Source of the DNA: SAR202 cluster bacterium bin87
GTDB taxonomy: Bacteria; Chloroflexota; Dehalococcoidia; Lucifugimonadales; UBA3495
Direction: 5' to 3'
NCBI GenBank assembly: GCA_002238825.1
Contig: MPNC01000003.1
Location: forward strand, 186,001-250,000
DNA: 64,000 nucleotides
The notes under the pieces are model-generated. The model ran no database searches, was not told the DNA's origin, and saw nothing but the letters and a program-made list of their open reading frames with translations. The position numbers and the translations under genes are program-made. This document shows positions 1 through 64,000 of the stretch, piece after piece (the stretch's first letter is position 1; every line of letters starts with the position of its first letter).

Positions 1-314
1 TCGCTCCGGTGCTGGTGTCCCGCGCGTTGCTGGTGGCGCTGTTGGGCGTGACCTTCCTCGCTGTCGTATTGCCCATTCTGACCTACACCGACCCCCACCT
101 GCCGTTTTTGCCGTTGATGTTCGAGACGGTATCGGCCTTCGGCACCAACGGAATGTCCACCGGAGTGTCCGGCCAACTCAGCCTGGCCGGTTCGATCATA
201 TTCATGATCACGATGCTGGTGGGTCGGGTCGGCCCGCTGACCCTCGTGATGCTGCTGGCTCCCCGGGAGGACGCCACCTACCGCTACCCCGAAGAACCCG
301 TTAGAATTGGTTGA
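1..314 (+). CDS. Potassium uptake transporter subunit, KtrB/TrkH family (C-terminal part)
   Basis: The frame is open from the window edge, so the 5' part is missing and about 104 residues are visible. The fragment is hydrophobic and ends with the last pore region of the Trk/Ktr/HKT superfamily: the segment FETVSAFGTNGMSTG matches the fourth P-loop and selectivity-filter glycine. It is followed by a final membrane helix with GRVGPLT, a typical KtrB/TrkH ending. The protein forms the membrane channel part of a K+ (or Na+-coupled K+) uptake system. The next gene encodes the cytoplasmic NAD-binding regulatory subunit and begins just past this stop codon, so the two form one operon. Family assignment is sure; the choice between KtrB and TrkH is not settled from this fragment. 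Confidence 0.9.
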   Translation, partial: APVLVSRALLVALLGVTFLAVVLPILTYTDPHLPFLPLMFETVSAFGTNGMSTGVSGQLSLAGSIIFMITMLVGRVGPLTLVMLLAPREDATYRYPEEPVRIG

Positions 315-319
315 TAATC

Positions 320-979
320 ATGGCGAAGCAAGTATGTGTGATCGGTTTGGGCCGGTTCGGAGCAAAGCTGGCCAGCACGCTGTTCCAGCGGGACCACGAG
401 GTGCTGGCTATCGATCAGGATGAGCAGCGCGTGCAGGGAATGCTGGGGCGCGTCACCTACGCGGTGGAGGCCAACGCAACCAACGAGACGGCGCTGCGCG
501 ACCTCGGCGTCAGCGATATGGACGTGGCCGTCGTGGCCCTGGGCAGCCAGATCCAGTCCAGCATCATCGTCACCATGATGCTCAAGTCCATGGGGCTGCC
601 CTACGTAATCGCCCGGGCAACCGACACGCAGCACGCGGAGATCCTGCACCGCGTGGGCGCGGACAAGGTGATCTTTCCCGAGGAAGAGGCCGCCGAGCGA
701 GCCGCGAGCCTGGACCTGAGCCCCAATTACGTCGAGTTCATGCACATCACCGACGACACCGGCGTGCACAAATTGCGGCCGCCGGAAAAGATGCGGGGCA
801 TGTCACTGCGGGACGCCGGCCTCGTCTCCGAATCAATCCGCCATCACGTTTCGGTGATGGTAATCAGGCGCGGGAATGAATACATCATCAACCCGGCCGA
901 AGATGAAATGATCGACGATGGCGACATCCTCGTAGTGGTTGGGAATCACGAGGATGTCGAAAGGGCGTTTGCCCGGTGA
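320..979 (+). CDS. Potassium uptake regulatory subunit, KtrA/TrkA family (RCK domain)
   Basis: A 219-residue cytoplasmic protein. The N-terminal Rossmann fold shows the dinucleotide motif GLGRFG near residue 10 and the acidic end of beta-2 (AIDQDE), typical of TrkA_N. The segment VARA-like 'VIARATD..HAEIL..VGADKVIFPEE' is the usual RCK core. A C-terminal TrkA_C domain lies around residues 140-219. It gates the membrane subunit encoded just upstream in response to nucleotides. ATG at 320 was chosen; an in-frame TTG at 311 would overlap the previous stop but adds only three residues. At about 220 aa it matches the single-RCK KtrA type rather than the double-length TrkA of enterobacteria. Confidence 0.93.
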   Translation: MAKQVCVIGLGRFGAKLASTLFQRDHEVLAIDQDEQRVQGMLGRVTYAVEANATNETALRDLGVSDMDVAVVALGSQIQSSIIVTMMLKSMGLPYVIARATDTQHAEILHRVGADKVIFPEEEAAERAASLDLSPNYVEFMHITDDTGVHKLRPPEKMRGMSLRDAGLVSESIRHHVSVMVIRRGNEYIINPAEDEMIDDGDILVVVGNHEDVERAFAR

Positions 980-1012
980 CCGCGGGCACGCCCCGTATGA
1001 CGGCGTAATCCT

Positions 1013-1849
1013 ATGAGCAACAGCATCGGATATCTGGGACCGGCCGGAACCTACACGGAGCAGGCTGCGCTGCTCTACTCGCCCCAGGGCGTCCTGACGG
1101 CCTATCCTTCAATCGCCGCAGTGGGCGCTGCCGTCTCCAACAGCGAGGTGGACGTCGGGGTGGTGCCCATTGAGAACAGTCTCGAGGGATCGGTCACCTT
1201 CACGCTGGACCTGCTCATCGCCCAGTCCGGCCTGTCCATTCAGAACGAGGTGGTGATCCCCATCGACCACTACCTGGTCGCAGCGCCCGGCGTGGCCGTC
1301 GAGTCCGTAGAGGTGATTTACTCCCATCCGCAGGCTCTGGCCCAGTGCCGGGAATACCTGGAAGCGCGCTTTCCCGCGGTTCCTCGCGAAGCATCGCTGA
1401 GCACGTCCGCTGCCGTCGCCGACATGCAGGGCAGCCGGGTTCCGGCCGCAGCGATCTGCCCGCAGCGGGCCGCCGAAATCTACGACGTGCAAATCCTGGA
1501 CCGGGGGATACAGGACAACACGGCGAACCAGACCCGATTCGTCGTCCTGGCCCACGCCGACCATGCGCCCACCGGCCATGATCGCACGTCCATCTGCTTC
1601 TCGTTCACTGTCGACCGTCCCGGGAACCTGTACAGCACCATCGGCGAGTTCGCCAGCCGGGACATCAACCTGGTCAAGATCGAAAGCCGCCCGACCAAGC
1701 AGGAACTGGGCAGGTACATCTTCCTGATCGACTGCGAAGGCCACCGGCACCAGCCGGAGGTCGCCGCCGCGCTGGACGGGTTGCGCCGGCGTACGGACAT
1801 GCTGAAGATACTGGGGTCATATCCCTTCTGGGAACCCGGCGTCGAGTAA
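1013..1849 (+). CDS. pheA: Prephenate dehydratase
   Basis: 278 residues. Converts prephenate to phenylpyruvate in phenylalanine biosynthesis. The N-terminus carries the family opening GYLGPAGTYTEQAAL; the periplasmic-binding-like catalytic domain includes VPIENSLEGSV and the catalytic TRF motif in NQTRFVVL (about residue 180). A C-terminal ACT domain (about residues 195-272, beginning SICFSFTVDRPGNLY and containing IESRPTKQ) indicates allosteric control by phenylalanine, as in monofunctional bacterial PheA. There is no chorismate mutase domain. The gene lies 33 bp after the Trk regulator and 2 bp before the signal peptidase-like gene, so it may be cotranscribed. Confidence 0.96.
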   Translation: MSNSIGYLGPAGTYTEQAALLYSPQGVLTAYPSIAAVGAAVSNSEVDVGVVPIENSLEGSVTFTLDLLIAQSGLSIQNEVVIPIDHYLVAAPGVAVESVEVIYSHPQALAQCREYLEARFPAVPREASLSTSAAVADMQGSRVPAAAICPQRAAEIYDVQILDRGIQDNTANQTRFVVLAHADHAPTGHDRTSICFSFTVDRPGNLYSTIGEFASRDINLVKIESRPTKQELGRYIFLIDCEGHRHQPEVAAALDGLRRRTDMLKILGSYPFWEPGVE

Positions 1850-1851
1850 CG

Positions 1852-2427
1852 GTGGCGCGGAATAGTTTCCGTAGGCTCGGCCCGGCGTTAATTGTCATCC
1901 GAAACGCGGGCATCAGCGTACTTCGGGTACCGTTCCGCTCTCTCTTTCTGGTTCGGGGCGACAGCATGCGTCCCACGTTGCGCGACGGTGACCTGATACT
2001 CGTGCGTCGCGGGCTTGAGAAGGGCGCACACTACGGACGCGGATCGATCGTAGTAGCATCGATCGTAGCAGCGGAGATGCCTTCGCTGTCAGGAGATAAC
2101 AGTCCGGTGACCAATGTGAAGCGAATAGTCGGGTTGCCTGGAGAGTTGGTTCGTGTCAGCAGCGACGGCGTCGTCCGGATCGAGGAGGAACCTCTCGGCG
2201 AACCGTACCTGGATCCGGAGGCGCGGGCCGCCCCAGGTCCCGGGCTGTCGTGGTTGTGTGACGGCAACGAATACTTCCTGATGGGAGACCACCGCGCCGA
2301 CAGCGGAGACAGCCGACGCTTCGGTCCGGTGCCGGCTGCCAACATCGTCGGCAAGTTGTGGATCAGGTTGCCCACCCACCGGCTTTTGAGCCGGAGATCG
2401 TCCCACCGCGCCGGTCGAAACAGCTGA
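1852..2427 (+). CDS. S26-family signal peptidase-like serine protease
   Basis: 191 residues, GTG start directly after the pheA stop. The catalytic serine lies in GDSMRPTL (about residue 40) and the general-base lysine in VKRIVGLPGE (about residue 88). The conserved late box MGDHRADSGDSR (about residues 144-155) is also present. This is the complete S26 Ser/Lys machinery. The N-terminal region (about residues 8-30) is only weakly hydrophobic, so membrane anchoring is less obvious than in LepB. A second, more classical signal peptidase I is encoded at 21239-21820. The order pheA - peptidase - yihY suggests one transcript. Substrates cannot be told from sequence. Confidence 0.88.
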   Translation: MARNSFRRLGPALIVIRNAGISVLRVPFRSLFLVRGDSMRPTLRDGDLILVRRGLEKGAHYGRGSIVVASIVAAEMPSLSGDNSPVTNVKRIVGLPGELVRVSSDGVVRIEEEPLGEPYLDPEARAAPGPGLSWLCDGNEYFLMGDHRADSGDSRRFGPVPAANIVGKLWIRLPTHRLLSRRSSHRAGRNS

Positions 2428-2433
2428 TCGGCA

Positions 2434-3465
2434 ATGGCGTCCATCGAAGCGAAATTGCACCAGGCCGCGGACTGGGCAACCCGCAACCGGCGGTTGCTCC
2501 GGATCCGACCGGTGCTCCGGGCTTTGCAACTTCGGCGTTCCGTTCAGCGGTTGGCCCAACGCCGGAGCTCGGTGCGGCTGCTACTGGCGACAGTGTCCAC
2601 GGTCATGCAAAACGACAACCAGCAGCTGATGGCCGGGGTCGCCTACTATGGCATGGTCTCGCTGCTGCCCTTCTCGGTGGTGGTGCTCCAGATTTTGCCG
2701 CTGCTGCTCGGCGAAGAAGGGGCCAGAGCCTGGTTCTCCGCCATATCATCCGGTGTCCTGCCGTCCAACATCGACGTGTCCACATTGTGGCCGTCGCAAC
2801 CGCCGGCGGTGGCTGGCGCCACGAGCCTGGTGGCTTTCCTGGGCTTGCTTTGGGGCAGTTTCAAGCTGTTCGGGGCCGTGGGGCTGGTGGTCAATCGCGC
2901 CTGGGGGATCGAACCCGCCCAGGTGGGCATCCTGGGCAAGACCCGGGAATACCTGTTCCTCAGCGCCATGGCCCTCGGGTTGCTGGTTTCCACGGTTCTA
3001 ACCTACGTTACCGTGCCCGACTTCACCGTCTACGTATTGCGGTCGATCGAGCTGGGCGGCCTGGCCAACGCGGTGGAGGCGCAACGCTGGTGGCCGAGCC
3101 TGCTGGCGTGGGCGCTGTCCGTGATCGTGTTCCTGCTGGTGTACCGTTACGTCCCCGAGCGTCCGGTCCTCTGGCGGTACGCCATCGTCGGGGCGGTCAG
3201 CGCCAGCATCATCTTTGAGGCTGCATCCTACGTATTCGCGCTGTTCTTCTCCTACATCGCGCCCCAGCGTTTGTTCTACGGGCCGCTGGCATCGGTGCTG
3301 ATCATCCTGATCTGGCTGTTCTTCTCGGCATTGACGCTGGTCTCGGGCGCGGTGCTCACCGCCTACGCCCAGAGCATCTACCGGGGTGACGGCCCGTGGC
3401 CCAGAGCCGGTTGGTTCCTGGGCACTGGAGACCCTCAGCAGGCGTCTCCCAACAACCTTGAGTGA
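2434..3465 (+). CDS. YihY/virulence factor BrkB family membrane protein
   Basis: 343 residues with a basic, arginine-rich N-terminus (about 55 residues), then the hallmark first segment LMAGVAYYGMVSLLPFSVVVLQ. About six membrane segments follow, as expected for the YihY/BrkB family. The family block LFYGPLASVLIILIWLFFSALTLVSGAVL lies near residues 285-315 and is diagnostic. Members of this family are inner-membrane proteins without a firmly established biochemical function; annotations as ribonuclease BN are outdated. The gene begins 6 bp after the signal peptidase-like gene. The stop codon lies within the first copy of a 19-bp tandem repeat. Confidence 0.93.
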   Translation: MASIEAKLHQAADWATRNRRLLRIRPVLRALQLRRSVQRLAQRRSSVRLLLATVSTVMQNDNQQLMAGVAYYGMVSLLPFSVVVLQILPLLLGEEGARAWFSAISSGVLPSNIDVSTLWPSQPPAVAGATSLVAFLGLLWGSFKLFGAVGLVVNRAWGIEPAQVGILGKTREYLFLSAMALGLLVSTVLTYVTVPDFTVYVLRSIELGGLANAVEAQRWWPSLLAWALSVIVFLLVYRYVPERPVLWRYAIVGAVSASIIFEAASYVFALFFSYIAPQRLFYGPLASVLIILIWLFFSALTLVSGAVLTAYAQSIYRGDGPWPRAGWFLGTGDPQQASPNNLE

Positions 3466-3494
3466 ACTGATGAGGCTTGAGTGAACTGATGAGG
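3457..3494 (+). repeat. 19-bp tandem duplication over the yihY stop codon
   Basis: Two exact head-to-tail copies of CTTGAGTGAACTGATGAGG. The first copy contains the stop codon of the YihY gene. The arrangement looks like a recent slippage or duplication event, without obvious function. Confidence 0.85.
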
Positions 3495-3614
3495 GATTGC
3501 GAGTATCCGCCCAAAGCGGTACCGGTCTCCTCATACCGTGGGCCACGCCGCTGACCCGGAGTACCCGTTGCGTCAAGCCGCCAGCCCCGTTGAATGACAC
3601 CTTGCCATCGTCGA

Positions 3615-3643
3615 TTGGACTACGGACCGCGCCCCCGTATAAT
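3615..3643 (+). promoter_or_regulatory. Sigma-70 type promoter for the first aspartic protease gene
   Basis: TTGGAC (3615-3620) and TATAAT (3638-3643) are separated by 17 bp. The predicted transcript start leaves a leader of roughly 55-60 nt before the GTG at 3708, which has a GGAGGA ribosome site at 3695-3700. Confidence 0.6.
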
Positions 3644-3707
3644 TCGGCCTGCACAATTGTCGCACTGGCGAAAACAACCGTCGCGGTGCGTTACGGAGGA
3701 CAACTCG

Positions 3708-4073
3708 GTGGGAGTAACCTACGCCAGGGGCAGCATCACCGGTAAAACTGAAACCCGCGAGTACGACTTCCTTGTCGACACGGGCGCCACGTGGGTTGGC
3801 ATCCCCCAGGAAGACATCGACAGCTTAGCGTTGGATGCCGTGCCCGGCGCGACTGCAGCCCTGATGACCGTGAATGGTTCCGTAGTGCGGTCACCGATCT
3901 ACGTGGCGGTGGGCATCCTGGAGGGCACCGGCTTCGTGAATGGCGCGGTTCCGGCTGCCATACCCCTGGTCGGTTACAAGCTGCTCCAGGATTTTGGGTT
4001 CAAAGTTGACCTGGTGAACGAGCGTATAGAACCGCGACGGGACGACGAAATCGGGCCACCGTTCCTGCTGTGA
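3708..4073 (+). CDS. Retropepsin-like (clan AA) aspartic protease, single domain, copy 1
   Basis: 121 residues from GTG 3708, which has GGAGGA seven bases upstream; longer in-frame extensions have no ribosome site and would overlap the promoter. The active-site loop is LVDTGATWVGIP (about residues 24-35), followed by a flap-like region and the second hydrophobic-hydrophobic-Gly element PLVGYKLLQDFG, then a terminal strand with DLVNERIEP. This is the monomer pattern of small, homodimeric clan AA proteases. No signal peptide or membrane segment is visible, so it should be cytoplasmic. Two paralogues occur in this window (10500 and 17340). Its substrate is unknown. Confidence 0.78.
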   Translation: MGVTYARGSITGKTETREYDFLVDTGATWVGIPQEDIDSLALDAVPGATAALMTVNGSVVRSPIYVAVGILEGTGFVNGAVPAAIPLVGYKLLQDFGFKVDLVNERIEPRRDDEIGPPFLL

Positions 4074-4110
4074 TGCGCCTCAGCTCAACCCTTCGCCAGT
4101 CGAGTTACGC

Positions 4111-5337
4111 ATGAACAATAATCTTCCGGCCGTCGCCCTGCCCAACCTCCGCGTCCTGGAGATCGCCTCCCTCATCCCCGGCCCCTACTGCGGCAAGTTG
4201 CTGGCGTCCCTGGGAGCCGATGTCATCAAGGCGGAGCCGCCTGGCGTGGGCGACCCGGCGCGCCGTCGCGGCCCGTTCCCGGATGACGCTCCCCATCCCG
4301 AGCGCAGCGGACTGTTCCTGTACCTGAACACCGGCAAGCCGGGCGTCACCCTGGACCTGGAAAATCCGGCCGGACAGGACCTGCTGCGCCAGCTGGTCTC
4401 CCGCGTCGACATGGTCGTGCATGACTACACGCCGGCTCGGGCCGCCGAGGTTGGCCTCGACTCCGGTTCCCTTCTGGCTGCCAACCCCGACGCGATCGTC
4501 ACCGCCGTCACGCCCTTCGGCAGCACCGGTCCCTACGCCGACTACCACGCCGGACACCTGGCCGTGTTTCACGCCGGCGGCGAGGGTTGGCTGCTGCCCA
4601 ACGGGGTGGCCCTGGACACCTTTCCGGACCGGCCGCCCATCGTCGCCGGCGCGAACATGGGCGACTACCAGGCCGGCCTCACCGCCGCCGTGGGCGCCCT
4701 GGCCGCGGTGTACAACCGCCTGGGAACTGCGGGGAACGCGCGAGGCCAGGTGGTAGACGCCTCCGCGCAGGAGGCCCAGCTATCCGTCGGCTACATGCCC
4801 ATCCAGCGGCACGAGTCGGAGGGCATCACCGAGACGCGCTTCTCCCGCTACTTCCGCGTCGGCGGCGTGCTTCCGGCGTCCGACGGCTACGTGGAACTGC
4901 TGACCCTGGAGCCGCGCCAGTTCGAGGGCCTGCTGGCCTTCATGGGCAACCCCGACTGGGCATCACCGGAGATGTTCAGCGACCCGGCCACCCACGGCCC
5001 CGAGCTGAACCGGCACATGCGGGAATGGTTCGCCCAGCACACCCGCGAGTGGCTCTACGCCGAAGGCCAGGCCCACGGCGTCCCCATCGCGCCCTACTAC
5101 ACGCCGTCCGAGGTGTTCCAGAGCCCGCAGCAGCGCGAGCGAGCGTTCTACTCGGAGGTCGACCACCCCGCCACCGGCCCCCTGGAATACACCGGCGCCC
5201 CGTTCCAGCTCAGCGAAACACCCACCACGCTAACCCGCGCGCCACTATTGGGCGAGCACAACGTGGATGTGTACTGCGGGCTGTTGGGCTACGAGGCGAG
5301 GGAGTTAGCTACGCTGAGGAGGGCGGGTGCCATATGA
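4111..5337 (+). CDS. CaiB/BaiF family (type III) CoA-transferase
   Basis: 408 residues. Class III CoA-transferases move CoA between organic acids through an aspartyl-CoA thioester. The N-terminal motif LASLGADVIKAEPP is diagnostic, and the likely nucleophile is Asp185 in MGDYQAGLTAAVGAL. The C-terminal LGEHNVDVYCGLLGY is also typical. The acyl substrate cannot be predicted; the family covers carnitine, formyl-CoA, bile acids, mesaconate and others. The gene sits between the aspartic protease gene and the retron. A second member (8464) is only about 46% G/C-rich-region distant in layout and lies beside an SDR and an enoyl-CoA hydratase, suggesting related acyl-CoA breakdown steps. Confidence 0.93.
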   Translation: MNNNLPAVALPNLRVLEIASLIPGPYCGKLLASLGADVIKAEPPGVGDPARRRGPFPDDAPHPERSGLFLYLNTGKPGVTLDLENPAGQDLLRQLVSRVDMVVHDYTPARAAEVGLDSGSLLAANPDAIVTAVTPFGSTGPYADYHAGHLAVFHAGGEGWLLPNGVALDTFPDRPPIVAGANMGDYQAGLTAAVGALAAVYNRLGTAGNARGQVVDASAQEAQLSVGYMPIQRHESEGITETRFSRYFRVGGVLPASDGYVELLTLEPRQFEGLLAFMGNPDWASPEMFSDPATHGPELNRHMREWFAQHTREWLYAEGQAHGVPIAPYYTPSEVFQSPQQRERAFYSEVDHPATGPLEYTGAPFQLSETPTTLTRAPLLGEHNVDVYCGLLGYEARELATLRRAGAI

Positions 5338-5430
5338 AACAAATTTTGACTGAGGTCGGTCCGGGGGCCGCCGAAAATACCCAGAGACCAAAAATCGGGA
5401 GACCTCCTTGGGAAGGGCTTCAGGAAGGAA

Positions 5431-6999
5431 CTACTCGTCGATGAATTTTGTCAACTGGTCAACCGGTACAAACGGTTCTCCGGCAAGGTTTAGTGCTCGC
5501 CGTTTGCCCTGCAACATGGTCGCGAGAGAGACGCCTCCAGCGAGGACAGTTCTCAGATCCTCTCCATTCATTAGAAACATCCGCTTGTCAGGGTTTTGTT
5601 TCAAAAGAGACACGACGTTGTCTGACCAACCGTTTACGGTCACTACGATACCCATCGTTAACCCTCCTGATCTGGACAATTTGCCACTGAACTCACCTAT
5701 CTCTGCAGGCTCAGTTTCATCGACGGTCCACTTGCATTCTAAGAGATAATCGGTCCCGGAAAATTCGAATGCTCCATCGATTTGCTCACCTCCTCGGTTC
5801 CTCCTGAACGGTCGCTTAGCTTCTATCCCAACGATATCGAACAAGTCGTACATCAAATTTTCTAAATCATATCCGCGGCGTTGTGTGTTTTGAGGTCGGT
5901 TGGCTAATTCGTCGTACCTGCGAAGAAGAAGGTGCAAAGGGGTGCCGCGTCCCTGCGCAAGATCCGGGTCCAATTCCCAAAGCTGGTCCAAAAATTTGAG
6001 ATAAGCCCTAGAATCCTGGCCTTTGATCATACCCAAATATTCGATTTTCCCTTTCACAACTTGCTCGAACCGAGGGGTACTCTTTCTAGGTCCTATGTGC
6101 TTGTAGAAGACCTTCTCTTCCCAAGTTTTCTGTGCGGCCGATAGGCCATGTTTTCTCCACACGTACAGCATCGCCCGTACTTGGTTTGTAAATCGTTTGG
6201 GGACATTTGGAATATCGTTGACCGTAACGCCCGTTACCTCTTGCCTCTGGTGTCGGCCGCGTAACCGAACTTTGCTTCCGTTGACCACGAACCCATTTTG
6301 ACCGATGATCTCGTTGAGACGGTGCCCGGTTTGAACCTGCCCTAGTTCGTTTGGAAATGCCAAGTCGACTGGAAATTCTCGGCGTCCGGTGGAAAATGTA
6401 ATGTCGTCAGCGTAGCGGGTGTACCAAGATCTACAATGGCGAGCCAACTGTTGAAGCTGGCTGTCCATTTGCGCGCAGATCATGTTGCTTATGGTAGGTG
6501 ACGTAGGGGCGCCCTGAGGAAGATATCCTTGGTGACAACAAAGGTTGGCGAGTATCGTCGCCACTCGCTCAGGACGATTGTACGGCCTAGCCATGAACAT
6601 TCCTCGTACTCGCCCGAAATGTATCGTGTGGAAGAAATTGTCCAAGTCTAGGTTGAGTACCCAACTCTGCTTGACGTGTCGTACCGCGTTGGTTTTGACG
6701 CTTTTGCCCGAGGCGAATCCGTGTGCGCTTGGCTTTACGCGGTAAACGGACTGTAGCACCGTATTCAATTTTTGATGGAGAATTTTGATGTTCTTGTTCG
6801 GCGCATCGATTTGCCGGTGTCCGCCGCTTTTCTTGGCGATATGGAACGTCGTGTATTTTTCGTCATCGGTTGTCGCGTAAGTCCAATAATTGAGACTCGC
6901 GTATGGAACCTCAAGCATCTCGGCGACGTCCCTCGGATCCTGCAAAGCATAAAACTTCTCTCGAAGTTCGTCGGGTCTGGTTTCCAGCGTTAGATCCAT
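5431..6999 (-). CDS. Retron-type reverse transcriptase fused to a C-terminal Mrr-like PD-(D/E)XK nuclease
   Basis: 522 residues from ATG 6999, which has TTTGGAG nine bases upstream; an in-frame TTG six bases earlier is too close to that site. The polymerase domain (about 1-340) has catalytic Asp118/Asp120 in LDLDNFF, the retron block PQGAPTSP (161-168) and YADD (196-199). Both hallmark retron motifs are present: NAVRH (104-108, NAxxH of region X) and VTG (255-257, region Y). The C-terminal domain (about 375-470) begins RRGYDLENLMYDLF and has Asp408 in QIDGAF and Glu421/Lys423 in LLECKW, the restriction-endonuclease/Mrr-like catalytic triad. Base composition is visibly AT-richer than its neighbours, which suggests transfer. 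A structured RNA lies just upstream. Probable anti-phage role with the nuclease as effector (inference). Confidence 0.92.
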   Translation of the reverse strand: MDLTLETRPDELREKFYALQDPRDVAEMLEVPYASLNYWTYATTDDEKYTTFHIAKKSGGHRQIDAPNKNIKILHQKLNTVLQSVYRVKPSAHGFASGKSVKTNAVRHVKQSWVLNLDLDNFFHTIHFGRVRGMFMARPYNRPERVATILANLCCHQGYLPQGAPTSPTISNMICAQMDSQLQQLARHCRSWYTRYADDITFSTGRREFPVDLAFPNELGQVQTGHRLNEIIGQNGFVVNGSKVRLRGRHQRQEVTGVTVNDIPNVPKRFTNQVRAMLYVWRKHGLSAAQKTWEEKVFYKHIGPRKSTPRFEQVVKGKIEYLGMIKGQDSRAYLKFLDQLWELDPDLAQGRGTPLHLLLRRYDELANRPQNTQRRGYDLENLMYDLFDIVGIEAKRPFRRNRGGEQIDGAFEFSGTDYLLECKWTVDETEPAEIGEFSGKLSRSGGLTMGIVVTVNGWSDNVVSLLKQNPDKRMFLMNGEDLRTVLAGGVSLATMLQGKRRALNLAGEPFVPVDQLTKFIDE

Positions 7000-7025
7000 G
7001 GCCAATACTCCAAATCACAACCGCA

Positions 7026-7192
7026 TGAGTTGCCCTCGATCGATTTTCGCATTCCTCGCCGGCACAGTGACCAAGCGAGAACTGGCAAACCTGCTACAAC
7101 AGATTGAGACCGATGTAGCGAGTTAAAGCGAACCTTGACATATGCTCACCGCTGGATCAACGGCAAATGATTAATCTGTCGAGAGCAACTCA
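7026..7192 (-). ncRNA. Candidate retron msr-msd RNA
   Basis: 167 nt directly upstream of the reverse transcriptase, same strand. The ends form a 14-bp inverted repeat with one G-U pair (7179-7192 against 7026-7039; TGAGTTGCTCTCGA with TCGAGGGCAACTCA), as expected of retron a1/a2. Inside are three hairpins: 7146-7166 (9-bp stem with wobbles, loop ATC), 7093-7119 (GCTACA/TGTAGC) and 7053-7081 (7-bp stem TTCTCGC/GCGAGGA). Length, position and end pairing fit msr-msd; the branching guanosine and the exact msDNA ends cannot be fixed by eye. Confidence 0.78.
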
Positions 7193-7199
7193 GACGCTC

Positions 7200-7205
7200 A
7201 TTATA
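7200..7205 (-). promoter_or_regulatory. -10 box for the retron transcript
   Basis: A consensus TATAAT on the minus strand, 8 bp before the outer arm of the retron RNA, so transcription would start at or next to the a1 repeat. No good -35 hexamer is seen at 16-18 bp. Confidence 0.5.
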
Positions 7206-7447
7206 ATTCACAATCGCAAACCGGTCGTCATGCAAATCCATGGTACTGTTCCAAGGGTCACTCCGGCCGGAAATCCAATGCGTGACACAGTTGCGAATCG
7301 TGCAAAAGCTAATCCGCGCGCGGTCAGCGTTAAGCGGTTGAGTTGTCTCCATCTCGCGCTGTTATAGAAAGTGGCAATGTATAATCCCTCCATCCCGCCG
7401 AACCCGCCCCTTCCGGCGCGTTCGCATCCCAACGGAGGCTATTCCCC

Positions 7448-8266
7448 ATGGATTTTGGACTTGAAGGCAAACTGGCATTTGTGGGCGGCGCCAGCCGTGG
7501 CATCGGCAAGGCTATCGCCCTGGAACTCGCCCGCGAGGGCGCCGACGTGGTCGTGGCATCGCGCTCCATGCCCGATCTCGAGGCGACCGCCGCCGAGATC
7601 GTCGAGACCACCGGCCGCCGCGCCATTCCCATGTCCTTCGACGCCACCAATCGTGAGCAGGTTGACCGCGTCATCAACTCCGCCGCCGACACCCTGGGCG
7701 GACTGCACATCCTGGTCAACAGCGCGTCCCTGCCCGGCGGCTCGCCATCGGCCACCGGCCCCATCGAGGACCTCATCGACGAGGAGCTGATCAGCGACTT
7801 CGACGTGAAGTTCGTCGGCGCGCTGCGCTGCTCCCGGGCTGCTATTCCGCTGCTCAAGGAGCAGGGGTTCGGGCGCATCATCAACATCAGCGGCCTCAAC
7901 GCCCGCAACGCCGGCAACCTCAGCGGCGGCGCGCGCAACACCTCGCTGGTGCACATGACCAAGACCCTGGCGTCCCAGCTGGGACAGTTCGGCATCACCG
8001 TGAACTGCATCCATCCCGGCACCACCCGCACCGAGCGCACGCCGAGCCTGCTGGCCGCCCGCGCCGAGCAGTTGGGCGTCTCGCCGGAGGAGGCCGAGGC
8101 GCAGGACTTCTCCCCCGGCTCCGCGCGCGGCAACCATATCTGCCGCATGGTCGACGCCTCGGAGATCGGCTACCTGACCGCCTTCCTCGCCTCCGACAAG
8201 GCCTGGGCCATCACCGGCGAGCTGATCGCAGCCGGCGGCGGCACCGGCAGCGCGGTGTACTACTAA
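7448..8266 (+). CDS. Short-chain dehydrogenase/reductase-fold protein lacking the catalytic Tyr and Lys
   Basis: 272 residues; ATG preceded by GGAGG. The N-terminal Rossmann motif GGASRGIG (13-20) and the strand VASRS point to an NAD(P)-binding SDR fold, and Ser148 stands in the usual INIS position. The YxxxK motif is absent: the aligned stretch reads GGARNTSLVHMTK, with Gly and Asn where Tyr and Lys are expected, and no Tyr occurs between residues 148 and 200. The fold may therefore bind cofactor without classical redox catalysis, or serve another reaction. It precedes a CoA-transferase and an enoyl-CoA hydratase, so an acyl-CoA role is possible. A hairpin terminator follows. Confidence 0.85.
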   Translation: MDFGLEGKLAFVGGASRGIGKAIALELAREGADVVVASRSMPDLEATAAEIVETTGRRAIPMSFDATNREQVDRVINSAADTLGGLHILVNSASLPGGSPSATGPIEDLIDEELISDFDVKFVGALRCSRAAIPLLKEQGFGRIINISGLNARNAGNLSGGARNTSLVHMTKTLASQLGQFGITVNCIHPGTTRTERTPSLLAARAEQLGVSPEEAEAQDFSPGSARGNHICRMVDASEIGYLTAFLASDKAWAITGELIAAGGGTGSAVYY

Positions 8267-8276
8267 GGGGAACGCC

Positions 8277-8315
8277 AAACCCGGCGGCGATAGCAATGCC
8301 GTCGTCGCCGGGTTT
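8277..8315. terminator. Hairpin terminator after the SDR-like gene
   Basis: A 14-bp stem (AAACCCGGCGGCGA paired with TCGTCGCCGGGTTT, one G-T pair) with an 11-nt loop, 10 bp after the stop codon. A U-tract is short, so this is a probable rather than classical Rho-independent terminator. Confidence 0.65.
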
Positions 8316-8463
8316 ACTCAGGATTGAGATCCAAGCGCGGCGGTAAAACGTTTCCATTTCGTAGCGCTAGACAAATGGCCGGTCAACGTTTTGATGCTGT
8401 TGCGGGAATATCACGAGAAGTACCAACACAGCATAGCCAGCACGTGACACCCAGGCGGTGACC

Positions 8464-9666
8464 ATGACCAACACATCCGCTCCCCTCTCCGGCGTGCGCG
8501 TCGCCGACTTCTCCGTCCACGCTGCCGGACCCTTCGCCGGCATGATCCTGGCCTCCCTGGGCGCCGACGTGATCAAGGTCGAGTCGGCGGCGCGCCTGGA
8601 CATCACGCGCCGGCCCCACGCCATGTACGGCAAACCCCCGTCGTCCTTTGAGCAGGTCAACGCCAGCAAGCGCTCCGTCACTCTCAACCTCAAGGAGGCG
8701 CGGGCGCTGGAACTGGCCTACGACTTGGTGCGCATCTCTGACGTCGTATTGGAGAACTTCCGACCCGGAGTGATGGACCGCCTGGGCCTGGGCTACCCGC
8801 AACTGCGTGAGATCAAGCCCGACATCATCATGGTGTCGCTGTCGTCCAACGGGCAGACCGGACCCGAGGCGCGCTACGCCGGATACGCCCCCATGTTTGC
8901 CGCGCTGGGTGGGCTCGGCTACCTCACCGGCTATCCCGACGGGCCTCCGGTTGAACTGCGCCACGCCATGGACCACACCGGCGGGATGATGGCGGCCTTC
9001 TCCGCCGTCGCCGCCCTGTGCGCCCACCGCAACCACCAGGTGGGCCAGCGCGCCGACGTCGCCGTGCGTGACATAGCCACCGCCTTCATGGGCCACGCGC
9101 TGATGGACACCGCCATGAACGACCGGGACGCCGCCCGATTGGGCAACCGCGACGACGCTATGGCTCCCCACGGCGTATTTCCCTGCGTCGGCGAGGACCA
9201 GTGGGTAACCATCGTGGTGGCCGACGATGCGGAGTGGCGCGCGCTGAAGGTGGCCATGGGCAACCCCGAATGGGCCGATGCCGACGAGTATGGCGACGCC
9301 TTCCTGCGCTGGCGGAACCAGGACACGCTGGAGTGCCGGCTATCCGAGTGGACCGCCACACGCCGCGCCGAGGAAGTGACGGCGGTGCTGCAATCCGCTG
9401 GCGTCGCTGCTTTCCCGTCGCTATCCGCCGACCAGCTCATGGTCGACCCGCATCTCGCCGAGCGGGACGCCTTTCCCGCCACCGTCCATGCCGAGAAGGG
9501 CGAGCAGCGAGCCGTGGCCCCACCGTGGCGCTTCTCCGAGACCTCCACCGACCCCCTGCGCTGGACGCCCGACCTTGGCGAGCACAACCGCGAGGTATTC
9601 TGCGGCCTGCTGGGCATGGAAGAATCGGAGCTTGCCCGCCTGCAGGAAACCCACATCGTCTGGTAA
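8464..9666 (+). CDS. CaiB/BaiF family (type III) CoA-transferase
   Basis: 400 residues from ATG 8464; a GTG two codons upstream is possible. Diagnostic elements are LASLGADVIKVES near the N-terminus, SKRSVTLNLK, LENFRPGVMDRLGLGY and the probable nucleophile Asp170 in AMDHTGGMMAAF. The ending LGEHNREVFCGLLGM is the family C-terminus. It transfers CoA between carboxylic acids, substrate unknown. It is followed 25 bp downstream by an enoyl-CoA hydratase gene, a pairing that suggests activation of an acid followed by a beta-oxidation-like hydration or isomerisation. Confidence 0.94.
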   Translation: MTNTSAPLSGVRVADFSVHAAGPFAGMILASLGADVIKVESAARLDITRRPHAMYGKPPSSFEQVNASKRSVTLNLKEARALELAYDLVRISDVVLENFRPGVMDRLGLGYPQLREIKPDIIMVSLSSNGQTGPEARYAGYAPMFAALGGLGYLTGYPDGPPVELRHAMDHTGGMMAAFSAVAALCAHRNHQVGQRADVAVRDIATAFMGHALMDTAMNDRDAARLGNRDDAMAPHGVFPCVGEDQWVTIVVADDAEWRALKVAMGNPEWADADEYGDAFLRWRNQDTLECRLSEWTATRRAEEVTAVLQSAGVAAFPSLSADQLMVDPHLAERDAFPATVHAEKGEQRAVAPPWRFSETSTDPLRWTPDLGEHNREVFCGLLGMEESELARLQETHIVW

Positions 9667-9691
9667 CCCTTCGTCCCACTGGAGAAAGATA

Positions 9692-10498
9692 GTGACCGAC
9701 TACTCCTCATACCAGCACCTGCTCATCGAAAAGTCCGACGGGATCATCACCCTCACGATGAACCGTCCGGAGACCCTCAACTCCACCAACTTCCGGCTGC
9801 ATAACGAGCTCAGCCGCATCTGGCTGGACATCGGCGCCGACCCCGAGGTTCGGGTCGCCGTGGTCACCGGCGCCGGCGAGGCGTTCTCTGCCGGCGGCGA
9901 CTTCGAGATGATCGAGCAGGCCATCGACAATCCGGCCATCGTCGCCCAGAACACCAAGGAAGCCGGCGACATCGTCTACAACATCCTGAACCTGGACAAG
10001 CCGGTCATCTCCGCCATCAACGGCGTGGCCGTGGGCGCGGGCCTGGCCGTCGCGCTGATGGCCGACATCTCCATCGCCGCCGAGGATGCCCGCATCACCG
10101 ACGGACACATCCGGCTGGGCGTCGCCGCCGGCGATCACGCCGCCATCATCTGGCCGCTGCTGTGCGGCATGGCCAAGGCCAAGTACTACCTGCTCACCTG
10201 CGACTTCCTGGACGGCAGGGAGGCCGAGCGCATCGGACTGGTCAGCATGGCCGTGCCCCGGGACGAGCTGATGGAAACCGCCATCCGCGTCGCCCGCCGC
10301 CTGGCCGACGGCCCGCAGCCGGCCATTCGCTTCACCAAGCGCGCGTTGAACCAGTGGCTCCGCCAGGCTGGCCACACCTCCTTCGACTACTCCCTCCTGG
10401 CCGAGGCCCTGGGATTTTTCGGCGACGACGTGAAGGAGGGCCTGGCCGCCCTGCGCGAACGTCGCCGCCCTGAATACCCGTCGGCGCAGGAGGGGTGA
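9692..10498 (+). CDS. Enoyl-CoA hydratase/isomerase family (crotonase) protein
   Basis: 268 residues from GTG 9692, chosen because GGAG lies eight bases upstream and the protein then starts as typical crotonases do; the longer open frame upstream overlaps the CoA-transferase gene. Key blocks are the first oxyanion-hole region [11 protein letters not shown], the second one [23 protein letters not shown], and [13 protein letters not shown]. The usual Glu at the second catalytic position is not obvious (Asp or His stands nearby), so hydratase versus other crotonase chemistry is open. It forms an operon with the CoA-transferase upstream and the small aspartic protease immediately downstream. Confidence 0.92.
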
Positions 10499-10499
10499 C

Positions 10500-10871
10500 A
10501 TGGGAACATTTACTTACCCAATAGAAGTGATTTCGGCGGATGGAAGCCGGTCGGAGACCGTCGACGCGACGGTTGATACCGGTTCAACCTACACCTGCCT
10601 GCCGTCGGACCTCTTGGGCCGCCTGGGAGTGGCACCACGGCGTCGTATCCAGTCAGAACTTGCCGACGGGAGCATAGTCGAGGATGCAGTAGGCGAAGCG
10701 CGGGTTAGGGTCGAGGGCATCGAAACGACCACCATCGTAGTATTCGTCGACGAGGCGGCCCCAACGCTGCTCGGCGCATACACCCTGGAAGGAGCGCTGC
10801 TGGTGGTAGACCCGGTGCGTCAGCGGCTGGCTCCCACGCATGCGCTGCGGTATGCGCGGAGGCAGCGATAG
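10500..10871 (+). CDS. Retropepsin-like (clan AA) aspartic protease, single domain, copy 2
   Basis: 123 residues; starts one base after the enoyl-CoA hydratase stop with an AGGAGG site, so translation is coupled. The active-site loop is TVDTGSTYTCLP (about residues 25-36), followed by ELADGS and the second element TLLGAYTLEGALLVVDPV near residue 95. It is the same family as the proteins at 3708 and 17340 but is clearly diverged from them. There is no signal peptide. Such small proteases are thought to work as dimers; the target is unknown. Its place at the end of an acyl-CoA operon gives no clue to function. Confidence 0.78.
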   Translation: MGTFTYPIEVISADGSRSETVDATVDTGSTYTCLPSDLLGRLGVAPRRRIQSELADGSIVEDAVGEARVRVEGIETTTIVVFVDEAAPTLLGAYTLEGALLVVDPVRQRLAPTHALRYARRQR

Positions 10872-10890
10872 TCTCGTTGGCACGCTTCGC

Positions 10891-10919
10891 TTGTCGCCCC
10901 GCCCGGCTTGCGTTATAAA
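10891..10919 (+). promoter_or_regulatory. Sigma-70 type promoter for nudC
   Basis: TTGTCG (10891-10896) and TATAAA (10914-10919) with a 17-bp spacer, about 65 bp before the nudC start codon. Confidence 0.5.
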
Positions 10920-10983
10920 ACGCTGCATGAACCGCCGCACGCGCGTGATCGCGGCCTGAACCTGACCGACCAGGGGATTTTCA

Positions 10984-11919
10984 ATGACCTACCCACCCCA
11001 TATCTTTGCCGACAACCCCATCAACCGCGGCGAGACCGAGCGTCGCGACGAGGACTGGATACTCCAACAGGCCGAGGATCCCGCCAGCAGGTTCCTGCCC
11101 TTCCGCAACCTCAACGTGCTCCTGACTGATCAGACCCCGCCCGAGCTGGGCTGGCTCAGCCCGGCCATACTGCGATCCCCGCCTCCGGAAGCCGAGTGGA
11201 TCTTTCTCGGCCTCCTGGACGGCGTCGCTCACTTCTCCATTGACCTGTCCAAGTCTGCCAATGCGTCCGACCGCGTGGAGGAAGAGACGGGCTGGCGCTT
11301 CGAAGATTGCCGCACGGCTGGCGAGACCATGTCCGGCCCCAACACCGGTTTGCTATCCCACGCCCGGGCGCAGCTGGACTGGAACCTGCGCCACGGATTC
11401 TGCTCCGTGTGCGGCCATCCCACCGACAAGAAGCGCGGCGGCCAGTCCCGCCAGTGCTCGTCCTGCAACGCCCAGCATTTCCCACGCACCGACCCGGTGG
11501 TCATCACCGTTGTCGCCGACGTGGAGCGCGACCGCTGCCTGCTGGGTCAGTCCCGGGGGCGTCTCCAGCGCATGCGCGCCTACTCCGCCCTGGCCGGCTT
11601 CATGGACCAGGGTGAGGCCATTGAGGAGGCCGTGGCCCGCGAGGTCATGGAGGAGGCCGGCATCAAGGTCAAAAACGTCCGCTATCACTCATCCCAGCCG
11701 TGGCCCTTCCCGTCCTCCCTGATGATTGGCTGCCTGGCCGAGGCCGACACCACCGATATCAACATGGACGACGAGGAGATGACCGACGTGCGCTGGTTCG
11801 ACCGGTCGGAGGTTTTGCTGGCCCTTGAAGGACGCAGCGAAGAGCTGACCGTGCCGGGCCCCATCGCCATCGCCCACCACCTGATCAAGTCGTGGGCCAC
11901 GGGCGCAATGACTGTGTAG
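10984..11919 (+). CDS. nudC: NAD(+) diphosphatase / NADH pyrophosphatase (Nudix)
   Basis: 311 residues. A zinc ribbon (CSVCGHP ... CSSCNAQHFPRTDP, about residues 140-175) precedes the Nudix domain. The Nudix box is GFMDQGEAIEEAVAREVMEE (about 205-225) and the downstream SQPWPFPSS is the signature of NADH pyrophosphatases; together these identify NudC. The enzyme splits NAD(H) into NMN(H) and AMP and also removes NAD caps from RNA in studied bacteria. The N-terminal third is the usual family domain. A promoter-like sequence lies upstream, so the gene is probably transcribed on its own. Confidence 0.94.
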   Translation: MTYPPHIFADNPINRGETERRDEDWILQQAEDPASRFLPFRNLNVLLTDQTPPELGWLSPAILRSPPPEAEWIFLGLLDGVAHFSIDLSKSANASDRVEEETGWRFEDCRTAGETMSGPNTGLLSHARAQLDWNLRHGFCSVCGHPTDKKRGGQSRQCSSCNAQHFPRTDPVVITVVADVERDRCLLGQSRGRLQRMRAYSALAGFMDQGEAIEEAVAREVMEEAGIKVKNVRYHSSQPWPFPSSLMIGCLAEADTTDINMDDEEMTDVRWFDRSEVLLALEGRSEELTVPGPIAIAHHLIKSWATGAMTV

Positions 11920-12042
11920 TCGCCTTCTTGCTGCCCGTCCGGTACCCCGCAGTACACACAGGAATCACCTGACAGCGGCTTGTTGCGCCTCCGGCGAGCG
12001 ATTCCATATCGTGGAATCAACGCTCACTGGAGGTCAGGCATT

Positions 12043-12657
12043 TTGATCAGTTGGATCCCGACGGACAGCGTCGCGCTTCTTGCCGCTGAAGAAGCGGAGT
12101 GGATGGAATGGCCCTCGGTGCCCTTTCCCGAGTACACCCACGACCGCCTGCGAGAATTTGCACATTACCTGTTGAGCGCATCCGGGGGTGACCTGTCGGC
12201 CGGACTGCCTGCCCTGAGCAGTTCCGGGCTCTATACACTGCTGGTTGTCGTCGCACGAACTGCGGGTGTCGGGGGTGAACCAACGACCCTGGACCGACGC
12301 ATTGCGGCCCAATTGCCTGCTGTCACTCCGGCTTTGCTCGCCGAGCTGCGCCGCCGTGATTATCGGGGTCTGGGAGACGATCCAACCGGGCCGGTGCACC
12401 GGGGCCGGCTGCTCCAGTTGGTGGGCGCGTTCACGCCCCTTGCTCCACTTGGCGCCACGTTCCACCAACGCCAGAAAATGTCAGGCGCCTGCCCATTCTG
12501 TTCCGGGGCGGAGATGCTGCAGGTGTCCCTTCCCGCGGTGACCTGGCGTTGCTTTGGATGCGACCGATCCGGCGGCCTGCGCGAATTCGCCGAATGCCTG
12601 CTCACCCGCGCCCTGCAGGTCCTGGAACGCTCGGCGGCCCCAGGACACCTTTCATGA
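12043..12657 (+). CDS. Protein of unknown function with a C-terminal CHC2-type zinc ribbon
   Basis: 204 residues from TTG 12043, chosen for the CTGGAGG ten bases upstream; an ATG at 11980 lacks a site. Residues 1-140 are alpha-helical looking and not recognised. The C-terminus has CPFCSG followed 18 residues later by CFGCDRSGGLREF, which resembles the CHC2/DnaG-type zinc finger that binds single-stranded DNA. No TOPRIM or primase catalytic domain follows, so it is not a primase. The 3' end overlaps by 56 bp the end of the convergent lipoprotein gene. A nucleic-acid-binding role is inference only. Confidence 0.68.
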   Translation: MISWIPTDSVALLAAEEAEWMEWPSVPFPEYTHDRLREFAHYLLSASGGDLSAGLPALSSSGLYTLLVVVARTAGVGGEPTTLDRRIAAQLPAVTPALLAELRRRDYRGLGDDPTGPVHRGRLLQLVGAFTPLAPLGATFHQRQKMSGACPFCSGAEMLQVSLPAVTWRCFGCDRSGGLREFAECLLTRALQVLERSAAPGHLS

Positions 12658-14695
12658 CCCAGACCCGGTACCGGGCCCGCTCCATGGTGGCCGGCGCCAC
12701 GGGTGAGACTGCTACTACCAGCCGGCCGCCGTCGGCCACCGGCCCGTGCGCCACGCGACCGGCATACTGCTGGCTGTCAGCGTCCCACTCCAATTCCATC
12801 CTTGTCGCCACCGGTTCCGCGCCATCCTCGATAACCCACACGATCCAGTCCTGCCGCACCCGGTTGTTGACCAGCACAAAACCGTCCGACTGCCAATCCT
12901 CGCCATCCGCCTGGCCGGTGTCCCATGAGAACGCCATCGTGTGCACGCAGGCCCCGATGCCGTGGATGGCGTCGTCGGTGACATAGTGGAACCGCACCAG
13001 CGCATCCTGGCCGGCGTAGTCGGTCAGCGGGACCATCACGTCAAGCCAACCCTTGGAGCCCGTGTAGCCGTGGCCGTAGCTGTTGCCCAGCGGGTTGGCG
13101 TCGGTCGTGCCTTCGGCGGGAAGCACGTCCCAGGTCTGCCCGCCATCGGTCGATGCCTCGAGGTAAAGGTAGTCCCAATCTTCCTCGATGTCGTACCAGA
13201 GGCCGAACGACAGCGACGGTTCCTCGCCGCCTGATGCCACCGCGGGCACCGTCAACTCGCGCGTCAGCGTTGATGACGTGTCGTCGCCCCGGTTGCTCCA
13301 CCAGCACCCGGCTTCCGGCACGTCCGTGGGCAGCAATTGGGTGACCGCATCACCCTCGAACTGCACCATCACGGATCCGTTGGCGGCCTTCAGTTCGACG
13401 TAGTCGATTCCGTACTGGGGCAGCGACACTTTCGTCCCGTCGTCGCCGGCGCGCTCCGTTCGGGTGATGTCGGCCTCCACATCCAGGCCCGCGTATCCGA
13501 ATGGACCCTGATCGTCGTCGAGCAGGTTGGCGACCATCCAGTCGGCGAACACGGAGTGGAAGTCTGCGGGTTCGCCGGCTACGGTCTCGGCCTTCCTGTC
13601 CGTCAGAAAAGCGTCGACGGCGGCGATGCCGTTGTCCGGCCCGGCCAGGAGATCGTGCAAGCCGCCCTCGGGGACGTACTGCTCCCACAGGTAGTGAGCG
13701 AACAGGGACGCCGCTCCATAGTTCAGGCCGATGTCACTGTCCAGGTCCTTGGGCCAATTGACCAGCGATGCGTTGGGCCGTCGCAGGTAGTACCGCATGC
13801 TGCCCGGCGAGTACCCCGCCTCGGTGACGGCCAGCTCGGACAGCCCCTCGTTGAGCCACGTGGCCTCTGCCGGGTCCGCGTACCAGTGGATGGCGTGCTG
13901 CAGCTCGTGGGCCAGGACGGTGAGATATTCCGGGCTGCCCAGGGGGATTTCCCGCGCGTTGATGTAGATGGCGGGCACGCCGTTGCTGAACGGCTGCACC
14001 GATGCCGGATACGGGTCCGCCCCCGACACGTACCCGCCGACCCCCGGTATCCGGCCGTTGATGATGTGCCCCCGCTGCGGATCAGCGTCAGACCCGGGGG
14101 CCGCGCCGAAGGCCGCCGTGACCGTCGGGTAGATCTGCCCTTCAACATCCGACACCGACCGTTGGAGGTCAGCGTCGTCCACATTCAAACCCTGTTCGAT
14201 CCACCAGTAGGCGTGCTCGGACACCGCGGCCAGTACAAACTCCTTGCTCACCATCCTGCTGCGGGGATAGTCCAGCGTCCAGAAGTTCGTCGTGTGCCCG
14301 ACTTCGGGAAGCCCGTCGGAGAAGCGCGCCGGCTGCGCGTTGGGTTCCACCCCGCCCCAGCGGAGTTGCCGGGCCAACTCTTGTAGGTCGCGGTCCGGCG
14401 GGACCGGGAAATCGGCGGCGACCATCGCGTCGTGGGGCATGGTTGGTTGGACGGCGGCCGCCGGTTCCGGCGCACCTGGTGGCGCGCCGGCCGCACTGCC
14501 GACGGTGGGCGCGGCCACGCTTGTGGGAGTCGCACCGGAGCCTCCACCGTTGGCTGGTGTGTACTGACGAGAAGGCGAGCTGATCGTGGGTGCTGGTACT
14601 GCTGTCGGTGGCGTAGATGACGCTGGCTCACAGGCCAGTCCGATCAGCAAAAACGCGGCCAACGCCGCGCCTGTAATGAATCGCGTTATGCCCAT
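12602..14695 (-). CDS. Secreted lipoprotein zinc metallopeptidase, immune inhibitor A (M6)-like
   Basis: 697 residues. The lipobox LIGLAC places the lipidated Cys at residue 22. It is followed by a low-complexity Pro/Ser/Thr/Gly linker to about residue 95. The catalytic domain has HELQH (263-267) and a downstream NEGLSELA with Glu283, i.e. an HExxH...E zinc site. The C-terminal half contains a jelly-roll-like segment (GNSYGHGYTGSKGWLDVMVPLTDYAG region, about 545-600) that recalls M6 immune inhibitor A peptidases. It is probably anchored on the outer face of the cytoplasmic membrane and degrades extracellular protein. The 3' end overlaps the convergent zinc-ribbon gene. Confidence 0.85.
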   Translation of the reverse strand: MGITRFITGAALAAFLLIGLACEPASSTPPTAVPAPTISSPSRQYTPANGGGSGATPTSVAAPTVGSAAGAPPGAPEPAAAVQPTMPHDAMVAADFPVPPDRDLQELARQLRWGGVEPNAQPARFSDGLPEVGHTTNFWTLDYPRSRMVSKEFVLAAVSEHAYWWIEQGLNVDDADLQRSVSDVEGQIYPTVTAAFGAAPGSDADPQRGHIINGRIPGVGGYVSGADPYPASVQPFSNGVPAIYINAREIPLGSPEYLTVLAHELQHAIHWYADPAEATWLNEGLSELAVTEAGYSPGSMRYYLRRPNASLVNWPKDLDSDIGLNYGAASLFAHYLWEQYVPEGGLHDLLAGPDNGIAAVDAFLTDRKAETVAGEPADFHSVFADWMVANLLDDDQGPFGYAGLDVEADITRTERAGDDGTKVSLPQYGIDYVELKAANGSVMVQFEGDAVTQLLPTDVPEAGCWWSNRGDDTSSTLTRELTVPAVASGGEEPSLSFGLWYDIEEDWDYLYLEASTDGGQTWDVLPAEGTTDANPLGNSYGHGYTGSKGWLDVMVPLTDYAGQDALVRFHYVTDDAIHGIGACVHTMAFSWDTGQADGEDWQSDGFVLVNNRVRQDWIVWVIEDGAEPVATRMELEWDADSQQYAGRVAHGPVADGGRLVVAVSPVAPATMERARYRVWVMKGVLGPPSVPGPAGRG

Positions 14696-14763
14696 TGCGG
14701 TGCGTCCCTGGCGGGTGTTTGCTGGTTGCCCATTCTTAACTCGCTCTAAAGCCCGTACCTGAG

Positions 14764-15372
14764 TTACGTTGATGGCTCAGCCTGCGGATCCGTGTTGTAC
14801 CGGTTCATCGCAATGTTGATCCCATCGGTAAGCAGGCATTCGACGGCCTCGGCGGCCCGCTCAATAGACGCCTTCACCGCGGGCTGCTCCTCATCGGAAA
14901 ACCGGCCCAGAACGTGGTCTACGCTGCCGGACATGCCCGGCCCGCCAATGCCGATGCGTAGCCGGGGAAAATCGACAGTGCGCACGGTGCGAATGATGTC
15001 CTTGATGCCGTTGTGTCCGGCGTCAGAACCGCGAGCCCGCAGGCGAATGCGCCCCAGCGGCAGCGCCATCTCGTCGTACACGATGACCAGGTCGGCTGGC
15101 CGTCCGCCGAAGCGTGCCAGCAGGTACCCCACCGACTCGCCGGACAGGTTCATGAAGGTGCGAGGCTTGGCCAGCACCACCGCCGTGCCTTCGCGATAGC
15201 CCTGCCCCAGCACCGTGGTCCGCCGCCGATCCTTGACGGCAATGCCCCAACGCTCGGCCAGCAGGTCCACGCACCCGAACCCCACGTTGTGCCGGGTATC
15301 CCGATACCGCGGCCCGGGGTTTCCCAGGCCGACCACGATCAGGGGTGCGGCGCGTTGTTGCGTTTCCTCCAT
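14764..15372 (-). CDS. pth: Peptidyl-tRNA hydrolase
   Basis: 202 residues. Recycles tRNA from prematurely released peptidyl-tRNA in the cytoplasm. The N-terminal VVGLGNPGPRY and DTRHNVGF hold the first catalytic residues (Asn and the catalytic His), FMNLSGESV the second Asn, and GSDAGHNGIKDI the third conserved block. Length is as usual for bacterial Pth. A short N-terminal extension (MEETQQRAAP) precedes the domain. The gene is flanked by the Uma2 and lipoprotein genes on the same strand but with gaps that do not prove an operon. Confidence 0.96.
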   Translation of the reverse strand: MEETQQRAAPLIVVGLGNPGPRYRDTRHNVGFGCVDLLAERWGIAVKDRRRTTVLGQGYREGTAVVLAKPRTFMNLSGESVGYLLARFGGRPADLVIVYDEMALPLGRIRLRARGSDAGHNGIKDIIRTVRTVDFPRLRIGIGGPGMSGSVDHVLGRFSDEEQPAVKASIERAAEAVECLLTDGINIAMNRYNTDPQAEPST

Positions 15373-15408
15373 GGATGATACCGGCGATCAAATGGCCAAC
15401 GCCCGCCA

Positions 15409-16065
15409 TCAGTCCACGGCGGGTATAAAGTCGGCCAATTCGAGCGCCACGTCCGGAAATGCTTGCGGGCTCACCGTGCCATCCAACGGGATAACGCGGA
15501 CGTGTGCGTAGGCGGACCCTTCCGGCTCGGTGTTGACCACCAACTCCCCGGCGCGCAGATTGGCAACCCACACTTCGGGTATGCCCGCCGCGGCGTACCG
15601 GGCCAACTTCTCCCCAAGGTCAAACTCCAGCGAGCTGTCGGCAACTTCAACCAGCAGGTACACGTCCGACGGCAGGACCGGCGCGATGTCGTTGATGGAA
15701 CCCCGCCGGATGACCGCGATGTCCGGCTCCGGCATGGTGGCGTCGTCCAGTTGGATGGGAGCCTGGACTTGCACCATTGCCCGCCGCCCGATGGCCTCGC
15801 GCATCAGGTCGCCCGACCAGTTTACGCTGTTCCGGTGCCGGTTGCCGATAGGCGCCATCTGGATTATCTCCCCGTCCAGCAGTTCAATCCGCTCCTCTTT
15901 TGCCAGTATGCCGGCCGCGCCCAGGGCCAGATACTCATCCACGGTGAACCGACGCCCGGCGCCCACGTCCTCGCGCTCTCCGTCCGACACGATGCCGGCC
16001 GCGACCATCGCGTCCCTTTCGGCCGCGCTGAAGCGACGAGTTGAGCCGGTGCGTGTGGTAGCCAT
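15409..16065 (-). CDS. Uma2 family PD-(D/E)XK endonuclease-like protein
   Basis: 218 residues from ATG 16065, preceded by GAGGACT; an ATG at 16107 with AGGTGG is also possible. Family hallmarks are FTVDEYLAL, ERIELLDGEII, the acidic pair in MPEPDIAVIR, and LLVEVADSSLEFDLGEKLARYAAAGIPEVWV, where the Asp and the E-x-A/S version of the nuclease site are seen. Uma2 (formerly DUF820) proteins are abundant in Cyanobacteria and Chloroflexota and have the restriction-nuclease fold, but their cellular role is unproven. The short N-terminal extension is basic. No partner gene is evident. Confidence 0.88.
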   Translation of the reverse strand: MATTRTGSTRRFSAAERDAMVAAGIVSDGEREDVGAGRRFTVDEYLALGAAGILAKEERIELLDGEIIQMAPIGNRHRNSVNWSGDLMREAIGRRAMVQVQAPIQLDDATMPEPDIAVIRRGSINDIAPVLPSDVYLLVEVADSSLEFDLGEKLARYAAAGIPEVWVANLRAGELVVNTEPEGSAYAHVRVIPLDGTVSPQAFPDVALELADFIPAVD

Positions 16066-16194
16066 CGCAGTCCTCACGATACTCCGGTAGTCAGTGAGCC
16101 GGCTCATTTTACCACCTGCCTGGCGCCTGCCCTGTGCTAAACTACGGCCATCAACCTACCGTGAATACATTCTGTCTGCGGAGCAAACGTTGCC

Positions 16195-17322
16195 ATGACC
16201 TCCACCACCAAAGACCCGATCCTCGTCGTCATCCAGCTCACCGGCGGCAACGACTACATGAACACGGTCATTCCCTACGCCGACGGCCGCTATCACGACA
16301 ACCGGCCCACCGTGGGCATCCCCGCCGACCAGGTCCTCCATATCGACGACCAATTCGGCTTCAACCCGGCCATACCTGAAATCAAGGGCCTGTATGACGC
16401 CGGCAAGGTCGCCGTCATCAACGGCATCGGATACCCGACGCCCAACCGTTCTCACTTCCGCAGCATGGACATCTGGCACACCTGCGAGCCGGAAAAAGTC
16501 GGCACGGAGGGCTGGCTGGGCCGCGTCATCCGTGACCTGGATCCCAAAGCCGAGAACGTTCTCACCGGCGTCAACTTCGGCCGCGGCCTGCCTCGCGCCA
16601 TGGCGCTCACCGGCGTCCCGGTTGCCTCCGTCGCGGTGCTGGAGAGCTACGGCGTGCTGACCGGCATCGTCAACGAGCCCGAGCGTTCCCAGGCCCTGGA
16701 TATCTTCGCCCGCATGTACTCGCCCACGGTGGGGCTGGGCGCCACCATGGACTACCTGGGTCAGACCGGCCTCGACGCCCTGAAAGGCGCCGACATCCTC
16801 AAGGCCGCGCCGGATATGTACACGTCCACCGTGGAATACGCGGAAACCGGCATCGCCAGGAACCTGCAGGGCATCGCCAAGGTGCTCACTGCCGATCTGG
16901 GCACCCGCGTGTTCTACACCCAGCAGGGCGGATACGACACCCATGCCAGCGAGACCGACGTCCAGCCCAAGCTGCTGTCCGACCTCAGCCGCGCCGTCAG
17001 CGATTTCTACGCCGACCTGCGCGAGCACGATACCGCCGACAACGTGCTCATGTTTGTGTTCACCGAGTTCGGTCGCCGCGTGCGGGACAACGGCAGCGGC
17101 ACCGACCACGGCAGCGGCGGCGTGGCCTTCGCCATCGGCGACCCGGTGCGCGGCGGCATGTACAGCGAATATCCGTCGCTGGCCGAAGCCGACCTTGTGG
17201 AGGGCGACCTGGCCTTCAACACCGACTTCCGTGGCGTCTATGGCACGCTGGTGGAGCGGTGGCTCGGCCTGGACGCGCAGCCCGTGGTGGGCGGCAGCTT
17301 CGAGCAGCCGGCGTTTGTGTAG
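16195..17322 (+). CDS. DUF1501 family protein (sulfatase/alkaline phosphatase-like fold)
   Basis: 375 residues. The opening VVIQLTGGNDYMNTVIPY and the later YPTPNRSHFRSMDIWHT are the standard DUF1501 blocks; TEFGRRVRDNGSGTDHGSGG near residue 290 is the third. Members usually carry a Tat signal and are exported together with a DUF1800 protein. Here no signal sequence is visible and no DUF1800 gene is adjacent, so this copy seems cytoplasmic. The biochemical role of the family is not established. The following small aspartic protease gene starts 17 bp downstream with a strong ribosome site and is probably cotranscribed. Confidence 0.9.
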   Translation: MTSTTKDPILVVIQLTGGNDYMNTVIPYADGRYHDNRPTVGIPADQVLHIDDQFGFNPAIPEIKGLYDAGKVAVINGIGYPTPNRSHFRSMDIWHTCEPEKVGTEGWLGRVIRDLDPKAENVLTGVNFGRGLPRAMALTGVPVASVAVLESYGVLTGIVNEPERSQALDIFARMYSPTVGLGATMDYLGQTGLDALKGADILKAAPDMYTSTVEYAETGIARNLQGIAKVLTADLGTRVFYTQQGGYDTHASETDVQPKLLSDLSRAVSDFYADLREHDTADNVLMFVFTEFGRRVRDNGSGTDHGSGGVAFAIGDPVRGGMYSEYPSLAEADLVEGDLAFNTDFRGVYGTLVERWLGLDAQPVVGGSFEQPAFV

Positions 17323-17339
17323 ATAGGGAGGCAATACCA

Positions 17340-17741
17340 ATGGCCCTGGGTGCGGTACTGCCCGGTACTACCATTGGGGGCAAGGGCATGGGGACCTTCA
17401 ACGTCGGATTCACCATCGGCAGCGCTGACGGCGCTCGCTCGCTCCAGTTGGTTGGAATGGTGGACACCGGGTCGCTTTACTCCATCATACCCGCCTCAAT
17501 ATTGGACGAACTGGACATAGCCCGCGACGAGGATGAACTATTCAGCCTGGCTGACGGCTCCACAGTGACAATGTCCATCGGTCTGGCCTTGATCACAATC
17601 GAGGATCGTGCCAGAACCGTCCATGTAGCCTTTGGCCCCGACGACGAGATAGTTCTGATTGGAGCGATGACGTTAGAGCGTTTCGGTGTCGCGGCAGATC
17701 CACTCCATAAGCGGTTGACGCCGGCCAGAGTGACTATGTAG
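17340..17741 (+). CDS. Retropepsin-like (clan AA) aspartic protease, single domain, copy 3
   Basis: 133 residues from ATG 17340 with AGGGAGG upstream. The active-site loop is MVDTGSLYSIIP (about 46-57), then SLADGS and the second conserved element VLIGAMTLERFGVAADPL (about 104-121). The N-terminal 25 residues are glycine-rich (PGTTIGGKGMGTF) and unique to this copy. It is the first gene of a tight group: the next reading frame can start at the base after its stop codon, and the third overlaps the second by 4 bp. Coupled expression with a SWIM zinc-finger protein and a NYN-domain protein is therefore likely. Confidence 0.8.
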   Translation: MALGAVLPGTTIGGKGMGTFNVGFTIGSADGARSLQLVGMVDTGSLYSIIPASILDELDIARDEDELFSLADGSTVTMSIGLALITIEDRARTVHVAFGPDDEIVLIGAMTLERFGVAADPLHKRLTPARVTM

Positions 17742-17759
17742 GTGAATAGAGGCGCCGCC

Positions 17760-18194
17760 ATGACCAACCTGCCCCACATCACCGAAGACGACATCCGCGC
17801 CAAAGTCACAGACCGGTCTTACGACCGCGGCGCGGACTATTTCCGCGAGGGCACGATCGAGAGCGCCACTCTACGCGGCAACCAGCTGTCCGCCGCCGTG
17901 CAGGGCAGCGAGTGGGATCCCTACCAGGTCGGCATCACCTTCATCGGCAATGACTTTACCGCATCCTGCACCTGTCCCTATGACTGGGGCGGCTATTGCA
18001 AGCACGTCGTGGCCACGCTCTTGGTGATCATTGAAGACGACAGCCCCGTTCCCGTTGCAGTCAAACCTCCGGTGGCCGACCTTATTTCGGAGATGGATGC
18101 TGCGTCACTGCGCGCTCTGGTCTGCCAATTGATCGATGCAGATCCTAGATTGGCGGACATTGTAGACGCCTTCTCCGCGGGCGGTCTCACATGA
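17760..18194 (+). CDS. SWIM zinc finger protein
   Basis: 144 residues from ATG 17760; a GTG at 17742 directly after the previous stop is an alternative. Residues around 60-85 read CTCPYDWGGYCKHVVATLL, the CxCx(n)CxH zinc motif of the SWIM domain. The preceding part (RSYDRGADYFREGTIESATLRG) is the usual N-terminal context of bacterial SWIM proteins. SWIM domains bind nucleic acid or protein and often accompany Snf2 helicases, but no helicase is near. The last codons overlap the start of the NYN-domain gene (ATGA), pointing to translational coupling. Confidence 0.88.
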   Translation: MTNLPHITEDDIRAKVTDRSYDRGADYFREGTIESATLRGNQLSAAVQGSEWDPYQVGITFIGNDFTASCTCPYDWGGYCKHVVATLLVIIEDDSPVPVAVKPPVADLISEMDAASLRALVCQLIDADPRLADIVDAFSAGGLT

Positions 18195-19396
18195 CCACCC
18201 GATCCAACGGCTCCCACCTCGCGGTTCCGGCCGGCTCGGCGATTTACGTCGACACGGAGAACCTGCGGGAGTCGGATCACGCGCAGACCGTGGTGTCACG
18301 GGTGGTCGCCAACTGGCCGGCGGAACGGCCTCCCCTGAGTGGCCTGTCCCTCTACGTTCGCGCCGACAAGGCCGAGCTGTGGCAACTCTGGGCCGAGACC
18401 GAGTTTCCGGCGTTGCAGGTTCGTGTACGCGGCGTCCAGCACTTCAGCAACCACCGGGCTAAGAACTCCGCCGATCTCGCCATCACGGCCGACGCTGTCG
18501 CCGATCTCATCACCGGCCTGGCCGGCGCGGTCGCGGTGGTCAGCAACGACAGCGATTTTGGCGCCCTGTTCGTCAAGGTGCGCGAGCTCGCCGCGCAGGC
18601 CGACGTTCCGGAAATCCCTTTCCTGTGGATCACTGCTCCGGACGCCGGAGCGCTGTCGGCCGAGATCGAGCAGTTCATCCCCGAGCGCTATCGCTGGGAC
18701 CTGTCCGCGGCCCTGACGGCGGCGCCTGCCCCCGCGACCGCTCCGCCAGCAGTGACCGCGAAACCCACGCCGAACAGCCTTAACGAGGCGGCCCGACCTG
18801 CGCTGGCGTCCGCGATTGCGGATGCACCGGTCAGCGACGGGGCCGTCGCTGAAGAGTTGTTGCAGCAACTGCCCGTGGGTCGTTTCGGGGCATCCGACGC
18901 GCAGAAAATCGTCAAGAATCGTTGGCCCCAACACCCTGAAGTCGCCAGCGATACGGCCAGGTTCGGTCAGTTCCTGGGCAAAAACATTTGGCCGCTGTTG
19001 GAAAAGCGCGGCGTGGCGATGCCCCGCAAGAGTTCACCGCGCGTCTACGAGATAACGCAGGCAGCAAAAAACTCCTTGATTCAACCGCGGGCAGACACCT
19101 CCGCATCGGTAGTCCGAACCAACCCGACTGACGTGGCCACACCGGAGCAGCTCGCCGCCGCCGTCGCCGGCGGTATCGCCGACGACATCTTCAAGGCATC
19201 CGATGCCCAGGATGCTCTGAAAGACAGTCGGCCCCAGCATCCGGCCGCGTCCTACACCGCTACCCAGTTCGGTACCTGGTTCGCCAAGCAGCTCTGGCCC
19301 ATAATGGAGCAGCACGGCGTCACCATCGCCAAGGAAAAGCCACGACGCTATGAGATGACCCCCGACGCGCGCCACAACCTCGTCGCCCTCGCCTGA
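18191..19396 (+). CDS. NYN (PIN-like) ribonuclease-domain protein with two C-terminal winged-helix-like repeats
   Basis: 401 residues. The NYN domain (about 15-165) begins AIYVDTENL with Asp21 and has Asp95/Asp101 in NSADLAITADAV and Asp120/Asp122 in VVSNDSDFGAL, the complete acidic PIN-like metal site. After a Pro/Ala-rich linker (about 172-205) come two imperfect repeats of about 75 residues, near 205-290 and 310-400. Each contains F-x-ASDAQ, R-PQHP, QFG-FLAK/QLWP and a final RYEMT/VYEIT. They resemble LOTUS/OST-HTH-like winged helices that bind RNA or tRNA. A role in RNA cleavage or RNA quality control is inferred. It is the third gene of the aspartic protease/SWIM/NYN cluster. Confidence 0.85.
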   Translation: MTTRSNGSHLAVPAGSAIYVDTENLRESDHAQTVVSRVVANWPAERPPLSGLSLYVRADKAELWQLWAETEFPALQVRVRGVQHFSNHRAKNSADLAITADAVADLITGLAGAVAVVSNDSDFGALFVKVRELAAQADVPEIPFLWITAPDAGALSAEIEQFIPERYRWDLSAALTAAPAPATAPPAVTAKPTPNSLNEAARPALASAIADAPVSDGAVAEELLQQLPVGRFGASDAQKIVKNRWPQHPEVASDTARFGQFLGKNIWPLLEKRGVAMPRKSSPRVYEITQAAKNSLIQPRADTSASVVRTNPTDVATPEQLAAAVAGGIADDIFKASDAQDALKDSRPQHPAASYTATQFGTWFAKQLWPIMEQHGVTIAKEKPRRYEMTPDARHNLVALA

Positions 19397-19414
19397 CCTG
19401 CGGAGCCTATAGCC

Positions 19415-20518
19415 ATGATTGACCGAGAACGCCTCGTCCGAACCGTCACCGAACTCATCCGAATCGACAGCCCCACCGGCGAGGAGGATGCCATCGATGC
19501 CCACCTCTCCGCGCGGCTCATCGACCTCGGCGCGTCGATACAGCACGACGCCTACGGCAACCTGGTGGCCAACCTGCCCGGCGGCAACGGGAGGTCCGGC
19601 GAAGCGCCGGTCATGCTGTCCGCCCACATGGACACCGTGGAGCCGGGCCGTGGCATCCAGCCCACCCTTGACGCCGACGGCGACACCCTGCGTTCCGACG
19701 GCACTACCATCCTGGGCGGCGACTGCAAGGCCGGTCTGGCCATAGTGCTCGAGGGTGTCACCGCAGCCATGGAAGACGGTGGCCTGGGGCGCCCGGTGCA
19801 GGTGGTGTTCTCCCGGGCTGAAGAAGGCGGATTGAACGGCGCCCGCAACCTGGACTTCTCGCTGGTCACGGCCACCAACGGTATGGTGTTTGACGGTGAA
19901 GGCCCGGTGAGCCGCATCTGCGTTGGCGCGCCGGCCCAGAACGTGGTGCAGTGCCGGATCACCGGTGTGGCTGCCCACGCCGGCCTGGAACCGGAAAACG
20001 GCGTGTCCGCGTTGCTGGTCGCCGCCAACATCCTGACCCGCCTGCCGCTGGGCCGCATCGACCACGAGACCACCAGCAACATCGGCGTTCTGGAGGGCGG
20101 CCTGAAGCGTAACATCATCCCTGAGCAGGCCTATATGGACGGCGAACTGCGCTCCAGGGACCAGGCCAAGCTGGAGAACTACACCGCCGAGTTTCGCCGC
20201 GCCTTCGACCAGGCGGCTGCCATGTACCCCCAGGCCCAGATCGACCTCGAAATCCGGAACCAGTACCAGGCCTACCGCGTGACGGAGAGCGACCCGGCCC
20301 TGGCCGACATCGCCCGCGCGGTCACTGCCGCCGGATTAACCCCCGCGCTGGAAACCACCGGCGGCGGGTCCGACGCCAATGTGTTCTTCGAGCACGGCAT
20401 AGTCGCACTGCCCGTGGGCATCGGCGTGCGCGATTTCCATACGACTCGGGAGACGGCCAGCATCAACGAGATGTACGAGGCTGCCGTGGTTTGCCAGAAA
20501 TTCATTTGCCCGGCCTGA
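19415..20518 (+). CDS. M20 family metallopeptidase, PepT-like
   Basis: 367 residues. Two-zinc peptidase motifs are complete: SAHMDTVEPG (His and Asp, about residues 70-78), GGDCKAGLA (Asp, about 109) and SRAEEGGLNGARNLD (Glu-Glu, about 137-151). The lid domain starts near 178, and the last metal His-region reads GIGVRDFHTT. The EEGGLNGA form and overall length match the PepT-like subgroup of M20, likely a cytoplasmic di- or tripeptidase. It starts 18 bp after the NYN gene and could be part of that transcript, but its function is a generic one. Confidence 0.92.
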   Translation: MIDRERLVRTVTELIRIDSPTGEEDAIDAHLSARLIDLGASIQHDAYGNLVANLPGGNGRSGEAPVMLSAHMDTVEPGRGIQPTLDADGDTLRSDGTTILGGDCKAGLAIVLEGVTAAMEDGGLGRPVQVVFSRAEEGGLNGARNLDFSLVTATNGMVFDGEGPVSRICVGAPAQNVVQCRITGVAAHAGLEPENGVSALLVAANILTRLPLGRIDHETTSNIGVLEGGLKRNIIPEQAYMDGELRSRDQAKLENYTAEFRRAFDQAAAMYPQAQIDLEIRNQYQAYRVTESDPALADIARAVTAAGLTPALETTGGGSDANVFFEHGIVALPVGIGVRDFHTTRETASINEMYEAAVVCQKFICPA

Positions 20519-20523
20519 TCGGT

Positions 20524-20679
20524 CAGGGCCTGTGCAAAGTCGTTTCATCCGCTCATGGTGAGCCTGTCGAACCATCCACCGATTTGCCAGAAGCATCCTT
20601 CGACAATCTCAGGATGAGCGGTGAAAGGCTATAACCGGATGAGCGGTAAAAGGCTATAAGGCGACTTGCACAAGCCCTG
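20524..20679. repeat. MITE-like repeat with terminal inverted repeats (copy A)
   Basis: Ends CAGGGCCTGTGCAAAGTCG (20524-20542) and CGACTTGCACAAGCCCTG (20662-20679) are near-perfect inverted repeats. Inside is a second palindrome: CCGCTCATGGTGAGCCTGTCGAACCAT (from 20550) against ATCCTTCGACAATCTCAGGATGAGCGG (to 20621), and a short direct repeat GATGAGCGGTRAAAGGCTATAA (about 20613-20659). The termini are shared with the element at 34751. No protein-coding capacity, so a non-autonomous mobile or folded-RNA repeat is likely. Confidence 0.72.
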
Positions 20680-20714
20680 CGTGATTGGCTAGCCGCTTAT
20701 GATTGGCTGGCCGT

Positions 20715-20745
20715 TTGATCGTACGGCCGGCGTTTGTCATATAAT
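20715..20745 (+). promoter_or_regulatory. Promoter-like sequence for the Rieske ferredoxin gene
   Basis: TTGATC (20715-20720) and a consensus TATAAT (20740-20745) with a long 19-bp spacer, about 90 bp before the start codon. Confidence 0.4.
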
Positions 20746-20833
20746 ATTCAGTCAACGGGTTCCGCGAGGACAGCCGCTGCCGTCGCCGACCCGAGCCGCA
20801 TCGATCTGAAGGAACATTCCAAGGAGCAGCCCA

Positions 20834-21160
20834 ATGGCCGACGAATTTGTAAAGATCGCGTCTCTCAGCGACATACCGCCAGGCGACATGATGTCCGTCC
20901 GGGTGGGGTCGGAAGAGATCCTGCTGGTAAACCTGGACGGTGACCTGCACGCCTGCGACGATATCTGCACCCACGCCTACGCCAACCTGTCCGAGGGGGA
21001 TCTGGAGGAGGGTGAGGTGGTTTGTCCGTTGCATGGCGCCGTTTTCGACGTTGCATCCGGCAACCCGGTCACTCCTCCAGCCACCGAGGCGCTGCGCAAA
21101 TTCGCCGTTCGCATCGAGGGCGACGACGTCCTCGTCGGGCCCGTTATCGAAGCCGAATAA
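20834..21160 (+). CDS. Rieske-type [2Fe-2S] ferredoxin
   Basis: 108 residues with AAGGAG eight bases before the ATG. The two cluster motifs read CTH (in CDDICTHAYANLSEG, the CxH box) and CPLHG (in VVCPLHGAVFDVASG, the CxxH box). This gives the two Cys and two His ligands of a Rieske centre. The size and soluble character match BphF/NirD-like electron-transfer ferredoxins of dioxygenase or reductase systems. No oxygenase lies next to it, so its partner is not known from this window. It is followed by a convergent gene and a shared hairpin terminator. Confidence 0.94.
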   Translation: MADEFVKIASLSDIPPGDMMSVRVGSEEILLVNLDGDLHACDDICTHAYANLSEGDLEEGEVVCPLHGAVFDVASGNPVTPPATEALRKFAVRIEGDDVLVGPVIEAE

Positions 21161-21194
21161 CGAGTGGCGGTTCCAGACCCGGCACACTGATCGG

Positions 21195-21212
21195 CCGGCG
21201 CCCAGGCGCCGG
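21195..21212. terminator. Bidirectional hairpin between the Rieske and lepB genes
   Basis: Perfect palindrome CCGGCGCC-CA-GGCGCCGG midway between two convergent genes. There is no U-tract, so its terminator role rests on position and symmetry. Confidence 0.5.
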
Positions 21213-21238
21213 TCGCATACATGGCACGCTGGCCCGGC

Positions 21239-21820
21239 CTATTCGGGGAAACCCCATGCCGAGCGCGGCCAGTAGATCGCCCAGACCTTGCCGATGATGT
21301 GGTCCGACGGCAGCGGACCCCAATGGCGGGAGTCTCTGCTCCCGTTGCGATTGTCTCCAAGCACGAAATACTCGTCGTCGGCGAGTTGGATGTCGTGCAT
21401 TCTGGTGCGGCCGAGGACATCCAGGTAGGGTTCGTCCAGCGTTTCGCCGTTGATCGCAACCTGCCCGTCGTCGATGGCTATCAGGTCTCCGGGCTCGCCG
21501 ATGATCCGTTTGACGAATTGGCGTTCCGGTTCCAGCGGGTAGTCGAATACAACCACATCGCCCCGTTGCGGGGGTCTGACGGTGTGCACCAACCGCGGTT
21601 CTTCCGGCTGCCAGAAGGGAATTATTTTGCCCAGGCGGTCCGTGTCCAACTGGTAGTACACCAGCTTGTTCACCATCAGGTAGTGACCGGGCATCAGTGT
21701 GGGGCGCATGCTGGAGCCCTCAACCCGGAAGTTGGCCACCGCGACCTGGATGGCGACGAATACGACAATGCCGATGAGGGCAGCCTCAAGAAGTTCGCGC
21801 AGCCAATTGCTCTGGTTCAT
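21239..21820 (-). CDS. lepB: Signal peptidase I
   Basis: 193 residues from ATG 21820, which places the single N-terminal membrane segment (ALIGIVVFVAIQVAVANF) immediately behind a short cytoplasmic start; a longer frame to 21910 adds a Pro-rich stretch with no support. The catalytic serine is in VEGSSMRPTL (about residue 37), the lysine in RQFVKRIIGEPGD (about 105), and box E is LGDNRNGSRDSRHWGPL (about 158-174). It removes signal peptides from exported proteins at the outer face of the membrane. Compared with the S26 protein at 1852 this is the housekeeping type. Confidence 0.94.
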   Translation of the reverse strand: MNQSNWLRELLEAALIGIVVFVAIQVAVANFRVEGSSMRPTLMPGHYLMVNKLVYYQLDTDRLGKIIPFWQPEEPRLVHTVRPPQRGDVVVFDYPLEPERQFVKRIIGEPGDLIAIDDGQVAINGETLDEPYLDVLGRTRMHDIQLADDEYFVLGDNRNGSRDSRHWGPLPSDHIIGKVWAIYWPRSAWGFPE

Positions 21821-22114
21821 CTGAATGTGCTTCGGTGAATGTGCCCCGGGTTCCGGGTTTATTTTATCAAAGGGCGCGCGCCGGGGATGCGTGGGTGTAC
21901 TCGGGACCACGGATCGCGGTTGTCGACCTCGCGGGAACGGGGAATCGCTTGCAATCGGAGGGAATGCCGGCGGGTTCCGGGCGCCGCCTTGCGTCCCGGC
22001 CGTTGACGGGAATCGGTTCGCCCAATTACCATTACGAACCGATTGTCCCGCTGCATTGGCCGGATTCCGTGCCGGCTGCCATGCCCCCGCCGCAATTTAC
22101 TGCAAGGTGCTGCC

Positions 22115-23062
22115 ATGTCCACGCTCGAAGAACTCAAGGTATTCACTGGAAACGCGCATCCCCAACTGGCCCGCGATGTCTGCGATTACCTGGGAATTCC
22201 ACTGGGCGAGAGCGAGACCTTCAAGTTCGCCAACGACAACACCTTCGTCCGCATTGGCGAGAACATACGGGAGCGGGACGTGTTCATCGTCCAACCCACG
22301 GTGGCGCCCACCAACGACAACCTGATGGAACTGCTGATCATGATCGACGCCTGCAAGCGGGCGTCGGCAGGTCGTATCACCGCCGTGGTGTCTTACTACG
22401 GCTACGGGCGAACGGACAAGAAGGACCAGCCCCGGGTGCCGATCACGGCGCGGTTGGTGGCCGATCTCATCACCACCGCCGGAGCCGACCGGGTGCTTAC
22501 GCTGGACCTCCACGCCGGCCAGATCCAGGGTTTCTTCAACATCCCGGTGGACGAGTTGACCGCGGAGCCGATCCTGTCCAACTACTTCTTTGAGAAAGGG
22601 TTGGAAGACCTGGTCCTGGTTGCCGTTGACTTCGGCATCAGCAAGCGGGCCCGGGACATGGCATCACGACTGGGCGTGCCGGTGGCCGTAATCGAAAAGC
22701 GCCGCACTGCCAACGACGACCGCTCCGAGACCCTGAACGTCATCGGCGACGTGCGCGGCAAGCGGGCCCTCACCTTTGACGACGAGATCCTCACCGGCGG
22801 CACCATCGTCAACGCTGCCAACGCCCTCCTGGATGCCGGCGTGACCGAGGTCTTCTGCTGCGCGACCCATCCCGTATTCGCCTCGCAGGCACCCAGGCTT
22901 CTCAAGGAGAGCGCTTTCAAAGAGGTGGTGGTCACTGACTCCGTGCCGCTGACCTCGGACCAGAAAGTGAACAACCTCACGGTGTTGTCGATTGCGCCGC
23001 TGATCGGTGAGGCGATGAAGCGCATTCATGAAGGTCGCTCCGTGGGAGAGCTGTTCCAGTAA
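22115..23062 (+). CDS. prs: Ribose-phosphate pyrophosphokinase (PRPP synthetase)
   Basis: 315 residues from ATG 22115, the usual Prs length; the open frame extends further upstream without homology. Conserved blocks: FANDNTFVRIGENIRERDVFIVQP near the N-terminus, YGYGRTDKKDQPR (flexible ATP loop), TLDLHAGQIQGFF, VEKRR-like VIEKRR, and the PRPP loop LTFDDEILTGGTI. The enzyme makes PRPP from ribose 5-phosphate and ATP for nucleotide, His, Trp and NAD synthesis. It has class I bacterial features. The following intergenic region holds a large palindromic repeat before relA. Confidence 0.96.
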   Translation: MSTLEELKVFTGNAHPQLARDVCDYLGIPLGESETFKFANDNTFVRIGENIRERDVFIVQPTVAPTNDNLMELLIMIDACKRASAGRITAVVSYYGYGRTDKKDQPRVPITARLVADLITTAGADRVLTLDLHAGQIQGFFNIPVDELTAEPILSNYFFEKGLEDLVLVAVDFGISKRARDMASRLGVPVAVIEKRRTANDDRSETLNVIGDVRGKRALTFDDEILTGGTIVNAANALLDAGVTEVFCCATHPVFASQAPRLLKESAFKEVVVTDSVPLTSDQKVNNLTVLSIAPLIGEAMKRIHEGRSVGELFQ

Positions 23063-23156
23063 ACCGCCTGGCGGACCTCTAACGCTCCCGCATCCGGGAG
23101 ATTCAAACCGGGCGGCGTCCGGGAATCCTCTCCTTGGCGCAGCCCGCTCACGCGTA

Positions 23157-23275
23157 CCCAGTTTGTCATCGCGAGGAGCGAAGCGACGTGGCGATCTCGT
23201 TCCCGCAGTAGCATTCCTTGCCCCAACGAGATTGCCGCGCTTCGCTCGCAATGACGGTTCCAAAGAAACTGGGTG
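23157..23275. repeat. Large intergenic palindrome, CATTGCGAG family (copy 1)
   Basis: The left arm contains GTCATCGCGAGGAGCGAAGC and then GGCGATCTCGTT; the right arm contains AACGAGATTGCCGCGCTTCG followed by CTCGCAATGACGG. The outer ends TACCCAGTTT and AAACTGGGTG also pair. Similar cores are found at 48098 (inside larC) and 58685. The transcript would fold into a long hairpin between prs and relA. Confidence 0.75.
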
Positions 23276-23405
23276 CGAGCGAGCGTACCCCGCTCTGGAC
23301 ATACCGGGGGCGGATGGTTATCATCATCCGACAGGCTGCAGCGCGACGTCACCCGTTGCGTGGGAGTTTCCGCGCTCGCACCCCGTGACAGTCAGGAGGG
23401 TGCCT

Positions 23406-25631
23406 ATGGTCGCGGTCACCAGCGAGTCCACCGATCTGATCGCACGCGTTTCCGAATACGTGGATGATGCGAACCAACTGGAACGCATCCGGTCGGCCTA
23501 CGACTTCGCGGAGCGGTGCCACGACGGGCAGATGCGGCGATCCGGCGACCCGTATATCGTTCATCCCCTGGCTGCGGCCACCATTCTGGCCGACCTTTAC
23601 CTTGACCCTGACACCATTATGGCAGCCCTGCTCCACGACGTGTTGGAGGACTGCGGGGTCGGCGTGGACGAGTTGGCGGATCGCTTTGGACCCAGCGTCT
23701 CCCGCCTGGTTGACGGCGTTACCAAGCTGACCCGTGTCGATTATCGGCCCCCGGACTCCGAGGTCAACGGCGCCGCTCCATCCGAGAACCTGTATGCCGA
23801 GAGCCTGCGGAAGATGCTGGTCGCCATGGCCGAGGACATCCGCGTAGTCCTCATCAAGCTGGCCGACCGGCTGCACAACATGCGCACGCTGGACGCGCTC
23901 TCTGAAGACAAACGCCGGCGAATCGCCCAGGAGACCCTGGACGTGTACTCGCCCCTGGCCCATCGGCTCGGCATCTGGGAGCTCAAGTGGCAGCTGGACG
24001 ACCTGGCTTTCCGGCACCTGAACGAGACCCGTTACCGGGAGATCTCCCGGATGCTGGCGGCGCGACGATCCCAGCGGGAGGCCTATGTGGCGGATGTGGC
24101 CGACCGGCTCAAGACCGAGTTGGCGGACAACCGCCTGCGCGCGGACGTGAGCGGCCGACCCAAGGGCATCTACTCCATACACAACAAGATCGAAAAGTAC
24201 GCCGCCGACGGAAAGGAGCTCAGCGACATCTACGACCTGTACGCCCTTCGCGTAATCGTCGATGAGATCGCCGACTGTTACACCGCGCTGGGTATCACCC
24301 ACCGCATGTGGAGCCCGATCCCCGGCCAGTTCGACGACTACATCGCCACGCCGAAGAAGAACATGTATCAGGCGCTGCATACCACGGTGCTGTGCGACGG
24401 CGGGCACCCGCTGGAAGTGCAGATCAAGACCCGCGAGATGCACCAGGTGGCGGAATACGGCGTGGCCGCTCATTGGCGCTACAAGGAACAGCGCGGCTCA
24501 GCCAATGGGAACGCCTCATTCGAGGAGCGGATGACCGGCTTGCGCCAGCTGTTGGAGTGGCAGCGCGAGACGCCGGACACCGACGAGTTCCTGGAACGGG
24601 TGCGGGAAGACCTGTTCCATGACCAGGTCTTCGTCTATACGCCCAAAGGCGACATCGTGGAGATGGCCGCCGGCTCTACCCCCATCGACTTTGCCTACAA
24701 GATCCACACCGATCTGGGAAACCGCATCTCCGGCGCCAAGGTGAACGGCAAACTGATGTCGCTGGACACCCCGCTTCACAACGGCGACACCGTTGAGGTG
24801 GTGGCCGGAAAGACCGGCCGGGGTCCGTCGCCCGACTGGCTGAACCCGGCGCGCGGATACGTGGCGACCAACAGCGCGCGTCAGAAGATCCGCTCCTGGT
24901 TCAACCGGCAGGCCCGCAGCGCCAACATCACCCGGGGCCGCGAGCTTCTGCGCCGCGAGCTGCGTCGCATGGGCATCAAGATGTCCGACCGCGAGGTGCT
25001 CGAAGCGTGTCGCTACGACAGCATGGAGGACCTCCTGGCCGCACTGGGCTCCGGCGAGTTGAGCGACTCCGCCCTGTCCGCGCGACTGACCCAGTTCCGC
25101 AACGATGAGATGGTTGAAGCCGAGTGGATGCCCAAGCTGCGCGGGTCCACGTCCTTGTCCAGCCCGTCCTCGGGCATTTCGGTTTTGGGCGTTGGCGACC
25201 TGCTGACCAGCATCGCCCGCTGCTGCAACCCCATCCAGGGCGACCCGATCATCGGGTTCGTGACGCGTTCTCGTGGCGTCAGCGTACACAAGGTGGGCTG
25301 CATCAACGTGCTCAATGAGGACGAGCAGGAGCGGCTGGTGCCGGTTTCATGGGGGCAGAAGCAGGAGCTGTATCCAGTACGCATCCGCATCGAGGCCATG
25401 GACCGCGTGGGCCTGCTGCGGGACGTCACCACCAAGGTCTCTGACGACAAGATCAACATCGCATGGGCCGTGACGCGGGAGAACGACGACGCCACGGTCA
25501 GCATGGAATTCACGATTCATGTGAAAAACCTCGAAGAGTTGAACCGCGTGTTCTCCCGCATCGAGGGGATTCGCGGGGTCACCTCGGTCAGCCGCGTCAC
25601 CAGCAGCCCCCTGAGGCAGACCGAGCGCTGA
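23406..25631 (+). CDS. Bifunctional (p)ppGpp synthetase/hydrolase (RelA/SpoT)
   Basis: 741 residues from ATG 23406, preceded by CAGGAGGG; the frame stays open further upstream through the repeat but that part has no homology. Domains in order: HD hydrolase with intact HDVLED (77-82), synthetase (about 210-400, GRPKGIYSIHNKIEKY and YQALHTTV), TGS (about 415-475, VYTPKGDIVEM and DFAYKIHTDLGN), a Cys-containing region (RCCNPIQGDPIIGFV, about 607) and a C-terminal ACT domain. The intact HD motif indicates both synthesis and breakdown of the alarmone, i.e. a Rel-type enzyme controlling the stringent response. It is probably the main one in this genome. Confidence 0.95.
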   Translation: MVAVTSESTDLIARVSEYVDDANQLERIRSAYDFAERCHDGQMRRSGDPYIVHPLAAATILADLYLDPDTIMAALLHDVLEDCGVGVDELADRFGPSVSRLVDGVTKLTRVDYRPPDSEVNGAAPSENLYAESLRKMLVAMAEDIRVVLIKLADRLHNMRTLDALSEDKRRRIAQETLDVYSPLAHRLGIWELKWQLDDLAFRHLNETRYREISRMLAARRSQREAYVADVADRLKTELADNRLRADVSGRPKGIYSIHNKIEKYAADGKELSDIYDLYALRVIVDEIADCYTALGITHRMWSPIPGQFDDYIATPKKNMYQALHTTVLCDGGHPLEVQIKTREMHQVAEYGVAAHWRYKEQRGSANGNASFEERMTGLRQLLEWQRETPDTDEFLERVREDLFHDQVFVYTPKGDIVEMAAGSTPIDFAYKIHTDLGNRISGAKVNGKLMSLDTPLHNGDTVEVVAGKTGRGPSPDWLNPARGYVATNSARQKIRSWFNRQARSANITRGRELLRRELRRMGIKMSDREVLEACRYDSMEDLLAALGSGELSDSALSARLTQFRNDEMVEAEWMPKLRGSTSLSSPSSGISVLGVGDLLTSIARCCNPIQGDPIIGFVTRSRGVSVHKVGCINVLNEDEQERLVPVSWGQKQELYPVRIRIEAMDRVGLLRDVTTKVSDDKINIAWAVTRENDDATVSMEFTIHVKNLEELNRVFSRIEGIRGVTSVSRVTSSPLRQTER

Positions 25632-25696
25632 TCGACCCGGTCCGGGTTTAACGCGCTCGCCCGTTGGCGGCGAGCCAGTTGTTCAGTCTCTCAAAC

Positions 25697-27094
25697 ATGG
25701 GTCCCGCATTGCGCGTCGGCACGGCGGTCAAGCTGTTGCTGGCCGTGGCCGTGTTCCTGGGAATCCTGCTGATGCCCACCCCGGACGGGTTGACCGCGGA
25801 AGGCCAGCGCGCTCTGGCGGTCATGCTCCTCGCCGTGATCCTGTGGGCCACCGAGGCGATACCTGTCCCGGTGGCCGGCGTGGGCGGAGTCCTGCTCCTG
25901 GTGCTGGTGGGAGCCGTTCCCGACATCGGCCCCGCCCTTTACGGTTTCTCCCAGCCCGTTGCCTACTTCCTCATCGGCATTCTGACCCTGGGACTGGCCG
26001 TGCATCGCTCGGGCCTGGCCGAGCGCCTGGCCACCTACCTGATGCGCGGCGCGGCCGGAAGTCCGCGCCTGCTCTACGTGCAGATGCTGTTTTCCTTCGC
26101 CGCCCTGACTTTCGCCCTGCCGTCGGCGAGCACGCGGGGCGCCATCATGGTCCATGTGTACGAGCAGGTGCTGGAGCACTGGGAAATCCCCAAGGAGCAC
26201 CCCCTGTACAAGGCGACGATGATGGCCATGGGCAGCCTCAACCGCCTTGGTTCCACCGCGCTGCTGGCCGGCGGCATCACTCCCGTGGTGGCTTCCGGCC
26301 TGCTGGGCGATTTTTCGTGGACCCAGTGGTTCCTGCTGATGAGCGTGCCGTTCTATGCCAACCTGATAGTGGGCGGGGCCGCCCTGTTTGTGTTCTACCG
26401 GTCCGGGTTCCGGTTGGGAGACGACGCCGGAGCCGCTGCGGTGTCGCTGGGCCGAATCAACCCGGTAGAGGTGCGAGCTGGCGCCATCGTCGGGCTGACC
26501 GCCCTGCTGTGGTTCACCGACTTCGCCCACGGATTGCACCCGGCAGTGCCCGCGATGGTTGCCCTGTGCCTGATCCTGATGCCACGGGTGGGCATCCTCA
26601 CCTGGCGCGAGTTCGAGCGCGACCTGGGCTGGTCAAACTTCTTCATCATCGCCACGTCGCTGTCGCTGTCTCATGCCCTGGTGACCACCGGCGCTGCGGC
26701 CTGGTTCTCCGAAACGCTGGTTGGCGCCGTGACGCAGGTGTCATCATCACCCATGCTGATTCTGCTGATGCTGTGCGTGTGCTTCGCCATGTTACGGTTC
26801 ATCCTGCCCAACATCGCCGGCTACCTGGCGCTGGTGATACCGGTGACCATGGCGGTGGCGGAATCGCTGGGTTTGGATCCGCTGGTGTGCGGCATGGCGG
26901 CCGTGGTGGTGGGCGACTCGGTGGTCTACTACAGCGCGGGCGGGACCGCGAGTGTGTTCATCTTCCAGCGGGCCAACATTGCCAATCCCGAAATCTTCCG
27001 GTTCGCAATCACCATGGCCGTGATCGCGACGGCCATTCTGCTATTGGCGGTGGTCCCCTACTGGGGCCTGGTGGGCCACCCGCTGGCGCCGTAG
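25697..27094 (+). CDS. SLC13/DASS family anion transporter
   Basis: 465 residues from ATG 25697; a TTG at 25664 is in frame but less likely. About 11-12 hydrophobic segments. Family features include ATEAIPVPVAG near residue 50, the helix-hairpin motif ALPSASTRGAIMV around 150, and FILPNIAGYLALVIP in the C-terminal half (equivalent to the SNT-type substrate motif). DASS transporters carry di- and tricarboxylates or sulfate with Na+. Substrate cannot be decided here. The gene lies alone between relA (+) and a convergent nuclease gene. Confidence 0.88.
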   Translation: MGPALRVGTAVKLLLAVAVFLGILLMPTPDGLTAEGQRALAVMLLAVILWATEAIPVPVAGVGGVLLLVLVGAVPDIGPALYGFSQPVAYFLIGILTLGLAVHRSGLAERLATYLMRGAAGSPRLLYVQMLFSFAALTFALPSASTRGAIMVHVYEQVLEHWEIPKEHPLYKATMMAMGSLNRLGSTALLAGGITPVVASGLLGDFSWTQWFLLMSVPFYANLIVGGAALFVFYRSGFRLGDDAGAAAVSLGRINPVEVRAGAIVGLTALLWFTDFAHGLHPAVPAMVALCLILMPRVGILTWREFERDLGWSNFFIIATSLSLSHALVTTGAAAWFSETLVGAVTQVSSSPMLILLMLCVCFAMLRFILPNIAGYLALVIPVTMAVAESLGLDPLVCGMAAVVVGDSVVYYSAGGTASVFIFQRANIANPEIFRFAITMAVIATAILLLAVVPYWGLVGHPLAP

Positions 27095-27103
27095 CCCGAC
27101 CGC

Positions 27104-27649
27104 TCACAACAGGGTCATTATCGCCAGGGCCAGTCCGGCCAGCGCGATGGCGAACCCGCCGATCAGCATCCAGGTGAGAACTCGGCGGATGCGCCCCCGG
27201 CGTTGGCGCGTCCTCCGCAGGTCGGCCCGGTAGTCCCAGGGACGGCGGATACGGTCGCCGTGCCGCCAGACTCCGCGCCGCCGGCGTTTGGCCTCCGCCT
27301 CCGCTTCCGGGAACCCCAGGTCACGCCCTCCGTAGCGCCGGTACCACCACGCCATGCCGGAGCGCACCATCTCCACGTTGACCGACTGGGCCCGCCGGCG
27401 GCGGTAGAGCAGACCCACCGTGCGCCCGTACCGGTCGGTGGCCACGACATCCAGTCGGATGCCGCCGCGTCGAACCAGCGTCTCGAGCTGCTTGCGCGAC
27501 TCCTGGCCGTAGGGCTGGGCAAGCTCCGGAGCGTCAATGCCATAGAGCCGCACCGGGAATGGCTTCCTCAGAAAGCTGAACAGCCCCCCGTATTTGACCT
27601 CCAGCGAGTCGCCGTCGATGACCCGCCGTATCCGCACCCTGCGGGCCAT
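27104..27649 (-). CDS. Thermonuclease-like (SNase fold) protein with C-terminal membrane anchor
   Basis: 181 residues. SNase-fold blocks: RVIDGDSLEV, VRLYGIDAPELAQPYGQESRKQLE (metal Asp and catalytic Arg of the PVRLYGIDAPE motif), DRYGRTVGLLY, and GMAWWYRRYG. After a highly basic stretch (about 125-155) there is a terminal hydrophobic helix (WMLIGGFAIALAGLALAIM). The nuclease domain would therefore lie on one face of the membrane, tethered at its C-terminus. It is the last gene of a three-gene minus-strand group with a small coiled-coil membrane protein and a rhodanese. Confidence 0.9.
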   Translation of the reverse strand: MARRVRIRRVIDGDSLEVKYGGLFSFLRKPFPVRLYGIDAPELAQPYGQESRKQLETLVRRGGIRLDVVATDRYGRTVGLLYRRRRAQSVNVEMVRSGMAWWYRRYGGRDLGFPEAEAEAKRRRRGVWRHGDRIRRPWDYRADLRRTRQRRGRIRRVLTWMLIGGFAIALAGLALAIMTLL

Positions 27650-27658
27650 CGTCGCTCG

Positions 27659-27889
27659 CTAGCGCTTTCGCCGGTTGCGCCGGCGCTCGTGGCGCAGGGA
27701 CGCGGTTTCGGCGCGCAGGTCGGCCATGTCAGAGCGCAACTGCTCGACTGTCGCCTCCCCTGCCACCGCGCGTCCTTCGGCGTGCCGTGTCTGCCGGTAG
27801 AGCAGGTAGCCGATCAACAGCAGGCCGGCGCCACCGGAAATGATGGCGGCCCCGCCCGAGATGTTCATTGTCGGACTCAGTATCTTCAT
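27659..27889 (-). CDS. Small single-pass membrane protein with coiled coil
   Basis: 76 residues. One membrane segment (about 11-31, GGAAIISGGAGLLLIGYLLY) is followed by a heptad-like region (TVEQLRSDMADLRAETASLRHE, about 47-68) and a basic tail (RRRNRRKR). A GGGAGG site precedes the ATG. It sits 9 bp before the SNase gene and 27 bp after the full-length rhodanese frame, so it belongs to that operon. No family is recognised; a scaffolding or membrane-recruiting role for the neighbouring nuclease is only a guess. Confidence 0.7.
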   Translation of the reverse strand: MKILSPTMNISGGAAIISGGAGLLLIGYLLYRQTRHAEGRAVAGEATVEQLRSDMADLRAETASLRHERRRNRRKR

Positions 27890-27916
27890 CCGCCGCCTCC
27901 CGCCTTTCGCACCGCC

Positions 27917-28771
27917 CTACACAGTCAGCGGCGTGTCGTCGCGGTTGGCCCACTCGCCCATGGACGCGTCGTAGTTCTTGGCATTCTCGAAGCCCACCAG
28001 GCGCAGAACGAAGTTTCCGTGCGCCGCACGGATGCCGGCCTGTCAATAGGAGTACGCCGTCTTGTCCGGCGTGATGCCGTGCTCCGTCAGGATGCGCCGG
28101 ATCTCCGCTGCCGGCTTGAACTCGTGGGTGTTGCGATCCATCAGGTGGAACCACTCCAGATGCACCGCGCCGGGAACATGGCCCGGCCGCTTGTTCTGAT
28201 AGTTGGGGGCGGAGCCGTCCCACTCGCCGTCACTGCGAACGTCCCACACCACCACGTTGTCCCCGAGCCCCCCATCCAATGAACAGGCCTCCTTGAGTTC
28301 GTCGCCGGTGACGATGAACGAGTCGTCGGCGCGCGGCGTGAAGGTCACCGACGCCGGCGCCCTGGCTCGGCCGAAGTCGACGGGCTGCCCGGCGTTCACC
28401 CACGCTCGCCAGCCGCCGTTGAGTACCTTGACGTTGGTGTGGCTGTAGTAGTTGAACACCCACCAGATGCGTGCCGCCGTCAGTCCCTGGGCGTGGTCGT
28501 ATGTCACCACCGTCGTATCGTCGCCGATGCCCAGGCCCTCGGCCATGGCCTTGAACTGCTCCGGCGTCATCACGTGCTGCCGATTGGTGTCGGGGTTCTT
28601 GGCCCAGTTGTCAGCGACGTGGGCCGCGCCGGGGATGTGGCCGCGCTGCCAGGCGTCGGCGGTGTTGGCGCAGTCCAGCACCACCACGTTGGGATCGTCC
28701 AAATGGGCGGCGACCCAGGCGGCGTCGGTCAGGTACTCGGGGTGAGCGTAATCGTCGGTATGAGTCGTCAT
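27917..28771 (-). CDS. Two-domain rhodanese (thiosulfate/3-mercaptopyruvate sulfurtransferase), candidate selenoprotein with Sec at residue 243
   Basis: 284 residues if UGA at 28045-28043 is read through; otherwise the frame ends after 242. Domain 1 (about 10-140) is the inactive type (VLDCANTADAWQRGHIPGA ... YDHAQGLTAARIWWV). Domain 2 (about 160-284) contains VVWDVRSDGEWDGS and RPGHVPGAVHLEW, then KTAYSY-UGA-QAGIRAAHG. In this family the active-site loop reads YCQ/K-x-G-x-R-A-A, so the UGA stands exactly where the catalytic Cys belongs. The frame continues with normal family sequence (FVLRLVGFENAKNYDASMGEWAN) to TAG at 27917, and the next gene starts 27 bp later. A SECIS-like hairpin follows the UGA. 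CAGGAG precedes the ATG. Confidence 0.85.
27998..28042 (-). promoter_or_regulatory. Candidate bacterial SECIS element in the rhodanese coding region
   Basis: Directly after the in-frame UGA, CAGGC (28042-28038) can pair with GCCTG (28002-27998). Within this is a perfect hairpin CCGTGC-GGC-GCACGG (28031-28017). The apical loop begins 17 nt after UGA and starts with GG. This fits the known bacterial SECIS rules of a short apical loop with a G in its first positions, 16-37 nt from UGA. It is needed for SelB-dependent selenocysteine insertion. Confidence 0.7.
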
Positions 28772-28939
28772 GGAGCGGCTCCTGCAGTCAGGTGTGAGGT
28801 GCCGGGATTGTAGGCGGCGACGGCGCGGCGGGTCAACGGGCCAGCTTCACCAAGTGATACGATGGCACACGGGCTGGTCTGCCTGTAGGATCGACCCGTA
28901 CTCTGGGAATCCTGCCTGTTGTCCACGCACCGTTTCGAT

Positions 28940-29302
28940 ATGGTTTGGGAAGTTCGATTTCACACCGACTTCGATCCAGATTTCCACGATTTCACTGAGT
29001 CCGTACAAGACGAGCTTTTAGCTAAACTGCTGCTATTGCAAACTTTCGGGCCAACTCTAGGCCGATCGCACGTGGATACTTTGCAAGGTTCGCGATACCC
29101 GAACATGAAAGATCTTCGCTTCAACGCCGATGGTGGGGTTTGGAGAGTAGCGTTCGCATTCGATCCCATCCGACGATGTATTGTTCTCGCGGGGGCAAAC
29201 AAATCTGGAATGAGCCAAAGCCTGTGTTACCGAAGACTGATTGCCACGGCAGACGCCCGCTATCGCAATCATCTGGCTAACACGCGCCAGACTGGGGCAT
29301 GA
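28940..29302 (+). CDS. RelE/HigB-like toxin (phage Gp49-like, DUF891)
   Basis: 120 residues from ATG 28940; an upstream TTG at 28919 is in frame. The pattern WEVRFHTDFDPDF, FGPTLGRSHVDTLQGSRYPNMKDLRF and WRVAFAFDPIRRCIVLAGANKSG is that of Gp49-like HigB mRNA interferases, which cut mRNA on the ribosome. The C-terminal ADARYRNHL is the usual family end. The gene for the cognate antitoxin follows after 1 bp but appears degraded. The A+T content is higher than in flanking metabolic genes, in keeping with a mobile toxin-antitoxin module. Confidence 0.85.
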   Translation: MVWEVRFHTDFDPDFHDFTESVQDELLAKLLLLQTFGPTLGRSHVDTLQGSRYPNMKDLRFNADGGVWRVAFAFDPIRRCIVLAGANKSGMSQSLCYRRLIATADARYRNHLANTRQTGA

Positions 29303-29303
29303 C

Positions 29304-29600
29304 ATGACTACCTTGGCCGGAAATATCGCTTGTCTCGATGCCGAACGCCGAGACAAAGTGGAAAAGCGCGCAATCGAACTGATCGCAGAAGAAGAAAGGA
29401 TCAGACGCGCGAAACTCGAGACCAAACGAACGGCTGTGTCCAACGGTAGCGTGCGCGTCCAACTGTCCTCCAAACCCCGTTACCTACGTAACACTAGGAC
29501 GTTGTCCATAGCTAGGAGGCGTTCCAAGGGTGGCCGCCGCATCGCCGGTGGGCGGTCGCGCGGAATAGGTCATCGTCGGTATGTGAGCGTGTCACGCTAA
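29304..29600 (+). pseudogene. Degenerate HigA-like antitoxin
   Basis: 98 codons. The first 33 residues (MTTLAGNIACLDAERRDKVE and following RAIELIAEEERIRR) match the N-terminus of HigA-type antitoxins that pair with Gp49 toxins. The expected helix-turn-helix (LTQxxVAxxLxVxQxxVSxxER) is missing; instead an Arg-rich sequence (SIARRRSKGGRR) follows. Near 29550 another frame could encode a GGRAE-like HigA ending before a stop. This looks like one or more frameshifts or deletions, leaving a remnant. It could still bind the toxin through the N-terminal helix. Confidence 0.6.
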
Positions 29601-29767
29601 GATCAATGCGTGGGACCCTCATATTTTGTCGTTGCTGCTCGTGAGCGGCCGGTGGCATCACAGGTCTTTCCTGAGCTGTAGGTAGAGCTAACCTCGCGCC
29701 AAACACGCCTCAGCCGTTCCCGCTACAATAGGCGCACTCAACACGCTCATGTGCGAGGTGCGCTTTT

Positions 29768-31672
<1,905 letters not shown>

Positions 31673-31714
31673 ATATGGTCTGCCGGCGCGTCTTACAGGT
31701 ACTATGAACGTTCG

Positions 31715-31921
31715 ATGAACGGCAGGGAATTCGTGAGACGCGCCCGACGCTTCGCCAGGGCCAACGGGCTGGAATGGCACTTTGACCCGGCTTGGGGCAA
31801 AGGCAGCCATGGCAGGTTTTTCATAGGTGAACGGTTCACTACAGTACAGCACGGCGAAATCGCCATGAAGACGCTGGCAAATATGCTGAGAGACTTGGGA
31901 ATCAACCGAAGGGAGTTTTGA
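31715..31921 (+). CDS. hicA: HicA-like mRNA interferase toxin
   Basis: 68 residues. The double-stranded-RNA-binding-like HicA core is clear: GREFVRRARRFARANGLEW, then GKGSHGRFFIGERFTTVQHG with the catalytic His in GSHGR, and the C-terminal MKTLANMLRDLGI. HicA toxins cleave mRNA during stress or phage infection. The hicB-like gene overlaps or follows at once. The gene starts 42 bp after the acyl-CoA ligase stop and belongs to a different functional unit. Confidence 0.9.
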   Translation: MNGREFVRRARRFARANGLEWHFDPAWGKGSHGRFFIGERFTTVQHGEIAMKTLANMLRDLGINRREF

Positions 31922-31923
31922 TC

Positions 31924-32358
31924 GTGAACTACCTGTATCCTTGCAACATTGAAGGCAATGAGGAAGATGGGGAAGGTTTTGCAGTCGCATTTCCCGATGT
32001 GTATGGAGCCAACACGGGCGGTTTTACGTTCAAGGAGTCCATCATCCTCGCCGAGGATTGCCTGGTTGTAGCCCTGAGTTGTTACATCGACCTCGGCAAA
32101 GAACTGCCCACACCCAGCCCTTTTCGAGAGGGGCAGGAACTGTTGACCGTCCAGCCTCTTATCGCCGCCCAACTCGACCTATACACCGCCATGCGCGAGC
32201 AGAACATCAGCCGTGCGGAACTGGCGGAACGGCTGGGCATCAGCAACGACGCCGTGGATAAACTGTTGAGCCTGGACTACTGCACGCCCATAGCCGAGGT
32301 TACCAAAGCCCTCCGCGCCGTCGGCTGCCAGTTGGCGGCGACGGAACAGGTGGCCTGA
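31924..32358 (+). CDS. hicB: HicB-like antitoxin with C-terminal helix-turn-helix
   Basis: 144 residues from GTG 31924, which has GGGAG eight bases upstream; a TTG at 31918 overlapping the hicA stop is the alternative. The N-terminal HicB fold reads YPCNIEGNEEDGEGFAVAFPDVYGANTGGFTFKESIILAEDCL, where EGFAVAFPDV is typical. The C-terminal 60 residues form an XRE-type helix-turn-helix (NISRAELAERLGISNDAVDKLL). The antitoxin should bind HicA and repress the operon. Both members look intact, unlike the HigBA pair 2 kb upstream. Confidence 0.9.
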   Translation: MNYLYPCNIEGNEEDGEGFAVAFPDVYGANTGGFTFKESIILAEDCLVVALSCYIDLGKELPTPSPFREGQELLTVQPLIAAQLDLYTAMREQNISRAELAERLGISNDAVDKLLSLDYCTPIAEVTKALRAVGCQLAATEQVA

Positions 32359-32381
32359 CCATCGTTCGAGGTCAAAACGTC

Positions 32382-33380
32382 ATGCTGTTGGATGAACTTG
32401 TCGGCGTAATTGAAGCGCTGAAGCAACGCATACGGACACATGGGGCGACGCTGCGGGCCAATGAGATCAGGACACGTGTGGCGCTCATTGACCCGCTGCT
32501 GGTGGCGCTGGGTTGGGATGTATCCGATCCGGCATTGGTTACGCCTGAGTACGCCGTGGGTGAAGGCAGAGCCGACTACGCTCTGCACGGGTCGGAGTCG
32601 ATACCCGCGGCCATGGTGGAAGCCAAGCGGCTTGGGCACGCGCTCAACGACGATGAACGTATGCAGATGCTGAACTATGCGAATGCACGTGGGGTGCGAT
32701 ACGCCGCCGTTACCGATGGTGACGTGTGGGAGTTTTACGAAGTCTTCAAACAGGCGCCACTGGAAGATCGGCGGCTGTTGAGCTTGCGCGTTGCCAACAC
32801 GCCGGCCCACGAACTGGCGTTGCGACTGTTGCTGCTTTGGCGGCCCAATTTGGCATCCGGGCAGCCGATGTCAGCGAATGAGCCAGTTCTAGTTCCGTTT
32901 ATTGAGCCAGACAATGGGGAAGATGTGGCTCCGGTTTCATCGGACGCCACAAAGGCTCCGACAGAGGGATCTCCGACTGATCGCGGTCCCGCAAGACCCA
33001 CAGCGTCACCGGCCACCAGCACATCGGAGTGGCTACCTTTAGCAAATTGGAATCCCTCCTCCGGAACGTCCGCCCCCCAACTGATACGATTTTCAGACGG
33101 ATCGGAAAAGCCCGTGGGGCGATGGACACAATTATTGATGGCTGCGGGAGAATGGCTCCAATCAACTGGGAAGTTGGCGCCGGTCCCAAAACCAATACTT
33201 AACGGACGTACTGAAAAGGTGCTCGATGTCGACCCGTCTGGCTTCAGAGCACCGCGACGTATCTTAGACACCGATTTTCATTTGAACGCTCATGGGAATG
33301 CCCAAAATTTGCGGGATAAGACCCGAGCGCTGCTACGCGCCTGCGGTGAAGATCCCAGCAACGTGCGCGTCCGAGCGTGA
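32382..33380 (+). CDS. Restriction-enzyme-like (HsdR N-terminal type) nuclease-fold protein
   Basis: 332 residues. The N-terminal domain (about 1-150) is of the type I restriction R-subunit kind: NEIRTRVALIDPLLVALGWDV, the catalytic Asp in GEGRADYAL (about residue 67) and the E-x-K pair in AMVEAKRLG (about 77-84), then ARGVRYAAVTDGDVWEFYE. No helicase domain follows. After a variable Pro/Thr/Ser linker (about 165-215), a C-terminal domain (about 240-332) with VGRWTQLLMAAGEWLQSTGKL is unrecognised. Such stand-alone proteins occur next to toxin-antitoxin and restriction loci. It begins 23 bp after hicB. A defence role is inferred. Confidence 0.8.
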   Translation: MLLDELVGVIEALKQRIRTHGATLRANEIRTRVALIDPLLVALGWDVSDPALVTPEYAVGEGRADYALHGSESIPAAMVEAKRLGHALNDDERMQMLNYANARGVRYAAVTDGDVWEFYEVFKQAPLEDRRLLSLRVANTPAHELALRLLLLWRPNLASGQPMSANEPVLVPFIEPDNGEDVAPVSSDATKAPTEGSPTDRGPARPTASPATSTSEWLPLANWNPSSGTSAPQLIRFSDGSEKPVGRWTQLLMAAGEWLQSTGKLAPVPKPILNGRTEKVLDVDPSGFRAPRRILDTDFHLNAHGNAQNLRDKTRALLRACGEDPSNVRVRA

Positions 33381-33519
33381 CGACGTTGGTGCAACCAGAT
33401 CCAAAAGCGGGAAACGCACGAGTCGCAACTCGTTCTCGGCGTTGCGATCGTCTCGCACTGGTTCGGCAACGCGATAATTCACATCCGATGGCCCTTCAAC
33501 TGCCATCGGTACCAAAATG

Positions 33520-33557
33520 AAAGGCGGCCGCTCCGTGGGCACGGTAGCGACCGCCTG
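33520..33557 (-). terminator. Terminator of the glutamine synthetase gene
   Basis: On the minus strand about 40 nt after the stop codon, GGCGGTCGCTACCGT pairs imperfectly with ACGGAGCGGCCGCC and is followed by TTTCATTTT. This is a plausible Rho-independent terminator. Confidence 0.55.
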
Positions 33558-33597
33558 AGCCAATCCCCGGGGATCGGGCCGTATTTCTGCGTTGGCT

Positions 33598-34617
33598 CTA
33601 GGCAGCAGCAGCGCCCACGGTCTCGATGATCAACCGGGTCACGGTGTAGGGGTCGCAGTTGGCGTTGGGACGCCGATCCTCGATGTAACCCATGCCGTCA
33701 CGGGCAACCTGCCACGGAATCCGGACCGATGCGCCCCGGTCGGACACACCGTAGCGGTACTCGCGGTACGAGCACGTCTCGTGCAGGCCGGTCAGACGCT
33801 CTTCAATGCGGTCGCCGTAGTTGGCGATGTGCAGGTCGTGTCGGGTCTGGAGCGCTTCCGCCGCCGCGACGCAGGCCTCGTAGTTCTCCCGCATCCGGTT
33901 GGTGGAAAAATTGGTGTGGGCCCCGGCGCCGTTCCAGTCGCCCTTGACCGGCTTGGGGTCCAGCGTGGCGCTGATGCCTCGACGACCGTCCACGGTCAGC
34001 ACGTCCTCGCCGATCCGGTACAGCAGCCAGCGGGCCAGCCACAGGTGGTCGCCCGCGGTCGGCGCTCCGACCGGTCCGATCTGGAACTCCCATTGGGCCG
34101 GCATGACCTCGCCGTTGATGCCGGCAAAAGCCAGGCCGGCGTACAAACAAGCGTCCATGTGCTGCTCCACCACTGGCCGGCCGAAAACCTCGTCGGAACC
34201 GACACCGCAGTAGTAGCCGCCCTGGGGCGCGGGGAAACCGTTGTCGGGCCAGCCCAACGGCTTTATGCCGTCGAAGAACGTGTACTCCTGCTCGATGCCG
34301 AACCAGAAGTCCAGTGAGGCGTATTTTTCGGCCGCGGCGGCGCAGCCGGCCCTGGTGTTGGACGGATGTGGCGACATGTCGGTGAGCAACACTTCGCACA
34401 TCACCAGCTTGTGGTTGCCGCCTCGTATCGGGTCAGGAACCGACAGCACCGGGCTCAGTACGCAGTCCGAGTTTTCGCCGGGAGCCTGGTTGGTGCTGGA
34501 GCCGTCGAAACCCCAGACGGGGGGATCCTCGCCGTCCGGGACGATCTTCGCCTTTGACCGCAGCTTGGCGGTGGGCTGCTGCCCGTCGATCCAAATGTAT
34601 TCCGCCTTGTAACTCAT
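33598..34617 (-). CDS. Glutamine synthetase, type II (GSII)
   Basis: 339 residues, the short length of GSII (eukaryote-like, also in rhizobia and Streptomyces), not of the 450-470-residue GSI. Motifs: WGFDGSSTNQAPGENSD near the N-terminus, the metal-binding FWFGIEQEYTFF (about residue 105), GGYYCGVGSDEVFGRP, WEFQIGP, the ATP/glutamate segment WNGAGAHTNFST (about 230) and SDRGASVRIP (about 298). It condenses glutamate and ammonium. GSII is not controlled by adenylylation, and the Tyr loop of GSI is absent. The gene stands alone with its own terminator. Confidence 0.95.
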   Translation of the reverse strand: MSYKAEYIWIDGQQPTAKLRSKAKIVPDGEDPPVWGFDGSSTNQAPGENSDCVLSPVLSVPDPIRGGNHKLVMCEVLLTDMSPHPSNTRAGCAAAAEKYASLDFWFGIEQEYTFFDGIKPLGWPDNGFPAPQGGYYCGVGSDEVFGRPVVEQHMDACLYAGLAFAGINGEVMPAQWEFQIGPVGAPTAGDHLWLARWLLYRIGEDVLTVDGRRGISATLDPKPVKGDWNGAGAHTNFSTNRMRENYEACVAAAEALQTRHDLHIANYGDRIEERLTGLHETCSYREYRYGVSDRGASVRIPWQVARDGMGYIEDRRPNANCDPYTVTRLIIETVGAAAA

Positions 34618-34750
34618 GAAACAGACCTCAACGTCCAGATTGTCCTATTATTGTACCCGAACTGCCCTCATTAAATCGCCTCGTCGCGACCCCTCACATG
34701 TAAAAAGTTTGTTACCACGCGGAGCGGAGCAGCGCGAATCTCGGCGCCGG

Positions 34751-34870
34751 CAGGGCTTGTGCGAAGTCCATCGCGACGGCAAATGTCAGAAGCGGGATTC
34801 GCCGGATTTTGAATTTTTACGATGTCCATACAACCCAAAAACCTGTAATCCTGGCAATGACTTCGCACAG
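34751..34870. repeat. MITE-like repeat with terminal inverted repeats (copy B)
   Basis: Ends CAGGGCTTGTGCGAAGTCC (34751-34769) and GACTTCGCACAG (34859-34870) pair over the TGTGCGAAGTC core and match the ends of the copy at 20524. The interior differs: GTCAGAAGCGGGATTCGCCG (from 34786) resembles the left arm of the palindrome at 39217. The element thus mixes two repeat types. Confidence 0.65.
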
Positions 34871-34995
34871 ACCGGCCCGGCTGGCGCACCGGCGCCTGAG
34901 GTTCGCCGCCGGTGGTACACTTGATTTCGGCGTCACTTGCGCGTAACGCTGATATTAGACTGCGATAACCCCAAACCCGGGAGAACGAAGACCGT

Positions 34996-35928
34996 ATGTA
35001 CTCGAAAATAATCGTTCCACTGGACGGATCGGACCTGGCGGAACAGGCCCTGCCCTATGCCGAGCTGGTGGCCGCCACGCTGTCAGCGCCCATTGAGCTC
35101 GTTCAGGCCTATGACGTCCTGCCGGGCAACATCCTGGGGTCGCGTTCTCCGCGTATTGCGGACCAGTTGCAGATGGGAGCGCGGGAACGGGCTGAGGCTT
35201 CCCTGGGGCCCACCCGACAGCGACTGGAGGCCGACGGTTTTGCCGTCAACATCGCCACCCAGCGCGGCCCCGCCGCCGACGTCATCGTCGCCCAGGCCGG
35301 CATCGACCCCGGCGCGTTGCTGGTGATGTGCACCCACGGGCGCGGCGGCATCTCCCGGTGGGTCATGGGCAGTGTCACCGACAAGGTACTGCACACCGTT
35401 CCCAACCCCATGCTGATCGTACGCGCCACGGTCACCGGCCCCGCTTCGCCCAGCTCGTCGCTGAAATCTGTCGTGGTTCCCCTGGACGGCTCGGCCCTTT
35501 CGGAACTGGCGATACCCCACGCGGTGAGCATGGCCGCTGCCCTGTCGGCCCGCATCACCGCGCTACAGATCACGCCGACGGCTGATTACTATCGTCGCCA
35601 GCTCACGGTGGTCACGCCGGAGATGGGCGCAATCCCCGACTTCGATCCCGGTTCACCCGAGGAAATGGCCGATGAGGACGCGGAAGGCGTGGCCGCTTAC
35701 CTGGAGGACGTAACCAACCGCATGGCAATCGACCATGCCCACGGCGTCGACACTGCGCACGTCGTCGACGACAACATCGCCCAGAGCATCATTGACCAGG
35801 CGGCCGCCCAGCCGTCCCTGGTGGTGATGACCACTCACGGCCGCAGCGGAGTGGGCCGCATGGTGCTGGGCAGCGTCACCGACCGGGTCATCAGGCACTC
35901 CAACACGCCGGTGCTGGTAATCCGCTAG
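34996..35928 (+). CDS. Universal stress protein with two Usp domains
   Basis: 310 residues forming two tandem UspA domains (about 1-147 and 155-310). Each starts IIVPLDGSDLAEQALPYA or VVVPLDGSALSELAIPHA, where the Asp contacts ATP. Each ends with the nucleotide-binding signature G-x2-G-x9-G-S/T: MCTHGRGGISRWVMGSVTDKVLH and MTTHGRSGVGRMVLGSVTDRVIR. Double-Usp proteins bind ATP and respond to stress in the cytoplasm; the exact role is unknown. A related paralogue follows about 390 bp downstream. A strong hairpin terminator follows this gene. Confidence 0.93.
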   Translation: MYSKIIVPLDGSDLAEQALPYAELVAATLSAPIELVQAYDVLPGNILGSRSPRIADQLQMGARERAEASLGPTRQRLEADGFAVNIATQRGPAADVIVAQAGIDPGALLVMCTHGRGGISRWVMGSVTDKVLHTVPNPMLIVRATVTGPASPSSSLKSVVVPLDGSALSELAIPHAVSMAAALSARITALQITPTADYYRRQLTVVTPEMGAIPDFDPGSPEEMADEDAEGVAAYLEDVTNRMAIDHAHGVDTAHVVDDNIAQSIIDQAAAQPSLVVMTTHGRSGVGRMVLGSVTDRVIRHSNTPVLVIR

Positions 35929-35951
35929 ACCAGGCGACAACCCCCGGCGCC

Positions 35952-35973
35952 GAGGCCCGCAATTGCGGGCCTC
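35952..35973. terminator. Hairpin terminator after the first Usp gene
   Basis: Perfect palindrome GAGGCCCGC-AATT-GCGGGCCTC followed by ATTTCGT, 23 bp after the stop codon. Confidence 0.75.
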
Positions 35974-36031
35974 ATTTCGTATTGAGGGCCTCCTCCCGTC
36001 GCGTGTACCCAATCCGGGTAGACAAGGGTAC

Positions 36032-36180
36032 TTTGCATGGATGGACATGGATGGACCGGATTGATTCCGTCCATGGCCGGCGAGGCTGAATTTACATCCG
36101 CACCTGCGGCTCCGACGCGATTCCCACTCCAATACGGATACGGTCGCATCCAGTCCATCCCGTGCATCCATGCGAAATTA
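36032..36180. repeat. Intergenic inverted repeat, GGATGGAC family (copy 1)
   Basis: Left arm TTTGCATGGATGGACATGGA (from 36033) with ATGGACCGG, right arm CCAGTCCATCCCGTGCATCC followed by ATGCGAAAT (to 36178). It resembles the elements at 41581 and 51842, which are built on the same arm plan of GGATxxACAGGAT-like units. It lies between the two Usp genes and is non-coding. Confidence 0.65.
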
Positions 36181-36184
36181 CCCA

Positions 36185-36213
36185 TTGCGCGAACCGCGGC
36201 GGCGTGCTATCAT
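36185..36213 (+). promoter_or_regulatory. Sigma-70 type promoter for the second Usp gene
   Basis: TTGCGC (36185-36190) and TATCAT (36208-36213) with a 17-bp spacer. The leader would be about 95 nt before ATG 36314, which has AGGAGG upstream. Confidence 0.45.
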
Positions 36214-36313
36214 ATCCATGTAAGCAATAAAGATTATCTGACTGATGAATGTGCAGCGTTTCACAAATAAGGCAAAAGCGCTACGGCTACGTAGCCAAAA
36301 AGGAGGCAACGCC

Positions 36314-37324
36314 ATGACACTGTGCAACAACATAATCGTTCCCCTGGACGGGTCGAAATTGTCGGCCCAGGCGCTCCCCGCAGCTAGGCTGATGGCCAAT
36401 GCGACGCGCGCGCCGATCACGCTGGTACGGTCTTTCGACCGGGTGCCGGACTGGCACGTCGACGCCGACCACGGACGCTTCAGCGCCGCGATGTCCGCCG
36501 GCGAGCACGACCGCACCGTGGCCGATCTGGCGTGCATCAGGCGACGCATGGAGCATTGGGGCGTCGAGACTCCGATATTGCTCGAGGCCCACGAAGATCC
36601 GGCCCACGAGGCGATCATCCGCATGGCCAACCGCGACCCCAGCGCAATGGTTGTCATGTCCACTCACGGTCGCGGCGGGTTCTCCCGCATGCTGACCGGC
36701 AGCGTGACCGCCAAGGTGGTGAACGCGGTAAGGAACCCGACGCTGATCGTACGCTGCAACAAGACCGACTGCCCGGTGGTGCCCCAGTTCTTCGAGAACA
36801 TCATCGTGCCGCTGGATGGGAGCGGGTTTGCCGAGCATGCCCTGGACTACGCCGGAGAACTGGCCACAACCTTTGGCACGCGGATCACCCTGTTCCGCTC
36901 CACGCCCGGCGCGGACTATTTCCGCACCCATTCCGACTGGGGACACTACGGTGGGGCGGGGTTCGGTTTCAACGAGCCCGAAAACATGGCCCGGGATCTG
37001 GCCCACTCCTCGGAAGACTACCTGTGGAAAAAGGCCGACGCGCTACGCGCCCGGTTCCCCCTGTTCGACGTGGAAGTGGTGAACTCCCGGGAAAACCCTG
37101 AGCATGGCATCGTCAACCTGGCAAACCGGCTGGACAACGGGCTGGTCGTGATGGCCACACGCGGCCGTCGCGCCGTGGGTCGGGCTCTGTTCGGCAGCGT
37201 GGGCGACCACGTGGTGCGGCATTCCACGACACCGACCCTCCTGGTGCGTGGGCCCCTGCACGCCAGGGAAGGAGCCTTCGGCGGCCATCAGCACGACCTC
37301 CATCGGGAGCTGGCCGCGGTGTAA
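36314..37324 (+). CDS. Universal stress protein with two Usp domains (paralogue)
   Basis: 336 residues from ATG 36314, with AAGGAGG at the right distance; an in-frame ATG at 36245 has none. The two Usp domains begin IIVPLDGSKLSAQALPAA and IIVPLDGSGFAEHALDYA. The ATP signatures are MSTHGRGGFSRMLTGSVTAKVV (about 115-136) and MATRGRRAVGRALFGSVGDHVVR (about 283-305). It is related to the upstream protein but clearly diverged, with a longer second domain (insertion around 200-235 rich in aromatic and acidic residues). The two genes have separate terminators and promoter, so they are likely regulated separately. Confidence 0.92.
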   Translation: MTLCNNIIVPLDGSKLSAQALPAARLMANATRAPITLVRSFDRVPDWHVDADHGRFSAAMSAGEHDRTVADLACIRRRMEHWGVETPILLEAHEDPAHEAIIRMANRDPSAMVVMSTHGRGGFSRMLTGSVTAKVVNAVRNPTLIVRCNKTDCPVVPQFFENIIVPLDGSGFAEHALDYAGELATTFGTRITLFRSTPGADYFRTHSDWGHYGGAGFGFNEPENMARDLAHSSEDYLWKKADALRARFPLFDVEVVNSRENPEHGIVNLANRLDNGLVVMATRGRRAVGRALFGSVGDHVVRHSTTPTLLVRGPLHAREGAFGGHQHDLHRELAAV

Positions 37325-37380
37325 CCTCCGCACCGCGCGAGCGCGGATAGCGCGGGCCCAAGGCTGGCGCCAATCGCGAA

Positions 37381-37404
37381 GGGGCGGGCAAATTTGCCCG
37401 CCCC
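37381..37404. terminator. Bidirectional terminator between Usp and LLM genes
   Basis: Perfect 24-nt palindrome GGGGCGGGCAAA/TTTGCCCGCCCC between two convergent genes, followed by an AT-rich stretch. Confidence 0.75.
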
Positions 37405-37488
37405 CAATCATTTAAGCGTAGGCGCGCTCGGGCAAGCACACTCGGGTCGCTGCCGGCGTCAGCGCGCGCCGGCGACGGGCCCGGTCGT

Positions 37489-38622
37489 CTACCACTTCTG
37501 GATCACGGGAAGGACTTCCTTGCCGAACAGGCCGATGTTCTTCATGGTGGCCTCGTGACCCATGCGGGACTCCTGGCCGTAAAACACCAGGTGCTCCATG
37601 CCCAGCCGCTTGTGCAGGAATTCCAGCTTCTCCAGCACCGTGTCCGGCGTGCCGCACACGATGTGGTAGTTCTCCTTGAGTTCCTCAAATGTCTGCAGGT
37701 TGAGGGGCTTGAGGCCGGAACGCCGGGCGGCGATGGCGGAGCCGGCAGCGGAACGATAGCCAACGGGCGCCATGTACTCTCGCGGACCACGGACGGTGGG
37801 TCCCATGCGCCAGATGAAATGCCTGGCCTGCTCGTCGGCCTCCTCCTGGGTGTCGCCGACATAGCAGCAAAGCAGGTAGCCGAAGTTGTCCGGCACAACC
37901 TCCCGACCGGCTTCCTCGGCAGCCACCCGGTACATTCCGAACAGTTCCTCGGTGACGTCCAGATCGGTGAGGAAGGCCACGTAGGTGTAGCCATGGCGAC
38001 CGGACCACTCGGCGGTCTCCGGCGATGAGGTGCCCGGCACCCAGATGGGCGGATGGGGCTGCTGGATCGGCACCATCCAGGGGTTGACCACCCTGAAGTT
38101 GTAGTGCTTACCCTCCCAGCGGAAGGGGCCGGGAGTGGTCCAGGTCTTGATGATCAGGTCGTGGCATTCCTCAAAGCGTTCCCGGTTGGCCACCGGATTA
38201 TTGTTGGTGGAAACGGTCTCAACGCCGGTCCCACGAACGAATCCCGAAATCATCCGCCCGCCGGAGATGACGTCGATCATCGCCAGCTCTTCGGCCAGCC
38301 GGACCGGGTTGTCGTGGATGGGCAGGATGTTGCCCAGCAGCAGGATCTTGGCCTGGTGGGTGATGCGCGCCAGCACCGCAGCCGACAGATTGGTGGCGGC
38401 GTTCATGCACGACGGCGTGTTGTGGTGCTCGTTGAGCATGATGCCGTCGAAGCCCAGCTCGTCGGCGTACACGCACTCGTCGAAGTAGCGCTTGAAGAGG
38501 CCGTTGGCCGTGTTGGGGTTGAACCACGTGTTGGGGAAGGTCAGGCGCAGCGACGGGTACTTGTCGCCCTCTTCGTCTGGGTACTCGTGGTAGGGGAACT
38601 CGGAGAAGTAGTAGCTCTTCAC
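37489..38622 (-). CDS. LLM-class flavin-dependent oxidoreductase
   Basis: 377 residues, GTG start with GGAGG upstream. A bacterial luciferase-like TIM barrel: ADELGFDGIMLNEHHNTPS (about 53-71), ILLLGNILPIHDNPVRLAEELAMIDVISGGRMISGFVRGTG (about 93-133) with the conserved GR, and a C-terminal CGTPDTVLEKLEFL. Members use FMN or F420 for monooxygenation or reduction. The family is greatly expanded in SAR202-type Chloroflexota, where roles in breaking down recalcitrant organics have been suggested. Substrate unknown. Two further members occur in this window (51908 and 57577). Confidence 0.93.
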   Translation of the reverse strand: MKSYYFSEFPYHEYPDEEGDKYPSLRLTFPNTWFNPNTANGLFKRYFDECVYADELGFDGIMLNEHHNTPSCMNAATNLSAAVLARITHQAKILLLGNILPIHDNPVRLAEELAMIDVISGGRMISGFVRGTGVETVSTNNNPVANRERFEECHDLIIKTWTTPGPFRWEGKHYNFRVVNPWMVPIQQPHPPIWVPGTSSPETAEWSGRHGYTYVAFLTDLDVTEELFGMYRVAAEEAGREVVPDNFGYLLCCYVGDTQEEADEQARHFIWRMGPTVRGPREYMAPVGYRSAAGSAIAARRSGLKPLNLQTFEELKENYHIVCGTPDTVLEKLEFLHKRLGMEHLVFYGQESRMGHEATMKNIGLFGKEVLPVIQKW

Positions 38623-38796
38623 GGGACGGTGGCCTCCCTTGGCATGCGTGATGACTGGCCGATTATACCAGCCGCATTGCCGGCGCCCGTCCCGCCGATG
38701 TAATCGCCCCTGCCGGCAGCGCGCCGTCCCGGGGCCGTGATCCCGGTGCGCGTGTCTCGCGTGTTCTTCCGATCCGGTCCGCGAAGCGTCGTCGTT

Positions 38797-38979
38797 TTAC
38801 CAAATGCTTCGGACAATGTTATCCCCGCCGTCGATCTCATCGACAGCGACGGGAGGTTCAGAAACACCCCCATGGGCCGTTTCCTGGGTGACCAGCAGCA
38901 GTACCAGCGCCACCACTGACACCAGTGAGATGGCGAAACTCAGCCGGGCGGGTTTCGTCATAGCCTTGATTATCGTCAC
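38797..38979 (-). CDS. Possible small secreted or membrane protein
   Basis: 60 residues from GTG 38979, with GAGGA nine bases upstream; an ATG at 38961 is also possible. After a short basic start there is one hydrophobic stretch (FAISLVSVVALVLLLVT, about residues 15-31) and then a short acidic tail. It could be a signal peptide or anchor. No family is recognised and the tail is short, so this may be chance; it is the only reasonable frame in the 840-bp gap. The remaining gap sequence on both sides (38623-38796 and 38980-39216) shows no other gene. Confidence 0.35.
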   Translation of the reverse strand: MTIIKAMTKPARLSFAISLVSVVALVLLLVTQETAHGGVSEPPVAVDEIDGGDNIVRSIW

Positions 38980-39216
38980 AGCGATTGTCCTCGTGTATCC
39001 GCAGAATTGGCGAAGGGCGATATGGGGCGCTCCGCCGGTCTATTTCTGCGCGGCTGCTCATTATTTGGTTTATTTTTGAAAATGCAGCCACTGCAATCCA
39101 CTTTAGCGCGCCAGTGTGAAATGGGCGTAAAAATCAGCCGGATTTTCGTGAACGTCTCGTGAAGATTTCGCGAGCAGGCCCGCGCCGGCGCTCACCGGTA
39201 CCCGCCTTCGTAAATC

Positions 39217-39326
39217 GTCAGAAGCAGGATCCACGGGATTTTATGATTTGGCAGGATTGGGGGATCTCCATCGCAGGACGGTCCCAATCCTGCGAATCCC
39301 TGAATCTTGAAAATCCCGATTCTGAC
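39217..39326. repeat. Long imperfect palindrome, GGATT family
   Basis: The arms 39217-39261 and 39282-39326 are inverted copies: GTCAGAAGCAGGATCCACGG ... GGCAGGATTGGG against CCCAATCCTGCGAATCCC ... ATCCCGATTCTGAC. The transcript would form a hairpin of more than 40 bp with mismatches. The left arm resembles the interior of the element at 34751. Non-coding. Confidence 0.75.
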
Positions 39327-39463
39327 CATGCCCCGCCGCAAACCGGGCGTGCCTGAATGTGCCGGCCGTGCAGCGAAGCGCGCCGGATGGATCTCCCGCG
39401 GCCCAATCGCGAGCGTGGGTCCCGTACCGTTTGCAGCCCGGCGCAGGCTCAAGCCGCCGGCGG

Positions 39464-40465
39464 TTACAGCCGGTAGGCCCGTACCGCCGTGCCCTGGAAC
39501 ATTGCGGCTTTTTCTGCGTCCGAATAGGCGGCCGTTACCCGCTTGAAGGCATTCCACGCGGTGGTGTAGGAATAAGAAGCCTTGTCCACCGGGAAGTTGC
39601 TCTCGAACATGCAGCGCTCCGGACCAAATTGCTCGATGCAATAGTCCAGCCACGGCCGGATGGTTTCGGCCAGTTCCTCGGAATCCGGTGGGACGTCGCG
39701 CTGATGCCAGTCGTAGCCGCTGATCACGTTGCCGAACCCGCCCAGCTTGACCACCACGTTTTCGTGGACGGCAACCGCCGCGATGCCCCTCTGCCAGTCG
39801 GCGAAAACTTCTTCTCGTCTATCGGCGTAGGGCCCTACGCCCAACGGCCGGCCGACGTGATTCAGGATGATCGTGGCGTCGGGAAACGCGCCGGCCAGGT
39901 CGGCCAGTTCCGGTAGCTGCGGGTGAAATACCAGCGCGTCGAAGCTGAGGCCCATGCGCTGCAGCCGGTCGAACCCGGCGCGGAAACCTGCGTCGGCCAG
40001 CATCCCGGCCGTGGTGGACCGTCCCAACGACACTTCAGGACTGGCGTCCCATGAGCACGAGAACCGGATCCCCCGGAACCGGTTGTTGCTGGCGGCAAGG
40101 TGCGCTTCCAGCACCGGGGCCACCGCGTCGCCCAGCATCAGGTCAGCGTTGGAGACGATGCCAGCGGCAACTTCCGTAGGCCCGTACTGGCCGCTGGCGC
40201 TCTGGGCGGCCAAGCCCTGCACGAACTCGGTTTCGCCGATGGCCCGCATCTCCTCCGGTCCCCTGGCCCGGTACATGGAGTGGCACTCGATGAAGACCGT
40301 CTGCGCGATGTTGTGCCCGCCCCCCACATCTTGAGTCAGTTGGTCCAGCAGGTAACGGTCACCCTCCCGGTCCCAGAAGTGGTGGTGCGGGTCGCAGATG
40401 GGCAGCGCCGGATCGATGGCCTCTTCCGTGACCTGGCTCAACCAGGCTTCGCGTTGGGTGGACAT
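39464..40465 (-). CDS. Amidohydrolase family protein (PF04909-type TIM barrel)
   Basis: 333 residues with AGGAGG before the ATG. The first metal motif is ICDPHHHFWD (about residues 23-32), and later blocks are TVFIECHSMY, FRGIRF, LVFHPQLPELADLAGAFPDATIILNHVGRPLG (about 205-236) and the terminal MFESNFPVDKASYSY (about 288-302). This is the pattern of the amidohydrolase_2 group (lactonases, decarboxylases, dicarboxylate lactone hydrolases). A downstream neighbour is a carboxymuconolactone-decarboxylase-like gene 12 bp apart in the same operon, which together suggests hydrolysis or decarboxylation of ring-derived or lactone compounds. Confidence 0.92.
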   Translation of the reverse strand: MSTQREAWLSQVTEEAIDPALPICDPHHHFWDREGDRYLLDQLTQDVGGGHNIAQTVFIECHSMYRARGPEEMRAIGETEFVQGLAAQSASGQYGPTEVAAGIVSNADLMLGDAVAPVLEAHLAASNNRFRGIRFSCSWDASPEVSLGRSTTAGMLADAGFRAGFDRLQRMGLSFDALVFHPQLPELADLAGAFPDATIILNHVGRPLGVGPYADRREEVFADWQRGIAAVAVHENVVVKLGGFGNVISGYDWHQRDVPPDSEELAETIRPWLDYCIEQFGPERCMFESNFPVDKASYSYTTAWNAFKRVTAAYSDAEKAAMFQGTAVRAYRL

Positions 40466-40477
40466 ATTGGCCCCTCC

Positions 40478-41035
40478 TTAGACGGGAAGCGGCTTCTCGG
40501 TGATGCTGTCCGGAAGCTCCACGCCGAAGGCGTTGACGTTGAAAGCCAGCATGGAGTAGCAGCCCATCAGCGTGGTGAGCTCGGTGGCGCCGTTCCGGCC
40601 AAAGTGCTGCATCACCGTGTCGAAGGCGCCCTGGCTGACCGTCCGCGTGCGGAAGAACTGCTGGCCGTATTCAACCACCGCCGCCTCGTCGGCCGCGGGG
40701 TCGGGCAGATCCTGCCGGTCCCGCAGGGCGTCGACGATCTCATCGCGCAGGCCAGCCTGGCGAGCCGGCGGCGCGTGGGCGTTCCAGATGAACTGGCAAT
40801 TGTTCTCGCGGGCCGCCACCAGCATGGCCAGCTCCCGGATCCGCGGCGACAGCGAGGTGTCGGTGCGGAGGTACAAAGCGAGACCCAGCGCGCGCTGGGC
40901 AACCTCCGGAGCGTTGAGCATCACCGAGCCTGGCCCAGTGGCCGGCACCTCGCCCCGGTCGGCGACGAAGGCGTCGAATGCGGCGCGCTCGTTTTCGGGC
41001 ACTGATTCTCGGGTCACTGTAGGGGTTCGGGCCAT
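40478..41035 (-). CDS. Carboxymuconolactone decarboxylase family protein
   Basis: 185 residues, ATG preceded by GGAGG. The AhpD/CMD-like core is RIRELAMLVAARENNCQFIWNAHAPPARQAGLRDEIVDAL (about 65-104), with one Cys and a His (C..xxxxxH) where AhpD has CxxC...H. The second Cys of AhpD peroxidoxins is absent, so decarboxylase-like or other non-redox activity is more likely than AhpD-type peroxide reduction. The gene precedes the amidohydrolase gene on the same strand (12 bp gap), and the SnoaL-like gene is upstream. The three probably work on one degradative route. Confidence 0.9.
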   Translation of the reverse strand: MARTPTVTRESVPENERAAFDAFVADRGEVPATGPGSVMLNAPEVAQRALGLALYLRTDTSLSPRIRELAMLVAARENNCQFIWNAHAPPARQAGLRDEIVDALRDRQDLPDPAADEAAVVEYGQQFFRTRTVSQGAFDTVMQHFGRNGATELTTLMGCYSMLAFNVNAFGVELPDSITEKPLPV

Positions 41036-41098
41036 GATGTCCTCCCGTCGTGCGTTTCCTGATTATTCGGGCACAGTCTAACACCGTTCCCAGCTCTC

Positions 41099-41494
41099 CT
41101 ACGGCGCGAAGCTCGACCGCGCCTGCGCACCCCAGCGGCCGTCGTTGTCGGTCATGATCCACAGCGAGCGGTGGGTGACGATGGCGGCGCCGGACGCATC
41201 CCGCCTGGTGAACTGGATCAGGACATGCACCTTGTGGGCGGAGCTGTGGATCACCTCGGTGGAGTCCAGGGTCGTGTGATGCCAGTCCGGGCCGGCCCGG
41301 GCGTAGAAGTCGCGCAGGTAGGTCGCCTCCAGTTCTTCGCGGTCGTGCCAGATGGCGACGCCTGCGCCGGAGATGCGCACGTGGGGCAGGTGCAGCAGGT
41401 CGTAGAGCGCCGCATCGTCGCGGGCGTTCAGCGCCGCCATGAAATCCTCGATGGCGGTCACCGCGGCGTGCGATGCCTCGTTCATTTGTCTCAT
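41099..41494 (-). CDS. SnoaL/DUF4440-like NTF2-fold protein
   Basis: 131 residues from ATG 41494 (AAGGAC upstream); the frame extends to 41569 without support. The protein has the NTF2-like layout: an N-terminal helix (AVTAIEDFMAALNARDDAALYDLLHLPHVRISG), central region with the Trp-Asp (AIWHDREEL) and a strand-rich end ending TDNDGRWGAQARSSFAP. Such small proteins act as polyketide cyclases, dehydratases or ligand-binding subunits. It is encoded upstream of the CMD and amidohydrolase genes. Function unknown. Confidence 0.82.
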   Translation of the reverse strand: MRQMNEASHAAVTAIEDFMAALNARDDAALYDLLHLPHVRISGAGVAIWHDREELEATYLRDFYARAGPDWHHTTLDSTEVIHSSAHKVHVLIQFTRRDASGAAIVTHRSLWIMTDNDGRWGAQARSSFAP

Positions 41495-41580
41495 GCTGTC
41501 GTCCTTCAGTGATTTGAGTGATTGACGGGAGATACGGCGTGATCGACGCACCGCCTCACGCGTACCCAACTTTGTATGTC

Positions 41581-41704
41581 ACATCGATAGGCAGGATGGA
41601 CAGGATTTGATTGATCGCTGGAAACACCGCGCACTCCGGATGGTGCCAAAAGCAGGGCGCGGAGCCAGGGTTGTCGGCATCCTATACATCCTGTTCATCG
41701 ATGT
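41581..41704. repeat. Intergenic inverted repeat, GGATGGAC family (copy 2)
   Basis: Arms ACATCGATAGGCAGGATGGA followed by CAGG (41581-41604) and CCTATACATCCTGTTCATCG followed by ATGT (41681-41704). Immediately upstream stands CTCACGCGTACCCAACTTTGT, a module also seen before the palindrome at 23157, so repeat units are combined in different ways. Confidence 0.7.
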
Positions 41705-41830
41705 AAATTTGCTCTCATCGTCGTCAAACTGGGTATGTCTAAAACGCACCACCGATTGTCGGCCCGTAGCGAATGTTGTACCATCGTTTGGCCTCAAATT
41801 CCCAATAGCCGGCACCTGGAGGATAGATTT

Positions 41831-43006
41831 ATGGCCAGCACCGCACAACGTGAACGCGACATCGCCATCGTGGGCGTCGCCGAATCGGATGAGATGGGCA
41901 ACGTGCCCAGCAAGTCTTCCCTCCAGCACCACGCTGAGGCAGCCTACAACGCGCTGGACGATGCGGGCCTCTCGATGTCCGACGTCAACGGGTTGATGAC
42001 CGCCGGTTTCAGCACCCTGGCCACCGCCGAGTACTTCGGCGTCCAGCCTTCATTCACCGACAACACGTCGGTGGGCGGCTCTTCCTTCGTGATCCACGTC
42101 GCTCACGCCGCTGCCGCCATCCGCGCCGGCTACTGCGACACTGTCCTCATCACCCACGGACAGGCCGGCCGTTCCACCCGCGTGCCGGTTCCGGCGGACC
42201 GAAACCTCCCCGTGGCCCAGTACGAAACGCCCTACGGCATGATCGGGCAGCCCATCAACTACGCCATGGCCTGCACCCGCTACATGCACGAGTACGGCGA
42301 GGAACGCACCCGTCAGGCACTGGCCGAGATCGCCGTTTCCACCCGCAAGTGGGCCAACCTGAACCCGATGGCCTACATGCAAGACTCCCCGATGTCCTTC
42401 GACGACTACCACAACTCCCGCTGGGTGGCGTGGCCTTTCCACCTGTTCGACTGCTGCCTGGTAACCGACTCCGGCGCGGCAATCATCGTGACCACCGCCG
42501 AGAAGGCCGCCAACTGCAAGAAGGCGCCGGTTTGGGTGCTGGGCGCGGCCGAGGGCCACGACCACAACCTCATCAGCTTCATGCCCAACCACACGTCGAC
42601 GTGGTCGAGGGAGACCGGGCCGCTGTCGCTGGAGCGCGCCGGCCTGACCCACGCCGACATCGACCACACCATGATCTACGACTCCTTCACCTACACCACC
42701 CTGGTGACCCTCGAGGGCCTGGGCTTCTGCGGTCCGGGTGAGGGTCCCGACTTCGTTGCCAACCAGCGCACCGCGCCGGGCGGCGAGTTCGCCCTGAATA
42801 CCAACGGTGGCGGCCTCTCCTATTCCCACCCGGGCATGTACGGCAGCTTCCTGCTGGTGGAAGCCGTCCGCCAGTTGCGCGGCGAGTGCGGCGACCGCCA
42901 GGTGCATCGCAAGGGTTCCTCCGACCAGCCGGCGGCGACCAGCATGGTCAACGGCACCGGCGGTTCCCTGTCCTCCACCGGAACGGTGGTGCTGGCAACC
43001 GGCTAG
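41831..43006 (+). CDS. Thiolase-like protein, SCP2/lipid-transfer type, without the nucleophilic Cys
   Basis: 391 residues from ATG 41831, GGAGG nearby; the upstream open frame is not supported. Thiolase-fold signs are IAIVGVAESD, NGLMTAGFSTLATAEYFGV, HAAAAIRAGYCDTVLITHG, SLERAGLTHADIDHTMIYDSFTYTTLVTLEGLGFC and GEFALNTNGGGLSYSHPG. At the usual nucleophile position (CxSG near residue 80-84) the sequence is TSVGGSS, with no Cys. In this subfamily such proteins often work with a small DUF35/OB-fold partner as aldolases rather than thiolases. No DUF35 partner is adjacent. The role in acyl-CoA metabolism is inferred. Confidence 0.88.
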   Translation: MASTAQRERDIAIVGVAESDEMGNVPSKSSLQHHAEAAYNALDDAGLSMSDVNGLMTAGFSTLATAEYFGVQPSFTDNTSVGGSSFVIHVAHAAAAIRAGYCDTVLITHGQAGRSTRVPVPADRNLPVAQYETPYGMIGQPINYAMACTRYMHEYGEERTRQALAEIAVSTRKWANLNPMAYMQDSPMSFDDYHNSRWVAWPFHLFDCCLVTDSGAAIIVTTAEKAANCKKAPVWVLGAAEGHDHNLISFMPNHTSTWSRETGPLSLERAGLTHADIDHTMIYDSFTYTTLVTLEGLGFCGPGEGPDFVANQRTAPGGEFALNTNGGGLSYSHPGMYGSFLLVEAVRQLRGECGDRQVHRKGSSDQPAATSMVNGTGGSLSSTGTVVLATG

Positions 43007-43040
43007 GCGGCTCTGGGCGTCAGCGCCTGCATCAGGCAAG

Positions 43041-43409
43041 GTGGACCCGCTCAGGAGCATCGCCGAGCGCTATTGGGTCGTATACTATCTGGTGTACGTC
43101 GGCGGCGTAGCATTCGGCGCAGCGAGGTATCACCCGCTACGAGAGCAGGGCAAGGATGAGTTATTCGCACTGGTAGCGGTCTTTGCGCTGGCTGCGGGAC
43201 TGGCCCTACTCGTAGCAATCATCGTGGAGGTGCTGGGTCGCATGGTGTTGTTAATTCCTGCTGCTATCAAGAAAATCAAAGAGCAAGAGCGCAAACGCGT
43301 TGCGGAGGCTTTGGCCAATGCTGGAGTCCGTTCAGCCGACTCCGGCGAAGCGCTTACACCGGCGGAGATCCGGAATATCCTACAGAGCGAATCGGAAGAT
43401 CGCTCATAA
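43041..43409 (+). CDS. Small membrane protein of unknown function
   Basis: 122 residues from GTG 43041, 34 bp after the thiolase-like gene. Two hydrophobic segments (VVYYLVYVGGVAFGA and LFALVAVFALAAGLALLVAIIVEVLGRMVLLIP) are separated by a short charged loop (RYHPLREQGKDE). A basic/acidic C-terminal tail (about 83-122, KKIKEQERKRVAEALANAG) is likely helical and cytoplasmic. No family is recognised. The frame is credible because of its biased composition and the following gene spacing, but the function is unknown. Confidence 0.62.
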   Translation: MDPLRSIAERYWVVYYLVYVGGVAFGAARYHPLREQGKDELFALVAVFALAAGLALLVAIIVEVLGRMVLLIPAAIKKIKEQERKRVAEALANAGVRSADSGEALTPAEIRNILQSESEDRS

Positions 43410-43457
43410 GACACGGCTCTTGTTAGAGCCATTGAGCCTATCTCATAACTTGGACAT

Positions 43458-44549
43458 ATGGACATCGTAATTATCGGACTCCCCCAATCGGGCAAAACCA
43501 CTCTCTTCGACGCGCTCACCCTGGGCAAGTCCGACGCCAGCGGCGCGTCGGGCAGCCCCACCGAAATGCACATCGGCATGGTCAAGGTACCGGACCGGCG
43601 TTTGGATCACCTGGGCGCCATCTACAATCCGCGCAAGATTGTGCCCGCGGAGATACGCTATACCGACCTGCCTGGTCCCGAGGGCATGGCGCGGTCGCAG
43701 GGGATCAGCGGGCGGTACCGCAACATCCTCCAATCCGCCACGGCGTTCCTCGTGGTCGTGCGCACTTTCCAGAACGACTCGGTCTCCCATCCCACTGGCG
43801 CGATCGACCCCGCCCGTGATCTTGAAGCGATGCTGGGCGAGCTGTCCTTCGCCGACCTGGAGGTGCTGGAGCGGGCATCCACACGCCTCGCCGACCAGGT
43901 GAACAAGACCAAGCCGGCGGAAAGGCCGACGGTGGTGCGCCAGAAGGAAACCGTGGACAAGGCCCGCGCCGGTTTGGAGAATGGCGTGCCGGTGCGCCGG
44001 CAGACATTCACGGACTCCGAGCGGGCGGTGCTGATCAACTACCAGCTGCTGACCGACAAGAACGTGATCGCCGTGTTCAACACGGACGAAGGCGCGGACG
44101 CCTTGTCCATTGCCGACCTGGATCTCGACCCCGGGCTCACCGCCGGTGTCGGTCAGGTCAGCATCAGCGCCCGAATAGAGGCCGAGCTGAGCACGATGGA
44201 CCCCGAGGAAGCGGATGAGTTCCGCTCGGACCTGGGCCTCGGCGAGTCGGCCACGTCGCAGGTGATACGGGCCAGCTACGACACCCTGGGCCTCGTGTCG
44301 TTCCTGACCGTGGGCGATGACGAGGTGCGAGCCTGGAGCGTTCCCGGCGGCATGCCGGCAGTCAGCGCGGCCGGCGTGATCCATACCGACTTCACCCGCG
44401 GTTTCATTCGAGCGGAGGTCATCGCTTACGATGACTATCGCGCCTGTGGAAGCATGGTGCAGGGGCGCAAGGAAGGTCTGCTGCGCTCCGAGGGGAAGAC
44501 CTACCCGGTCAAGGACGGGGACATAATCAACTTCCTGGTGAACACGTAG
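43458..44549 (+). CDS. ychF: Redox-regulated ATPase YchF (Obg-like)
   Basis: 363 residues. The P-loop is GLPQSGKTTLF (about 6-16), the switch II region LPGPEGMARSQGISGRY, and the C-terminal TGS-like domain carries CGSMVQGRKEGLLRSEGKTYPVKDGDIINFLVN, the near-invariant YchF ending. The central coiled-coil A-domain (about 125-205) is also present. YchF/OLA1 proteins hydrolyse ATP rather than GTP and associate with ribosomes, affecting stress responses. The gene is followed 5 bp later by an acetyltransferase gene, so the two are cotranscribed. Confidence 0.93.
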   Translation: MDIVIIGLPQSGKTTLFDALTLGKSDASGASGSPTEMHIGMVKVPDRRLDHLGAIYNPRKIVPAEIRYTDLPGPEGMARSQGISGRYRNILQSATAFLVVVRTFQNDSVSHPTGAIDPARDLEAMLGELSFADLEVLERASTRLADQVNKTKPAERPTVVRQKETVDKARAGLENGVPVRRQTFTDSERAVLINYQLLTDKNVIAVFNTDEGADALSIADLDLDPGLTAGVGQVSISARIEAELSTMDPEEADEFRSDLGLGESATSQVIRASYDTLGLVSFLTVGDDEVRAWSVPGGMPAVSAAGVIHTDFTRGFIRAEVIAYDDYRACGSMVQGRKEGLLRSEGKTYPVKDGDIINFLVNT

Positions 44550-44554
44550 CCACC

Positions 44555-45061
44555 ATGATCAGCATCCGCCAGTTTCGTGCCGCAGACGTCCTGGCCGTCC
44601 GCAACCTCTTTGCGCACGCCCAGGACGATGCTGCCGAGAGCTACACCCGCACGGAGGCTGACCGCGAGGGGTTCCACGAATACATCGACGGCGCCCTCAA
44701 CCACGACCTGGCCCACGTCGAGGAGAGCTACCTTCGGCGCCGCGGCAGCAACTTCTGGATCGCCGAGTTGGACGGAGAGTTTGTCGGCTGCATCGGGGCC
44801 TACCGCCGGGATGATGAGGAAGCGGAAATCCGGCGTCTGGCGGTGGACCGTTCGGCGCGCCGGAAGGGCGTGGCGTCCCGGCTGATGGACGAGGCGGAGG
44901 AGTTCTGCCGCAATGCTGGCTACGCGCGGGCCATCGTCTGGACGGCCAACCACATGACCGCCGCCATCGCCTTCCTCCAGCACCGCGGCTACCACGAGCT
45001 GGAAGACCACGCTTTCCCGCACACCAGCCTGACGCTGTACCTGTACGCGCTGGAGTTGTGA
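44555..45061 (+). CDS. GNAT family N-acetyltransferase
   Basis: 168 residues, starting 5 bp after ychF. The acetyl-CoA site motif A reads IRRLAVDRSARRKGVASRLMDEAEEF (about 90-115, R-x2-G-x-A form), preceded by WIAELDGEFVGCIGAYRRDDEEAE and followed by ARAIVWTANHMTAAIAFLQHRGY. The enzyme moves an acetyl group from acetyl-CoA to an unknown amine. The N-terminal 60 residues begin like RimI-type proteins (ISIRQFRAADVLAVRNLF). No neighbour gives a clue to the substrate. Confidence 0.92.
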   Translation: MISIRQFRAADVLAVRNLFAHAQDDAAESYTRTEADREGFHEYIDGALNHDLAHVEESYLRRRGSNFWIAELDGEFVGCIGAYRRDDEEAEIRRLAVDRSARRKGVASRLMDEAEEFCRNAGYARAIVWTANHMTAAIAFLQHRGYHELEDHAFPHTSLTLYLYALEL

Positions 45062-45122
45062 AAAACATCTCACTATCGGCATTTGGGAAGGATCATTAAC
45101 GGCGGCCGCTGGAGCATTTATC

Positions 45123-46100
45123 GTGCCCCTGACCTCACATATCGATGATCCTCAAAGTCCCATAGCTGCTTTCTTGAAGACGAGGTTCCCCAACACGCGC
45201 TCGGTGGTCAGTGAGTGCAATAAATCGCTGCGCGAAGACAAGACTATTAAGCCGACGGAGCCGATGGACGGGCACTTCGGCACGTTAGGGACGGCCATCG
45301 ATTACAGATTGCGTTACTACTTTGCAGCAACGCGTTACCAGGAACTTGTCGCTTGGAAGGGAGCAATGCGGTTGATCGATGACGGGATTTGGAAGGGTAT
45401 CTTGGAGTCCGTCGGCGGCTTGGATCTTCCAAAAAGAGTTGTCGCGGACTTTTTCCAGAACCTTGCCATTACGCTAGCCGAGTTGCAGCCGGCTGGTCGT
45501 AAGTTGAGTCATGACGATGAGCAACTGCTCAACCGCTATTGCATCGGACTGGCTCTTTTCGAGCAATGCTTTCGTGTTATGCCGCGGCCGTCGTCACCGC
45601 TATTTAGCACCAATATATCCTCGTATGAAGATATATTGTCCATCGCACCTTCGCATTGGATTGACGACCTTTGTGCCATGTCCGAGGCTTTCTACGACTA
45701 TTTTCGGGATGGATTGAATAAGGAGGCCATCCTGAATCCGACCTTCGACGGCAGTGGGTTCATCGGAGGCGCGGATGCGGACATCATTCTGGAATACGGG
45801 CATCAGCAATCGTGCCTTATTGACTTCAAGACTAGTGTGAAAGCCAGCATTCAGGGGAAAATGTTGCATCAACTCTTGGGGTACTGCCTGCTGGATTTCA
45901 GTAACCAGTATCGAATTGAGCGGGTAGGCTTTTATCTGCCCCGCCAAGGCAGGTTCATCGGCTGGCAATTGGAAGATCTCGTACACCAGATCGGTCTCGA
46001 ACCGCACGTATCATTCGCCGAACTCCGGTCTGAATTTCGCGAAGTCGTTGGTTCTTTGCCGCCTGCTTTTACGTTGACCCAGTTGGTCGCGCAAAGCTGA
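45123..46100 (+). CDS. Unknown protein with possible PD-(D/E)XK nuclease core
   Basis: 325 residues, GTG start. No family recognised over the first 200 residues, which look helical (YYFAATRYQELVAWKGAMRL, FFQNLAITLAELQP). Around residues 210-250 the sequence GGADADIILEYGHQQSCLIDFKTS contains Asp at the first position and D-x-K in the strand LIDFK, as in the RecB-like branch of PD-(D/E)XK nucleases. QLLGYCLLDFSNQYRIERVGFYLPRQG follows, a usual continuation in such folds. Base composition is more AT-rich than the genes around it, suggesting transfer. A DNA-processing or defence role is a hypothesis. Its end overlaps the convergent VOC gene by 32 bp. Confidence 0.7.
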   Translation: MPLTSHIDDPQSPIAAFLKTRFPNTRSVVSECNKSLREDKTIKPTEPMDGHFGTLGTAIDYRLRYYFAATRYQELVAWKGAMRLIDDGIWKGILESVGGLDLPKRVVADFFQNLAITLAELQPAGRKLSHDDEQLLNRYCIGLALFEQCFRVMPRPSSPLFSTNISSYEDILSIAPSHWIDDLCAMSEAFYDYFRDGLNKEAILNPTFDGSGFIGGADADIILEYGHQQSCLIDFKTSVKASIQGKMLHQLLGYCLLDFSNQYRIERVGFYLPRQGRFIGWQLEDLVHQIGLEPHVSFAELRSEFREVVGSLPPAFTLTQLVAQS

Positions 46101-46431
46101 TCTCGTGGCCGTCCGGATCGGTGATGTGGTAGTAGCGTTCCCGCCAGGGCGCGTCGGCGGGTTCGGCATCGGGAGTGTAGCCCGCTTCTACCATCCGCCC
46201 GTGGTGGGTGTCCACGTCGTCGACGTAGAGGATGCAGCGACCCCACCAGCGCACGTCCGCGTCGGCTGACAGGATCAGGTTCAGGTAGCCGTCGCCGACG
46301 CTGAGCGAGGTGAATGACGCCTCGGGCCCGCCGTACAGTATGGGGATGCCCGCCCCGTCGTGGTAGAAGGCCACCGAACGGGCCATGTCGCGCACCGCCA
46401 GTGTGATCGCGCTGATGCTCTGTACCGTCAT
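46069..46431 (-). CDS. VOC family (glyoxalase/dioxygenase fold) protein
   Basis: 120 residues. Two beta-alpha-beta-beta-beta modules: ISAITLAVRDMARSVAFYHDGAGIPILYGGPEASFTSLSVGDGYLNLIL and a second with RCILYVDDVDTHHGRMVEAGYTP and YYHITDPDGHEISFARP. The metal-ligand positions are only partly those of glyoxalase I (His/Glu at the end in DPDGHEISF). The natural substrate is unknown; the fold serves glyoxalases, ring-cleavage dioxygenases and resistance proteins. The gene is convergent with, and overlaps, the unknown nuclease-like gene. Confidence 0.9.
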   Translation of the reverse strand: MTVQSISAITLAVRDMARSVAFYHDGAGIPILYGGPEASFTSLSVGDGYLNLILSADADVRWWGRCILYVDDVDTHHGRMVEAGYTPDAEPADAPWRERYYHITDPDGHEISFARPTGST

Positions 46432-46508
46432 CGTGGGTCTCCCGGCGGTGTTTCACACCCGTTGTAGTAGAATGATGCCAAACCAACTTACGATTGCCGG
46501 CGAGAATT

Positions 46509-47360
46509 ATGTCAAAAATTGACCACCAGCGCACCGATGGGCGGCCCGATTGCCTGCCCCGTTTGGAATCGATCCTGCGGGATATGGGATCGGTCATCGT
46601 CGCCTACTCGGGCGGCGTGGACAGCGCGCTGCTGGCCGTGGCCGCAAATCGAGCGCTCGGTGAGCGCGCCCTGGCAGTAACCGCCATCTCGCCGGCCCTG
46701 GCGGCACGAGACCTGGGCGACGCCGAGCGGGTGGCCGAGGAGTTCGGGATCAACCACCGGGTCATACACACCGATGAATTGCAGCGCGAGGGCTATGTCG
46801 CCAACTCGCCCCAGCGTTGCTACTTTTGCAAAACTGAACTGTACGACCAACTGGCGGCGTTGGCGTCGACCGAAGATTTCCAGTGGATCGCCAACGGCGC
46901 CAACACCGACGACCTGGGCGACTATCGACCCGGCATGACCGCCGCTGCCGAGCACAACATCCGCAGTCCCATGGTGGAGGCGGAGATGGACAAGGCTGAT
47001 GTGCGCGCCGCCGCGCTCTGGCTGGGCGTGCCGCTGTGGGACAAGCCGGCGCAGCCGTGCCTCTCGTCGCGCATCCCCTACGGAACGCCGGTTACCGTGG
47101 AGTCATTGCGACGAATTGAGGCCGCTGAGGACATCCTGCGCGATATGGGACTGCGCGAGGTCCGCGCCCGGCACCACGACAAGCTGTGCCGCATCGAGGT
47201 GGGCGTCGATGAAATGGAGTTGGCGTTTTCCCACCGCGACGAGATCACCCGCCAGCTGAAGGCCCTGGGCTATCTCTGGGTCTCCCTGGACCTCAGCGGG
47301 CTCCGCTCCGGCAGCCTCAACGATGTGCTGCGGGTGGGCGCTGCCACCTCACGGGGATGA
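46509..47360 (+). CDS. larE: ATP-dependent sacrificial sulfur transferase LarE
   Basis: 283 residues from ATG 46509. The PP-loop ATP pyrophosphatase motif is YSGGVDSALLAVAA (about 34-47). The signatures NSPQRCYFCKTELYD (about 100-114) and WDKPAQPCLSSRIPYGTPV (about 180-198, with the Cys whose sulfur is sacrificed in the studied Lactobacillus enzyme) are intact. LarE adenylates and sulfurates the pyridinium dicarboxylate precursor of the nickel-pincer nucleotide used by lactate racemase-like enzymes. The gene overlaps larC by 4 bp. No larB or larA homologue is in view. Confidence 0.94.
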   Translation: MSKIDHQRTDGRPDCLPRLESILRDMGSVIVAYSGGVDSALLAVAANRALGERALAVTAISPALAARDLGDAERVAEEFGINHRVIHTDELQREGYVANSPQRCYFCKTELYDQLAALASTEDFQWIANGANTDDLGDYRPGMTAAAEHNIRSPMVEAEMDKADVRAAALWLGVPLWDKPAQPCLSSRIPYGTPVTVESLRRIEAAEDILRDMGLREVRARHHDKLCRIEVGVDEMELAFSHRDEITRQLKALGYLWVSLDLSGLRSGSLNDVLRVGAATSRG

Positions 47361-48598
47361 AATCCGCGTTCATCCAGTCCATCGGCGGCGCCAGCGGCGA
47401 CATGCTGCTGGGCGCGCTGCTTGACGCGGGGCTGCCAATCGACGCTGTCCGGGAAGCCATCGCGGCCCTGAGAATCAACGGTGTCGACATTACGACCGCC
47501 ACCGAGACCCGCTGCGAGGTTCGCGGCACGAGAGCCCTGGTGGACGTGTCCGCCGCTCCCCGCTACTCACCGCAGCAGATGCTGGATGCCGTTGCGGGCG
47601 CAGCGGGACTGTCAGAACGGACGCGGCATTCGGCTGCCGCGGTCCTCAACGCGCTGTTTGCAGCGGAGGCGCGAGTCCACGGCAACGAGCCCGACCAAAT
47701 CCACCTGCATGAGCTGGGCACCGCCGACACCCTGGTCGACGTGGTGGGCGTGGTGCACGGGCTCGAAAAGCTGGGCGTGGAGCGGGTTTACGCCGCGCCG
47801 CTGGTTCTGGGTGAGCCCGGCGGGCCGCGCCGACCGGGCGGCTACAGCAACCCGGCACCCGCAACGCTGGAGATTATCGCGGTGGCCGGCGCGCCGGTGG
47901 CGCCCGAGCGACAGTTCCACGCCGGCGTCGGCGAGCTGACCACGCCTACCGGCGCCGCCCTGATAACCACCCTGGCCGACGAGTTCCGTCAGCCCGCCAT
48001 GATCCTCGACCGCATCGGCGTGGGCGTTGGGGGCAAGGATCCTGCCGCATTTCCCAACGTGCTGCGATTATGGCTGGGTGAAGTCGTTCCCGCGCCTGTC
48101 ATTGCGAGCGAAGCGCGGCAATCTCGTGCAGAACAAACGACCCCACCCTTTGCCCGCTGGCAGGACAACGTGGTGCTGCTGGAAACCAACCTGGACAACG
48201 CCACCGGCGAGCAACTGGGCTTCGCCATGGAGCGGCTCTTCGAGGCCGGCGCCTTCGACGTCTGGCACACGCCGATCCAGATGAAAAAGAACCGCCCGGG
48301 CATCCTATTGTCCGCGTTGGGTCCGGCTGCTCTGGAAAGCCGGCTGGCCGAGGTGTTCCTGCGCGACACGCCGACGCTGGGGGTGCGGGTCCGCCCCGTG
48401 GGCCGCTACGTGGCCGACCGGGACACGGTAACCGTAGAAACCGAGTACGGCCCCATGCGCCTGAAGCGCAAGTGGCTAGGAGGCGAGGTGGTCAGCACGG
48501 CGCCGGAGTACGAAGACGTAGCGGCGGCGGCGAGGGAAACGGGAGTGGGGTGGAGCGCGGTGAGTGAGGCGGTAACGGAGTCTGAGGCAAAGGATTAG
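47357..48598 (+). CDS. larC: Nickel-pincer cofactor biosynthesis protein LarC
   Basis: 413 residues in one frame, fusing the LarC1 and LarC2 parts that are joined by a frameshift in Lactobacillus. The start is SIGGASGDMLLGALLDAGL; the middle has IHLHELGTADTLVDVVG and GGYSNPAPATLEI. The second part begins VVLLETNLDNATGEQLGFAMERLFEAGAFDVWHTPIQMKKNRPGILLS. LarC inserts nickel into the pincer nucleotide in a CTP-dependent step. The linker (residues 248-257) is encoded by a core of the CATTGCGAG intergenic repeat, in frame. It overlaps the 3' end of the convergent HNH gene by 4 bp. Confidence 0.95.
   Translation: MKSAFIQSIGGASGDMLLGALLDAGLPIDAVREAIAALRINGVDITTATETRCEVRGTRALVDVSAAPRYSPQQMLDAVAGAAGLSERTRHSAAAVLNALFAAEARVHGNEPDQIHLHELGTADTLVDVVGVVHGLEKLGVERVYAAPLVLGEPGGPRRPGGYSNPAPATLEIIAVAGAPVAPERQFHAGVGELTTPTGAALITTLADEFRQPAMILDRIGVGVGGKDPAAFPNVLRLWLGEVVPAPVIASEARQSRAEQTTPPFARWQDNVVLLETNLDNATGEQLGFAMERLFEAGAFDVWHTPIQMKKNRPGILLSALGPAALESRLAEVFLRDTPTLGVRVRPVGRYVADRDTVTVETEYGPMRLKRKWLGGEVVSTAPEYEDVAAAARETGVGWSAVSEAVTESEAKD
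48098..48127 (+). repeat. CATTGCGAG repeat core inside larC (copy 2)
   Basis: GTCATTGCGAGCGAAGCGCG followed by GCAATCTCGT, matching the arm of the intergenic palindromes at 23157 and 58685. It is exactly 30 bp in frame (ten codons, VIASEARQSR), in the linker between the two LarC domains. Confidence 0.85.
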
Positions 48599-49266
48599 AG
48601 CTCGCCCGCTGCGCCCAGTTGCGCGATAGCCATGCCGGTTGAACCGGCGAATTCGTGCGGACGACCGGTCCAGAACTCCACAAACGCTCGCCGATCAGTA
48701 GATGCCAACCCCTGCAGGTCAGCCAAGAACTGGCGAATCCAGTTGATGCGATAGAACCGCACGTCAATCTCGTTCAGGCCCAAATCGTCTATCGTCGCTT
48801 CCGCCTTACGCTTGGCGTCGCCGTCCAAAGCTGGATGCGGACTGATCTCGCCGGTGAGCATGTCGGAATCGAAATATCGTCCCGGACGTTCCTGCTCGTC
48901 TCCGGCGCACGGGTCGACGTACCCCAAGGCCGGCCATTTGTCCTGCTTATGCTCTTCGTTGCAGCGGCGACAACTGAACACCCAGTTGGTCCACTCATAG
49001 GTCAGCTCCGGGAAACAGGACCGTGGCTTGTAATGATCCACGGTAGCGGCCTTTCCGCTGGCCTCCGACGCCGGTTCGCACTGGCGCTCGCAGTACCAGC
49101 AGATGTTGGCTGAGCGATTCCCCAACGCCGGGCGAAACTCCCGCCAGAAAGAATCGGTGGGCCGCCCGCCGACGTTATGGCGGAAATAATCCACCCACCC
49201 TTGCGTGAACTGACGAGCATAGTCGTCCACGCCAGGAGGCTCCGGCCCCCGGTCAATCCACCGCAT
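48595..49266 (-). CDS. HNH endonuclease, Septu PtuB-like
   Basis: 223 residues. A zinc-supported HNH core: ICWYCE (Cys56 and Cys59), VDHYKPRSCFPELTYEWTNWVFSCRRCNEEHKQDKW (catalytic His78 region; Cys99, Cys102), like the TIGR02646/PtuB group. The C-terminal segment (about 130-223) is helical. Its gene follows, on the same strand with 6 bp between, an AAA ATPase gene; ATPase followed by HNH in that order is the arrangement of Septu (PtuA-PtuB) and of some retron effector pairs. In Septu the ATPase senses phage and the HNH enzyme cleaves DNA. This specific pair is not experimentally known to me. Confidence 0.88.
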   Translation of the reverse strand: MRWIDRGPEPPGVDDYARQFTQGWVDYFRHNVGGRPTDSFWREFRPALGNRSANICWYCERQCEPASEASGKAATVDHYKPRSCFPELTYEWTNWVFSCRRCNEEHKQDKWPALGYVDPCAGDEQERPGRYFDSDMLTGEISPHPALDGDAKRKAEATIDDLGLNEIDVRFYRINWIRQFLADLQGLASTDRRAFVEFWTGRPHEFAGSTGMAIAQLGAAGEL

Positions 49267-49272
49267 CTGTGG

Positions 49273-50628
49273 CTAGCTGCCGTCCTGGGATAGCTCGGAC
49301 TGGCGGGAACGCAGGAACTCCAGCATCATGTCGCCGTAGCGTTCCCGCTGCGCCTCCAGCGGGGTGCTGCTACTGAGAAAGTCCTCGTTGACCTGTCGCC
49401 GTAGGTCCTCCATCTCGGCGGCTTCCTCATCCGTAAGCGAGTCCTTTCGACGCAGTTCCAGCAGGCGTTGGCGACGGTCGATGGTCAGTTGGTCCGTGGG
49501 CTCGTCAACTCCCATGAACGTGCGCAGGATTTCGTCAGTGGTCCATCCGATGATGTCGTGCTCGTTGGTACTGGCGGCGATCATTCCCCCGGGTCTCCTC
49601 TTCAGCATGTGCACTTGGCCTTTTTCGAGACCGGCAACGACGAAGGGCGAGTGCGTGGTGGCGAATATTTGCAAGTTTGGGAAGTGCTTGCGCAACGCGG
49701 GTATTACCCTGCGTTGCCAAGTGGGGTGTAAGTGGTTTTCAATCTCGTCAACGAGCAAAACGCCTGGCTCTTGTGCCCAGTCGAATTGCCCGAGATTTGG
49801 TCGGTTTCCCCGGCTACGATGATGAAAATCGGCCAGCCTCAGCGCCAGATACCAGATCCATAACAATGTACCTTGTGTGCCGGAACTAAGGTCTCCCATG
49901 AACAGACCATTTGGTGCGTCGTCTGTCGTTCGAATCCCCATTTGGTCATGTACGTTCGTTGGCGTCAAAGTGTCATTTTGCACCATTTGACGATGAATAT
50001 AATCTGCCGGGAAAGCGCCTGGGGTCAGAACCTCGGAGCAAATTGATTGTGCGCATTTTGACGCTAGCAGCTCAGCGGATTGGTATACGGTTATGTTGTC
50101 AGAAGAAGCTCTCTGCATGCGAATGCGATCTGAGATCAACTTATACGCCCGGTGAATCCTGCGGCCATCAAAAGCATACAAGGGATCTCGTAACAGATTA
50201 CGAAGATTTATTGGGCTGATCCTCCCTTGCTGTTCTTCGATTTCCTCTTCGATAAATATGCGAGAGACTCCTTCCGCAGCAAGATCAGACATTCCTTTGT
50301 TGTCGTCGCTGAACGGGAGGTTAACGCGCCCTGCTGGCACATACGTCCAAGGCACAAAATTAACTCCGTCTTTTTGGCCTTCTTCTGGTGCCTCTATGTG
50401 CTGCATTCTCCGCACCTGGACTTCGTTCAGCAGGATTTGATTCCAGTCATCGCTGAGGTCAAAATAGAACCTTTGTGGGATCAATGTGCGCGATAGTAGC
50501 AGGCGCAAAGCAACCGATTTGCCGCTCGCGTTCGGTCCGACAAACAAGTTCACCCGATTATCAAATTCAAAGTCCACCGTGTCCCAAAACGGCGGTATTC
50601 CTTGAATGGTCATCCCCGTGACATGCAT
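49273..50628 (-). CDS. AAA/ABC-type ATPase, Septu PtuA-like
   Basis: 451 residues from ATG 50628 with GAGG upstream; the frame extends to a GTG at 50703 inside the neighbouring gene's end, less likely. Walker A is GPNASGKS (31-38), a signature-like DLSSGTQG (246-253) and Walker B with catalytic Glu is LLVDEIENHLHP (about 291-302), followed by the His-switch region IFATTHSPFVVAGL. This OLD/SMC-like ATPase layout fits PtuA. A long helical middle (about 120-235) could sense the target. The pair with the HNH gene indicates a defence system. Base composition in the middle is more AT-rich than its neighbours. Confidence 0.88.
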   Translation of the reverse strand: MHVTGMTIQGIPPFWDTVDFEFDNRVNLFVGPNASGKSVALRLLLSRTLIPQRFYFDLSDDWNQILLNEVQVRRMQHIEAPEEGQKDGVNFVPWTYVPAGRVNLPFSDDNKGMSDLAAEGVSRIFIEEEIEEQQGRISPINLRNLLRDPLYAFDGRRIHRAYKLISDRIRMQRASSDNITVYQSAELLASKCAQSICSEVLTPGAFPADYIHRQMVQNDTLTPTNVHDQMGIRTTDDAPNGLFMGDLSSGTQGTLLWIWYLALRLADFHHRSRGNRPNLGQFDWAQEPGVLLVDEIENHLHPTWQRRVIPALRKHFPNLQIFATTHSPFVVAGLEKGQVHMLKRRPGGMIAASTNEHDIIGWTTDEILRTFMGVDEPTDQLTIDRRQRLLELRRKDSLTDEEAAEMEDLRRQVNEDFLSSSTPLEAQRERYGDMMLEFLRSRQSELSQDGS

Positions 50629-50675
50629 CTTCGCTACCTCGATATAAGCACTTTGCGTCTGCGCCGTCCGTGAGC

Positions 50676-51815
50676 TCAGTAATTCTGCCACAGCCGCCCC
50701 CACTCCGTCTTCAGCGCTTTGCGCACCCTGCCCTTGCCTATCGTGTTCAGCCAGTAGCCGTTATGGTAGATGTTGCTGGCGGTGTAGGCCCAGGCCGCGA
50801 TGGGCGAGCGGAGCAGGGCGTTCTCCAGGGGCTTGAGGGGGCCCCAGTAGATCATCTTCTGGCCGCGGCTGGCGAAGGTGTTCTCGTTGTCGGCGAATTT
50901 CCAGTTGACGCGGCTGATGTCCGGCTCGTCGCCGACCACCTCGATGTCGCGCATATCGCCCACTCCTAGGCCGCGCTCGTGGGCCAGGCGGATGAAGCGC
51001 AAGGAAAGCGGGTCGAAGCCCATCATTGACGCCACCACGGCGTCCACCGCCACCTGATCGGCGCCGGCGACGATGCGGTTCTTGATGTGCCAGCGCATGG
51101 CGCGCGGGCCCGGGCCGTCGCCGGCGAAGGTGCCGTCGGTTACCGCGAAGATGCCAGGGTGAATCTCCTGCTGAATCGCCAGCAGGTCCACCAGCGTCTC
51201 GTGGATCACCGAGTGGGTCCAGTGACGCTTGCGATGCAGCAGGCCGCCGAAGGCGTTTTTCATGGCGCCGGTCATGGTGGTGAAGACATGGGTCTTCATG
51301 GTGGGCAGGTGGACGATGTTCTTGCCGGCAAAGATCTCCGGTATCTCGATGCCCTCGGGGTAAATGTCGTCCAGCACCAGCATGTCGGCCTTGGGCTCGT
51401 AGCGCACCCACGGCTCCGGCGGCGTGTCCAGGTGAACGGTGCGCAGGTTGTATTTGTCCTGCACCGGTTTGTGCTTGTTGTTGACCTCACCCTCGAACGA
51501 ATCGACGACCACGGTGCCGTTGTGCGCGGCGATGAGGTCTTGGTGACCCATGTTCTGCAGACCGCGGATCGCACCCTCTAACTGCCAAGGAGTGGTGGAG
51601 CAGCCGGGATACCAGTGCTGCCACGATATGTTGATCTTCAGCAGCGTCTCCTGCTCCGGCGACAGGACCGACTCCGCGCCGGCCAGCCGCATGGCGCGTT
51701 CCACATCGTCCAGCACCGTCTCCGGCGTCGTTGCCACCACCGACACCACCGGCGTGCCCGTCCTGCGCCCGCCCGTCGCCTGTACCGCTGTTCCCAACTG
51801 CTCTACCGTGGTCAT
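50676..51815 (-). CDS. DUF362 family protein
   Basis: 379 residues. Diagnostic elements are LLKINISWQHWYPGCSTTPWQLEGAIRGL, IFAGKNIVHLPTMKTHVFTTMTGAMKNAFGGLLHRKRHWTHSVIHETLVDLL and GTFAGDGPGPRAMRWHIKNRIVAGADQVAVDAVVASMMGFDP. These match DUF362 proteins, which often sit beside ferredoxin domains; no 4Fe-4S ferredoxin domain is fused here. The family's chemistry is unclear. The gene lies upstream of the Septu-like pair on the same strand (its own 3' end is 47 bp before that start codon) and downstream of an LLM gene. Confidence 0.85.
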   Translation of the reverse strand: MTTVEQLGTAVQATGGRRTGTPVVSVVATTPETVLDDVERAMRLAGAESVLSPEQETLLKINISWQHWYPGCSTTPWQLEGAIRGLQNMGHQDLIAAHNGTVVVDSFEGEVNNKHKPVQDKYNLRTVHLDTPPEPWVRYEPKADMLVLDDIYPEGIEIPEIFAGKNIVHLPTMKTHVFTTMTGAMKNAFGGLLHRKRHWTHSVIHETLVDLLAIQQEIHPGIFAVTDGTFAGDGPGPRAMRWHIKNRIVAGADQVAVDAVVASMMGFDPLSLRFIRLAHERGLGVGDMRDIEVVGDEPDISRVNWKFADNENTFASRGQKMIYWGPLKPLENALLRSPIAAWAYTASNIYHNGYWLNTIGKGRVRKALKTEWGRLWQNY

Positions 51816-51841
51816 CGAATTTCTCCAATATTATTATTTCT

Positions 51842-51904
51842 ACATCGATATACAGGATATACAAGATAGGCAGTTCTATCCTGATCATCCTGTATATCCA
51901 TGCA
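51842..51904. repeat. Intergenic inverted repeat, GGATGGAC family (copy 3)
   Basis: Arms ACATCGATATACAGGATATAC (51842 on) and ATCCTGTATATCCATGCAAA (to 51906) invert one another with mismatches. It is a compact member of the family at 36032 and 41581, between DUF362 and LLM genes and touching the LLM stop codon. Confidence 0.65.
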
Positions 51905-51907
51905 AAC

Positions 51908-53029
51908 TTACTTGTTGTGAAAGTGAGGTATGACGTATTCGCCGAAGAGGCGGATGGAGTTCATCACCTCTTCGTGGGTGGCGTAACCTGCCTGGAAAAT
52001 GGGCATGATCTCGTCCACGCCCATGGCCTCGAATTCCTCAATCACTCGAATGCAGGCGTCGGGATCGCCGACGCAATATCCGCCGCCGGCCAGCAATTCC
52101 TCCGGGGTCGGTGGCTTCTGCTGCTGCGGGTCCTCCGACGGACGGGACGGCCCGCCGCCGCGCACCGCGCCGCCCTGCACGTAGAACCGGTACTCGTCGG
52201 GCACGGCGTCCGAATCGACGCCGGCCCACTCCAGCACGAACCGCTGACGGCTCTGCTCCAGGTACCAGGCCGCGACTTCCGCGCCCTTCTGCCGTGCCTT
52301 GGCATCGTCCTCGTCGCAGAACCCGATGGTGGAGGCCACCACCTGGCGGTTGACGAATCGCCCGACGGGCGTGGGGTTCTCAATGGCCTCGTAGTAGGCG
52401 TTCACCAGCCCGCGCGTCTTGTCCGTGCCGCCCAGGGTGTTGACCAGGCAGCCCACGCCCAACTGGCCGGCCAGGCGGAAGGTGTCCTCCTGGGTGCACG
52501 CCATCCACAGCGGCGGATGGGGCTGCTGCAAGGGCTTGGGGATCACCTCGCGAGGCGGGATCTGCCAGTTCTCGCCGTCGTGGCTGAAGACCTCGTCGCA
52601 CCACATGCGGGGCAGGCACTCCAGCGTCTCCACCATCATGCTCTGGGTCCGGGCCACATCGGTGCCGAAAGGGGTGAGCTGGTACGGCCCCTTGGTGCGG
52701 CCCACACCCACGTCCACGCGGCCGTCGCTCAGGATGTCCAGAGTCGATGCGCGGGCCGCCACGTGCAGCGGATGGTGCACCGGCGCCAGCACCACGCCAA
52801 AGCCCAGCCGCATCTTCTTGGTGTGCTGGGCCATCACGGCCAGCGTCACCTCGGGCGCAGACGAGTGGGCGAACTCGGTGAGGAAGTGATGCTCCACCAG
52901 CCACACCCGTTCGAAACCCATCTCCTCGGCGTACTGCACCTGCTTCACCGCGTTCCACAGTGTGTCGTACTCGGCGGTGTCCGTCCACGGACGGGGCATC
53001 TGGAGCTCATAGAACATCCCGAATTTCAT
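51908..53029 (-). CDS. LLM-class flavin-dependent oxidoreductase
   Basis: 373 residues. Luciferase-like fold: AEEMGFERVWLVEHHFLTEFAHSSAPEVTLAVMAQHTKKMRLGFGVVLAPVHHPLHVAARASTLDILSDGRVDVGVGRTKGPYQL covers the N-terminal half with the typical GVVL..HHPL..A and LDILSDGRVDVGVGR motifs. A Pro/Gln/Lys-rich insert (RPSEDPQQQKPPTPEEL, about 300-318) interrupts the barrel near the C-terminus. Flavin or F420 dependent monooxygenase or reductase; substrate unknown. It is followed, on the same strand, by DUF362 and preceded by the SDR gene at 53072, so a catabolic cluster is likely. Confidence 0.93.
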   Translation of the reverse strand: MKFGMFYELQMPRPWTDTAEYDTLWNAVKQVQYAEEMGFERVWLVEHHFLTEFAHSSAPEVTLAVMAQHTKKMRLGFGVVLAPVHHPLHVAARASTLDILSDGRVDVGVGRTKGPYQLTPFGTDVARTQSMMVETLECLPRMWCDEVFSHDGENWQIPPREVIPKPLQQPHPPLWMACTQEDTFRLAGQLGVGCLVNTLGGTDKTRGLVNAYYEAIENPTPVGRFVNRQVVASTIGFCDEDDAKARQKGAEVAAWYLEQSRQRFVLEWAGVDSDAVPDEYRFYVQGGAVRGGGPSRPSEDPQQQKPPTPEELLAGGGYCVGDPDACIRVIEEFEAMGVDEIMPIFQAGYATHEEVMNSIRLFGEYVIPHFHNK

Positions 53030-53071
53030 GGCGAAAATCCTTTGGACGTGTTCGTCCGCGTACTGTCAATT

Positions 53072-53854
53072 CTACAACGCCGTCCATCCGCCATCGACGA
53101 CCAGCAGGTGGCCGGTGGTGGCGCCGGCGGAATCGCTGGCCAGGTAGATCGCGGCGCCCACCAGTTCCTCCGGGTCCATGCGTCGCCCCAGGGGCATCTT
53201 GATGGCCAGCTCGGCTCGCACCTGGTCGGCGTCCCGGTCATCCGCTTCCAGCAGGCCGGGTGTGGTGGTAGGCCCGGGTCCGATGGCATTGACGGTGATG
53301 CCGTGCTGCGCCCATTCCAGGGCCAGGACGCGGGTCAGGTTCGCCAGCCCGCCCTTGCTGGCGCAGTAGGCGGCGCGATTCACCGCGCCAACCAGGGCCA
53401 TCTGCGAGGCGACGTTGATGATGCGGCCGAACCCGTTGGGGATCATCAGTCGGGCGGCGGCCTGGGAGCAGAAGAACGCCCCCTTCAGGTTGGTGTCCAT
53501 CACCGCATCCCAGTCTTCCTCGGTGACCTCCAGCGCGGGGGCGCGACGGCGGATGCCGGCGTTGTTGACCAGGATGTCCAGCCCGCCCAGGTCGTCCGCC
53601 ATGCGCCGGATCGTCGGGCGGATTTCGGCAACGTCCTGCACGTCCAGGTCGCCGGCCAGCCCGACCTGTCCTTCGTTGCGGATTTGCATCACCACATTTG
53701 ACAACCCTTCCCATGATTCGTCGGACGCCATGTCGGTGACGGCCACGTCGGCGCCGGCCTGCGCCAGCCCCACCGCCAGCGTCGCCCCAATTCCTCGCGC
53801 GGCGCCGGTCACCAGCGCTTTTCGTCCGGTCAAGTCCAATCCTGCGAAGGGCAT
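53072..53854 (-). CDS. Short-chain dehydrogenase/reductase
   Basis: 260 residues from ATG 53854 (CAGGAG upstream); the long frame beyond it is not supported. A complete classical SDR: cofactor motif VTGAARGIGATLA (about 15-27), NNAG (about 92-95), catalytic Ser in IINVASQMALVG, and YCASKGGLANLTR with the Tyr-x3-Lys. The C-terminal VDGG is also present. Reduces or oxidises a hydroxy/keto group with NAD(P)H; the specific substrate is unknown. It starts close to the LLM gene, and the two together resemble a degradation module. Confidence 0.95.
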   Translation of the reverse strand: MPFAGLDLTGRKALVTGAARGIGATLAVGLAQAGADVAVTDMASDESWEGLSNVVMQIRNEGQVGLAGDLDVQDVAEIRPTIRRMADDLGGLDILVNNAGIRRRAPALEVTEEDWDAVMDTNLKGAFFCSQAAARLMIPNGFGRIINVASQMALVGAVNRAAYCASKGGLANLTRVLALEWAQHGITVNAIGPGPTTTPGLLEADDRDADQVRAELAIKMPLGRRMDPEELVGAAIYLASDSAGATTGHLLVVDGGWTAL

Positions 53855-54008
53855 ACCATTCTCCTGAAATCGGCGATGCGCCGGCTTCGGCGCCCGCGAG
53901 TGTACCGGCATTATAGCGATGGCAACGGATGCTCTCGGTTGATGCTGCATCCGACACCGTGATATCGTGATACGGGATAATATTGCCCGCGGATAAGCAG
54001 GGAACGCG

Positions 54009-54572
54009 TTGCTTGGGACCAGATCGCCAGGGTTGCTCATGGGTCTTGCCACCATCGCCGTGGCGGCGGTGTGCTTGAGTTTCGTAATAACCGCCTGGAC
54101 GCCGAATACCGCCGAGGCCAACGGCGCGTCCACGATCATCATGGACCGCACCCAGGGGCCCTACCGCATGGTGGTGGGCATCATCCCCGCCCGGCCGGTG
54201 ATACCACAGACCCATCTGGCCATCCAGGTATTTGACGCCACCGATCCCCGTCCGCTGCGCGACACGGAGGTGCGGATGACCGTGGTAACGTCCGGGCCTC
54301 CCGGCTCCACGGGATTCGGGCCGCAGCAGGTGCTGAACGAGCAGACGCTACGTTATTTCGAGGTGGACGTCCCCTTCGCGCAGACCGGCCCGTGGGATGT
54401 GTCCGTAACGGTCGAGTCGGAACGCGGCGAGGAGACCTTCGTGCTGCCCCTGGACGTGGGCGAACCGGGTGCCAGCATCCAGTGGATCTGGATCACTGCG
54501 ACGCTGATAGTGATCATCATCGTGGGGGTATGGACGTGGCTCACCCTACGCCGGCGCAGTTCCGCGGCCTGA
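54009..54572 (+). CDS. Secreted or membrane-anchored protein of unknown function, FixH/CopC-like
   Basis: 187 residues from TTG 54009. An N-terminal hydrophobic segment (LATIAVAAVCLSFVITAW) ends near Ala-Glu-Ala, a likely signal sequence. It is followed by a beta-rich domain (YRMVVGIIPARPVIPQTHLAIQVFDATDPRPLRDTEVRMTVV ... PFAQTGPWDVSVTVESERGEETFVLPL), resembling periplasmic FixH- or CopC-like domains. A single C-terminal membrane helix (WIWITATLIVIIIVGVWTWLTL) and a basic tail anchor it. The stop overlaps the next membrane-protein gene by 1 bp. Together the pair forms one membrane unit. Confidence 0.7.
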   Translation: MLGTRSPGLLMGLATIAVAAVCLSFVITAWTPNTAEANGASTIIMDRTQGPYRMVVGIIPARPVIPQTHLAIQVFDATDPRPLRDTEVRMTVVTSGPPGSTGFGPQQVLNEQTLRYFEVDVPFAQTGPWDVSVTVESERGEETFVLPLDVGEPGASIQWIWITATLIVIIIVGVWTWLTLRRRSSAA

Positions 54573-56128
54573 TGAACCGCCGCGCGGCTGGAATCCTCCT
54601 GCCCATGGGTGCGGCCGTATTTGTCGCGGCTCTCGTCACGGCATTCCCGGTGGCCGCCCGCGCTCACGGATTCGGCGAGCGGTACGACCTTCCGTTGCCC
54701 CTGTCCCTGTTTGTGGTTGCCGGCGCGGTTGCTGTGGCGTTGTCGTTCGTCGTGGCGGCGGTGTTCCTGCGGGCCGGAGCGACCCACGCCCAATACCCCC
54801 GTTACAACCTGCTGCGCGTGCCGCCCGTGCGCTGGCTGGCCTCCTCACCGGTCACCGCTACGCTGAAAACCCTGTCGGTCGCGCTGACCGTTTACGTGAT
54901 AGTCGGGGCGCTGATCGGCAACGAACGGGCCGCGTTGAACCCGGCGCCGGCAGCGATCTACGTCGCCTTCTGGGTGGGACTGAGCTTCTTCACCGCGCTT
55001 TTCGGCAACCTCTGGGCGCTGGTCAACCCGTGGAAAGCGGCGTGGGGATTTCTGGAGATGGCGTTCGCGGTCGTATCGGGCGGAGGTCGCTTGAGCCTGC
55101 ATTATCGCTACCCCACGAGGATCGGACCCTGGCCGGCGGTGCTGGTGTTCGTGGGATTTGCAATCCTGGAAACCGTGGCTGCCGACACCGCGGGCCCCCG
55201 GGCGCTGGGCTGGATCCTCGTGCTCTACACGCTGTACAACTTTGTGGGGATGTACGTGTACGGTCGCGAGGTCTGGCTGCGCAACGCCGAGGGGTTCACC
55301 GTGGTCTATGGGTTCATGTCCCGTTTCTCGGTCACCGAGGTGAGATCGCCAACGTCGCGATGCCGTCGATGCTCCAGCGACGGCCGATGCGCGGCTGGCG
55401 AAACCGACTGTGTCGACTGCTACGAGTGCTACGCCGCAGCCTCGCCGCCACAGCGCCAGTTCAACCTGCGCCCGCCCTGCGTGGGTCTCAACCGCCTCGG
55501 CGTGGTGACATTGACCGTGGTGTTTCACGTCATCCTGCTACTGTCCACCGTCTCCTTCGATGGCCTGTCGGCGACGCCGGAATGGCTGGTGTTCACCGGC
55601 CAGTTCCTCCTCCAGTTCCCGATCTACGGCGGCTACATCGCCAACCTCATCGGCGTGCTGGGGCTGCCGGTGGTATTCGGCCTGCTGTTCGTCGCCACCT
55701 GCGCGGCGATGGCCTTGTTGTCCGGCCAGGCGGAGCCGGACGCCGGGCAGTTGCTGCGGCGGTTCACCTTCTCGCTGTTGCCCATAGCGTTGGCCTACCA
55801 CTTCGCCCACTTCCTGGGGTTCCTGCTCATCAACGGCCAGCGGTTCATCGTGCTGGCGTCGGACCCCTTCGGCTGGGGCTGGGACCTCTTCGGCACGGCA
55901 GACGCCATCATCAACATCAGCATTCTGTCCCCCGTTTTCATCTGGTACTTCTCGATCCTCGCCATCGTCGTGGGCCACATCGCCGGCGTGTATCTGGCCC
56001 ACGTGCAGGCGACGCGGATCTATTCGACCCGGCGCGCGGCACTGCTCAGCCAGGTCCCCATGCTGGTCCTGATGGTGTGCTACACTTGCGCGAGTTTGTG
56101 GATAATTTCGCGCCCCATCGCCGAATGA
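54572..56128 (+). CDS. Polytopic membrane protein resembling fenitrothion hydrolase FedA, with a Cys-rich loop
   Basis: 518 residues from ATG 54572, overlapping the previous stop (TGATG). About 12 hydrophobic segments. The start ARAHGFGERYDLPLPLSLFVVAGAVAVALSF and AIYVAFWVGLSFFTALFGNLWALVNPWKAAW resemble membrane proteins annotated as fenitrothion hydrolase. Between segments (about residues 268-295) is a cytoplasmic or extracellular loop with eight Cys: RCRRCSS, RCAAGETDCVDCYECYAA. That CxxC-rich pattern could bind metal. The function in bacteria other than pesticide hydrolysis is not established. Probably cotranscribed with the FixH/CopC-like gene and the downstream SDR. Confidence 0.72.
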   Translation: MNRRAAGILLPMGAAVFVAALVTAFPVAARAHGFGERYDLPLPLSLFVVAGAVAVALSFVVAAVFLRAGATHAQYPRYNLLRVPPVRWLASSPVTATLKTLSVALTVYVIVGALIGNERAALNPAPAAIYVAFWVGLSFFTALFGNLWALVNPWKAAWGFLEMAFAVVSGGGRLSLHYRYPTRIGPWPAVLVFVGFAILETVAADTAGPRALGWILVLYTLYNFVGMYVYGREVWLRNAEGFTVVYGFMSRFSVTEVRSPTSRCRRCSSDGRCAAGETDCVDCYECYAAASPPQRQFNLRPPCVGLNRLGVVTLTVVFHVILLLSTVSFDGLSATPEWLVFTGQFLLQFPIYGGYIANLIGVLGLPVVFGLLFVATCAAMALLSGQAEPDAGQLLRRFTFSLLPIALAYHFAHFLGFLLINGQRFIVLASDPFGWGWDLFGTADAIINISILSPVFIWYFSILAIVVGHIAGVYLAHVQATRIYSTRRAALLSQVPMLVLMVCYTCASLWIISRPIAE

Positions 56129-56155
56129 GGGCGGCCCATTACGGAGGATTCAACT

Positions 56156-56971
56156 GTGCCTGAACGCAGCCCGCGACTGGAAGGAAAGGTGGCAATCGTG
56201 ACCGGCGCCGGCTCCAGCGGCCCTGGCGTGGGGAACGGCCGGGCGACCGCCACGCTGTTCGCCCGGGAGGGAGCCAAGGTCCTGCTGGCCGACATCACCG
56301 AGGAGCGGGCCGCCGAGACCATGGAGATGATCCAGGCCGAAGGCGGCGTGGCGTCAACCGTGCAGGCCGACGTGACCCGGGCCGCCGACTGCGAGCGCAT
56401 GGTGGAGACCTGCATCGAACGCTATGGCCGGCTGGACATCCTGGACAACAACGTGGGCATCTCCCGTCGCGGCACGGTGGTGGAGGTCTCCGAGGAAGAC
56501 TGGGACCACATCATGGCCGTGAACGTCAAGACCATCGTCATGGCCAGCAAGTTCGCGGTGCCGCGCATGATAGAGGCCGGCGGCGGGTCCATCATCAACA
56601 TCTCGTCAATCGCCGGCCTGCGCGCCCACAGCAGCACGCCCTACACGGCGTCCAAGGCGGCGGTGATCGGCCTGACCATCTCCATGGCCGCCGACCACGG
56701 GCCCGACGGCATCCGCACCAACTGCATCGCGCCCGGCCTGGTGTATACCCCCATGGTGGCGCCGCGCATGGACGATGACCTGCGCCAGGTTCGCAGCTCT
56801 TCGGCCCCCCTGCGCACCGAGGGCACGGCCTGGGACATCGGCAACGCGGCCCTGTTCCTGGCCAGCGACGAGGCTCGCTGGATCAACGGTGTGATACTGC
56901 CCGTCGACGCGGGTCTGGTTGCCACCTCGCCGGTCACCTACCAGACACTTGCCCAGCAGGTGCGGGTGTAG
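56156..56971 (+). CDS. Short-chain dehydrogenase/reductase
   Basis: 271 residues, GTG start with ACGGAGG upstream. All SDR motifs: VTGAGSSGPGVGNGRATA (about 16-33, longer glycine loop than usual), DNNVG in place of NNAG (about 101-105), SIINISSIAGL (Ser ~ 152), PYTASKAAVIGLT (Tyr-x3-Lys, about 165-169). The extended glycine loop with PGVGNG is typical of a subgroup common in these genomes. Substrate unknown. It follows the membrane pair at 54009-56128 within 28 bp and is likely the last gene of that operon. Confidence 0.93.
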   Translation: MPERSPRLEGKVAIVTGAGSSGPGVGNGRATATLFAREGAKVLLADITEERAAETMEMIQAEGGVASTVQADVTRAADCERMVETCIERYGRLDILDNNVGISRRGTVVEVSEEDWDHIMAVNVKTIVMASKFAVPRMIEAGGGSIINISSIAGLRAHSSTPYTASKAAVIGLTISMAADHGPDGIRTNCIAPGLVYTPMVAPRMDDDLRQVRSSSAPLRTEGTAWDIGNAALFLASDEARWINGVILPVDAGLVATSPVTYQTLAQQVRV

Positions 56972-57008
56972 CAGGCCATGTCCCGCATGGCGTCAGCTGC
57001 GCCCAAGT

Positions 57009-57458
57009 CTAGTCTTCTATAGACACCAGCGTCAGGTCAAAGGTCAGGTCCTTGCCGGCCAGGGGGTGATTGGCGTCCAGGGTGACCGCTTCGTCGGAGA
57101 CTGCCATGATGGTGAAGTTGACCACTTGCCCGCTTTCCTGCTGGCCCTGCACGCTGGTTCCCACTTCCAGGGGCATTTCCGGAGGGAATTCGCCCCGCGG
57201 CACCTGCATCACGCCGTCAGCATGATGCTCGCCGTAGGCGTCGGCGCACGGGATGTGGACGGTCTTGGTATCGCCAACTTCCATCCCCACGACACCGTTC
57301 TCGAACCCCGGTATCACCTGGCCGCCTCCGATGGTGAAGGCCATGGGCGTGCCGCCGTCCGATGAGTCGAACACTTCGCCATCGTCCAGGCGGCCCGTGT
57401 AATGGACTCTGACTCTGTTCCCCGTCTGTGCTGTGGTCAATTTCGCCCCCCGTGTCAT
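57009..57458 (-). CDS. FKBP-type peptidyl-prolyl isomerase, SlyD-like
   Basis: 149 residues from ATG 57458; longer starts (57464, 57473) are possible. The FKBP core opens VRVHYTGRLDDGEVFDSSDG, followed by FTIGGGQVIPGFENGVVGMEVGDTKTVHIP. An insert-in-flap (IF) region AYGEHHADGVMQVPRGEFP then follows, as in SlyD-type chaperone-isomerases. The ending DANHPLAGKDLTFDLTLVSIE is standard for SlyD. It speeds proline cis-trans isomerisation and may act as chaperone. The His-rich metal-binding tail of E. coli SlyD is absent. Gene isolated, minus strand. Confidence 0.95.
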   Translation of the reverse strand: MTRGAKLTTAQTGNRVRVHYTGRLDDGEVFDSSDGGTPMAFTIGGGQVIPGFENGVVGMEVGDTKTVHIPCADAYGEHHADGVMQVPRGEFPPEMPLEVGTSVQGQQESGQVVNFTIMAVSDEAVTLDANHPLAGKDLTFDLTLVSIED

Positions 57459-57576
57459 GTGTGGATGGGCCACTATAGCACGGACGCAAATCCCGCCCGA
57501 ATTGTGCTATGGTACGGCAACCAAGACAGCCTGAGGCCGGCGCGGCCGCCGGGCGCACCCTGTTCAGGGAGGAGCC

Positions 57577-58668
57577 ATGAAGTACGGATTGTTCATGATG
57601 CCGTCGCATCCGCCGGAACGGAACATCTACGACGCCCATCAGTGGGACCTGAATTACCTGGCGCTCTGCGACGAGCTGGGCTTCGACGAGGCCTGGATCG
57701 GCGAGCACTTCACCTCGCCCTGGGAACCCATTCCCGCGCCCGACCTGCTGATCGCCCAGGCGCTTATGAAGACCAAGCGCATCAAGCTCGGCTCCGGCGC
57801 GCACCTGCTGCCCTTCCACCATCCGGCCGAGCTGGCCCACCGCGTGGCCTACCTCGATCACATCTCCCAGGGCCGCTTCCTGTTCGGCGTCGGCGCCAGC
57901 GGCCTCCCCAGCGACTGGGCGCTGTTCGACGTCGACGGCAACAACGGCGAGCACCGGGACATGACCCGGGAGTCACTGGACATCATCCTGAAGATCTGGG
58001 AGAACGACGGGCCGTTCGAGTACAAGGGCAAGTACTGGAACGTCAGCATCCCCGAGCCCATGTACGGCACCCTGGAGTTCTTCCTGCGGCCCTACCAGCA
58101 GCCCCATCCGCCCATCGGCGTGGCCTCGGTCAGCTACAAGTCCCCCACGCTGATGATCGCCGGCGAGCGCGGATTCATCCCCATGAGCCTGGCCCTCAAC
58201 AACGATTACTGCCGCAGTCACTGGGAAGCCATCGAAGAGGGCGCCCAGCGCACCGGCCGCACCCCCTCGCGCGCCGACTGGCGCCTGGTTCGCGATGTGT
58301 ATGTCGCCGACACCGACGAGGAAGCCCGCGACCTGGCGCTCAACGGCATGTTGGGCCGCGTCTGGCACGACTACCTGCTGCCCTTGTTCCGCGAGTTCGA
58401 CCTGATGAAGGTCTTCAAGCATGACGATGAGGTCCCCGACGATGCGGTCAACATCGAGTATATGGCCGAGCACCTCTGGCTGATCGGCTCGCCGGACACG
58501 GTGGCGGAGAAGATCAACCGGCTGTACGGCGACGTGGGCGGCTTCGGCGGCCTCCTGATGCTGGTGTACGACCAGTCGGAGAACAACGCGGCCTGGGAGC
58601 ACTCCACCCATCTGCTGGCCAACAAGGTGATGCCCCAGGTGGCGCACCTCACCGGCGCGTCGGCGTAA
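57577..58668 (+). CDS. LLM-class flavin-dependent oxidoreductase
   Basis: 363 residues with GGGAGGAG before the ATG. Luciferase-like: ALCDELGFDEAWIGEHFTSPWEPIPAPDLLIAQALMKTKRIKLGSGAHLLPFHHPAELAHRVAYLDHISQGRFLFGVGASGLPSDW is the conserved N-terminal half. The later WENDGPFEYKGKYW and PYQQPHPPIGVASVSYKSPTLMIAGERGFIPMS are family-typical. The C-terminal GSPDTVAEKINRLYGDVGGFGGLLMLVYDQ places it near limonene- or alkanal-type monooxygenase groups; substrate unknown. It probably forms its own transcript, ending before the palindrome at 58685. Confidence 0.94.
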   Translation: MKYGLFMMPSHPPERNIYDAHQWDLNYLALCDELGFDEAWIGEHFTSPWEPIPAPDLLIAQALMKTKRIKLGSGAHLLPFHHPAELAHRVAYLDHISQGRFLFGVGASGLPSDWALFDVDGNNGEHRDMTRESLDIILKIWENDGPFEYKGKYWNVSIPEPMYGTLEFFLRPYQQPHPPIGVASVSYKSPTLMIAGERGFIPMSLALNNDYCRSHWEAIEEGAQRTGRTPSRADWRLVRDVYVADTDEEARDLALNGMLGRVWHDYLLPLFREFDLMKVFKHDDEVPDDAVNIEYMAEHLWLIGSPDTVAEKINRLYGDVGGFGGLLMLVYDQSENNAAWEHSTHLLANKVMPQVAHLTGASA

Positions 58669-58684
58669 CTGCCCTAGACGCATT

Positions 58685-58787
58685 GTCATTGTGAGCGAGG
58701 CGCGGCAATCCCGTTGGGGTGGCCAACGTAGCTCCGTCAACGAGATCGCCGCGTCGCTATGCTCCTCGCGATGACAAAGTGGGTGCG
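58685..58787. repeat. Large intergenic palindrome, CATTGCGAG family (copy 3)
   Basis: Left arm GTCATTGTGAGCGAGGCGCG followed by GCAATCCCGTT (58685-58715), right arm AACGAGATCGCCGCGTCGCT followed by ATGCTCCTCGCGATGACAAAG (58739-58780), then GTGGGTGCG. Arms pair with mismatches. Same family as 23157 and the in-frame copy in larC. Confidence 0.78.
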
Positions 58788-58811
58788 CGCAAGGCCTCAA
58801 ACCAGGTTCGC

Positions 58812-59099
58812 ATGGCTCGCAAAGTAAAGCGCTTCGAACTGGAGGCTCTGCCAAAGCCGACGGTTGTTTACGTCGCCGAAACTGAAACACTGTATATCGA
58901 AAACGGTCGGGTTCGCGAAGACGCCGAAGAGATGGCGGATGGGGTCCTGGTCTATTACGACAAGGACGACGAGGCATCTGCGGTTGCGCTCAACATTGAA
59001 CGGGCCGAGCAGGTGCTCAAGCCGTTCGTCGATGCCATACTGGCCAAATACGGCGTGAAGCCTGTACAGTCTCCAGCGGCCAACGAAACGGCCGACTGA
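58812..59099 (+). CDS. Small DUF2283-like protein
   Basis: 95 residues from ATG 58812; the longer open frame includes the repeat and is not supported. The segment PKPTVVYVAETETLYIENGRVREDAEEMADGVLVYYDKDDEASAVALNIERAEQVL resembles DUF2283-type small proteins (YDxExDxLYI...). Its second half ends in a short unstructured tail. Function unknown. It is followed by a hairpin over the stop codon and then the HpcH aldolase gene. Confidence 0.66.
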   Translation: MARKVKRFELEALPKPTVVYVAETETLYIENGRVREDAEEMADGVLVYYDKDDEASAVALNIERAEQVLKPFVDAILAKYGVKPVQSPAANETAD

Positions 59100-59107
59100 C
59101 GTCGGCC
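59090..59107. terminator. Hairpin over the stop codon of the DUF2283-like gene
   Basis: GGCCGAC-TGAC-GTCGGCC; the loop holds the stop codon. It may act as a terminator or slow ribosome-coupled transcription. No U-tract follows. Confidence 0.4.
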
Positions 59108-59151
59108 GGTCGCACCTCCATACAACCATCTCCTCCGAGGAGCATCGCCAA

Positions 59152-59937
59152 ATGCAGGAAAACCGAGCACGACGCGCGCTGCGGGAAAACCGCCTCGCCC
59201 TGGGAACCTATGTGACCTTCGCGGACCCGCAGGTCATCGAAATCATCGGCCTGGCCGGATTCGACGCGGCCTTCATCGACATGGAACACACGACCTTTGA
59301 CCTGGGCCTGGTCAGCCAGATGATCATGGCGGCAGACCTGGTCGGCGTGACCTCGATGATCCGCATCCCCGGCAACGATGAAAACCTCATCCTGCGGCTG
59401 CTGGATGCCGGCGCTCAGGGCATCATCATCCCCCACATCGACGGCCTCGAGGGCGCCAAGCGCGCCGTGGACGCCGTCCGTTACGCCCCCCTGGGACACC
59501 GCGGCGGAGCCGGCGGCACCCGCGCCGCCCGTTTCGGTACCGTGAACTGGGACGAGCATACCCGTACGTCCAACGAGAACATCATCCTGTCCGTCATGAC
59601 CGAGGACGAGCGGGGCATCAGCGAGATTGGCCAGATCGCCGCGCTTCCCGGCATCGACCTCGTGTCCATCGGTCCCACCGACTTCTCCGAGTACATGGGC
59701 ATTCGCGACCCACAGAGCCCGGTCATCCGCGCTCGCCTCGAAGAACTGGCGGCCGAGGTCAAAGCGGCCGGCGGGGCCAGGCTGTCCATGCCGATGAACC
59801 ACCCCGCATTCCCACTGTCGGCATCCGAGTTGCAGGCCATGGGCGTGGGCTACACCCACGTTGCGCCTCCTCCGACGGCGGTGCTGCTCCAGTCACTGCG
59901 CCAACGGATCACCGACATCCGCGCCGAGTTGGGCTAG
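59152..59937 (+). CDS. HpcH/HpaI family class II aldolase
   Basis: 261 residues, GAGGAG upstream. The fold is a PEP/pyruvate-type TIM barrel: LALGTYVTFADPQVIEIIGLAGFDAAFIDMEHTTFDLGLVSQMI (about 15-58, IDMEH typical), MIRIPGNDENLILRLLDAGAQGIIIPHIDGLEGAKRAVDAVRYAPLGHRGGAGGTRAARFG (about 73-132) with the R..P..G and the GxR loop, and DLVSIGPTDFSEYMG. These enzymes catalyse reversible aldol cleavage of 2-keto-3-hydroxy acids with Mg2+ or similar. The precise substrate is open. The next gene is the DUF192 lipoprotein. Confidence 0.93.
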   Translation: MQENRARRALRENRLALGTYVTFADPQVIEIIGLAGFDAAFIDMEHTTFDLGLVSQMIMAADLVGVTSMIRIPGNDENLILRLLDAGAQGIIIPHIDGLEGAKRAVDAVRYAPLGHRGGAGGTRAARFGTVNWDEHTRTSNENIILSVMTEDERGISEIGQIAALPGIDLVSIGPTDFSEYMGIRDPQSPVIRARLEELAAEVKAAGGARLSMPMNHPAFPLSASELQAMGVGYTHVAPPPTAVLLQSLRQRITDIRAELG

Positions 59938-59948
59938 TCCAATCGTAC

Positions 59949-60632
59949 GTGCGGTGCGACGGCGGCAACTGGTCCCTCCCGGCAATCGTCCGAGGGTTGG
60001 TGGGAATAGTCGTGGTCCTGGTTGCCTTGGCCTGCGCTACAGAACCGGCGCCAAGCGCTGCACCCACGCCGGCTAACAACCCGGAGGCGCCAACGCCAAC
60101 TCAAACCGCAACACCTTTCCCCACACCAACCCTGCTGTCGACGCCCACCTTTCGGCCGACGCCAATCACTCTGCCGACCCCGACCGTCACACCAACCATT
60201 ACGCCCGTACCTGCGCCGACACCGCCACCCGACGCGCCACTGGTGTTCATCGGGGATGCCGTCTACGTGGTGGATCTGGCGGTAACCGGCGAGGAACGTA
60301 CTCAGGGGCTGTCCGGTCGACCCTCACTGGCTGCCGATCGGGGCATGTTGTTCGTCTACGAAGAGGACAATCCACGTACATTCTGGATGCCTGACATGCA
60401 TTTCCCGCTGGACATGGTGTGGATCCGGTCCGACTGTACGGTCGCCGGCGTCACCGCCGACGTGCCGAATCCGCCCCTGGACACGCCGCGCGACCAGTTG
60501 CCACGCTACCCATCCACTGACCCGGTGCGTTTCATCCTGGAGATCAACGCCGGTCAGGCCGGGGCCCAGGGTATTGTCCCGGGCGCTCGCGTGCAGTTCG
60601 CCGGCCAAATTGAAGGCCGCTGGGGCTGCTGA
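59949..60632 (+). CDS. Lipoprotein with Pro/Thr-rich linker and DUF192 domain
   Basis: 227 residues from GTG 59949 (start not certain). A hydrophobic stretch with lipobox LVALAC marks a lipoprotein, with Cys near residue 29. Residues 30-98 form a Pro/Thr-rich linker (repeats of PTPT, TPTP). The DUF192 domain (about 99-227) has VYVVDLAVTGEERTQGLSGRPSLAADRGMLFVYEEDNPRTFWMPDMHFPLDMVWI, the standard sequence of this extracytoplasmic family. DUF192 function is unknown. The linker type is characteristic of Chloroflexota surface proteins. It is close behind the aldolase gene and before the PfkB gene. Confidence 0.88.
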   Translation: MRCDGGNWSLPAIVRGLVGIVVVLVALACATEPAPSAAPTPANNPEAPTPTQTATPFPTPTLLSTPTFRPTPITLPTPTVTPTITPVPAPTPPPDAPLVFIGDAVYVVDLAVTGEERTQGLSGRPSLAADRGMLFVYEEDNPRTFWMPDMHFPLDMVWIRSDCTVAGVTADVPNPPLDTPRDQLPRYPSTDPVRFILEINAGQAGAQGIVPGARVQFAGQIEGRWGC

Positions 60633-60671
60633 CCACTCACTCCAAAATCTAGACCAAAGGAACTTGCCACA

Positions 60672-61652
60672 ATGCAGATAATCGTCTCCGGCTCTCTCGC
60701 CATCGACCGCATCATGACATTCAAAGGGCGTTTCGGCGACCACATCGTCCCGGAGCGCGTCCACCAGATCAACCTCAGCTTCACCGTCGACGGTTTCAAC
60801 GCCTACTTTGGTGGGACTGCCGGCAATATTGCCTACTCGTTGGCCATGCTGGGACAGCAGCCGCGGATCGTCGCCGCCATCGGTTCCGACTACCGGGATT
60901 ACTTCACCTGGATGACCGACAACGGCATACCAACGGATGACATTCGCATCGTGGACGCGGAGGCCACCGCCTCGGCGTTCATCGTTACCGATCTCGCGGA
61001 CAACCAGATCACCGGGTTCAATCCCGGCGCCATGAAGCATGCCACCGGCTTCGACTTCGGCAAGGTGGACGCAGCGGACGTCATCAACATAGTCGGCCCG
61101 GGCAACCTCGACGACATGACCAATTTCACCGCCGATGCTTACCGCGCCGGCATCTACACCATATTCGATCCTGGTCAGTCGCTCCCCGCGTGGGACGCCG
61201 ACGGGCTCACCGCGTGCATCGCCAAGTCACACCTGCTGATCGCAAATGACTACGAGATGGCGCTCATTTCGGAGAAGACCGGCCGTGACGATGCCGGGCT
61301 GCTGGAGCTGACCGGCGTCCTGGTCACGACGCTGGGCGAACAGGGCGTTCGTGTCACCATACCGGAAGGGCAGGTGATGGTTTCGCCCGTTCAAACCGAT
61401 AACGTCGTTGATCCCACCGGCGCCGGCGACGCCTTCCGCGGCGGCCTGATCCTGGGCCTGGTCCACCCCGTCACCGCCGCTCACGCCAACGAAGGCGGCA
61501 GCTTCGATTCGATCACGCTGCGTCAACTCGAGCGCGCCGCCCAGATCGGCGCGGCCTGCGCCCATTTTGTCATTCAGCAGCCCGGCACCCAGGAGTACCG
61601 CTACACCCAGGAAGAACTGGACGCCGTGCTGGAGCGCGCCTACGGGAACTGA
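60672..61652 (+). CDS. PfkB family carbohydrate/nucleoside kinase
   Basis: 326 residues with AAGGA before the ATG. PfkB features: the N-terminal VSGSLAIDRIMTFKGRF, the substrate-site FGGTAGNIAYSLAMLGQ (about 55-71), VDAEATASAFIVTDLADNQITGFNPGAM, and the catalytic anion hole DPTGAGDAFRGGLILG (about 244-259, Asp catalytic base). The length and SGSLAIDRIM start favour the adenosine-kinase-like/ribokinase-like branch, but substrate specificity cannot be read from sequence. It follows the DUF192 lipoprotein and may close the HpcH operon. Confidence 0.92.
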   Translation: MQIIVSGSLAIDRIMTFKGRFGDHIVPERVHQINLSFTVDGFNAYFGGTAGNIAYSLAMLGQQPRIVAAIGSDYRDYFTWMTDNGIPTDDIRIVDAEATASAFIVTDLADNQITGFNPGAMKHATGFDFGKVDAADVINIVGPGNLDDMTNFTADAYRAGIYTIFDPGQSLPAWDADGLTACIAKSHLLIANDYEMALISEKTGRDDAGLLELTGVLVTTLGEQGVRVTIPEGQVMVSPVQTDNVVDPTGAGDAFRGGLILGLVHPVTAAHANEGGSFDSITLRQLERAAQIGAACAHFVIQQPGTQEYRYTQEELDAVLERAYGN

Positions 61653-61693
61653 ACCGGCGCGCTGTATCGCGGGCCAGCGACAGGTGCGGTACG

Positions 61694-62461
61694 CTACACG
61701 ATATACCGCCCGCCCACCACGTTCATGCGGTCGCCGGTAATGTAAGACGACTCGTCGCTGGCGTAGAACAGGCAGGCGTTGGCAATGTCGTGCACCGTGC
61801 CCTGCCGCCCCAGCGGTATCTCTTGCAGGTGCCGGTCGGACCCGCGGGCCACGTCCTGGAACTCCGGATACCACTGCGGGTGCGCGCGCGCCGTGTCGGT
61901 CGAACCGGGGTTCACCAGGTTGGCGCGCACGCCGTACTGGGCGCACTCGGCGGCAACCGCACGGATCAGCCCCAGCAGTCCGGTTTTCGCCGTGGTCACG
62001 ATCGCGGTGTCGGGGCGGCCGGTGATGGCCGACTGCCCGCCCAGTCCGATGATGCTGCCGGACCGCTGCTCGATCATCCCTGGAAGGACGGAGTGGATGA
62101 GATAGAAAGCGGAGTGCAGGTTGGTCGCCATGACACTCTGCCACTCCTCAACCGTTATATCCAGGATGGGTTTATGCGGGCGCACCGCCACGTTGCTCAC
62201 CAGAACGTCCACCGTCCCCAGCGCGTCGATGCCTTCAGCGACCATGTCCGCCACGCGATCGGGGTCCCCCACGTCACCGATGACCGTGTGGGTCTGGGCG
62301 CCCAGCTCCCGGCACTCCGCCGCGACCGCCTCCAGTTCCTCGGCCGACTGCCGGGTGTTCAGGATCAGGTTGGCGCCCTCGCGGGCGAAGGTGCGCGCGA
62401 TTTCGGCGCCGATGTTGCGGCTCGCGCCGGTGATCATAGCGGTCTTGTTTTCCAGTCGCAT
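61694..62461 (-). CDS. SDR-fold protein with altered active site
   Basis: 255 residues from ATG 62461 (GGAGG upstream). Cofactor motif TGASRNIGAEIA (about 11-22) and NLHSAFY are SDR-like. The expected Ser sits in SIIGLGGQS, where Gly replaces it, and the YxxxK site reads VTTAK with Val155 in place of Tyr and Lys159 retained. Thus two of the three catalytic residues are changed. The C-terminal GDRMNVVGG is typical. It is on the minus strand behind an oligopeptide ABC transporter gene, with a terminator between them. Not likely an ordinary dehydrogenase. Confidence 0.86.
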   Translation of the reverse strand: MRLENKTAMITGASRNIGAEIARTFAREGANLILNTRQSAEELEAVAAECRELGAQTHTVIGDVGDPDRVADMVAEGIDALGTVDVLVSNVAVRPHKPILDITVEEWQSVMATNLHSAFYLIHSVLPGMIEQRSGSIIGLGGQSAITGRPDTAIVTTAKTGLLGLIRAVAAECAQYGVRANLVNPGSTDTARAHPQWYPEFQDVARGSDRHLQEIPLGRQGTVHDIANACLFYASDESSYITGDRMNVVGGRYIV

Positions 62462-62477
62462 CTCGCGATCCTCCGTC

Positions 62478-62513
62478 AAAAAAGCCCGGGGTGTTCTTTC
62501 GTCTTCCCCGGGC
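62478..62513 (-). terminator. Rho-independent terminator of the ABC transporter operon
   Basis: On the minus strand, GCCCGGGG and CCCCGGGC form a perfect 8-bp stem with a 14-nt loop, followed by TTTTTT, about 25 nt after the stop codon of the ATP-binding protein gene. Confidence 0.9.
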
Positions 62514-62537
62514 ACAGTTGGCTTGATGTGGCGCGGT

Positions 62538-63578
62538 CTAGTACGGTCCGTATCCCGGCACGTTGATGCAGGCTGCGATATGGTCCGGCATGACCTCGCG
62601 GGCTTCCGGAGCGATCCGCGAGCAGTCGTCCGTGGCAATGGGACAGCGCGGATGGAAGACGCAGCCGCTGGGCGGGTTCAGGGGGCTGGGCACCTCACCC
62701 GAAAGGATGATCCGTTCCCGCTGAGCGTCAAGCACGGGGTCGGGAATCGGCACGGCGGACAGCAGCGCCCGCGTGTACGGATGCTGCGGGTTCTCATAGA
62801 TCGCGTTGCGGTCGGCGACTTCCACGATCTTGCCCAGGTACATCACGGCAACACGGTCACTGATGTGGCGGACCACCGACAGGTCGTGGGCGATGAACAG
62901 GTAGGTAAGATCGTAGCGCTCCTGCAGGTCCTCCAGCAGGTTGATGATCTGGGCCTGGATGGACACGTCCAGGGCGGAGACCGGCTCGTCACACACGATG
63001 AAGTCGGGGTCAACGGACAGAGCCCGGGCCACGCCGATGCGCTGCCGCTGTCCACCGCTGAACTCGTGGGGGAAGCGGTCAGCCATGTAGGGGTTCAGGC
63101 CGACGTTGTTGAGCAACTCGGCTACCCTCTCCCGGTACTCCCGCTTGTTGTTGACCAGCCCGTGCACGGCCAGGGGTTCTCCAATAATGTTGCCGGCCGT
63201 CATTCTGGGGTTCAACGAGCTATATGGGTCCTGGAAGATGATCTGCATCTGGCGGCGCATGGCACGCATCTGGCTGGTCTTGGCCTGGGCGATTTCCACG
63301 CCGTTGAACCAGATCTGGCCGTCGGTGGGCCGGTAGAGACGCAGGATGCAGCGACCGGTGGTGGTCTTGCCGCAGCCCGACTCTCCAACCATGCCCAGGG
63401 TCTCGCCGCGACGGACCGTGAAGTCCACGCCGTCGACGGCTTTGATGTAGGCAACCGCCCGTTGGAACAGGATGCCCGACGTTACCGGAAAGTGCATCTT
63501 GAGGCCGCGGACGTCCAGAATCGTGTCTTGCGCAGACGACGACGTCGCAGCAGTTTGGGGCATCTCAGCAGTGGTCAT
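62538..63578 (-). CDS. Oligopeptide/dipeptide ABC transporter ATP-binding protein (OppF/DppF)
   Basis: 346 residues with GGGAG before the ATG. Walker A is GESGCGKTT (about 59-67), the ABC signature is [15 protein letters not shown] (about 167-181), and Walker B lies in [15 protein letters not shown]. The C-terminal oligo_HPY domain has [17 protein letters not shown] with the conserved Cys residues that in this family can bind an Fe-S cluster. It powers import of peptides or similar solutes. It is the last gene of an operon and the partner ATP-binding gene (OppD/DppD) lies upstream. Confidence 0.95.
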
Positions 63579-63645
63579 CGTGGAACTCCCTTTTCGAACC
63601 CGTCATCACGAGTCAGTAGCAAATGACGTTGGTCCTCTCAGCGGT

Positions 63646-64000
63646 TTAGCCGGTACCCATGGCGTAGCTCAACGCCTGCACGCCCAGGATCTCAGAGCGC
63701 CAGCACGCCGAAACGTGGGGTTCCTCAGAATTGTTGCTCTCCACCGGCATCAGCGGCGGCGCTTCGGTGGCGCATTGGTCCACCGCGAAACGGCAGCGGG
63801 CGCGGAAGGAGCATCCCTGGGGCAAGTTCACCAGGTCCGGCGGTTGCCCTTCGATGGGCACCAACTTGGCGGCGTTGCCAGATTCGTCGGCCAGGCGCTG
63901 GTCAAGGCGCGGCACCGAGTCGAGAAGCCCGACGGTGTACGGGTGACGAGGGTTGGTGTAGATCTCGTACGCCGAACCGCGTTCGATGATCTTCCCGGCA
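63646..64000 (-). CDS. Oligopeptide/dipeptide ABC transporter ATP-binding protein (OppD/DppD), C-terminal part
   Basis: The frame is open to the window edge, so the start is missing; about 117 C-terminal residues are seen. It begins AGKIIERGSAYEIYTNPRHPYTVGLLDSVPRLDQRL, the usual end of the nucleotide-binding domain in DppD/OppD, followed by the oligo_HPY region NLPQGCSFRARCRFAVDQC. The family is the partner of OppF/DppF encoded 67 bp downstream, and together they drive an oligopeptide or nickel-type importer. The remaining operon (permeases and binding protein) must lie beyond the window. Confidence 0.92.
   Translation of the reverse strand, partial: AGKIIERGSAYEIYTNPRHPYTVGLLDSVPRLDQRLADESGNAAKLVPIEGQPPDLVNLPQGCSFRARCRFAVDQCATEAPPLMPVESNNSEEPHVSACWRSEILGVQALSYAMGTG

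Follow-up and report, generated by a model that had tools for sequence, protein, structure and literature searches.

We identified a gene in SAR202 cluster bacterium bin87 that very probably encodes a two-domain rhodanese-type sulfurtransferase with selenocysteine (Sec) as the catalytic residue of its C-terminal domain, the UGA codon being decoded through SelB and a hairpin in the mRNA. The gene lies within a 64,000-nucleotide stretch of contig MPNC01000003.1 (the window), and its features are collected in Table 1. At the level of sequence, the case for Sec is made by the exchange of UGA and Cys codons among homologues, by the decoding machinery, by the hairpin, and by selection on the tail that follows the UGA. 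That Sec is inserted in living cells is inferred, as are the reaction chemistry, the substrate and the part the enzyme plays in physiology.

Table 1. Features of the predicted selenoprotein gene and its neighbours (window coordinates).
Feature	Position	Strand	Basis
Gene for a predicted two-domain rhodanese (sulfurtransferase) selenoprotein, Sec at residue 243 of 284	27917..28771	-	Translation, Pfam, 1uar
In-frame TGA, codon 243, probably read as selenocysteine	28043..28045	-	Homologue column TGA or Cys
Coding tail 3' of the UGA, 41 codons + TAG, QAGIRAAHG...GEWANRDDTPLTV	27917..28042	-	Within-genus substitution counts
Putative bSECIS hairpin UCCGUGC-GGC-GCACGGA, 7 bp, -9.9 kcal/mol	28016..28032	-	Folding energy, synonymous control, covariation
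N-terminal-domain site YD, Asp92 in the catalytic-Cys position	28494..28498	-	Asp in 161/162 homologues
Staphylococcal-nuclease-like gene, downstream	27104..27649	- (same strand as rhodanese)	Pfam SNase 9e-22
Acetate-CoA ligase (AcsA), upstream divergent neighbour	29768..31672	+	TIGR02188 775.8 bits, cut-off 724.95

The reading frame opens with an ATG at 28771 and runs through codons 1-242 down to 28046. After a single internal TGA the same frame continues through to a TAG at 27919-27917. The context of Sec243 is ...TAYSY-U-QAGIRAAHGNFVLR..., and the active-site motif reads ...YSY-U-QAGIRAAHG.... Retranslation reproduced the frame given in a preliminary description of this DNA, from 28771 to 28046 and on past the UGA to the TAG at 27917. 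The spacing reported there was likewise obtained on recounting: the next small ORF (27889) is 27 bp away if the UGA is read through, as against 153 bp if translation terminates.

The protein matches the Pfam Rhodanese family (PF00581) in two stretches (1.6e-32). The closest solved structure, 1uar, aligns with residues 8-282 including the tail (9e-44), and Sec243 falls on the Cys of YCRIAER (YCRIAERSSH), which bears out the earlier claim that the UGA coincides precisely with the active-site Cys of the second domain. The fold and catalytic site are also supported by homology to 3hwi. With two rhodanese domains, a C-x4-R type loop (U-QAGI-R) in the second and Asp92 in the first, the protein is of the COG2897 / SseA type. 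In classical rhodaneses the first domain is inactive and has Asp at the corresponding site, and the N-terminal domain of this protein is, from its sequence, probably non-catalytic as well. Every sulfurtransferase equivalog tested (NCBIfam) gave a score well under its cut-off. The 3-mercaptopyruvate sulfurtransferase model NF008557 reached 106.7 of the required 250 bits and the ExtH selenite/tellurite rhodanese model NF040901 reached 88.5 of 200 bits. Because all tested sulfurtransferase scores fall below the cut-offs, no substrate can be assigned, and assignment through these equivalogs was rejected with none passing.

A match to the rhodanese is present in 48 of 50 genomes of the family. Each family match of at least 46% identity contains exactly one internal stop, which is always TGA, and paralogues of 30-36% identity have no internal stop with the exception of one TAG-bearing match. 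The named relatives are metagenome-assembled genomes of the Chloroflexota / Dehalococcoidia. Among 393 genomes sampled from the class, close homologues occur in 152, TGA being present in some of them and no stop in others; the TGA form is also present in a second class of the phylum (G541, G618). Across 174 Chloroflexota homologue rows the codon-243 column consists of 113 TGA and 61 Cys codons and nothing else, and TAA or TAG does not occur in any of these rows. Removal of duplicates leaves 101 TGA, 55 TGC and 6 TGT. The TGA is retained in every close homologue. The Sec motif of the window gene is UQAG, compared with UQGG in most relatives. In addition, some genomes of the family have a tandem rhodanese pair in which each copy has its own TGA and hairpin (L175, L176, L177 and L178, in G021, G002, G005 and G001).

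The sequence downstream of the UGA is well-conserved at the protein level. In within-genus pairs, synonymous and nonsynonymous differences number 669 and 119 in the codons after the UGA, against 4686 and 2349 in the codons before it. Judged by these counts the tail is under strong purifying selection, tighter than that on the body of the gene. This substitution pattern indicates that the tail is translated, as untranslated sequence would look different. TGA is a stop codon in translation table 11, and the window genes ending at 25631 and 27104 do terminate in TGA, as would be the case here if a plain nonsense mutation had left a pseudogene with a truncated one-and-a-half-domain product. However, some 100 non-redundant genes from many genera have the TGA in common and it is never replaced by TAA or TAG, constraint is stronger on the tail than on the body, and Cys substitutes elsewhere. 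Given the conservation of both the TGA column and the tail, we rejected nonsense mutation, the probability of which is negligible. The preliminary description had proposed such an alignment; only TGA or Cys was found in the column, and the other stop codons or decayed tail that would have counted against its reading did not occur in the relatives.

The genome (4.96 Mb in 67 contigs, rated 100% complete) encodes the four components whose search had been proposed, selA, selB, selC and selD. The tRNA-Sec is found on contig C28 (66 bits) and is identified by ARAGORN as tRNA-SeC with anticodon tca (UCA). SelB (352.7 bits, above the cut-off) is located at C49:353609-355465 and shares its contig with the rhodanese. 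SelA scores 544.5 bits, and SelD scores 373 bits with an in-frame TGA of its own in SHCAG-U-AAKL. Selenophosphate synthetase with Sec at this site is a known type. Since SelD carries an in-frame TGA, Sec decoding would serve at least two genes. A hairpin, GGACCUGGGCCAGGUCC, follows the TGA of this selD (G000:C42:681408-682328, L062).

SelA was detected in 71 of 75 genomes with the TGA form of the rhodanese, compared with 255 among all 393 genomes sampled and with 52 of 66 genomes that have only the Cys form (p 0.006 for TGA-form against Cys-only genomes). The four TGA-form genomes with no SelA match are G078, G245 and G327, which are 71-78% complete, and G406, with about 260 contigs and a completeness of 91%.

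The putative SECIS element of the window gene consists of a 5' arm (28032-28026), a loop (28025-28023) and a 3' arm (28022-28016). The CCGTGC/GCACGG hairpin noted earlier is thereby confirmed, with nucleotide 12 past the TGA as the first of its core. The distance from the UGA to the start of the apical loop, GGC (3 nt), is 17 nt. The hairpin exceeds chance expectation, since its stability was not matched by any of 300 synonymous recodings of the 45 nt that follow the TGA (z = -3.2, p = 0.003). The published bSECIS model has a loop of 3-9 nt with G in the first two loop positions, an upper stem of 4-16 bp, a distance of 16-37 nt from the UGA and an energy of at most -7.5 kcal/mol (PMC13188914). 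The window hairpin, with its three-nucleotide GGC loop, 7 bp, 17 nt and -9.9 kcal/mol, satisfies this model, and the earlier suggestion that the sequence after the UGA be examined for such an element thus has a positive answer.

A hairpin follows the TGA in all 101 non-redundant TGA genes. All four bSECIS constraints are satisfied in 99 of these 101 but in only 7 of 61 Cys genes, and a screen restricted to the three registers in use (+/-1 nt), with at least 6 bp required, retained 100 of 101 TGA genes and 2 of 61 Cys genes. The median z relative to synonymous recoding is -1.8 for TGA genes and +0.1 for Cys genes. Third codon positions under the stem are mostly frozen in the TGA genes (Arg5 is CGT in 80/81 and Ala6 is GCG in 79/81), whereas codon choice at the same sites spans the full range among Cys genes. 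The stem shows compensatory change in four of its seven pairs, with a covariation score of 0.204 compared with 0.053 when shuffled; no sliding control came close to 0.204. Seven independent pairs of Sec and Cys genes on supported branches were used to allow for kinship among the genes, and the hairpin goes with Sec in all seven (median p 0.016).

These comparisons bear on whether the UGA might be read as some other amino acid, either because the code has changed or because a suppressor inserts Trp or Cys. Insertion of Cys would preserve the nucleophile, Cys being the alternative residue at codon 243. Such a reading is nonetheless very improbable in view of the full set of Sec machinery in the genome and of a SECIS hairpin that is found with TGA but not next to Cys codons. 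Genome-wide reassignment of UGA was rejected because TGA serves as the terminator of several other window genes.

The hairpin is found at three positions. In 81 genes the apical loop begins 17 nt downstream of the UGA; this distance is 25 nt in 13 genes and 20 nt in 6, with one ambiguous case. The 25-nt hairpin, GGCGAACA-GUN-UGUUCGUC, occurs in three genera of the window's own family (g12, g13, g16; loci L030, L032-L037, L039, L040, L042, L045, L046 and L182). The 20-nt hairpins, such as CGCGGC-GUUC-GCCGCG and GGCCGC-GUUC-GCGGCC, are from family f17 and show compensatory changes of their own. The 17-nt and 25-nt hairpins have one strand in common and are mutually exclusive, and a change of His CAC to Asn AAC accompanies the swap from 17 to 25 nt in 13 of 13 genes. 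In the tree the 25-nt forms are nested among 17-nt forms with Sec kept throughout, and the hairpin was therefore relocated while Sec persisted. How many such moves took place is uncertain, perhaps two or three.

A tree built without the trait columns requires nine changes between Sec and Cys. When rooted with the paralogues it implies eight losses of Sec to Cys, or one gain and seven losses, with weak deep branches. These sequences fit a history made up mostly of losses of Sec, but because paralogue rooting does not settle the root state, no direction is firmly claimed.

In the mechanism that we propose, SelA would make Sec-tRNA-Sec with selenophosphate supplied by SelD, and SelB with this tRNA would bind the hairpin, which spans nucleotides 10-26 beyond the UGA, so that the UGA is decoded as Sec and the conserved tail translated. 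As in other rhodaneses, Sec243, in the U-Q-A-G-I-R loop, would then most likely accept sulfane sulfur, thiosulfate, mercaptopyruvate and persulfides being examples of possible donors, and form a selenenyl-sulfide (Se-S-) intermediate from which the sulfur is handed to an acceptor. Its predicted role as sulfur (or selenium) acceptor is sound by homology. The N-terminal domain, in which Asp occupies the equivalent position, would have a structural role.

Decoding of UGA as Sec is, as a matter of general knowledge, partial, and the gene might give two regulated products, a terminated form of 242 amino acids and the Sec form, with termination acting as a selenium sensor. We consider this improbable; the truncated form would lack the catalytic residue and the C-terminal helices, and no feature of the sequence demands it. 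A joint proposal of two parts is also unlikely. It holds that Sec serves selenium chemistry, as a perselenide carrier to SelD or in a dedicated organosulfur/organoselenium enzyme, and not a faster sulfurtransferase, and that the hairpin shifts between 17 and 25 nt by exchange of exclusive hairpins with Sec kept. Selenium-loaded rhodanese is a term that occurs in the literature, so a role as selenium carrier is conceivable, though not favoured.

The genes near the Sec-rhodanese were considered for clues to the function of the enzyme. In loci of the same genus, the rhodanese is followed downstream by the SNase-like gene and by a DASS anion symporter. The SNase, the DASS transporter and SpoT/RelA looked genus-bound with no clear pathway, and function from these neighbours was rejected. 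A divergent acetate-CoA ligase lies beside the Sec-rhodanese in no fewer than five of the family's genera (L043, L035/L037, L040/L045, L184, L179/L180); it was also set aside as a functional clue, as it recurs across genera yet points to no clear pathway. Outside the family the neighbours differ. Also near the gene, at window positions 28919-29600 and 31918-33380, are a Gp49-like (HigB-type) gene, a HicB-like/HTH gene and a weak HSDR_N match, which are possibly remnants of toxin-antitoxin or defence systems.

Automatic annotation would cut the enzyme short before its catalytic residue in more than 100 related genes. The gene set amounts to a natural experiment, with one enzyme as Sec or Cys, about nine exchanges and three SECIS placements. 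It allows direct tests of why selenium is used in a sulfurtransferase and of how a SECIS within a coding region arises, disappears and moves.

The family itself is already known. A rhodanese-related selenoprotein of the COG2897/SseA type was predicted from three sequences in Sargasso Sea data by Zhang et al. in 2005 (PMC1088965), so the preliminary description was correct in recalling a rhodanese selenoprotein from marine metagenomes. The same COG2897 selenoprotein was reported again from GOS in 2008 (PMC2398784), and a 2026 review lists it as 'Rhodanese-like form 4, UxxG' (PMC13188914). As far as we found, the breadth of the family in Chloroflexota with about nine Sec/Cys switches, the placement of the SECIS at 17, 20 or 25 nt after the UGA, the tandem Sec copies and the recurrent divergent acetate-CoA ligase neighbour have no earlier description and are apparently new.

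The window gene fits the published description of form 4. It has in common with the Sargasso Sea protein the COG2897 type, Sec at the rhodanese Cys, a UxxG motif (UQAG here), a predicted bSECIS and a marine source; the match to that form (AACY01016424, MQG53192.1, MCY3690685.1) is one of description and motif only. The single-domain rhodanese selenoproteins (form 1, UxxS; form 3, NF041203, CxU; the TsoB rhodanese/DsbD fusion) also combine the rhodanese fold with Sec, but their Sec motifs differ from that of the window protein, and NF041203 matches only 63 of its residues with 36 bits against a cut-off of 115. With the two-domain Cys rhodaneses (TST, MPST/SseA; 1uar, 3hwi, 3aax, 1urh) the protein shares the fold over its whole length, the Asp of the first domain and the C/U-x4-R loop. 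It differs from them in scoring below the MPST equivalog cut-off and in having a predicted Sec where theirs is Cys.
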